DNA from: a virus
Reading direction: 5' to 3' (one strand)
Length of the DNA: 20,845 nucleotides
Virus record (IMG/VR): IMGVR_UViG_3300021364_001004
Location: 1 to 20,845 of that record
The translations under genes were made by a program, and so were the position numbers. The first letter of the stretch is position 1. Each line of letters begins with the position of its first letter. Below the pieces are notes generated by a model, which saw nothing but the letters and a program-made list of their open reading frames with translations, was not told where the DNA came from and searched no databases. Positions 1 to 20,845 of this stretch are shown here, piece after piece.

Positions 1-996
1 GCGCGACTCAAAACGTGCCCACAACGCACTGCTGATAACAGGAGCGGGTACGCCAAGATCCACAGCAGCGTGAACAGTCCAACGACCCTCACCACTGTCT
101 GATACTCCCCCATCAAACTTGCTAAGCTCTCTATCGCTCCGTAGTACATCAGCGGTAAGATCAAGCAACCAAGAACCAACCACAGAACCACGACGCCATA
201 ACTCAGCAACCTTAGCAACGTTAATGTCGTACTGATAATCTTCTGGAGAATCCATTGGAGCGACTTCAGCATCTCCTGCCTTGACATATTGTGATCCAGC
301 ATTTGCTTCATGTAGAATATTAAATCCTTCGGCATATGCTTGCATGATTCCATACTCAATGCCGTTGTGAACCATCTTCACAAAGTGACCAGCGCCTGGA
401 CCGCCACAATGCATCCATCCAAACTCTTCGGGATACCATGTAAAGTTGCTGTCAGGTTGAGTCCTGGGGGCAGCGTTGATCCCTGGTGAGAGGGCATCAA
501 AAATTCTCTTACAAGAGGCGACTGCAGTATCTCCGCCACCAACCATAAGACAGTATCCACGCTCCAGACCGTAAACACCACCACTAGTACCACAGTCAAG
601 ATATGCGATGCCAAGTTTAGAACAGTGTTCCGCCCTGCGTCTAGAGTCTTTAAAATTGGAATTGCCATGATCAATAATAATGTCGCCTTCACGACAATAT
701 CGTAGTAAGTCATTGAGTGTTTCCTCTACAGTCTCGGCAGGAACAACCATCATGAAGATCCCTGGTTGTGGGAAGTGCAGAGTTCCTTCTGCTTCATCTT
801 CACTGTGTGGTTTTGATTTAACTACTTGAACAAGGCTTTCCAGAGAAGTGGTATATCCACTGATATAACCCTTCTCATATTGCTCATTAGCTTTTTTAAC
901 ATTGTTGCGATACCCATGAACTTCAATACCTTTAGCAATCATGCGACGAGACATTCCCTCGCCCATTCTTCCTAAACCAATAAGACCAACTTTCAT
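1..996 (-). CDS. gnd: 6-phosphogluconate dehydrogenase, decarboxylating (3' end cut by window edge)
   Basis: Oxidises and decarboxylates 6-phosphogluconate to ribulose-5-phosphate, giving NAD(P)H in the oxidative pentose phosphate pathway. 332 codons are open on the minus strand and run off the left edge without a stop. I translated them by hand. The N-terminus has the Rossmann dinucleotide motif GLGRMG (residues 7-12). Further on are the family motifs GGVYGLERGYCLMVGG and GAGHFVKMVHNGIEYG; the second holds the catalytic lysine and the substrate contacts. The length suggests the short (about 330-340 residue) bacterial/cyanophage form, so only a few residues should be missing. The ATG at 996 follows GGAGAA at good spacing. 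It is the last visible gene of the leftward petE-PTOX operon. In cyanophages gnd is a known auxiliary metabolic gene that works with talC, also in this window. Identification is confident. Confidence 0.95.
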   Translation of the reverse strand, partial: MKVGLIGLGRMGEGMSRRMIAKGIEVHGYRNNVKKANEQYEKGYISGYTTSLESLVQVVKSKPHSEDEAEGTLHFPQPGIFMMVVPAETVEETLNDLLRYCREGDIIIDHGNSNFKDSRRRAEHCSKLGIAYLDCGTSGGVYGLERGYCLMVGGGDTAVASCKRIFDALSPGINAAPRTQPDSNFTWYPEEFGWMHCGGPGAGHFVKMVHNGIEYGIMQAYAEGFNILHEANAGSQYVKAGDAEVAPMDSPEDYQYDINVAKVAELWRRGSVVGSWLLDLTADVLRSDRELSKFDGGVSDSGEGRWTVHAAVDLGVPAPVISSALWARFESR

Positions 997-1014
997 TTTC
1001 TTCTCCTATTTTTG

Positions 1015-1188
1015 TCAACATTTCCAGGGAATTGCCGCAGAAGATCTGCGTTCCATTTCTTTTATTAAGTTTTCGTAGTCTCTATACATTCTGTCTCCAG
1101 CAATGTAAGATGTCTTTCTTTTTTCCAACGCATCTATGATGAGTCTGTAGTCTTCTTTAGTGAAGTCTGGAAAATAATCTTTGCTCAT
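1015..1188 (-). CDS. Small hypothetical protein (57 aa)
   Basis: Start ATG at 1188, stop TGA at 1017-1015. The protein begins MSKDYFPDFTKEDYRLIIDA and is a charged, probably helical soluble protein with no membrane segment and no motif I recognise. Its start overlaps the stop of the upstream small membrane-protein gene as ATGA, so translation is probably coupled, and the gnd ribosome-binding site lies just beyond its stop. The tight packing and a composition typical of a coding region support a real gene. It resembles the many short helical proteins of T4-like cyanophages, but I cannot assign a function. Confidence 0.65.
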   Translation of the reverse strand: MSKDYFPDFTKEDYRLIIDALEKRKTSYIAGDRMYRDYENLIKEMERRSSAAIPWKC

Positions 1189-1373
1189 TTTTCTTTAAAT
1201 AATTTTTCTACTTGTTTGCGAGCATCAGACATCTTTTTCTTTTCACGTTCAGAATGTTTGTAACCATTCTTTCCATGTAAAATAAAATGTCCCTGACAAA
1301 ACATAGTCACACCAAAAATAAGTGCCAAGACTATGCCTATCCATTCTATAATTATAATGTTATTTTCAACCAT
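1185..1373 (-). CDS. Small single-span membrane protein (62 aa)
   Basis: A short protein with one hydrophobic segment at about residues 5-28 (IIIIEWIGIVLALIFGVTMF), followed by a basic and charged tail (KKKMSDARKQVEKLFKEK). This suggests one transmembrane helix with a cytoplasmic tail. It starts 22 nt inside the upstream 72-residue gene and its stop overlaps the next gene as ATGA, so it sits in the middle of a translationally coupled string. It lies in the same operon as plastocyanin and the terminal oxidase, so a thylakoid or cell-membrane location is plausible, but that is inference. No family recognised. Confidence 0.65.
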   Translation of the reverse strand: MVENNIIIIEWIGIVLALIFGVTMFCQGHFILHGKNGYKHSEREKKKMSDARKQVEKLFKEK

Positions 1374-1570
1374 GGCAGCAGCGGTGGTATCACTCCAATG
1401 AGTCTAAGCAGACCCTCAGCAAAAAGTGCAAGAACAACCCAACCAACACACATACTGATAATTGAAGCATTACGATTGTGTTTGCGTATGGCATCATCAA
1501 TCATCTCCTGTACTTCTTCTTTTGTTGTAAACTCGGGAGGTTCTACTCCCTTACCCCAGTTCTTAAACAT
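1352..1570 (-). CDS. Small membrane protein next to PTOX (72 aa)
   Basis: The N-terminal half is charged and helical (KEEVQEMIDDAIRKHNRNA, about residues 17-35). A hydrophobic segment at about residues 38-70 (MCVGWVVLALFAEGLLRLIG, then a Pro-rich stretch) could span the membrane once or twice. The ATG overlaps the PTOX stop as ATGA at 1570, so the two are probably co-translated. From memory, similar short membrane proteins occur beside PTOX and plastocyanin genes in other cyanophages; I could not check this. A role linked to the oxidase or its membrane is possible but unproven. Confidence 0.7.
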   Translation of the reverse strand: MFKNWGKGVEPPEFTTKEEVQEMIDDAIRKHNRNASIISMCVGWVVLALFAEGLLRLIGVIPPLLPWLKITL

Positions 1571-2070
1571 CAGATCATCTCCATAGCATCATGTAATTCT
1601 TTTGAATGGTGTAGTTCATCATTCAAGATCTCAAGGATCTTGTCATCATGTCCATTGAGGGCAAGAAACTTAGCGTAAGTTTCTGCTGCATGGATCTCTA
1701 CTTCATAAGACAAATGGTATGCAGACTTAGGAGCCACCCAATAATAAACCACGTTGATCCAATAATAGATAAGGACGAGGTGTTTGGCGACAAAGCGATC
1801 AATAAAATAAGTATTACCGCCCCTGCTTTCCATGTACTCCAGATGTTCTGTTTCATTGATTGACTGTTCAAAGTGCTGTTTCATTAAAAATAAATGCTCA
1901 GGACCGCGAAGTCCCATGCTTTCTCTAAAATGTAGTACACTGAGGAACGCAAAATATGGTGCCCGAGCAATTTCCTCAAGCACCCAGAATCTTTGATAGT
2001 CTCTCCCTCTGTAGAAAAAGTCTAAAATTGTCACAGTGATATCTAATACAACTGTGTTAAACTGTTTCAT
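1570..2070 (-). CDS. ptox: Plastoquinol terminal oxidase (alternative oxidase family)
   Basis: A di-iron quinol oxidase that passes electrons from plastoquinol to oxygen, acting as an electron valve at the thylakoid membrane. All six expected iron ligands are visible in the family order: E32 in LEEIARAPYF, E73 and H76 in NETEH, E125 in YEVEIHAAETY, and E152 and H155 in DELHH. At 166 residues it is a compact form, much shorter than plant PTOX, as expected for phage versions. I chose the ATG at 2070 (MKQFNT), which overlaps the petE stop as ATGA. An upstream in-frame start would run far into petE. The petE-PTOX pair suggests electrons are moved away from photosystem I-dependent carbon fixation during infection; that reading is from published cyanophage work, not from this sequence. 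Confidence 0.95.
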   Translation of the reverse strand: MKQFNTVVLDITVTILDFFYRGRDYQRFWVLEEIARAPYFAFLSVLHFRESMGLRGPEHLFLMKQHFEQSINETEHLEYMESRGGNTYFIDRFVAKHLVLIYYWINVVYYWVAPKSAYHLSYEVEIHAAETYAKFLALNGHDDKILEILNDELHHSKELHDAMEMI

Positions 2071-2390
2071 TGAACATGTACCGTTCCGATCATTCCTGCA
2101 CCCTTGTGAGGTCCACACCAGTAAGTATAGTCACCTGCTTCAGGGAAGGCAACTTCAAAGTCTTCGCCTGGTAACATTGCCAGGGCTTCATGACTTAACT
2201 CTGGATGATCTTCTACTACCACATTATGTGGAGGCAGCATGTTGTTGATGAAATGAACCGACTCACCCGCAGAGATAGTGATTTCTGCTGGTTCAAATAC
2301 TAGATTACCGTTCGCACCCATCTGTACGTCTACAGCCCAAGCAGGTGTAGCAAGAAAGAGTGTTGCTAAGAGAGCAAAGAAAAACTTCAT
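2067..2390 (-). CDS. petE: Plastocyanin
   Basis: A small blue copper protein that carries electrons from cytochrome b6f to photosystem I (or to a terminal oxidase) in the thylakoid lumen. Residues 1-19 form a clear signal peptide ending ATPAWA, with likely cleavage before VDVQMG. The type I copper ligands are all present: H55 (PPHNVV), C92 (YWCGPH), H95 and M100 (GAGM). 107 residues is normal for a precursor with a short leader. It lies directly upstream of PTOX with overlapping stop and start, so the two are one functional unit. A possible promoter lies just upstream at 2411-2439. Confidence 0.96.
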   Translation of the reverse strand: MKFFFALLATLFLATPAWAVDVQMGANGNLVFEPAEITISAGESVHFINNMLPPHNVVVEDHPELSHEALAMLPGEDFEVAFPEAGDYTYWCGPHKGAGMIGTVHVQ

Positions 2391-2410
2391 GTAGTTTTGT
2401 ACGACTACAC

Positions 2411-2439
2411 TATCTATTATTAATTAATCGTTATGTAAA
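2411..2439 (-). promoter_or_regulatory. Possible sigma70-like promoter for petE-PTOX
   Basis: On the minus strand, TTTACA (2439-2434) and TAGATA (2416-2411) are separated by 17 nt and lie about 20 nt upstream of the petE ATG. The -35 is good and the -10 weak. The AT-rich spacer (ATTAATTAAT) fits. Judged from spacing and consensus only. Confidence 0.4.
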
Positions 2440-2448
2440 GAATATTTG

Positions 2449-2613
2449 TTACGACTTCCTAACAGATTCTTCGGGACAATATTCTTCTTGATATGCTTTG
2501 AGTTTTTGGATCAGATCATCATACTGTTCCCACATAAATTCAGAACCAGTTTTATCTTTGTAACATTCACATCCTTGAATGAGGCGGTAGATGTCTGTCT
2601 GATTAAATCTCAT
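2449..2613 (-). CDS. Small hypothetical protein (54 aa)
   Basis: Begins MRFNQTDIYRLIQGCE and contains CYKDKTGSEFMWEQYDDLI, followed by a short charged helix. A TTG eight codons upstream (2637) is also in frame. I prefer the ATG at 2613, with GAGAAG about 14 nt upstream and a late-type promoter box at 2645-2652. From memory, short proteins with the pattern 'YKDxTGSEYMWxQYxxL' are common in T4-like cyanophages, but no function is known to me. It is the first gene of the leftward operon. Confidence 0.7.
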   Translation of the reverse strand: MRFNQTDIYRLIQGCECYKDKTGSEFMWEQYDDLIQKLKAYQEEYCPEESVRKS

Positions 2614-2644
2614 GGTCAAATTTGTAGGTCTTCTCAAGTATAGT

Positions 2645-2652
2645 TATTTATT
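2645..2652 (-). promoter_or_regulatory. Late-promoter-like box (AATAAATA)
   Basis: The minus strand reads AATAAATA, matching the cyanophage late consensus NATAAATA. It lies about 31 nt upstream of the ATG at 2613. It is back to back with the plus-strand sigma70-like promoter at 2659, so this 50-bp gap looks like a divergent control region. Confidence 0.5.
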
Positions 2653-2658
2653 CGGGGC

Positions 2659-2687
2659 TTGACAACCCCATATATAAATGGTATCTT
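2659..2687 (+). promoter_or_regulatory. Sigma70-like (early) promoter
   Basis: TTGACA (2659-2664), 17 nt spacer, TATCTT (2682-2687). The core is preceded by GGGGC, as also seen at 16911 and in similar form at 17174. It would start transcription near 2694, just upstream of the lysozyme-like gene at 2713. Confidence 0.7.
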
Positions 2688-2712
2688 GGTATGGACACTA
2701 ATGAGGAATCTT

Positions 2713-3303
2713 ATGTATCCCCTGATGTTGGCAGCATCTTTAGTCGCTGCGGCACCGTTTTTAATGACTGAGACTGAGGTAGTTGGTTCAGGAATTCCTG
2801 ATAACATCGTACCCATTGAGGTAGAACCATTTAATCCATCCTGGCAGTGTGAGGATTGCACACCCAACGAACAGTATGTCCTCGCACAACTCCAAGAACA
2901 CACCAAAATCTCTGATAGAAACGCCCTGGCAACGATTCTGGGGAACATCAAACAAGAATCAAACTTCATTCCTAACATTTGTGAGGGTGGTGCTAGAGTC
3001 TCTTATAGTGAGTGTACTCGCGGCGGTTATGGTCTCATCCAGTGGACCAGCTTAGGACGTTATAATAATCTAGGAAAGTTCTGTGAGAACTATGGATGTG
3101 ACCCTAGCACTCTAGAAGGACAGACTCGTTATATGATTAACGAATCTGTATTCCAACGCTATCTTCCTGAGTTTGAAGGACGTGGTAAGACAGTGGATCA
3201 GTATATGATTCCTGCATACTACTGGTTGGGATGGGGAATCAAAGGTAATCGTCAACTTTATGCATACGATTATCATAAAAAACTTTCTTACACTATGTCA
3301 TGA
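2713..3303 (+). CDS. Phage tail lysozyme-like protein with N-terminal signal or anchor
   Basis: Residues 1-18 are hydrophobic (MYPLMLAASLVAAAPF), a signal peptide or membrane anchor. Residues about 50-195 match the phage tail lysozyme-like (Phage_lysozyme2) pattern: TILGNIKQESNF (about 74-85, with E82 as the candidate catalytic acid), GGYGLIQWTSLGRY (104-117), and a C-terminal YYWLGWG segment. Several Cys (46, 49, 90, 101, 124, 129) suggest disulfides outside the cytoplasm. I chose the ATG at 2713 because AGGA lies 6-9 nt upstream. Longer in-frame starts at 2701 or the TTG at 2659 are possible, but the TTG falls inside the -35 box. It could help cell lysis or peptidoglycan penetration; which one cannot be decided here. 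Confidence 0.8.
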   Translation: MYPLMLAASLVAAAPFLMTETEVVGSGIPDNIVPIEVEPFNPSWQCEDCTPNEQYVLAQLQEHTKISDRNALATILGNIKQESNFIPNICEGGARVSYSECTRGGYGLIQWTSLGRYNNLGKFCENYGCDPSTLEGQTRYMINESVFQRYLPEFEGRGKTVDQYMIPAYYWLGWGIKGNRQLYAYDYHKKLSYTMS

Positions 3304-3521
3304 CACAAAACGACTGGCGCTATTCTGACGAACGTATGGACGTGAGAACACAAGGACTTAATATCCTTTTGAAGAAGTTTGGATCGGAGATCTGCTCTGA
3401 TGGATCTCCTCGTTACTCTAATCAAAGCATCTATGAATGCATTCATGATTGGGTATCTCAAGGAAACATAAGAACGGATGGCATTGTTGCTTACTATAAA
3501 GCATACTATGCGGACCAGTGA
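3300..3521 (+). CDS. Small hypothetical protein (73 aa)
   Basis: The ATG overlaps the stop of the lysozyme-like gene (ATGA), indicating coupled translation. The protein starts MTQNDWRYSDERMDVRTQGL and has a central helical region. Its C-terminal part (YECIHDWVSQGN, then DGIVAYYKAYYADQ) is rich in aromatic residues. No membrane segment or known motif. The overlap and the regular codon pattern make it a credible gene. Function unknown; its position suggests co-expression with the lysozyme-like protein. Confidence 0.7.
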   Translation: MTQNDWRYSDERMDVRTQGLNILLKKFGSEICSDGSPRYSNQSIYECIHDWVSQGNIRTDGIVAYYKAYYADQ

Positions 3522-3702
3522 TCAATTCAAGTTCGGAGGACTTGACAAAACCCCAGTCAATGTCTTAAGATTGTTGAGTGAACTTGAGGGATCATACCAA
3601 CTCCTCAAGTATATGGGTTTCCAAGAAGACATGGAAACTCTTGACAAAATAAAGAAGAAGTATTATACTATATACTTCAAACTTAAAAAGGGCACTGGGT
3701 AG
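3508..3702 (+). CDS. Small hypothetical protein (64 aa) ending inside tRNA-Tyr
   Basis: Start ATG at 3508 (MRTSDQFKFGGLDKTP), inside the 3' end of the previous gene. It is a basic, helical protein with LRLLSELEGSYQLLKYMG in the middle and a Lys/Tyr-rich end (KKKYYTIYFKLKKGTG). The longer frame opening at 3478 would overlap its neighbour by 44 nt and is less likely. The last Gly codon and the TAG stop (3697-3702) are also the first six bases of the tRNA-Tyr acceptor stem. A sigma70-like promoter for the tRNAs lies within this gene at 3641-3669. Function unknown. Confidence 0.65.
   Translation: MRTSDQFKFGGLDKTPVNVLRLLSELEGSYQLLKYMGFQEDMETLDKIKKKYYTIYFKLKKGTG
3641..3669 (+). promoter_or_regulatory. 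Sigma70-like promoter for the tRNA cluster
   Basis: TTGACA (3641-3646), 17 nt spacer, TATACT (3664-3669), inside the end of a coding gene and 27 nt before tRNA-Tyr. It could give the tRNAs their own transcription start near 3676. Confidence 0.6.
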
Positions 3703-3778
3703 GTGTCCGAGTGGTTAATGGAGGCGGACTGTAAATCCGCTGGCTCTGCCTACGGGGGTTCAAATCCCTCCCTGCCCA
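3697..3778 (+). tRNA. tRNA-Tyr (anticodon GTA)
   Basis: A type II tRNA with a long variable arm. The acceptor stem GGGTAGG pairs with CCTGCCC. The anticodon loop CTGTAAA sits on GCGGA/TCCGC. The T-arm has GGTTCAAATC. The discriminator is A3778 and a full CCA is not encoded. It overlaps the upstream gene's stop by 6 nt. Confidence 0.96.
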
Positions 3779-3782
3779 CCTT

Positions 3783-3856
3783 GACTCAGTAGCTCAGCTG
3801 GATAGAGCAACTGCCTTCTAAGCAGTCGGTCGTAGGTTCAAATCCTACCTGAGTCG
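3783..3856 (+). tRNA. tRNA-Arg (anticodon TCT)
   Basis: Acceptor stem GACTCAG/CTGAGTC, anticodon stem ACTGC/GCAGT with loop CTTCTAA, T-loop TTCAAAT, discriminator G. It would read AGA, a codon used often in these phage genes. It lies 4 nt after tRNA-Tyr. Confidence 0.96.
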
Positions 3857-3860
3857 CCTC

Positions 3861-3932
3861 GCCCCCGTAGCTCAGTGGTAGAGCAGGGCTTTTGTAAAGC
3901 TCAGGTCGCAAGTTCAAATCTTGTCAGGGGCT
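3861..3932 (+). tRNA. tRNA-Thr (anticodon TGT)
   Basis: Acceptor stem GCCCCCG/CAGGGGC with one C-A mismatch, anticodon stem GGGCT/AGCTC with loop TTTGTAA, T-arm GCAAG/CTTGT. It lies 4 nt after tRNA-Arg. It is directly followed by the structured segment 3933-4058. Confidence 0.93.
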
Positions 3933-4058
3933 TAGCGGGATGGCGACACCCGTGCTCACATCTCCGAGAGAAAAAAGAATCGGAAAACCAACCCATGTGA
4001 GAGAGGAGTGGGATCCTCCTTGGTGCCCCCTCTGCTGACGAGTAGAGGGTATTCTCCA
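3933..4058 (+). ncRNA. Candidate structured stable RNA inside the tRNA cluster
   Basis: No open frame of note, but several stems can be drawn. CGGG/CCCG (3936-3952). CTCACAT/ATGTGAG (3955-3961 with 3995-4001), enclosing CCGA/TCGG (3964-3983). AGGAG/CTCCT (4004-4020). A 9-bp stem CCCTCTGCT/AGTAGAGGG closed by a GACG loop (4028-4049), with one G-U pair. It is GC-richer than nearby genes and lies between tRNA-Thr and tRNA-Asn. T4 encodes two small stable RNAs of unknown role (C and D) in its tRNA cluster, so a similar RNA is plausible. Not recognised as a known family. Confidence 0.5.
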
Positions 4059-4080
4059 TTCGCTATTTGCAAATAGCGAA
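4059..4080 (+). repeat. Perfect 22-bp palindrome before tRNA-Asn
   Basis: TTCGCTATTTG followed at once by its exact reverse complement, ending 5 nt before tRNA-Asn. As RNA it would form a hairpin with a few unpaired bases at the tip. It could be a processing or pausing signal, or a dimer protein site. There is no T-tract, so it is not a standard terminator. Confidence 0.8.
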
Positions 4081-4085
4081 CATAT

Positions 4086-4157
4086 TCCCAAGTAGCTCAG
4101 CGGCAGAGCCGCCGACTGTTAATCGGCTGGTCGCAGGTTCAAATCCTGCCTTGGGAG
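4086..4157 (+). tRNA. tRNA-Asn (anticodon GTT)
   Basis: Acceptor stem TCCCAAG/CTTGGGA, anticodon stem CCGA/TCGG with loop CTGTTAA, T-arm GCAGG/CCTGC, discriminator G. It is flanked on both sides by perfect inverted repeats (4059-4080 and 4158-4176). Confidence 0.96.
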
Positions 4158-4176
4158 TTGCTAGATAGTCTAGCAA
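4158..4176 (+). repeat. Inverted repeat directly after tRNA-Asn
   Basis: TTGCTAGA, loop TAG, TCTAGCAA: a perfect 8-bp stem beginning at the base after the tRNA discriminator. There is no following T-tract. It could be a 3'-end processing signal for the tRNA transcript. Confidence 0.7.
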
Positions 4177-4194
4177 ACGTTGAACACTAATACT

Positions 4195-4650
4195 ATGATT
4201 TCTAGTCAGATACAATTTAGTAAAGAGCAGTTTCCTTTCATGAGTGTTATCACTTGGGATGATGCAATCAAAAAATTGTTTCATGACTATTCTATTGTAG
4301 ATGGTGTCCGAATTGTTTCCACTGGTGGAAACACTCCCCAATCTTATGTCTCTCATACCAGTTATCGTCCTGGTAGTATTGGTCTTGCATATGATGGTGT
4401 TCGTAAAAACTATTCTGTAAACAATTTACATGTTTACATGTCACTACTTCAGAATAGTCATACATTTGGTATGCACAATGATGATGTTGATGTTATGATT
4501 GTGCAGGCAATTGGATCAATGAGATATAAGTTTGATGAGGGAGAGGTTCTTATGAATCCTGGAGATGCTGTGTTTATTCCTAAAGGAGTGAATCACTGTC
4601 CAGTAGTCTTAGGACCAAGAGTTACTTTGAGTTTTGATTTTCTCGGGTGA
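4195..4650 (+). CDS. Cupin-fold protein, function unknown
   Basis: 151 residues from the ATG at 4195; a TTG five codons earlier is also in frame. The C-terminal third (MNPGDAVFIPKGVNHCPVVL) matches the second cupin motif, with PGD, a short spacer, then P..VNH. A first-motif-like region with a possible metal histidine is at FGMHNDDVDVMIVQAIG. This suggests a small beta-barrel that could bind a metal or a small ligand. It has no clear Shine-Dalgarno sequence. Its final Gly codon and TGA stop (4645-4650) are the first six bases of tRNA-Val. It sits beside a 2OG-Fe(II) oxygenase, another double-stranded beta-helix protein. Fold is fairly sure; activity is unknown. Confidence 0.7.
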   Translation: MISSQIQFSKEQFPFMSVITWDDAIKKLFHDYSIVDGVRIVSTGGNTPQSYVSHTSYRPGSIGLAYDGVRKNYSVNNLHVYMSLLQNSHTFGMHNDDVDVMIVQAIGSMRYKFDEGEVLMNPGDAVFIPKGVNHCPVVLGPRVTLSFDFLG

Positions 4651-4716
4651 TTAGCTCAGCGGTAGAGCATCTCGTTTACACCGAGGCGGTCGGCGGTTCA
4701 ATCCCGTCATCACCCA
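4645..4716 (+). tRNA. tRNA-Val (anticodon TAC)
   Basis: Acceptor stem GGGTGAT/ATCACCC, anticodon stem CTCG/CGAG with loop TTTACAC, T-loop TTCAATC, discriminator A. The first six bases are also the end of the cupin gene. Confidence 0.95.
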
Positions 4717-4733
4717 CTAGATAACTTACAATT

Positions 4734-5486
4734 ATGACTGAAGAAATTACCAGAGCAGAATTTTTTGACAACGATCCCCGAGCACATGAGATCGGGGAAG
4801 ATGATAAGATTAATGATTGGTTGGAGGGTAGTGTTCAACCAGTTTTTCCCACAAGAATTGGTAAGTTTCATGTCTCAGAAGAAAAATATTCTTCAATTCA
4901 CGATGATATTAAACCAAAAATATATTCTCATCTAGAGTATTTAAAGAAGAAAGGATTGATTCAGGACAAAGAATCTTATAATCTGTTTGATGCCAAGAAA
5001 GATGGGTGGACTAGTTTTTATGGTAGAAGTCTACTGGAAATACCAGAGTTCTATCCCATCATTAATTTGATTCATGAGACCATATATAGATCTATGAATC
5101 ATGCACATGGTTCTAATGATTATCTTATTGAAATGAACTCATGTTGGTTTACTGTCTATGAACAGAACCAATGTGTTCCATTTCACACTCACCCTGGATC
5201 TTATTTGAGTGGTGTTTATTATTTCCAAGCAGAGGGAGACTGTGGTGATATTGTATTCAAAGATCCTATTGGATGCATGAAGGATATGGTAATGAATAGT
5301 TCTCCGATGAAGGTAATGGACTCTTATGGAGTTCTTGCTATCAAACCTAGAACAGGAATGCTTCTTTTATTCCCATCTTGGTTACCACATGAAACTAGAC
5401 CAAACCCTTATGATGATAAAGATAGAATTATCTTTAGTTTTAATTTACACTTAGGAACAAAAACCAAACCCAAATTTAAGTACTGA
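4734..5486 (+). CDS. 2-oxoglutarate/Fe(II)-dependent oxygenase, phage-associated family
   Basis: 250 residues. The C-terminal half has the pattern of the phage-associated putative 2OG-Fe(II) oxygenase family (TIGR02466/PF13759 type). It reads HTHPGSYLSGVYYFQ (151-165, iron histidine within HTH), GDIVFKDP (171-178), then LLLFPSWLPHETRPN (210-224, distal iron ligand H219). It ends with DRIIFSFNL (230-238), where R231 would bind 2-oxoglutarate. The N-terminal 45 residues are acidic and not recognised. Such genes are frequent in T4-like cyanophages, but their substrates are unknown. Nucleic-acid or protein hydroxylation, or a link to host 2-oxoglutarate (nitrogen) sensing, have been suggested; the sequence does not decide. 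Confidence 0.88.
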   Translation: MTEEITRAEFFDNDPRAHEIGEDDKINDWLEGSVQPVFPTRIGKFHVSEEKYSSIHDDIKPKIYSHLEYLKKKGLIQDKESYNLFDAKKDGWTSFYGRSLLEIPEFYPIINLIHETIYRSMNHAHGSNDYLIEMNSCWFTVYEQNQCVPFHTHPGSYLSGVYYFQAEGDCGDIVFKDPIGCMKDMVMNSSPMKVMDSYGVLAIKPRTGMLLLFPSWLPHETRPNPYDDKDRIIFSFNLHLGTKTKPKFKY

Positions 5487-5487
5487 T

Positions 5488-5778
5488 ATGGATTCATTTA
5501 TTCCCGTAGACAAAGTAGAATCATATGTTGATTCTGCTAAAAACCTTGAAGATCTTCCTTTGTTGCAACTCATCAAGGATATGGAAGATAAGTATGGAGT
5601 TGATACACATATGGTGATTGAGTGTATGCCAATTGCTGGAAGAGAATCTGATGATCCTGCTGCAACAAAACTTGCTACTGAAGAAGATGTGGTATGGTAT
5701 GTTGAGTTTAGAGATGAGAAATATATGTTTGAGGACTTCTGGGAAATGAGATTCCACATGCTTAATAGTTTTGAATAA
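5488..5778 (+). CDS. Small acidic hypothetical protein (96 aa)
   Basis: Starts one base after the oxygenase stop (TGATATG), so it is very probably translated from the same mRNA. It is a strongly acidic protein with two helical parts: MDSFIPVDKVESYVDSAKNL at the start and LLQLIKDMEDKYGVD in the middle. The end is aromatic-rich (VWYVEFRDEKYMFEDFWEM). No Cys motifs, membrane segment or known domain. The coupling to the oxygenase hints at a shared role, but this is only positional evidence. Confidence 0.7.
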   Translation: MDSFIPVDKVESYVDSAKNLEDLPLLQLIKDMEDKYGVDTHMVIECMPIAGRESDDPAATKLATEEDVVWYVEFRDEKYMFEDFWEMRFHMLNSFE

Positions 5779-5781
5779 ATA

Positions 5782-6033
5782 ATGAAATCAGAAAAGATCA
5801 GAGAAGAGTTTAACGAAATCAAACTTGAACTTGCTTACATAAGAGGTATGATGACAAATGTTAATTATCAGATGCAAGAATTGCGGGAAGCAATTAGAAA
5901 GTCATCCAACAAAGATGAAGAGTTGCGGGTGCGAGAACTATACGAGCATCCGTGGTACAAGTATAAGCGGGAAGAACTTATCTCTAGTGGAAATTATTCA
6001 GAACCACAAAGAGACGATCTCTCCGACATTTAG
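5782..6033 (+). CDS. Hypothetical coiled-coil protein (83 aa), overlapped by another frame
   Basis: Starts 3 nt after the previous stop. The first half (about residues 1-48) looks like an amphipathic helix or coiled coil (KIREEFNEIKLELAYIRGM, then MQELREAIRKSSNKDEELR). The second half holds ELYEHPWYKYKREELISSGN. The ATG directly follows an AATAAATA sequence (5774-5781), which may be chance. Its last 176 nt (5858-6033) are also read in the +1-shifted frame by the Cys-motif protein starting at 5858. Both frames look protein-like, so at least part of one gene may be overprinted. If only one is real in the overlap, I favour the Cys-motif protein there. Confidence 0.6.
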   Translation: MKSEKIREEFNEIKLELAYIRGMMTNVNYQMQELREAIRKSSNKDEELRVRELYEHPWYKYKREELISSGNYSEPQRDDLSDI

Positions 6034-6106
6034 TAAGGAAGATCTTGCGTACCAAGAATCTCGTCGTCAGAGGACGGTACGCAAACTTGACTTTGAAGTC
6101 AGGTGA
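5858..6106 (+). CDS. Small putative zinc-finger protein (82 aa), overlapping frame
   Basis: Starts at ATG 5858 inside the preceding gene, in a different frame. It has a CxxC pair (C6, C9, in RCKNCGKQLESHP) and a second CxC (C23, C25, in KSCGCEN), which could bind one zinc. The basic C-terminus (ESRRQRTVRKLDFEVR) follows an LAYQE segment. From memory, a conserved small protein of T4-like cyanophages has this layout: Cys-rich start, 'TTIRG', then an 'EARRQRKVRKLDFE'-like end. That is why I trust this frame despite the overlap. It ends 4 nt before tRNA-Pro. Nucleic-acid binding is a guess from the basic tail and Cys motifs. Confidence 0.75.
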   Translation: MLIIRCKNCGKQLESHPTKMKSCGCENYTSIRGTSISGKNLSLVEIIQNHKETISPTFSKEDLAYQESRRQRTVRKLDFEVR

Positions 6107-6110
6107 ACCT

Positions 6111-6184
6111 CGGGCATTAGTTCAGTTTGGTAGAACGCTCGCTTTGGGAGCGAGAGGTCGTAGGTTCAAATCCTACATGCCCGA
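6111..6184 (+). tRNA. tRNA-Pro (anticodon TGG)
   Basis: Acceptor stem CGGGCAT/ATGCCCG, anticodon stem CTCGC/GCGAG with loop TTTGGGA, T-arm GTAGG/CCTAC, discriminator A. It is followed within 4 nt by a late-promoter box. Confidence 0.95.
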
Positions 6185-6187
6185 CTT

Positions 6188-6195
6188 TATAAATA
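6188..6195 (+). promoter_or_regulatory. Late-type promoter TATAAATA
   Basis: An exact match to the T4/cyanophage late -10 box TATAAATA. The next ATG (6205) is only 9 nt downstream, so the transcript would have almost no leader. It would drive the Phd-like gene and talC. Confidence 0.65.
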
Positions 6196-6204
6196 TCATC
6201 AATT

Positions 6205-6378
6205 ATGGAATATTATTCTGTGGATCACTGGCAAGAAAACTTTGATGAATTGTTTGAAAGAGTGGAGAATGGTGAGAGTATCGGCATCATTAGTGAAAAC
6301 AATGAAAAGTGTGTTATGATGCCTTATGATGATGAACTCATCAAACTATATACTGAACTGAACAACGAAGCGCAATGA
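6205..6378 (+). CDS. Phd/YefM antitoxin-like small protein (57 aa)
   Basis: Start ATG 6205, stop TGA 6376-6378. It reads MEYYSVDHWQENFDELFERV, then ENGESIGIISENNEKCVMMP. This follows the Phd/YefM N-terminal pattern: an 'ARxxFxELLDRVxxGE'-like helix, then a beta hairpin 'xxItxxgkxxavlmp', then a short helix (YDDELIKLYTEL). In toxin-antitoxin systems this fold binds DNA and dimerises. No toxin gene is adjacent: the next gene, overlapping as ATGA, is transaldolase. It may therefore be an orphan regulator, possibly controlling its own operon. The family link is by motif only. Confidence 0.75.
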   Translation: MEYYSVDHWQENFDELFERVENGESIGIISENNEKCVMMPYDDELIKLYTELNNEAQ

Positions 6379-7025
6379 AAATTTTCCTTGATACTGCTGA
6401 CTATGCTGCTATTGATGACCGATATGAGACTGGTTTGATTGATGGAATTACAACCAATCCAACTCTAGTGAGAAAATCGGGTTGTGATTATTTGGATTTC
6501 ATCAAAACCTTATCAGCTCACTTTTCTTTTGAAAGCATCTCCGCCGAAGTTGATGGAAACAATGCCGATGAGATGATTGATAATGCTCAAAAATATATTT
6601 CAATTGGTCCTGAAGTTACAATCAAACTCCCCCTTACTAAAGATGGTCTGATTGCATGTAAGATTCTTAGTGATGAAGGAGTTAAAACTAACGTTACTCT
6701 ATGCTTCAGTGCTGCTCAGGCAGTCATGGCAGCGAAGGCAGGTGCTACATACATCTCTCCATTCGTTGGTCGTATGAACGATAATTCTTTTAGTGGTGTT
6801 GAATTAGTCCGTGCTATTGGAGGACTGTATGCTCAACATCGTGTTGAAACTAAAGTCCTCGCTGCAAGTTTGCGTGATGTCCACCATGTGTCACGCTGCC
6901 TTCTCTATGGTGCTGATGTGGTCACACTTCCTGTCACAGTATTTGACAAGATGTATGACCATGTTCTCACCAGAGAAGGTTTGGATATCTTTGAAAAAGA
7001 TTTCCAAATTATCAACCAACAATAG
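6375..7025 (+). CDS. talC: Transaldolase, TalC/fructose-6-phosphate-aldolase type
   Basis: A pentose phosphate pathway enzyme that moves a three-carbon unit between sugar phosphates through a Schiff base. 216 residues is the usual length of the short TalC/FSA class. It shows MKIFLDTAD at the start, DGITTNPTL (23-31), VTIKLPLT with the Schiff-base lysine K84, NVTLCFSAAQA (106-116), and YISPFVGRMND (126-136). It is the form found in many cyanophages. It is co-translated with the Phd-like protein (ATGA) and lies downstream of an exact late-type promoter box. With gnd at the other end of the window, it supports NADPH and ribose supply for phage DNA synthesis. Confidence 0.96.
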   Translation: MKIFLDTADYAAIDDRYETGLIDGITTNPTLVRKSGCDYLDFIKTLSAHFSFESISAEVDGNNADEMIDNAQKYISIGPEVTIKLPLTKDGLIACKILSDEGVKTNVTLCFSAAQAVMAAKAGATYISPFVGRMNDNSFSGVELVRAIGGLYAQHRVETKVLAASLRDVHHVSRCLLYGADVVTLPVTVFDKMYDHVLTREGLDIFEKDFQIINQQ

Positions 7026-7042
7026 AGTAAACGTAGAGGAAA

Positions 7043-7285
7043 ATGAAAGAAAGACTTCTCCTTCGTAAATTTCGCGAAGACATTAGCATCCTTGATGATG
7101 CTGTTGACGGAGTAGTAAATTTGGAGGATGATTATCCCCATCTGTATAAAAAACTATACGAGTTTTATGATGTTAATGGTCTTCAGTTATTTGGAGATCC
7201 AGATGATGATTACGAAGTTGTCCTGACCGAACTAGAGAGGGACTTGACGAACCTCATGGACCCTGCTATGATTTCAGAGTTCTGA
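7043..7285 (+). CDS. Small acidic hypothetical protein (80 aa)
   Basis: The ATG at 7043 has GAGG about 7 nt upstream. The protein is helical and acidic: MKERLLLRKFREDISILDDA, then a central DYPHLYKKLYEFYDVNGLQL and a DPDDDYEVVLTELERDL tail. It follows talC by 17 nt, so it is probably in the same transcript. No motif or membrane segment. The good ribosome-binding site and the continuous packing support a real gene. I do not recognise the family. Confidence 0.7.
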   Translation: MKERLLLRKFREDISILDDAVDGVVNLEDDYPHLYKKLYEFYDVNGLQLFGDPDDDYEVVLTELERDLTNLMDPAMISEF

Positions 7286-7297
7286 TTCATTGTTGGT

Positions 7298-7534
7298 ATG
7301 ACCGAGGTTCTCCTTGAACGTGAAGGTTATCGTTTTGTTGACGTTGGTGTAATTGAGTTGAACGGTATGCGAGATTTTCGTTTACAGAAACAAGACTATT
7401 ACACCAATCGTTGGCGTGATATCTATTTGTTTGATAATCAAATGCAGTGTCTTCTTGCTATGGAAGACATTGAATATGCTAAATGGTTGGACCCCGACCG
7501 AGTTCCATGCTACGTTAAAGACAATGCCTCTTAA
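7298..7534 (+). CDS. Small hypothetical protein (78 aa)
   Basis: Starts 12 nt after the previous stop. It looks like a compact alpha/beta protein: MTEVLLEREGYRFVDVGVIE, then MRDFRLQKQDYYTNRWRDIY and LFDNQMQCLLAMEDIEYAKW. Several aromatic residues could form a small hydrophobic core. There are no Cys pairs and no transmembrane segment. It belongs to the run of small genes between talC and the TagD-like gene. No function can be assigned. Confidence 0.65.
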   Translation: MTEVLLEREGYRFVDVGVIELNGMRDFRLQKQDYYTNRWRDIYLFDNQMQCLLAMEDIEYAKWLDPDRVPCYVKDNAS

Positions 7535-7598
7535 TAACACTCCATTACAATGGAATAATAAAACAGAATTTGTTCCCGCTAATCCAAAGGAAAAAACA

Positions 7599-7865
7599 AT
7601 GTCCACATATGATTATCTTTCTAATGCTGAGACAGAGCTTCGTAATGCTCTGAAGACAGCAGTTGATCTTGATGGTGTTAATGAAATTCAAAAAGTTGTT
7701 AACACTCTTGCTGCAGTGAATCAACTCAAGAACGGTTACAAGTATAAGGTTGATGAACAAAAGAGTATGATCTCTGAATATGATGAGATCAAATTTGATT
7801 CTAGTACTTACTCTCCAGACACAATCAATTTTGGTGGAGATGAGAACACACTCATCTTAGGATGA
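7599..7865 (+). CDS. Small hypothetical helical protein (88 aa)
   Basis: I chose the ATG at 7599 (MSTYDYLSNAETELRNALKT) because AAAGGA lies about 9 nt upstream. An in-frame ATG at 7524 would add 25 residues and overlap the previous gene. Residues 1-60 are predicted helical (YLSNAETELRN, then GVNEIQKVVNTLAAVNQLKN). The tail is acidic and Ser/Thr-rich (FDSSTYSPDTINFGGDEN). Its stop overlaps the start of the TagD-like gene as ATGA. Virion-associated helical proteins of this size exist in cyanophages, but I cannot name this one. Confidence 0.65.
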   Translation: MSTYDYLSNAETELRNALKTAVDLDGVNEIQKVVNTLAAVNQLKNGYKYKVDEQKSMISEYDEIKFDSSTYSPDTINFGGDENTLILG

Positions 7866-8284
7866 ACATAATTACATTTGGTACATTTGATTTATTTCAC
7901 ATCGGTCATCTTAATATTCTAAAAAGATGCATTGAGTATGCCGATGGCAACAATCAAGTGACAGTTGGGGTATCTACTGATGAGTTTAATTATTCTAAGA
8001 AGAAAAGATATCCCATCTGCTGTCAACATGATAGACTAGAGATAGTCAATAACATCAAAGGTATTACAAATGTTTTTTACGAAGAATCTTTAGAGAAGAA
8101 ATTAGAATACTGCATACAATATAATGCTGATGTTCTAATCATGGGTGCTGATCATACTGGTAGATTTGATTATTTGAAACAACATAATATAGATGTAGTT
8201 TATTATCCCAGGACTAAAGGTATTTCTACCACAGAAATTGTAAAGAAAACCATAATCAATGTCACTCCTTTCCTCAAAATTTAA
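7862..8284 (+). CDS. Cytidylyltransferase-like (TagD/glycerol-3-phosphate cytidylyltransferase family)
   Basis: 140 residues with the hallmark nucleotidyltransferase motifs. GTFDLFHIGHLNILKR (7-22) contains the HIGH signature at 13-16, and RTKGISTTEI (117-126) is the second conserved motif that closes over the nucleotide. The length fits the TagD class, which joins CTP to an alcohol phosphate to make an activated CDP-polyol for surface polymers. It could act on another phosphate substrate, since this family varies. It overlaps the methyltransferase gene by 26 nt, which suggests the two act together. The actual substrate is unknown. Confidence 0.9.
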   Translation: MNIITFGTFDLFHIGHLNILKRCIEYADGNNQVTVGVSTDEFNYSKKKRYPICCQHDRLEIVNNIKGITNVFYEESLEKKLEYCIQYNADVLIMGADHTGRFDYLKQHNIDVVYYPRTKGISTTEIVKKTIINVTPFLKI

Positions 8285-9119
8285 AGAGATTACAGACAAT
8301 TGTCCAGTATCTGCAGAACCATCTTTGGTGATGCCTACATCTCAAATGTGTACGGAGAGTCAGTTCTACGAGCAAGTGTATAAAGATGCTTGCTTTGAGA
8401 TTAAAGAGCAACCCCGATCCCACAGGAAACAGTGGGAGTTTTGTTATATCATTCAGGTATTAAAACATTACGGTCTTCTTAGATCTCGTAGTTCTGGTAT
8501 TGGTTTTGGTGTGGGGGAAGAACCACTTCCCTCACTGTTTGCTAGTTATGGTTGTAAGGTTCTGGCAACTGATCTAGATGTAAGTGATGCTGCTAACAAA
8601 GGATGGGTCGCTACAGATCAACATCTCAGAACAAAAGAAGTTCTGAACAAAAGAGGAATCTGTGACGAAGAATCTTTTAATAAGTTAGTCAACATTGATT
8701 ATGTTGACATGAATAATATCCCAGATAATCTGGGTAAGTTTAACTTCACATGGAGTTCATGTGCTCTAGAACATCTTGGTAGTATTGACAAATCCCTTGA
8801 CTTCATAGTAAACTCTACGAAGTTACTCAAACCAGGAGGCATCGCTGTTCACACTACAGAATTAAATGTCTCTAATGATGTGCTAACTATTGATAACCAG
8901 AACACAGTTCTTTTGAGAATCAAAGATTTCAATAATCTTTCTAGGAAACTAGTTAATCATAAAGACATTGCTCTAAGTCCATTCAATTATTTTGCAGGGT
9001 ATCAACCACTAGATACTCACATTGATCTTCCTCCGTACTCTTCAGATAAACATTTGAAGATTGCTATGGCACAGTATGTAACCACATCAGTTGGTATCAT
9101 CGTTAGAAAATTATTCTGA
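8259..9119 (+). CDS. SAM-dependent methyltransferase-like protein (286 aa)
   Basis: A Rossmann-type class I methyltransferase is suggested by GIGFGVGEEPLPSLFASYGC (motif I region, about 80-100), then KVLATDLD (motif II acidic end). FTWSSCALEHLGSIDKSL is the motif IV-like region with 'CALEHL'. LLKPGGIAVHTTEL (motif V/VI region) is typical of Methyltransf_11-like families. The N-terminal 75 residues and the C-terminal 80 are not recognised. The ATG at 8259 lies inside the end of the TagD-like gene. Small-molecule, lipid or glycan methylation is more likely than DNA methylation, because the usual DNA-methylase catalytic motifs are not seen; this is inference. Confidence 0.8.
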   Translation: MSLLSSKFKEITDNCPVSAEPSLVMPTSQMCTESQFYEQVYKDACFEIKEQPRSHRKQWEFCYIIQVLKHYGLLRSRSSGIGFGVGEEPLPSLFASYGCKVLATDLDVSDAANKGWVATDQHLRTKEVLNKRGICDEESFNKLVNIDYVDMNNIPDNLGKFNFTWSSCALEHLGSIDKSLDFIVNSTKLLKPGGIAVHTTELNVSNDVLTIDNQNTVLLRIKDFNNLSRKLVNHKDIALSPFNYFAGYQPLDTHIDLPPYSSDKHLKIAMAQYVTTSVGIIVRKLF

Positions 9120-9354
9120 CGATCAGTCCCGAGATGACTCAAAACTCGCTCTGGTCGGGATGGGTTTAACGACCCCTCGGAGTTTCCAATTTCTCTAAAA
9201 AATTGGTGGTGCGGATGGAGCTATACTCCCGCCTGGTTTCTAAGTTCCAGTTAAAAATTTAGTGGTGGATCCAAAAGACCCCTTCCGTGTGGTTGTTTTC
9301 CTGTTTAGCAACTGAAATAATAAAACAGGTGGCGAGCCTGAGCACCCAAACATT
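9120..9354 (+). ncRNA. Candidate structured RNA or leader with repeated hairpins (235 nt gap)
   Basis: No credible frame. Several stems can be drawn. CCCGA/TCGGG (9128-9132 with 9155-9159), with CGAG/CTCG nested. CCAATTT/AAATTGG (9186-9206). GCG+GGAG/CTCC+CGC (9211-9232). CTAAGTT/AATTTAG with one G-U pair (9240-9262). CCTGTTT/AAACAGG (9300-9329). The three AT-rich hairpins are each followed directly by TGG, and the first two repeat units are alignable. It could be a free RNA or a long structured leader for the oxygenase gene at 9355. No promoter found. Confidence 0.45.
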
Positions 9355-9906
9355 ATGTCAAAGAATGGTATTGTAGTATCAGTTACATCTGGAATTGATA
9401 AATCAATTGCGAAAATTATTAAAACGCAATTGCAAGATCTTCCTCTTAAAAGTGCTACACTTGATGGAGAATATGTAGATGGTTCAGAAAGAAATTCTCA
9501 AGTTTCTTGGATTTCTAAAACTCATTGGGTTGCTGGACTGATGTCACATTATGTGAATCTTGTGAACGATCAATACTATCATTATGATCTTCGTTCCTGG
9601 GCACAGAATATACAATATACTGTATACAATGGTCAAGGAACTGGATACAAATGGCATAATGATTATCAAGAAGCCCTTGAGGGCGATAACCTGTGGAGAA
9701 AATTAACTATAAGTTTATGTCTGGATGATGAGTACGAAGGAGGAGAACTTCAAGTCTTTACTCCCAGTTGTGAAATGCATACTTATAAAATGAACTGCGG
9801 TGACATTGTAATTTTTTCATCTGATATGATGCATCGTGTGAGACCACTTAAATCTGGACTTAGAACATGTTTAGTTGGGTGGTATGCTGGTCCTAAATTC
9901 AAATAA
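9355..9906 (+). CDS. 2OG-Fe(II) oxygenase, prolyl-4-hydroxylase/PKHD-like
   Basis: 183 residues in the short hydroxylase class (P4Hc/PKHD type). The iron-binding HxD is at H101-D103 (GYKWHNDYQE) and the distal histidine is H160 (MMHRVRPLKSG). R170, ten residues later, should bind 2-oxoglutarate (GLRTCLVGWYAGP). Before the distal histidine, GGELQVFTPS and GDIVIFSSD follow the family pattern. It is unlike the oxygenase at 4734 in length and motif spacing, so the two are not recent duplicates. The substrate is unknown. The gene is preceded by a 235-nt structured gap and followed by a small terminator and tRNA-Gly. Confidence 0.9.
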   Translation: MSKNGIVVSVTSGIDKSIAKIIKTQLQDLPLKSATLDGEYVDGSERNSQVSWISKTHWVAGLMSHYVNLVNDQYYHYDLRSWAQNIQYTVYNGQGTGYKWHNDYQEALEGDNLWRKLTISLCLDDEYEGGELQVFTPSCEMHTYKMNCGDIVIFSSDMMHRVRPLKSGLRTCLVGWYAGPKFK

Positions 9907-9922
9907 CCCTCTCTGGGTTTTT
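9905..9922 (+). terminator. Small intrinsic terminator
   Basis: AACCC, loop TCTCT, GGGTT, then a run of T (9918-9922). The short 5-bp stem overlaps the oxygenase stop codon. It ends 3 nt before tRNA-Gly. Probably weak. Confidence 0.55.
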
Positions 9923-9925
9923 ACT

Positions 9926-9997
9926 GCGGATGTAGCTCAACGGTAGAGCTTCTGCCTTCCAAGCAGACGGTTGCGCGTTCAAATCGCGTCATCCGCT
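9926..9997 (+). tRNA. tRNA-Gly (anticodon TCC)
   Basis: Acceptor stem GCGGATG/CATCCGC, anticodon stem TCTGC/GCAGA with loop CTTCCAA, T-loop TTCAAAT, discriminator T. It stands alone, 3.7 kb from the other tRNAs. Confidence 0.95.
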
Positions 9998-10000
9998 TTT

Positions 10001-10008
10001 TATAAATA
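10001..10008 (+). promoter_or_regulatory. Late-type promoter TATAAATA
   Basis: An exact TATAAATA preceded by a T-run, 29 nt upstream of the start of the large fibre-like gene. It fits late control of virion genes 10038-16907. Confidence 0.75.
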
Positions 10009-10037
10009 CTTTGAAGGAAAGTATAACAGGGCATGTA

Positions 10038-13000
10038 ATGTCAAAGATATTAGTTGACGAACTAGTCAATCTAGCTGGAACAGATAAAGTAACTTTTGCT
10101 GAGGGACTTAAAGTTTCTACTGGTGAAACGATTGAACTTGATGGTGCAACCATAACTCTTGATACTGGAGTTGGTCTAGATGATCAACTGCTCGCGTCTA
10201 CTGGTGCTGGTCTGAAGTGGGTTACATTTACTAATACAAATACTACATATGATTTTGCTGCATCTGGCGCAGCAGTAAATGATGTCAGACTTAGACTCAC
10301 TGCTGGTGGATCTGGTTCGGGAACTGACGAGGTAGTTCTTCAGGGTGCTGGAGATACTACAGTAAATCTCAGTGGGAATGTAATTACAGTAAGTTCCACT
10401 GACGCTAACACAACATATGATTTTACATCAACAGCAGTCACTTCTGGTGTTGCATTTCAACTCGTAGGAAATGATAGCACGACAGATGCTGTTAATCTTT
10501 TAGAAGGATCTAATATTAATATCAGTAGATCTGGAAATGATATTACCATCTCTACAATTCTTTCGGGAACAGTAACTGGTCCTTCGTCCGCCACTGATGG
10601 CGCAGTTGTTTTATTTGATGGAACTGCTGGGAATTTATTAAAAGATTCTTCGCTAACTGTAGATGTTGGTGGAAATCTTACTACTGCAGGAGCAATTACA
10701 ACTGCATCTGGAACTGCAAGTTTGATTACATTCCGTTATGATCAGACAGGCAGTTTCCCAAATGCTAATTCTTATCAGGGTGCTCTCGCTTACTCTGATA
10801 ATAATAACGCAATGTATTTTGCGAGTGGGAACTCTTGGTATCAGTTAGCAAGACTGATTGACATTGTTCCTAATACAGATACAACTTATTCTGTTGGATT
10901 AACTGGAAGTAATTTTGGTCTGCTCACACTATCTGACTCCAATGGTGTTACTGATAGTGTTGAATTCTATAGAAATGTCTATGGTAGCATTGAACTTGAA
11001 AGGTCTGGTGAAGAACTATATTTTGATGGTAGAGTATATGATCTGAGTGCTGTAACTGGAGGTGGAAATGCTGCTACGCTCAGACTAACTGGTCTTAATC
11101 ATGATCGTGCTGGTTCTATTACTGCCACAACCACAGATGATATTTCTTTTGCTGGTGCTAATGGTATTACAGTTACAAGAACTGATGCCAACACCATTAC
11201 GATTGATGGAACTGGTGCTGGTGGTGGAACTGCTTATACAGATAGCGATGCTAAAGACGCCGCTGCACAATCAATCTTAAATGGAACTCATCTAGGAATT
11301 TCGTTTACATATGATCAAGCTTCACAATCACTTAACAGTGTTGTAACTGCTAGTGGTTCTGGTGGTGGAGGTGGTACTGCTATTCTGTATGATTTCTATG
11401 GTTCTAATGTTACATCAAACCAAGTAATATTAAATCTTGATCCATCTACTGGTACTACTGATACTGTAGAGTTTGCGGGTGCTGGTGGAACAACTGTATC
11501 GTGGGATTCACAGACAAATAAAGCAACCATTCAGAGCGACCAACCAGTTCAGTCTGATTGGAACAATACTGATATTAATAGTCTGGCATTCATTCAGAAT
11601 AAACCAACAATTCCTACGGCATATACATTACCTGCCGCTACGACAACAACTCTGGGTGGTGTTATTCCTGATGGTACAGGTATTTTATTAACAAGTTCGG
11701 GAGATATTTCAGCAACACTTGATTCTATCACTGATGCTGGTAATAGCACTACGAATGATCTGTCAGCAGCAGGACTTACTTTAAACACTAATTACACTAC
11801 AGTCTCTGGTGCCACAGGTGACATTAAGAGAATTGGCGATCTTCCATATTATCATGACGGTACTGACTGGAGATTATTCTATCTGACTGGAGAACCTACT
11901 TCAGCAGCACAAACTGATGTTAACTTTGATGATGTTCAAGTCCGTCTTACTGGTGCTACGGGTGGTCACAGTAGTGATTACATCTATAACTATGTTACTG
12001 GTAATTGGTTCTTTAAAGGTGGTAATGCTACCGTTGTTTCTTCTCCAGTAAAGTATGGTACTAATGCAATTCAGTTTGATGGTTCATCACAGAGTTATAT
12101 TAGTGTTGGATCAAAAGGTCCTGAAGAATCTCCTGTTTTATATTCCCTTGCTGATAACATTAGGGGATCTACCGCAAAACGAGGTGGATTCCCTGACTTT
12201 AGTGGAGACTGGACTGTAGAATTGTGGGTTAGATTTGATGATCTGAGTTCTACTGCTGATAATCCTGGTATTTTCTCTCTCACAAAGGGTGCTGGTCAAT
12301 ATGTTGGAAAGGGTGTAGGACTCTCACTGCTAAGAACCAATCTGACTGAGACTTACTGGAAACTCGTATGGACTAATAATCTTTCCGCAACTCAACAGGG
12401 TGATACTCCAACAATAACAGATCTCTCAATTAATAGTACTGCTTGGCAGGAAGATACATGGTATCATATTTCTGTTTCTCGTCGTGCTTCGGATGGAAGA
12501 CTGTTTGCACATGTAAACGGCAGTCACGCCAGCACCCTCACCGATCCCTATGATACGAATCTCAATGTAACTATCACGGATGATGAATGGGTCTACTATA
12601 TCGGTCAAAATGCCTCACAGGCATATGCATCATGGAATACACTTACATATCATGATTATCTGAGAGGATATGTAGATGATGTAAGGTGGACTGATTATCT
12701 TAGATACGATGACACCGATTATACTGCTCCAACTGAAGCATATCCTATTACTGCTCCTGCTCCTCCAACAGTAGATCCTGACTGGGATAATGTTATATTG
12801 AGATATACATTTGATAATAGCTTTAATGATATTGGTCAGTATGAGATCAGCTCAATAATAAGTAGTTCAACATATATCAAACGTGCGATCACTCCATTAA
12901 AGTATGGCACTAATGTGTTAAGCTCTACAAGTCCTGTTGGTTACCTTAGAGCTGAAGACACGAGTTATAGAATTAGATTCGGTGCGACTTGGACAGTAGA

Positions 13001-13916
13001 ATTCTGGGTTAATCTTAATAGTGTTCCTGTTACGTTAGGATATAGAAATTCTTTCTGGGGCACTAGCAGCGATAGCGGCGCTGAGCAGGAGGTTGGTTTC
13101 GGTTTGGAAGCTTACAGTCCTGGTACTGATGAGTACAGATTCTATTGGAGAAATGGCACTACTGCTATTGAGATGCATCATGATAGTTTTAGTGCCTCAT
13201 ATTTACAGGGGTCTTGGCATCATGTAGCGGTTACTAGAGATTCTCAGGGTGACTTTAGAGTCTATCTTGATGGATATCGTTTAAGATATAATGCTGCGGA
13301 CGATGATTACTTTAATGATACTAACATTTCAAGTAGTATTAATACTGATAATCAATTTAGATTTGGACATCCCAGAGATGATGTTAATGGTCAGGAGGAT
13401 GGTTTTGATGGATTCATTGATGACTTCAGATTTACTACTACTGTAAAATATACTGATAACTTTACACCTCCTTCTGGTCCACTTCCTACAACAGGAACAG
13501 TAACCTCAGATTCTGGAACGCCAACTACACAATCAGTTGGTCTTACTGAACGTACAGCACTTCAGGGATCCGTAACACTGGATAATAATGTTTCAGGAAA
13601 CCTAAATATAACAGGATATAAGGCATATACTTTGCTTAAAGTTGAGACAGATGCTGATGCTTGGGTGAGAATCTACACTGATGATGCTGCTAGAACAGCA
13701 GATCAGAGTAGAAATGAAGGATCAGATCCTGTTCCTGGTACTGGTGTTATTGCAGAGACTAGAGGATCTGGAGTGATTCAATTGAATCCTGCTCCTCTTG
13801 GTTATAACAATGATTCACCTAACATTACTGATACAATATATACTGCAGTTACCAATCGTTCTGGTGCTGCCGCGACCATTAACGTAACCCTTACCGCAAT
13901 TAGATTAGAGGCATAA
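10038..13916 (+). CDS. Large virion/tail-fibre-like protein with two LamG-type lectin modules (1292 aa)
   Basis: I start at ATG 10038 (MSKILVDELVNLAGTDKVTF); a TTG at 10011 is in frame but less likely. The N-terminal 35 residues resemble the start of the 76-residue protein at 16677 and probably form an attachment module. Residues about 60-600 are Ser/Thr/Gly-rich beta repeats with recurring NTTYDF, TTDxV and TDANTI(T) units, as in fibre shafts. SDWNNTDINSLAFIQNKPTI (about 510-530) is a common fibre linker. Two LamG/concanavalin-like jelly-roll modules follow (about 627-903 with WTVELWVRF; about 913-1150 with WTVEFWVNL and SWHHVAVTRD). The C-terminal domain (about 1152-1292, GYKAYTLLKVETDADAWVRI) recurs, from memory, in other cyanophage structural proteins. 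It probably binds host surface glycans. Confidence 0.85.
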   Translation: MSKILVDELVNLAGTDKVTFAEGLKVSTGETIELDGATITLDTGVGLDDQLLASTGAGLKWVTFTNTNTTYDFAASGAAVNDVRLRLTAGGSGSGTDEVVLQGAGDTTVNLSGNVITVSSTDANTTYDFTSTAVTSGVAFQLVGNDSTTDAVNLLEGSNINISRSGNDITISTILSGTVTGPSSATDGAVVLFDGTAGNLLKDSSLTVDVGGNLTTAGAITTASGTASLITFRYDQTGSFPNANSYQGALAYSDNNNAMYFASGNSWYQLARLIDIVPNTDTTYSVGLTGSNFGLLTLSDSNGVTDSVEFYRNVYGSIELERSGEELYFDGRVYDLSAVTGGGNAATLRLTGLNHDRAGSITATTTDDISFAGANGITVTRTDANTITIDGTGAGGGTAYTDSDAKDAAAQSILNGTHLGISFTYDQASQSLNSVVTASGSGGGGGTAILYDFYGSNVTSNQVILNLDPSTGTTDTVEFAGAGGTTVSWDSQTNKATIQSDQPVQSDWNNTDINSLAFIQNKPTIPTAYTLPAATTTTLGGVIPDGTGILLTSSGDISATLDSITDAGNSTTNDLSAAGLTLNTNYTTVSGATGDIKRIGDLPYYHDGTDWRLFYLTGEPTSAAQTDVNFDDVQVRLTGATGGHSSDYIYNYVTGNWFFKGGNATVVSSPVKYGTNAIQFDGSSQSYISVGSKGPEESPVLYSLADNIRGSTAKRGGFPDFSGDWTVELWVRFDDLSSTADNPGIFSLTKGAGQYVGKGVGLSLLRTNLTETYWKLVWTNNLSATQQGDTPTITDLSINSTAWQEDTWYHISVSRRASDGRLFAHVNGSHASTLTDPYDTNLNVTITDDEWVYYIGQNASQAYASWNTLTYHDYLRGYVDDVRWTDYLRYDDTDYTAPTEAYPITAPAPPTVDPDWDNVILRYTFDNSFNDIGQYEISSIISSSTYIKRAITPLKYGTNVLSSTSPVGYLRAEDTSYRIRFGATWTVEFWVNLNSVPVTLGYRNSFWGTSSDSGAEQEVGFGLEAYSPGTDEYRFYWRNGTTAIEMHHDSFSASYLQGSWHHVAVTRDSQGDFRVYLDGYRLRYNAADDDYFNDTNISSSINTDNQFRFGHPRDDVNGQEDGFDGFIDDFRFTTTVKYTDNFTPPSGPLPTTGTVTSDSGTPTTQSVGLTERTALQGSVTLDNNVSGNLNITGYKAYTLLKVETDADAWVRIYTDDAARTADQSRNEGSDPVPGTGVIAETRGSGVIQLNPAPLGYNNDSPNITDTIYTAVTNRSGAAATINVTLTAIRLEA

Positions 13917-13917
13917 G

Positions 13918-16401
13918 ATGGCAATTTTAAAGAACACAGTTCTCGTCAATAATGGAAACACTGGTTGGACCACCAGTAATGTATTGGATGCCCTGGAAGA
14001 GGCAGTCGCTGATCTGAACTGGAACAGTGGCACTCAAAGGAATGGGGTTCCGACAACTGCTATAGCTCCTGGCGATTATCGCCCTGGCGCTGAAGCAGGA
14101 GAGTGGAATCAAAATTGGGTAAGATGTGGTGGACCTGCAGTTACTACCAGAACTAATGAAACCCATAATTATGCTGTAGCGGATACAGGATCAGCATATT
14201 ACTTTCAAAAATATTTTGCTGTAGCTGCCACTGGAGTTAACGTTTCTGCTGATCTTTTAACTATCAATCAGCATTCTCTGCAATTTGGAGATACAGTAAC
14301 TTTCTATGCTAGTGGAGATACAGATGGTGGAGATCCTACTGGAGGATCACTTTCAAATGGTCAGACTCTTTATGTAGTTCCTTACGATGCTACTCGCATT
14401 AAAGTTGCTGATTCTGCTCAAAATGCTGAACTTGAAATTTTTCTAGATCTTACGGTTCAAACATCTTTTTGGTTACTGGATGATCGTCATACAGACAACA
14501 CAAACATCTATCCAGATTTCATGCAGGGAGATGTTCTGTATCTCTGGTCCTCTACTGATTTACTTTCAGATCTTGGTATCTCTCATACTACTGTTGCAAC
14601 CAATAATCCAATGTTCTTACAGGACACTGGTGGTGCTTATGATGCTGACAGAGTAATTAATTACGATAACTATCAAAATCAAAGTCAAAGATATTTCCCA
14701 GGCACTAATAATGGCGATGGTGGAACCGTTAATATCAATGTTCCTGTCAATGGTGGAGGTAGAACTACTTTTAATGATACTTTTGTTTGGAATACTTATA
14801 GATGGGATCAGACTCATGACAACGTTCGTTGGTCTGGTGGTGATACTGGTTACTGGTGGGAATATCCTAACTTTACTTCAGTAGAATATCATCTTGTAAG
14901 TCAAAATGATGCTACCTATTCTGTAGAGATTACTATTCAACCCAACGCTCAGATGGGTCAGTATGCTTGGGCAACTCCTCCTCATTGGGACTATACTGTT
15001 CCTGCTTCAGGTACTAGATCCACATTAGATCTTCGTTTCTATAGAAGGTCTGATGGTTATCTTTATGGAGTGAACGTTTTAAATCTTGATGCAACTGGAT
15101 GGTCTGATGATGAAGTGTTCACAGTTCCTGGTGATCAGATTGGCGGAGTATCTCCAGACAATGATGTTACATTTGGAGTAAACACAAATGAAACTTCTAC
15201 CAATGCTAGAGATGGTATTCCATGTCTTAAGGTTACAAACATTGGTGCTGGTGTAAATGCTTATCAGAAATCACATACAAACGGTACAATTGTTTTTAGA
15301 CTTGAGAGTGATGCTAACAAGAAGTTCGGAACCACATATTACTCCATAAAAATTAATGACGATCATGAACTTGTTATTAATTCTGGGATCGGAGATGTTC
15401 ACAATGTTCTCAGACAATCTTCAACACTGACACATAAAGATCTGTGGTTGCTGGGTCACTGGAGAGATTATACATTAGATTTGCATGACACCATGCGATT
15501 CCCTGGGTATGTTGGATTGGATATTCCGAGTGCTCAGAATAGATGTGTATTCAATAATAGAGGTAATCAACGATTGGATTATGCAACAACCTCAACTCCA
15601 ACAGCATATCCTCTCAAGCTTGTTACATACAGGGCACAGGCACCACAAGATACTGATTATGTAGTCTTCCAATTTGTTCAGACAATTAACGGAGACGATC
15701 TTCCATATGCTACTTGGTTCTTCCATAAAGGAACTCAATATGGAAATGGTATTTGGGACAGAGATGATTGTTTAGTATCATCGTGGACAACTATCTACCC
15801 TGATACTAATGAAGCAATTACTTTCTCTACTAGAGTGAATCAGTATTCATCTCGCGAGGAAGATGATACTCTTGATAATGAAGGTGAAAGTGTTACTCGC
15901 GAAGGTCTTTATGGATATCTAAGAGGACCAAGCGATAATGATGCTATCAGTTATATGGTTCAAAACAATATGTATGAAGATAATTTCCATGGTTACGTTG
16001 GATATTATCAGACAGGAAGCAGCACTGTACTCCCATACTTCAGGCATGATGATTATGATGAGCGTCAGTATAGTGTAAACACTAACAACTCAGCAAACAA
16101 TAATGATTTTGTTGGTAAACTTGGTGTAGGATCAGCATCTAATTTCTATAGACCACTTAAAGGTCTTCCTCTCGCTATGGGACTGGCACCACAACCATAT
16201 TATATGCCAGATGATTTTGTTTGTATCATGTTCAATATCAATCCTGGACAAATTATTGTAAGTCCTGGTGATACAATTGAGATCAGTCCATCTGAAATCT
16301 ACGAAGTTATTTGTAGATCATATGTTAATAGTGCAACATCATATGATGGAATTTCACAGAACACTAGTAAAGGTATCGTATTCGCAGCGAGGACAACCTG
16401 A
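13918..16401 (+). CDS. Large virion structural protein, cyanophage-type (827 aa)
   Basis: Begins one base after the previous stop. The N-terminus (MAILKNTVLVNNGNTGWTTS, then NVLDALEEAVADLNWNSGTQ) matches, from memory, structural proteins found in other T4-like cyanophages. The rest is beta-rich and aromatic, with many Asn, Thr, Gly and Tyr, and no transmembrane segment or Cys pattern. There is no enzymatic motif that I can see. Position and composition point to a fibre, spike or baseplate-attached protein working with the preceding gene. It lies in the run driven by the late promoter at 10001. The specific role is not known. Confidence 0.75.
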   Translation: MAILKNTVLVNNGNTGWTTSNVLDALEEAVADLNWNSGTQRNGVPTTAIAPGDYRPGAEAGEWNQNWVRCGGPAVTTRTNETHNYAVADTGSAYYFQKYFAVAATGVNVSADLLTINQHSLQFGDTVTFYASGDTDGGDPTGGSLSNGQTLYVVPYDATRIKVADSAQNAELEIFLDLTVQTSFWLLDDRHTDNTNIYPDFMQGDVLYLWSSTDLLSDLGISHTTVATNNPMFLQDTGGAYDADRVINYDNYQNQSQRYFPGTNNGDGGTVNINVPVNGGGRTTFNDTFVWNTYRWDQTHDNVRWSGGDTGYWWEYPNFTSVEYHLVSQNDATYSVEITIQPNAQMGQYAWATPPHWDYTVPASGTRSTLDLRFYRRSDGYLYGVNVLNLDATGWSDDEVFTVPGDQIGGVSPDNDVTFGVNTNETSTNARDGIPCLKVTNIGAGVNAYQKSHTNGTIVFRLESDANKKFGTTYYSIKINDDHELVINSGIGDVHNVLRQSSTLTHKDLWLLGHWRDYTLDLHDTMRFPGYVGLDIPSAQNRCVFNNRGNQRLDYATTSTPTAYPLKLVTYRAQAPQDTDYVVFQFVQTINGDDLPYATWFFHKGTQYGNGIWDRDDCLVSSWTTIYPDTNEAITFSTRVNQYSSREEDDTLDNEGESVTREGLYGYLRGPSDNDAISYMVQNNMYEDNFHGYVGYYQTGSSTVLPYFRHDDYDERQYSVNTNNSANNNDFVGKLGVGSASNFYRPLKGLPLAMGLAPQPYYMPDDFVCIMFNINPGQIIVSPGDTIEISPSEIYEVICRSYVNSATSYDGISQNTSKGIVFAARTT

Positions 16402-16673
16402 TGGCAGCATTAACACTTGGAACACCAGCACTTGATAGTGCGGTCACTGGTTTTAACACATCACAGTTACAACCAAGTAGTGTAACTGATATTGATATAG
16501 AGGACTACAATAATATCTGGACCACTAGTATCACTAGATTATATGATCTTCAAATTGATAGTGTACTTCCAGCAGGGATTGGTATTCAGTCAGCTGATGG
16601 TGCGCTGAATTACACTGGAGTTAGTGGATCACTTAGACCAGCATATGGACAATTATATCCTAGAGGTTATTAA
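16401..16673 (+). CDS. Small virion-type protein (90 aa)
   Basis: The start overlaps the stop of the large structural gene (TGATG), so it is translationally coupled. It reads MAALTLGTPALDSAVTGFNT at the start, a central DIDIEDYNNIWTTSITRLYD, and ends GSLRPAYGQLYPRGY. The 'GQLYPRG' ending is, as I recall, common in cyanophage fibre-associated proteins. No hydrophobic span. It is probably a small component of the same fibre or its attachment site. The assignment rests on context. Confidence 0.65.
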   Translation: MAALTLGTPALDSAVTGFNTSQLQPSSVTDIDIEDYNNIWTTSITRLYDLQIDSVLPAGIGIQSADGALNYTGVSGSLRPAYGQLYPRGY

Positions 16674-16676
16674 AAA

Positions 16677-16907
16677 ATGTCAAGAATTAAAGTAGATGAG
16701 ATTGTAGACTTTGCAGAGACTGGTCCTGTCACAGCAATTGAAGGACTTACAGTTTCCTCTGGTAAAAAGTTTAGAGTTCTTGGTGTGAGAACCATCACTA
16801 ATGCTAATGACACGGGTGAAGAGGGAGAGATTTGCTGGGATGCAGACTACATTTATGTGTGTGTCGGGACAGATACCTGGAAAAGAGTAGCAATTGCTAC
16901 TTGGTAG
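16677..16907 (+). CDS. Short fibre-module protein (76 aa), paralogue of the 1292-aa protein's N-terminus
   Basis: Starts MSRIKVDEIVDFAETGPVTA and continues IEGLTVSSGKK, closely parallel to MSKILVDELVNLAGTDKVTF / AEGLKVSTGET in the large fibre gene. The C-terminal half (EEGEICWDADYIYVCVGTDT) is a separate small beta module seen in cyanophage fibre proteins. It therefore looks like a free-standing attachment-plus-cap unit. It is the last gene of the virion block; a consensus sigma70 promoter for hli begins 4 nt after its stop. Confidence 0.75.
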   Translation: MSRIKVDEIVDFAETGPVTAIEGLTVSSGKKFRVLGVRTITNANDTGEEGEICWDADYIYVCVGTDTWKRVAIATW

Positions 16908-16910
16908 GGC

Positions 16911-16939
16911 TTGACAAACCTTTAGATTTACTATATAAT
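16911..16939 (+). promoter_or_regulatory. Perfect consensus sigma70-type promoter for hli
   Basis: TTGACA (16911-16916), 17 nt spacer, TATAAT (16934-16939): an exact match to the bacterial consensus. It is preceded by GGGC. The predicted start is near 16946, about 20 nt before the hli ATG, which has an AAAGGAG site. Confidence 0.9.
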
Positions 16940-16966
16940 ATTGTAGTAAATCTTTACAAAGGAGAC

Positions 16967-17170
16967 ATGACTGTAACAACTAATGAATACGGACAGAATA
17001 ATCTGTTCGCTAAAGAACCACAAATGGTTGTGGAAGATTACAATCGTAAGGGTCTTGACTCTCCTAAGCAATACATTGAACGCTACAACGGACGCTGGGC
17101 GATGATGGGCATCATCTCTGGCTTCCTTTCCTATGCCATCACTGGTAAGTTCTTCTTCGGTATCTTCTGA
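16967..17170 (+). CDS. hli: High-light-inducible protein (67 aa)
   Basis: A small one-helix chlorophyll-binding protein that protects photosystems from excess light. The signature ERYNGRWAMMG (38-48) leads straight into the membrane helix (about 44-63, MMGIISGFLSYAITG), ending KFFFGIF. I chose the ATG at 16967 because AAAGGAG lies about 5 nt upstream and a perfect promoter sits just before it. The longer frame opening at 16832 would run into the neighbouring gene. The N-terminal 35 residues are a hydrophilic extension (KEPQMVVEDYNRKGLDSPKQ) as in the longer phage hli forms. Predicted early expression in thylakoid membranes. Confidence 0.95.
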   Translation: MTVTTNEYGQNNLFAKEPQMVVEDYNRKGLDSPKQYIERYNGRWAMMGIISGFLSYAITGKFFFGIF

Positions 17171-17173
17171 GGC

Positions 17174-17202
17174 TTGACAATGGTACAAATTTTGTTTACA
17201 AT
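17174..17202 (+). promoter_or_regulatory. Sigma70-like promoter downstream of hli
   Basis: TTGACA (17174-17179), 17 nt spacer, TACAAT (17197-17202), preceded by GGC as at 2659 and 16911. The predicted start (about 17209) lies inside the tiny frame 17180-17266, so promoter and that frame partly conflict unless transcripts also come from the hli promoter. Confidence 0.65.
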
Positions 17203-17266
17203 TACTTCTGTTGCCTTCTTCGTTTTGTTGGCAGCATCTGTTGAAAAAATTTGTGAAACTTATTGA
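17180..17266 (+). CDS. Tiny hydrophobic membrane peptide (28 aa)
   Basis: A 28-residue frame starting MVQILFTITSVAFFVLLAAS and ending with a short charged tail (EKICETY). This is one probable transmembrane helix, like the tiny subunits of photosynthetic complexes, though it matches none I know. The stop overlaps the ATG of the thioredoxin-like gene (TGATG), a coupling common in this window that supports translation. There is no clear ribosome-binding site, and the start codon overlaps the end of a -35 box. It would be made only from transcripts starting upstream, for example at the hli promoter. Confidence 0.5.
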   Translation: MVQILFTITSVAFFVLLAASVEKICETY

Positions 17267-17562
17267 TGAATAAATTCTATCTGTTTTCAAAACAGTCGTG
17301 CGGTCCTTGTGCCCTTGTTGACAAATACTTCAAGGGTGTTAAGGATGAACGCATTAATGTTATTGAGAAAGTAGATCTTGAGGACTTCAGCGATGTGCCA
17401 ATTCCCCAAGAGAATCTTGATCTTGCATCTAAATATGGTGTTACTGCAACACCAGTTCTTGTCATCGTAAAAGGTGATGATGATGATTGTGTGCTTGAAG
17501 AAAAGGTTGGTGGTATGCAGATCACTCAAAACATTAGAACTTTACTAGAAAAATATGCCTAA
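17266..17562 (+). CDS. Thioredoxin/glutaredoxin-like protein (98 aa)
   Basis: A small thiol-disulfide protein. FYLFSKQSCGPCALVDKYF carries the redox motif CGPC (C12-C15) and TATPVLVIV the cis-proline loop, followed by a Gly-rich region (EKVGGMQ). The length fits a compact thioredoxin fold. The ATG at 17266 overlaps the stop of the tiny membrane peptide. Likely roles are electron supply to ribonucleotide reductase or redox control of host enzymes; the sequence does not choose. It is in the hli cluster and overlaps the next small gene by 8 nt. Confidence 0.88.
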   Translation: MNKFYLFSKQSCGPCALVDKYFKGVKDERINVIEKVDLEDFSDVPIPQENLDLASKYGVTATPVLVIVKGDDDDCVLEEKVGGMQITQNIRTLLEKYA

Positions 17563-17710
17563 TCCAGATGCTCTCTGGCAGGACATGCAGAAGCTTGATG
17601 ATTTGTATGAAGAGCTACTGTGGCATCCTGACGATGAGTTACAATTTACTCACGATGGCAAACGTGTCATCATCTTTAACAAAACACTAGAGGACAAAAA
17701 CAATGACTGA
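17555..17710 (+). CDS. Small hypothetical protein (51 aa)
   Basis: Starts inside the end of the thioredoxin-like gene and ends inside the start of the second hli, overlapping each by 8 nt. The protein (MPNPDALWQDMQKLDDLYEE, then ELQFTHDGKRVIIFN) is acidic. It looks like a helix followed by a beta hairpin. The two-sided overlap and the sensible amino-acid pattern support translation. Function unknown. Its place between the redox protein and hli suggests co-expression with them. Confidence 0.7.
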   Translation: MPNPDALWQDMQKLDDLYEELLWHPDDELQFTHDGKRVIIFNKTLEDKNND

Positions 17711-17810
17711 TAAAGCAGAAAAGTGGAATGGTCGTGCAGCAATGATCGGATTCGTTGCCGCCGTTGGAGCATACTTCACTACAGGACAAGTAATTCCTGG
17801 TGTATGGTGA
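17703..17810 (+). CDS. hli: High-light-inducible protein, short form (35 aa)
   Basis: A very short one-helix chlorophyll-binding protein typical of cyanophages. EKWNGRAAMIG (6-16) is the pigment-binding signature. The helix runs through IGFVAAVGAYFTTGQ and ends IPGVW. At 35 residues it lacks the N-terminal extension of the hli at 16967, which is the known short phage subtype. It overlaps the preceding gene by 8 nt (ATGACTGA), so it is co-translated. Identification is confident. Confidence 0.95.
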   Translation: MTDKAEKWNGRAAMIGFVAAVGAYFTTGQVIPGVW

Positions 17811-17827
17811 GGGCTCACTGACATTAT

Positions 17828-17843
17828 TAAGCATTAATGCTTA
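17828..17843 (+). repeat. Perfect 16-bp palindrome after hli
   Basis: TAAGCATT/AATGCTTA with no spacer, between the short hli and the 27-residue frame. There is no T-tract, so it is not a normal terminator. It may be a protein site or a mild RNA hairpin. Confidence 0.55.
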
Positions 17844-17873
17844 CTCAAAACTAAATATCTTTTTTAACTACTC

Positions 17874-17957
17874 ATGGCACTACTAGCAACATCGCTGATT
17901 CTTTTAGGAACTTTCTTTGGAGCAGCAATGATGACACAATCTGGTGAAGAGTCTTAA
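17874..17957 (+). CDS. Tiny membrane peptide (27 aa)
   Basis: The frame reads MALLATSLILLGTFFGAAMM and ends TQSGEES: one hydrophobic helix with a short acidic tail. There is no clear Shine-Dalgarno. CTAAATAT, a weak late-like box, lies about 15 nt upstream. It is followed by a strong terminator, so it would be the last gene of the hli cluster. The membrane-peptide pattern is convincing but the size is at the limit of what sequence alone can support. Confidence 0.5.
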   Translation: MALLATSLILLGTFFGAAMMTQSGEES

Positions 17958-17982
17958 GATTAATTTTACAATCTAAATCCCT

Positions 17983-18010
17983 AAATACCCTCCATGGAGA
18001 GGGTATTTTT
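17983..18010 (+). terminator. Strong intrinsic terminator that overlaps the next gene's ribosome-binding site
   Basis: AAATACCCTC, loop CATGGA, GAGGGTATTT and further T: a 10-bp stem with a U-tract. The 3' arm contains GAGAGGG, which is also the only ribosome-binding site for the ATG at 18011. So it may both stop the hli transcript and hide the start of the next gene. Confidence 0.9.
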
Positions 18011-18136
18011 ATGCGCGTAGTTCACGTTTGGATTCTTAAGCATGATGGATCTACCGAGTGGTTTACAATTCCATGGGGCAAGGCACATCTTGATGAGGTA
18101 CGCAAGAATGGGGTCATTATATTCTCTTCATTTTGA
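18011..18136 (+). CDS. Small hypothetical protein (41 aa) behind a terminator
   Basis: The frame begins MRVVHVWILKHDGSTEWFTI and ends with a short Lys/Asn/hydrophobic tail. It looks like a small beta-rich fold (VVHVWIL, STEWFTI) with a helix after it. A ribosome-binding site (GAGAGG, spacing about 8) sits in the terminator stem just before it. Expression would need read-through, or a start within the stem; CTAAATAC at 17981-17988 resembles a weak late box. Function unknown. I consider it probable rather than certain. Confidence 0.6.
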   Translation: MRVVHVWILKHDGSTEWFTIPWGKAHLDEVRKNGVIIFSSF

Positions 18137-18156
18137 TATGGCTGACACAGCAGTTA

Positions 18157-18169
18157 TCCATGACTAGAG
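18157..18169 (+). repeat. 13-bp direct repeat, copy 1
   Basis: TCCATGACTAGAG, repeated exactly at 18226-18238, 69 bp downstream. Copy 1 is in the 62-nt gap before the 87-residue gene, copy 2 inside its start. It suggests a small local duplication. Confidence 0.7.
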
Positions 18170-18198
18170 TATGATTAACCCATAACGCACTTACTAAA

Positions 18199-18462
18199 AT
18201 GAACGACCGAGAATTTTCCGATCTGTCCATGACTAGAGCGGAGTGCCCGAAGTGTGGCGCTGTCTGGATTAATGGACAGCACTACTGGTCTGGCACTGGT
18301 GTCAAGGGAAACGATCTAGATCTTGCTGGTCTTGTGTGTAATAAACTCGGAAACCACCAGTGTATAAACCCCAGACGTGGAGACGACGGAGGGGATACCT
18401 GGGAAAAACGCATGGAAGAATTAGACGCACTAGACTCAGAAAATGGTCTGAATTGGGGTTGA
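18199..18462 (+). CDS. Putative zinc-ribbon-like protein upstream of psbA (87 aa)
   Basis: CPKCGAVWINGQHYWSGTG (about residues 16-34) gives a CxxC pair. A second Cys/His group, LVCNKLGNHQCINP (about 45-58), could complete a zinc site. The C-terminal part (GGDTWEKRMEELDAL) is acidic and helical. From memory this pattern is a conserved cyanophage protein often next to psbA. The start at 18199 has no clear ribosome-binding site. An in-frame ATG at 18230, in the 13-bp repeat, is an alternative that would still keep all Cys. The psbA -35 box overlaps its stop codon. Function unknown. Confidence 0.75.
   Translation: MNDREFSDLSMTRAECPKCGAVWINGQHYWSGTGVKGNDLDLAGLVCNKLGNHQCINPRRGDDGGDTWEKRMEELDALDSENGLNWG
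18226..18238 (+). repeat. 13-bp direct repeat, copy 2
   Basis: TCCATGACTAGAG, identical to 18157-18169. Here it lies in the coding start of the 87-residue gene and contains an in-frame ATG. Confidence 0.7.
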
Positions 18463-18488
18463 CAGATCCCAGAGTAGAGTGGTATTAT
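18459..18488 (+). promoter_or_regulatory. Sigma70-like promoter for psbA
   Basis: TTGACA (18459-18464), 18 nt spacer, TATTAT (18483-18488), with further AT-rich sequence after it. The predicted start near 18495 leaves a leader of about 160 nt before psbA. Confidence 0.8.
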
Positions 18489-18494
18489 ATATAC

Positions 18495-18655
18495 ATCAAC
18501 ACGTTAAGGAACGTAACGTTTCTTGAACCGTTGTAACACCCCAAACCGAGACCTATAGGGTGTATAAATCACGTCTCTCATATCCTGTCTAAGGGTGACA
18601 GGAAATAGTAACTCCACCATTTCCCTGATGGTCTTACTTTTTTAGTTCAAAACAA
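18495..18655 (+). promoter_or_regulatory. Structured psbA leader (PhotoRC-like), with H-type pseudoknot
   Basis: A long untranslated leader. ACACCC (18536-18541) pairs with GGGTGT (18558-18563), while GAGAC (18548-18552) in its loop pairs with GTCTC (18573-18577). This is the layout of an H-type pseudoknot. A hairpin CCTGTC/GACAGG follows at 18584-18602. Published comparative work describes PhotoRC-I and PhotoRC-II RNA motifs upstream of psbA, the second including cyanophages; this leader is a natural candidate. There is no Shine-Dalgarno before the psbA ATG, so translation control by this RNA is plausible. The exact family match was not tested. Confidence 0.65.
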
Positions 18656-19738
18656 ATGGCAAACTCTACTCTCGTCCAACAACAAGGACAATCTACCTGG
18701 GACAATTTTTGTGACTGGGTAACTTCAACTAACAATCGTCTGTATGTCGGTTGGTTCGGAACTCTTATGATTCCTACCCTCCTCGCTGCAACGGTCTGTT
18801 TTATCGTAGCGTTCATCGCTGCTCCTCCTGTTGACATTGACGGTATTCGTGAACCCGTCGCTGGTTCACTCATGTATGGCAACAACATCATCTCTGGTGC
18901 TGTCGTTCCCTCTTCAAACGCAATCGGACTTCACTTCTATCCCATCTGGGAAGCTGCTTCGCTGGATGAATGGCTTTACAACGGTGGTCCTTACCAGCTC
19001 GTAGTCTTCCACTTCCTCATTGGCGTCTTCTGTTACATGGGACGTGAATGGGAACTGTCCTATCGTCTGGGTATGCGCCCATGGATCTGTGTTGCTTACT
19101 CCGCTCCCGTCGCTGCCGCCTCGGCAGTCTTCCTCGTCTATCCTTTCGGACAAGGTTCTTTTAGTGATGGTATGCCTCTTGGCATCTCTGGTACGTTCAA
19201 TTACATGCTGGTGTTCCAAGCAGAACATAACATTCTTATGCATCCTTTCCACATGCTCGGCGTTGCTGGGGTATTCGGTGGATCTCTGTTCTCTGCTATG
19301 CACGGAAGTCTGGTTACTTCTTCTCTCGTCCGTGAGACTACTGAAACTGAGTCTCAAAACTATGGTTACAAGTTTGGTCAAGAAGAAGAGACCTACAACA
19401 TCGTCGCTGCACACGGTTACTTCGGTCGTCTGATCTTCCAGTACGCATCGTTTAACAACTCACGTTCGCTGCACTTCTTCCTCGCAGCATGGCCTGTCGT
19501 TGGTATCTGGTTCACTGCTCTTGGTGTTAGCACCATGGCATTCAACCTGAATGGTTTCAACTTCAACCAGTCCATCGTTGAGTCGCAAGGTAAAGTGATC
19601 AACACTTGGGCAGATGTTCTCAACCGCGCTGGTCTTGGCATGGAAGTCATGCATGAGCGTAACGCTCACAACTTCCCCCTGGATCTCGCTGCCGCTGAGT
19701 CCACTCCTGTTGCCCTCACAGCACCTTCTATCGGTTGA
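18656..19738 (+). CDS. psbA: Photosystem II reaction centre protein D1
   Basis: The core D1 subunit, binding the special-pair chlorophyll, pheophytin, QB and the manganese cluster in the thylakoid membrane. All 360 residues are present, with numbering here one above the usual. TyrZ is Y162 (VYPFGQG), the Mn ligand D171 (SFSDGMPLG), and the P680 ligand H199 (PFHMLGVAG). The QB-side region is [20 protein letters not shown]. Residue 131 (canonical 130) is Glu, the high-light D1 type. The C-terminal tail after LDLA would be removed by CtpA. Base composition and codon use are more GC-rich than neighbouring genes, as expected for a gene taken from the host and still exchanging with it. It is single, intact and intron-free. 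Confidence 0.98.
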
Positions 19739-19759
19739 TATGACCGATGGTAGTCTACG

Positions 19760-19790
19760 CCCCGTCGGAGAATATCTGGCGGGGTTTTTT
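19760..19790 (+). terminator. Intrinsic terminator after psbA
   Basis: CCCCG (19760-19764) pairs with CGGGG (19780-19784) and is followed by six T. The loop is long (15 nt). It lies 22 nt after the psbA stop and isolates psbA as its own transcript. Confidence 0.85.
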
Positions 19791-19806
19791 ATAGGTATTT
19801 CATCCG

Positions 19807-19836
19807 TTGCAGTTCCCTTACTTTGTGTGATATTAT
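19807..19836 (+). promoter_or_regulatory. Possible sigma70-like promoter
   Basis: TTGCAG (19807-19812), 18 nt spacer, TATTAT (19831-19836). It would start near 19843 and serve the small genes before psbD. The -35 differs from consensus. Confidence 0.4.
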
Positions 19837-19870
19837 TATGATTGGTAAACTTGAACCAGAAGAAAACGTT

Positions 19871-20209
19871 ATGAGAGACAATCGTTTCACTCAAGATGAT
19901 CTATGGCACATGATGCAAGATCTCGGTTGGGATGTTCGTCGTGATGAAATCGTTCTTGATATCGGAGGCACACAAGTCTCTGGTATTGATGTGGGTGAAG
20001 AATACAATACTAAGTGGCAGTCTCCTAAGGGCACTGTGAAGTATAATAAGGATGCATTTATTGTCATCAAAAACATTTCTCGTTCTCCATTTGAACCTTC
20101 TAAAATGACAGAGGGATTGAAAGCACACCATCTCAAAACTGAGAAGGAACTTGCTGCTGAGATTAAGAAGGAGGATGATGCAAAAAATTATGATACTTAC
20201 AGCAAATGA
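19871..20209 (+). CDS. Small hypothetical protein (112 aa) between psbA and psbD
   Basis: I chose the ATG at 19871 (MRDNRFTQDDLWHMMQDLGW), with AGAAG about 9 nt upstream. An in-frame ATG at 19838 would add 11 residues but lies before the predicted transcription start. The protein is mixed: a helix, a beta-rich middle (IVLDIGGTQVSGIDVGEEYN, AFIVIKNISRSP), and a charged Lys/Glu-rich helical end (LKTEKELAAEIKKEDDAKN). No motif or membrane segment. It overlaps the next gene as ATGA, so it is in a coupled set leading into psbD. Function unknown. Confidence 0.7.
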   Translation: MRDNRFTQDDLWHMMQDLGWDVRRDEIVLDIGGTQVSGIDVGEEYNTKWQSPKGTVKYNKDAFIVIKNISRSPFEPSKMTEGLKAHHLKTEKELAAEIKKEDDAKNYDTYSK

Positions 20210-20406
20210 CAGGATTGCCTGAGTTTTTTAAACAGACTTCTGATGAACTTTATGATCGCCATGATTATATGTTAGTTTATAACACTGGTATTGAAGAAGT
20301 ATTTGACAATTGGGAGTCTGTTCAATTGAAATGGTTTCATTCTATGCCGAATGTCCTGTCACATGTAGAAGTACTTGACAAAAAAACTTCTAAAGGATTC
20401 GGATGA
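20206..20406 (+). CDS. Small hypothetical protein (66 aa), psbD-linked
   Basis: The ATG overlaps the previous stop (ATGA). It starts MTGLPEFFKQTSDELYDRHD, continues YMLVYNTGIEEVFDNWESVQ, and contains KWFHSMPNVLSHVEVLD. From memory, proteins with 'DRHDYMLVYSTGIEEVF' are a conserved small family found near psbD in T4-like cyanophages, which supports the frame. It is soluble, acidic and aromatic, with no known role. It is coupled to the 46-residue gene after it. Confidence 0.75.
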   Translation: MTGLPEFFKQTSDELYDRHDYMLVYNTGIEEVFDNWESVQLKWFHSMPNVLSHVEVLDKKTSKGFG

Positions 20407-20543
20407 TTAACAACAACACTCCAGACAAACTTGCTGAGATCATTCGTGATACTTGGCCACAGTTATTCTGGTTAAAAGATTTTAAAAAGGATAAAAAACA
20501 TGACAACTTCAACGCTAAATCTACCAACACGGGGGTGGTTTGA
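20403..20543 (+). CDS. Small hypothetical protein (46 aa) overlapping psbD
   Basis: ATG at 20403 overlaps the previous stop (ATGA). The frame reads [20 protein letters not shown] and then [15 protein letters not shown], and closes with TGA at 20541-20543. It overlaps the start of psbD by 44 nt in a different frame. The first 32 residues look like a real helical protein. The part inside psbD is less convincing, so the gene may have been extended into psbD after losing its original stop. It may serve to carry ribosomes to the psbD start. Confidence 0.55.
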
Positions 20544-20845
20544 TGTCCTGGATGACTGGCTTAAACGAGATCGCTTTGTCTTTGTGGGTTGGTCTGGACT
20601 TCTTCTTTTTCCCACTGCTTATCTTGCAATTGGTGGCTGGCTTACTGGCACAACGTTTGCTACAAGCTGGTACACTCACGGGTTGGCGTCTTCCTATCTT
20701 GAGGGTGCTAATTTTCTTACGGCAGCAGTGTCAACTCCTGCTGACTCTATGGGTCATTCTCTTCTTCTACTTTGGGGTCCTGAGTCTCAGGGAGATTTCG
20801 TCCGCTGGGTCCAACTTGGGGGACTCTGGGCTTTTGTGGCGCTCC
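20500..20845 (+). CDS. psbD: Photosystem II reaction centre protein D2 (5' part, cut by right edge)
   Basis: D2, partner of D1 in the photosystem II core, binding QA and the second special-pair chlorophyll. 115 codons are visible, read by hand. They include [20 protein letters not shown], then [20 protein letters not shown] as the first membrane helix. [20 protein letters not shown] follows, then [20 protein letters not shown], all matching D2. The start ATG at 20500 has AAGGA about 9 nt upstream. It lies 0.76 kb after psbA in the same direction, the usual cyanophage arrangement. It is truncated only by the window edge. Confidence 0.97.

What the first reader, a model, noticed from the sequence alone, without database searches (positions are those of the whole stretch)
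3933..4085. Structured non-coding segment inside the tRNA array: possible stable RNA
A 126-nt stretch between tRNA-Thr and tRNA-Asn lacks a gene but can form five stems, one of 9 bp with a 4-nt loop. It is followed by a perfect 22-bp palindrome. Phage T4 makes two small stable RNAs (C and D) of unknown role from its tRNA cluster; this may be a cyanophage counterpart. I recognise no known RNA family.
Basis: partly seen in the sequence, partly recalled or inferred. Interest (0 to 1): 0.75.

Follow-up and report, generated by a model that had tools for sequence, protein, structure and literature searches.

The report
New small RNA in cyanophage tRNA arrays
Viruses of marine cyanobacteria carry, slotted between their tRNA genes, a previously uncatalogued folded small RNA of about 120 nucleotides whose shape has been kept by evolution across at least ten isolated phages and about 150 metagenomic virus contigs, although what it does in the infected cell is still unknown.

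Summary
Between tRNA-Thr and tRNA-Asn lies a structured RNA gene (window 3933 to about 4050) that matches no Rfam family. Relatives occur once per genome in 10 distinct Synechococcus myophages and about 150 IMG/VR contigs; none was found in 390 cyanobacterial genomes.

In 98 distinct copies four helices (P1-P4) are supported: 99.3% of cells pair, 13 pairs show two-sided compensatory changes, and 129 compensated cells stand against about 23 in shuffles. A fifth, exchangeable 3' hairpin covaries at all nine pairs in its commonest form. A 3-bp pseudoknot is plausible but invariant.

The 5' end is set in two ways. In 127 of 154 informative copies the element starts a few nucleotides after a tRNA 3' end (six tRNA species). 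In 25 of the other 27 a sigma-70-type promoter puts +1 at the same spot; the last two show tRNA remnants there. This implies a discrete, trans-acting small RNA, excised by tRNA maturation or transcribed alone. A cis element or 5' self-cleaving ribozyme fits poorly.

T4 RNAs C and D are the closest organisational analogue, without detectable homology. The 22-bp palindrome is a separate spacer. Function in trans is inferred, not shown.

The parts
3933..4058 (+). Proposed small RNA gene (predicted 5' end 3933 +/-2; 3' end after P5, about 4050, or at the RNase P cut before 4085)
   Evidence: CM R1 match 3930-4026, 112.4 bits, E 4.8e-23 (the window is one of the rows the model was built from); conserved in 162 copies in 162 loci
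3935..3953 (+). P1 hairpin (3935-3939 with 3949-3953; UGG in the loop)
   Evidence: 4 of 5 pairs with two-sided changes
3955..4001 (+). P2 stem (3955-3961 with 3995-4001); flanking 3954/4002 changes from G.A to A-U in four copies
   Evidence: 3 of 7 pairs with two-sided changes, 99.9% paired; flanking columns 31/82 in the all-pairs scan
3963..3984 (+). P3 hairpin (3963-3967 with 3980-3984) with all-purine 12-nt loop GAGAAAAAAGAA (3968-3979)
   Evidence: UCCGA/UCGGA changes to UCCAG/CUGGA (two compensated pairs) in copies found without using P3 in the search pattern
3992..4012 (+). Possible 3-bp pseudoknot: CCC 3992-3994 with GGG 4010-4012 of the P4 loop
   Evidence: Nearly invariant (99.3% of cells pair), so compatible but without covariation support
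4003..4021 (+). P4 hairpin (4003-4008 with 4016-4021), loop UGGGAUC
   Evidence: 4 of 6 pairs with two-sided changes
4028..4049 (+). P5 terminal hairpin, 9 bp, loop GACG; replaced by other hairpins in other phages, absent in S-H34
   Evidence: 28 distinct stems of this type, every one of the nine pairs covaries, 1 unpaired cell of 252; other types
3861..3932 (+). tRNA-Thr(tgt), whose 3' maturation would create the RNA's 5' end
   Evidence: spacing conserved over 127 copies
4085..4158 (+). tRNA-Asn(gtt), whose 5' maturation by RNase P would free the RNA's 3' side
   Evidence: downstream tRNA usually 25-50 nt after P4 in relatives
3641..3669 (+). Sigma-70-type promoter of the tRNA/RNA transcription unit (TTGACA-17-TATACT)
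   Evidence: 11 of 12 consensus matches; 5 promoter-like sites found in the region against 2.4 in shuffles, so a consensus match only
4059..4080 (+). 22-bp perfect palindrome; separate tRNA-Ala/tRNA-Asn spacer module, not part of the RNA
   Evidence: not seen between P5 and the next tRNA in the other copies listed

Best explanation
Window 3933 to about 4050 encodes a small non-coding RNA of about 120 nt, a member of an undescribed cyanomyovirus RNA family. It is transcribed with the phage tRNAs (here probably from the promoter at 3641-3669) and cut out by the enzymes that mature its neighbours: a tRNA 3'-end nuclease makes its 5' end, and RNase P, or P5 acting as a weak terminator, sets its 3' side. 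In phages where it does not follow a tRNA, its own sigma-70-type promoter starts transcription at the same place. It folds into four conserved helices, probably closed by a CCC/GGG loop contact, plus a protective 3' hairpin, and exposes an all-purine A-rich loop. It most likely acts in trans as a stable RNA that binds a protein or ribonucleoprotein of the infected cell. Shown: gene family, structure, 5'-end logic, phage specificity. Inferred: the mature product, its stability, action in trans and the kind of partner.
For: Covariation: 98 distinct copies, 99.3% of cells paired against 94.2% in shuffles, 129 compensated cells against 23.4 (0 of 500 shuffles), collapsing to 24-52% paired when the register is slid. 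The same holds on a MAFFT alignment not fitted to the structure, and most of the strongest all-pairs signals are the proposed pairs. P5 covaries at all nine pairs. 5' end: 127 copies have P2 starting 21-27 nt after a tRNA end and none of them scores above 8/12 for a promoter; 27 lack a detected adjacent tRNA and 25 of these score 9-12, with the -10 box 29-31 nt before P2 (sequences). Context: six upstream tRNA species (Asn, Thr, Ala, Gly, Arg, Leu) and 13 different flanking tRNA pairs. Not coding: lengths of the P1 loop and of the P3/P2 junction vary by one to a few nt, out of frame. Phage-specific: 0 of 390 cyanobacterial genomes, while the same model finds all 10 phage records; the only genome contigs match with the full core is a contig binned as Flavobacteriaceae.
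Against: No RNA-seq or Northern data could be examined. The pseudoknot is invariant and so untested. No molecular partner was found; the A-rich loop has no consistent complement in the ten phage genomes. Only 10 distinct phages among the many cyanomyovirus records carry it, so it is dispensable for the group as a whole.
Confidence: 0.78

Rival explanations
1. A self-cleaving ribozyme that matures the neighbouring tRNA 3' end, working like the tRNA-associated theta (HDV-like) ribozymes of gut phages.
For: Position: the element starts within a few nt of a tRNA 3' end in most copies, as theta ribozymes do (PMC10879173). It is compact and possibly pseudoknotted.
Against: 25 copies have a promoter placing +1 at the same place, so nothing upstream would remain to be cleaved. 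The 5' strand pairs locally (P1 hairpin) rather than in an HDV nested double pseudoknot. No Rfam ribozyme matches.
Confidence: 0.06
2. A base-pairing regulatory small RNA whose A-rich purine loop (GAGANNAAAGAA) targets host or phage mRNAs.
For: The loop is exposed and highly conserved, also in copies found by a pattern outside it.
Against: No consistent complement in ten phage genomes, and in several none on the + strand at all. The loop tolerates one-base length changes and some substitutions. Host targets were not tested.
Confidence: 0.2
3. A decoy RNA that blocks a host defence nuclease or RNA-binding toxin (a special case of the protein-binding RNA proposed above).
For: General precedent for phage RNAs and tRNAs that counter RNA-based defence (established knowledge); patchy, mobile-looking distribution among arrays.
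Against: No correlation with any defence system was tested; no match to RNA antitoxin families or to abiF in Rfam.
Confidence: 0.2
4. A cis-acting spacer, attenuator or processing signal that only spaces or matures the tRNA transcript.
For: It is nearly always in or near a tRNA array and P5 is often followed by a U-rich tail.
Against: Many conserved unpaired positions (loop GAGANNAAAGAA, CAACCC, UGGGANC) are more than a spacer needs; most tRNA junctions in the same arrays lack it; the promoter-driven copies do not follow a tRNA.
Confidence: 0.1

Closest known systems
Phage T4 small stable RNAs C and D (species 1 and 2 RNA)
   Same: Encoded in the tRNA cluster of a T4-type myovirus; rnaD (119 nt) lies 1 nt after tRNA-Arg, rnaC is 139 nt; role unknown.
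   Different: No detectable sequence or structure relation; different host phylum; the cyanophage RNA also occurs with its own promoter and in many different slots.
GOLLD and ROOL RNAs
   Same: Phage-encoded ornate RNAs of unknown function, often near tRNA islands (PMC12286853).
   Different: They are several hundred nt long; this is about 120 nt and matches no Rfam model.
Theta ribozymes (HDV-like) beside phage tRNAs
   Same: Sit directly at tRNA 3' ends (PMC10879173).
   Different: Different topology; promoter-driven copies argue against 5' cleavage.
Cyanophage cis-regulatory RNAs wcaG, PhotoRC-II, manA, glnA
   Same: Structured RNAs typical of the same phages; wcaG and PhotoRC-II are elsewhere in this window.
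   Different: Those lie in 5' UTRs of protein genes; this lies in tRNA arrays and no model matches it.

Membership tests
T4 RNA C / RNA D | Encoded in the phage tRNA cluster, abutting a tRNA | tested here: met
T4 RNA C / RNA D | Sequence/structure homology to rnaC or rnaD | tested here: not met
   Model R1 on the T4 locus without filters: rnaC region 5.1 bits (E 1.4), no rnaD match; whole T4 record no match
T4 RNA C / RNA D | Discrete stable RNA in infected cells | not testable with these tools
   No RNA-seq data available
Theta / HDV-like ribozymes | Cleavage site within 5 nt of a tRNA 3' end | tested here: inconclusive
   Position fits for 127 copies, but promoter-driven copies start at the same place; cleavage itself untested
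Theta / HDV-like ribozymes | HDV nested double-pseudoknot fold | tested here: not met
   The supported helices are local P1, P2/P3 and P4; no Rfam HDV match
GOLLD / ROOL | Match to the Rfam models; several hundred nt | tested here: not met
tRNA / tmRNA | ARAGORN or Rfam tRNA/tmRNA match | tested here: not met
Cis-regulatory leader RNA / riboswitch | Lies in the 5' UTR of a protein gene with a conserved downstream gene | tested here: not met
   The next feature is usually a tRNA, of one of several species, 25-50 nt after P4

The most novel reading that the evidence does not exclude
A new class of trans-acting phage RNA that moves as a cassette among tRNA genes, borrows tRNA maturation to make its own ends, and disables or retunes a specific host machine (ribosome, RNA-decay complex or a defence nuclease).
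Probability: 0.3. Interest if true: 0.88.

Novelty: new variant of a known kind. Interest (0 to 1): 0.7.

Why it matters
Phage tRNA clusters have long been known to carry small stable RNAs without an assigned job (T4 C and D). Here a family with well over a hundred members, a covariation-supported fold and isolated phage/host pairs makes the question testable. It also shows that genome papers relying on Rfam miss such RNAs: the S-SCSM1 and S-CREM2 papers list their non-coding RNAs but not this one.

Tried and rejected
Group I intron-like reading (P3-P7-P8 order, with ACCAA/UUGGU as P7): that pairing is not kept (e.g. AACAA with UUGAU, UCGA in S-CREM2). Hammerhead reading of CUGACGA in P5: no GAAA partner seen, and the loop is not kept in the other P5 types. 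Anti-Shine-Dalgarno mimicry by P4: those bases change freely as pairs. Host origin: 0 of 390 cyanobacterial genomes; 12 of the 13 genome-contig hits match little more than the P3 hairpin, or (two Lachnospiraceae loci, about 27 bits) an unrelated longer hairpin, and were judged chance. Loop targets in phage genomes: nothing consistent. The S-RIM50 segment in the same tRNA slot is a different RNA (best 5.3 bits there). One pattern scan was mis-registered by me and returned nothing. A scan for a two-sided change at one P3 pair found nothing; P3 covariation came from the unbiased scan.

Full report
What was checked. The window is a 20.8-kb IMG/VR virus record whose best matches are T4-type Synechococcus phages. 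ARAGORN finds tRNA-Tyr, -Arg and -Thr in a row, then a 152-nt gap (3933-4084), then tRNA-Asn. The gap has no Rfam match up to E 5 in the whole-window search and, searched alone, only two sub-threshold minus-strand hits. Single-sequence folding is moderately better than shuffles (z -2.35 for 126 nt, -3.68 for 152 nt).

Relatives. Blastn finds the element in 17 GenBank records, 10 distinct phages of at least five named Kyanoviridae genera (Bellamy, S-CAM3, S-SCSM1, S-SCSM2R, S-8S53, S-H34, S-CREM2, Sf-CH11/CH1a, Sf-CH1b, Sf-FR1); two divergent members used as queries recover the same 17 and no other convincing record. No record annotates it. No copy was found in 390 cyanobacterial genomes. In genome contigs only one contig carries the full core, a contig binned as Flavobacteriaceae that is probably a mis-binned cyanophage.

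Structure. On a MAFFT alignment of 66 distinct copies, 97.8% of cells of the proposed structure pair, with 85 compensated cells against 20.3 in shuffles. On 98 distinct copies aligned to the model (which leans towards the structure) 99.3% pair, 13 pairs have two-sided changes, 129 cells are compensated against 23.4, and no slid register exceeds 52.4% paired. P1: ACGGA/UCCGU changes to ACGGG/CCCGU, UGGGA/UCCCG and others. P2: CUCACAU/AUGUGAG changes to CUCGCGU/ACGCGAG and CUCACGA/UCGUGAG. P3: UCCGA/UCGGA changes to UCCAG/CUGGA, seen only when the search pattern lay outside P3. P4: GAGAGG/CCUCUU changes at its inner pairs (GGUA/UACC, GGGA/UCCC, GAAG/CUUC) around a nearly fixed UGGGANC loop. An all-pairs scan adds C.A to U.G (8 sequences) at the base of P3 and G.A to A-U (4 sequences) flanking P2; that C.A and U.G wobble pairs are isosteric is established knowledge. 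P5 is a separate 3' hairpin: the GACG-loop type has 28 distinct stems with one unpaired cell of 252; other phages carry unrelated hairpins there, and S-H34 has none. CCC/GGG between the P3/P2 junction and the P4 loop is kept in nearly all copies but never swapped, so it is only plausible.

How its ends are made. Of 154 copies with enough upstream sequence, 127 have the P2 start 21-27 nt after a tRNA 3' end, so P1 begins within about 1-7 nt of it. None of these has a promoter score above 8 of 12. Of the remaining 27, 25 have TTGACN-like and TATAAT-like hexamers 17 nt apart with the -10 box placing +1 at the start of P1 (scores 9-12); several unrelated-looking upstream contexts share this. The two exceptions (L021, L161) show a tRNA 3' half directly upstream that ARAGORN did not call in the stretch given. 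The next feature downstream is usually a tRNA 25-50 nt after P4, of several species. Two independent mechanisms producing the same 5' end are hard to explain unless the RNA itself is the product.

Function. The conserved unpaired bases and the phage restriction point to an RNA acting in trans. The purine loop has no consistent complement in ten phage genomes. I consider binding to a protein or ribonucleoprotein the likeliest mode (inference), with a base-pairing RNA and an anti-defence decoy as rivals, and a ribozyme or mere spacer as less likely.

Comparison. T4 rnaD and rnaC share the layout but no detectable homology. GOLLD and ROOL share the tRNA-island habit but not the size (PMC12286853). 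Theta ribozymes share the tRNA 3'-end position but not the fold (PMC10879173). Genome papers on S-SCSM1 and S-CREM2, both of which carry the element, searched Rfam and report other RNAs only. The literature library is partial, so an earlier description elsewhere cannot be excluded.

The palindrome at 4059-4080 belongs to the tRNA-Ala/tRNA-Asn spacer of syn9, S-RIM50 and relatives. In the window the P5 tail UAUUCUCCA resembles the 3' end of that tRNA-Ala, which suggests (inference) that the RNA replaced tRNA-Ala by recombination within the array.

Noticed in passing
L146:220-336 (S-RIM50); L181 about 490-563; L182:334-437; L183, L184, L186-L190: A second, unrelated structured RNA candidate in the same kind of tRNA slot: a hairpin with a GUCCANA-type loop followed by GGGGUUCGGCUCUACCCC-N-AACAAAAGGGCCGCC (likely H-type pseudoknot) directly before a tRNA; no convincing Rfam match, fold z -3.1.
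   Followed up: partly
window 4059-4080: Perfect 22-bp palindrome shared with the tRNA-Ala/tRNA-Asn spacer of syn9, S-RIM50 and relatives (40 phage records), a spacer module of its own.
   Followed up: partly
window 9178-9276 and 18525-18616: wcaG and PhotoRC-II cis-regulatory RNAs above Rfam gathering scores.
   Followed up: no
L132:1409-1547 (-): T4 rnaC ends in a tRNA-like T-arm (GGGTTCGAATCCC) and weakly matches the tRNA-Sec model (17.5 bits, below gathering).
   Followed up: no
L049, L111 (downstream of P4): Copies in which part of the P4 3' strand and P5 are lost, possibly decayed elements.
   Followed up: no
L182:530-690; L181:420-490: S-SZBM1 carries a tRNA-like CTCTGG...CAGAG segment in its array that is not annotated as a tRNA; DSL-LC03 has one too.
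   Followed up: no

Follow-up and report, generated by a model that had tools for sequence, protein, structure and literature searches.

A covarying H-type pseudoknot and its neighbouring hairpins in the PhotoRC-II leader of a phage psbA gene

The window (i.e., the whole stretch of DNA analysed, 20,845 nucleotides, positions 1 to 20,845 of the IMG/VR virus record IMGVR_UViG_3300021364_001004) comes from an ocean virus and carries psbA, which encodes the D1 protein of photosystem II. It is through psbA that phages sustain photosynthesis in the picocyanobacteria they infect. Elsewhere in the window, seven tRNA genes (Tyr, Arg, Thr, Asn, Val, Pro and Gly) are located in 3697–9997, interspersed with small ORFs and auxiliary genes such as transaldolase (6375–7025). 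A second structured element, the wcaG RNA (RF01761, 84.8 bits), lies at 9178–9276 on the plus strand, about 80 bases before an ORF (9355–9906) matching 2OG-Fe(II) oxygenase families. In addition, the ORF at 1570–2118, on the strand opposite to psbA, contains an alternative oxidase domain (PF01786, 1.8e-10) and is possibly a plastoquinol terminal oxidase. The features of psbA and its leader are collected in Table 1.

Table 1. Positions of the psbA gene, its promoter and the elements of its leader in the window.
Feature	Position	Strand	Evidence
Sigma-70 type promoter, early-type (TTGACA-N18-TATTAT)	18459–18488	+	motif; kept in relatives
Late-type box TATATATA, 7/8 to TATAAATA	18486–18493	+	overlaps early-type promoter
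P0, 5′-terminal hairpin (18504–18513 with 18517–18526, plus 18497–18500 with 18530–18533)	18497–18533	+	folding vs shuffles
Rfam PhotoRC-II (RF01717) match extent	18525–18616	+	cmscan
P1, stem 1 of H-type pseudoknot (ACACCC 18536–18541 with GGGTGT 18558–18563)	18536–18563	+	RF01717 match, arm-swap test
Pseudoknot stem 2 (GAGAC 18548–18552 with GUCUC, in DNA GTCTC, 18573–18577)	18548–18577	+	covariation
P3 hairpin (18583–18589 with 18597–18603), loop UAAGGGU	18583–18603	+	RF01717 match, arm-swap test
P4 hairpin (P4b 18616–18621 with 18627–18632, loop UCCCU; P4a 18607–18611 with 18634–18638)	18607–18638	+	arm-swap test
Unstructured, G-poor start region without Shine-Dalgarno	18639–18655	+	motif search, base composition
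psbA, photosystem II D1 protein	18656–19738	+	360 aa, phrog_182, E 2e-202

The promoter arrangement in front of the leader is kept in the relatives: about 70 of the 79 related leaders have TTGAC-N17/18-TANNNT located 31–77 bases upstream of an invariant ACC, and AAATA, a late-type box, usually comes next after the promoter. It has been reported that cyanomyovirus psbA genes share the same −35, −10 and gp55 sites, that is, a dual early/late promoter (PMC5931967). Transcription is expected from these motifs to start near 18495, so that the whole leader would be contained in the transcript. The initial annotation had considered a second, late start at TATAAATC (18563–18570), which is located in the pseudoknot at the end of P1, and from which a leader lacking the pseudoknot could arise. 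This idea falls, since just 15 of the 79 relatives have TATAAAT at the site and not one has the full late box TATAAATA; the early-type promoter and the late-type box lie upstream, within 18459–18493, and judging from the relatives TATAAATC is an accident of the window sequence only.

The leader itself was searched with cmscan against Rfam 15, which gave a match to PhotoRC-II (RF01717) scoring 78.7 bits, where the cut-off is 39 (E 1.8e-12), and spanning the full model (1–96) upstream of the phage psbA, with the gene a short way 3′ of the element. A PhotoRC RNA had been suspected before psbA and a covariance-model search recommended, and the score above the gathering cut-off confirms the suspicion. 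Both hairpins of the published PhotoRC-II model, P1 and P3, are present, and the leader has close matches in 301 records of Synechococcus, Prochlorococcus and other cyanophages. The window leader is PhotoRC-II in front of a cyanophage psbA gene, with hardly any room for doubt; since the match is strong, the family to which it belongs was already known. In the RF01717 consensus as printed by cmscan only P1 and P3 are paired, and stem 2 and P4 are left without pairs; pseudoknots are beyond what a covariance model can represent. PhotoRC-II was first described in 2010 by Weinberg and colleagues, who graded it as 'certainly' an RNA, 'probably' cis-regulatory and 'probably not' a riboswitch (PMC2864571), and it has since been annotated in the cyanophage literature (PMC9602691). 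It is also among the families with more covariation (extra pairs) than the database structure holds, and its Rfam and ZWD structures differ (PMC7657543). Therefore, the pseudoknot may already be drawn in another structure, and novelty is not claimed for it.

For the comparison, 83 distinct phage psbA leaders with the core were gathered from four psbA-protein scans of viral contigs together with one phage-like contig from the genome collection. The leaders were anchored at ACC 5′ of the first strand and at T.ATA and GGG 3′ of the second strand; these anchors do not demand pairing of the second stem, although one rule for choosing the ACC used the neighbouring letters AG. The column tests on the pseudoknot were made on a 45-sequence alignment with 42 distinct rows. 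Because MAFFT left the 5′ arm of P1 unaligned, P1, P3 and P4 were tested not by columns but by arm swaps between leaders.

The interleaving of ACACCC/GGGTGT and GAGAC/GTCTC had been read from the window as an H-type pseudoknot, and this reading is correct to the base: each string is present once in the window sequence, in the claimed order and place. Stem 2 is formed in all but two of the 83 distinct leaders. Among the 82 parsed leaders there are eight Watson-Crick versions of it (GAGAC/GTCTC, AAGAC/GTCTT, AGGAC/GTCCT, GAGAT/ATCTC, GGGGC/GCCCC, GAGGC/GCCTC, GGGAT/ATCCC and GGGAC/GTCCC), and the stem is fully paired in 78 of the 82, against at most 52 in 20000 shuffles; of the four misfits, three (L004, L048 and L067) were parsing slips, which were put right by eye. 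This leaves as true exceptions L035, with four of the five pairs, and L043, in which the core is replaced. In the 42 distinct rows, 99.5% of the pseudoknot cells pair (88.1% in shuffles) and 32 cells are changed on both sides (7.8 in shuffles, with none of 500 shuffles as high). Changes on both sides occur in four of the five stem 2 pairs and one-sided changes in none, and when the partner is slid by 1–3 columns the pairing falls to 33–69%. On the psbA tree the stem 2 type changes at least 16 times, a rough count, as the method was quick and leaders may recombine away from the psbA gene. G-U pairs, which make up 11–12% in P3 and P4b, are absent from stem 2. As for P1, its own arms score 16.6 against 13.4 when swapped (permutation maximum 14.7), in a statistic that, here as for P3 and P4 below, ignores the relatedness of the leaders. 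That is to say, two interleaved stems are found with compensatory changes backing both, where the initial annotation had named a lack of covariation among the findings that would speak against its reading. The H-type pseudoknot in the PhotoRC-II leader is, on this comparative evidence, very probably real and well supported.

Outside the known pairs there are also nearly invariant bases, namely the ACC before stem 2, the T.ATA after it and the GGG in P3. The native fold comes first in the energy model only when the pseudoknot energy is added (−37.2 vs −38.0 kcal/mol). The favourite of RNAfold for the window leader, in which stem 2 and P1 pair with P4 instead, was rejected, as its own pairs score below permuted ones.

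The pseudoknot is flanked by hairpins on both sides. P0 comes directly after the expected transcript start, 5′ of the pseudoknot, and the folding of this region beats shuffles of the same sequence in 71 of 80 relatives. On the other side, the 6-bp hairpin proposed to follow the pseudoknot corresponds to P3 (CCTGTC 18584–18589 with GACAGG 18597–18602), which one more U-A pair extends to 7 bp, and which the arm-swap test upholds (own 19.7, swapped 11.1, permutation maximum 12.2); its loop contains AGGG nearly always and GGG always. P4, ending 17 bases 5′ of the psbA ATG, is without base pairs in the Rfam model, and P4b lies just 3′ of the model's paired part. P4b has 29 distinct stems and scores 12.3 with its own arms against 8.1 with swapped ones (maximum 9.2), while P4a is weaker, yet above every permutation (9.45 vs 8.61, maximum 9.17). 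By these tests, P4 is a further conserved, covarying hairpin near the start codon, with CC, nearly always CCC, in its loop. The AGGG of the P3 loop and the CCC of the P4 loop are complementary in nearly all leaders; a possible kissing interaction between them is without covariation, the own pairs being no better than swapped ones (10.78 vs 10.85).

Between P4b and the psbA start there are 18–25 bases with 3% G in the 74 related leaders examined, and most of the start region is free of pairs in the fold of the window leader. As had been noted at the outset, the psbA ATG at 18656 is not preceded by a Shine-Dalgarno-like motif, a trait shared with all 74 of these leaders. Since 11 of the 14 window ORFs checked likewise have no Shine-Dalgarno, its absence before psbA is ordinary here. 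A search of the plus strand of the leader for an intrinsic terminator was also negative. From its sequence, the leader is predicted to work neither by a transcription terminator nor by Shine-Dalgarno masking.

Where PhotoRC-II is found (13 of the 16 records searched), it is present as a single copy per phage contig and is sited at psbA only. The same tool found it in none of the 251 host-family genomes, in 32 of which PhotoRC-I (RF01716) exceeded its own cut-off. PhotoRC-I, found for example in the host Synechococcus WH7803, is also a cis element just upstream of psbA with two hairpins, but it has 44 positions and no pseudoknot; descent of PhotoRC-II from it was rejected, as the one host match aligned shows no resemblance. 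The sole PhotoRC-II match among host-type contigs is L324 (NHGE01000071.1), from a MAG labelled Euryarchaeota archaeon TMED129; it has a phage-type psbA, the promoter and PhotoRC-II, and it is probably a misbinned contig of a cyanophage. Of the 62 psbA leaders that have their own promoter, 57 contain the element, in a count that leaves many loci unclassified because the PsbA motif used is narrow; in leaders with neither promoter nor element, psbA is usually right behind another ORF.

The element is present in the cultured phages Syn1, Syn9, P-HM2 and P-SSM2. In the Prochlorococcus phage P-SSM4 (L367), promoter, P0 and pseudoknot are intact, P3 and P4 are gone, 36 bases separate stem 2 from the ATG, and the PhotoRC-II score is just below the cut-off. 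The psbA leader of the Synechococcus phage S-PM2 (L366) has promoter and P0 only. It differs from the window in having no pseudoknot, P3 or P4, and in that its psbA carries a group I intron (RF00028); the hairpin described in the S-PM2d psbA leader (a 36-bp inverted repeat, PMC5931967) matches P0 in position and sequence style. In the psbA leader of the podovirus P-SSP7, none of the elements was found. Among the other variants, L043 retains promoter, P3 and P4 with unrelated sequence in place of the pseudoknot core, and L063, from a divergent GC-rich phage, has a leader with a GGGGC/GCCCC pseudoknot and P3 that goes unrecognised by the Rfam model; the psbA region of L063 also holds a group I intron match. 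In L031, the psbA match (3001–4526) is 1526 bases long against the usual ~1080, with an insertion that has no Rfam intron match.

By comparison, the fold therefore consists of P0, the H-type pseudoknot, P3, P4, a short G-poor, A/U-rich stretch and the AUG in turn. As for what it does, a leader of ~160 untranslated bases would be transcribed from psbA's own promoter; its compact, structured 5′ part would protect the message from decay and keep it from pairing with the start region, and P4 would delimit an open landing site that has no Shine-Dalgarno, the outcome being strong D1 synthesis during infection. To this reading, in which the leader stabilises the message and shapes Shine-Dalgarno-free initiation, we give an even chance. 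It has been proposed that structured leaders influence psbA mRNA stability (PMC5931967), and the natural deletions, with P-SSM4 lacking P3 and P4 and S-PM2 keeping promoter and P0 only, were counted in its favour. On the other side, the near-invariant unpaired bases exceed the needs of a mere stabiliser, and since psbA of S-PM2 is expressed without PhotoRC-II, the element is dispensable.

That the leader is only a DNA-level feature or promoter remnant with an incidental RNA fold is highly improbable: it overlaps conserved promoter motifs (PMC5931967), and the 164-base window leader, taken by itself, has only a slight folding advantage over shuffles (z −1.83), but the compensatory changes in the pseudoknot and the swap tests of P1, P3 and P4b require base pairing, and all the covarying stems sit 3′ of the predicted transcription start. 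In addition, the pseudoknot may be read by some protein or small molecule, because stem 2 is strictly Watson-Crick and the unpaired bases are invariant. If it were an aptamer for a metabolite of the photosynthetic state, the leader would be a riboswitch or a redox or light switch controlling psbA translation. An H-type pseudoknot with such residues, in front of a light-related gene, fits this, and pseudoknotted switches such as the glutamine riboswitch are known in cyanophages (PMC9602691, PMC7657543). However, an expression platform was not found: the leader has neither a terminator nor a Shine-Dalgarno that could be masked, and the alternative pairing suggested by folding is not conserved, so that a classical switch would have no output. 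Under 'switch?', the discoverers entered probably not (PMC2864571). Moreover, psbA is reported as the only phage gene with a light-dependent expression difference in S-PM2d, responding to high light (PMC5931967), whereas S-PM2 has no PhotoRC-II; as far as the light data of the derivative S-PM2d can be set beside the sequence of the parent record S-PM2, the light response of psbA transcripts needs no PhotoRC-II, and the intron may give S-PM2 another route to it. The light or redox switch is thus somewhat disfavoured, and we consider it unlikely.

A similarly low probability is given to a protein operator, in which a phage or host RNA-binding protein would recognise the pseudoknot and repress or protect the psbA mRNA, like T4 gp32. 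In T4-type phages, a pseudoknot in the leader with an unstructured start region behind it is known to serve as a translational operator (PMC535899); the minimal leader of P-SSM4 shares this layout, with the pseudoknot and then the 36 bases to the ATG, and the invariance of the unpaired bases is in keeping with it. The T4 gene 32 operator, an H-type pseudoknot upstream of an A/U-rich start, would thus be the nearest precedent in a T4-type phage for reading by a protein or ligand (PMC535899), by analogy. It differs in gene and sequence, and PhotoRC-II has no known binding protein; in most leaders P3 and P4 separate the pseudoknot from the start, and in the records searched the element is found only at psbA, whereas gp32 regulates its own gene. 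Stated more generally, it is doubtful, though worth considering, that a phage-specific regulator, whether a ligand aptamer or a protein operator, has its recognition core in the pseudoknot and tunes D1 synthesis to the state of the infected cell. If so, binding would take place at stem 2 and the invariant bases of the loops, and P3 with its GGG loop and P4 with its CC(C) loop would form an output device gating the Shine-Dalgarno-free start.

Returning to the stabilising, initiation-shaping leader, the evidence suggests a role in keeping the message and its translation steady, not one as a light switch, and light-responsive psbA expression need not stem from PhotoRC-II. The phage psbA leader has been an RNA with a name but without an explanation for 15 years; with a covarying pseudoknot, P4 and natural deletions in cultured phages, its function becomes directly testable in laboratory strains.
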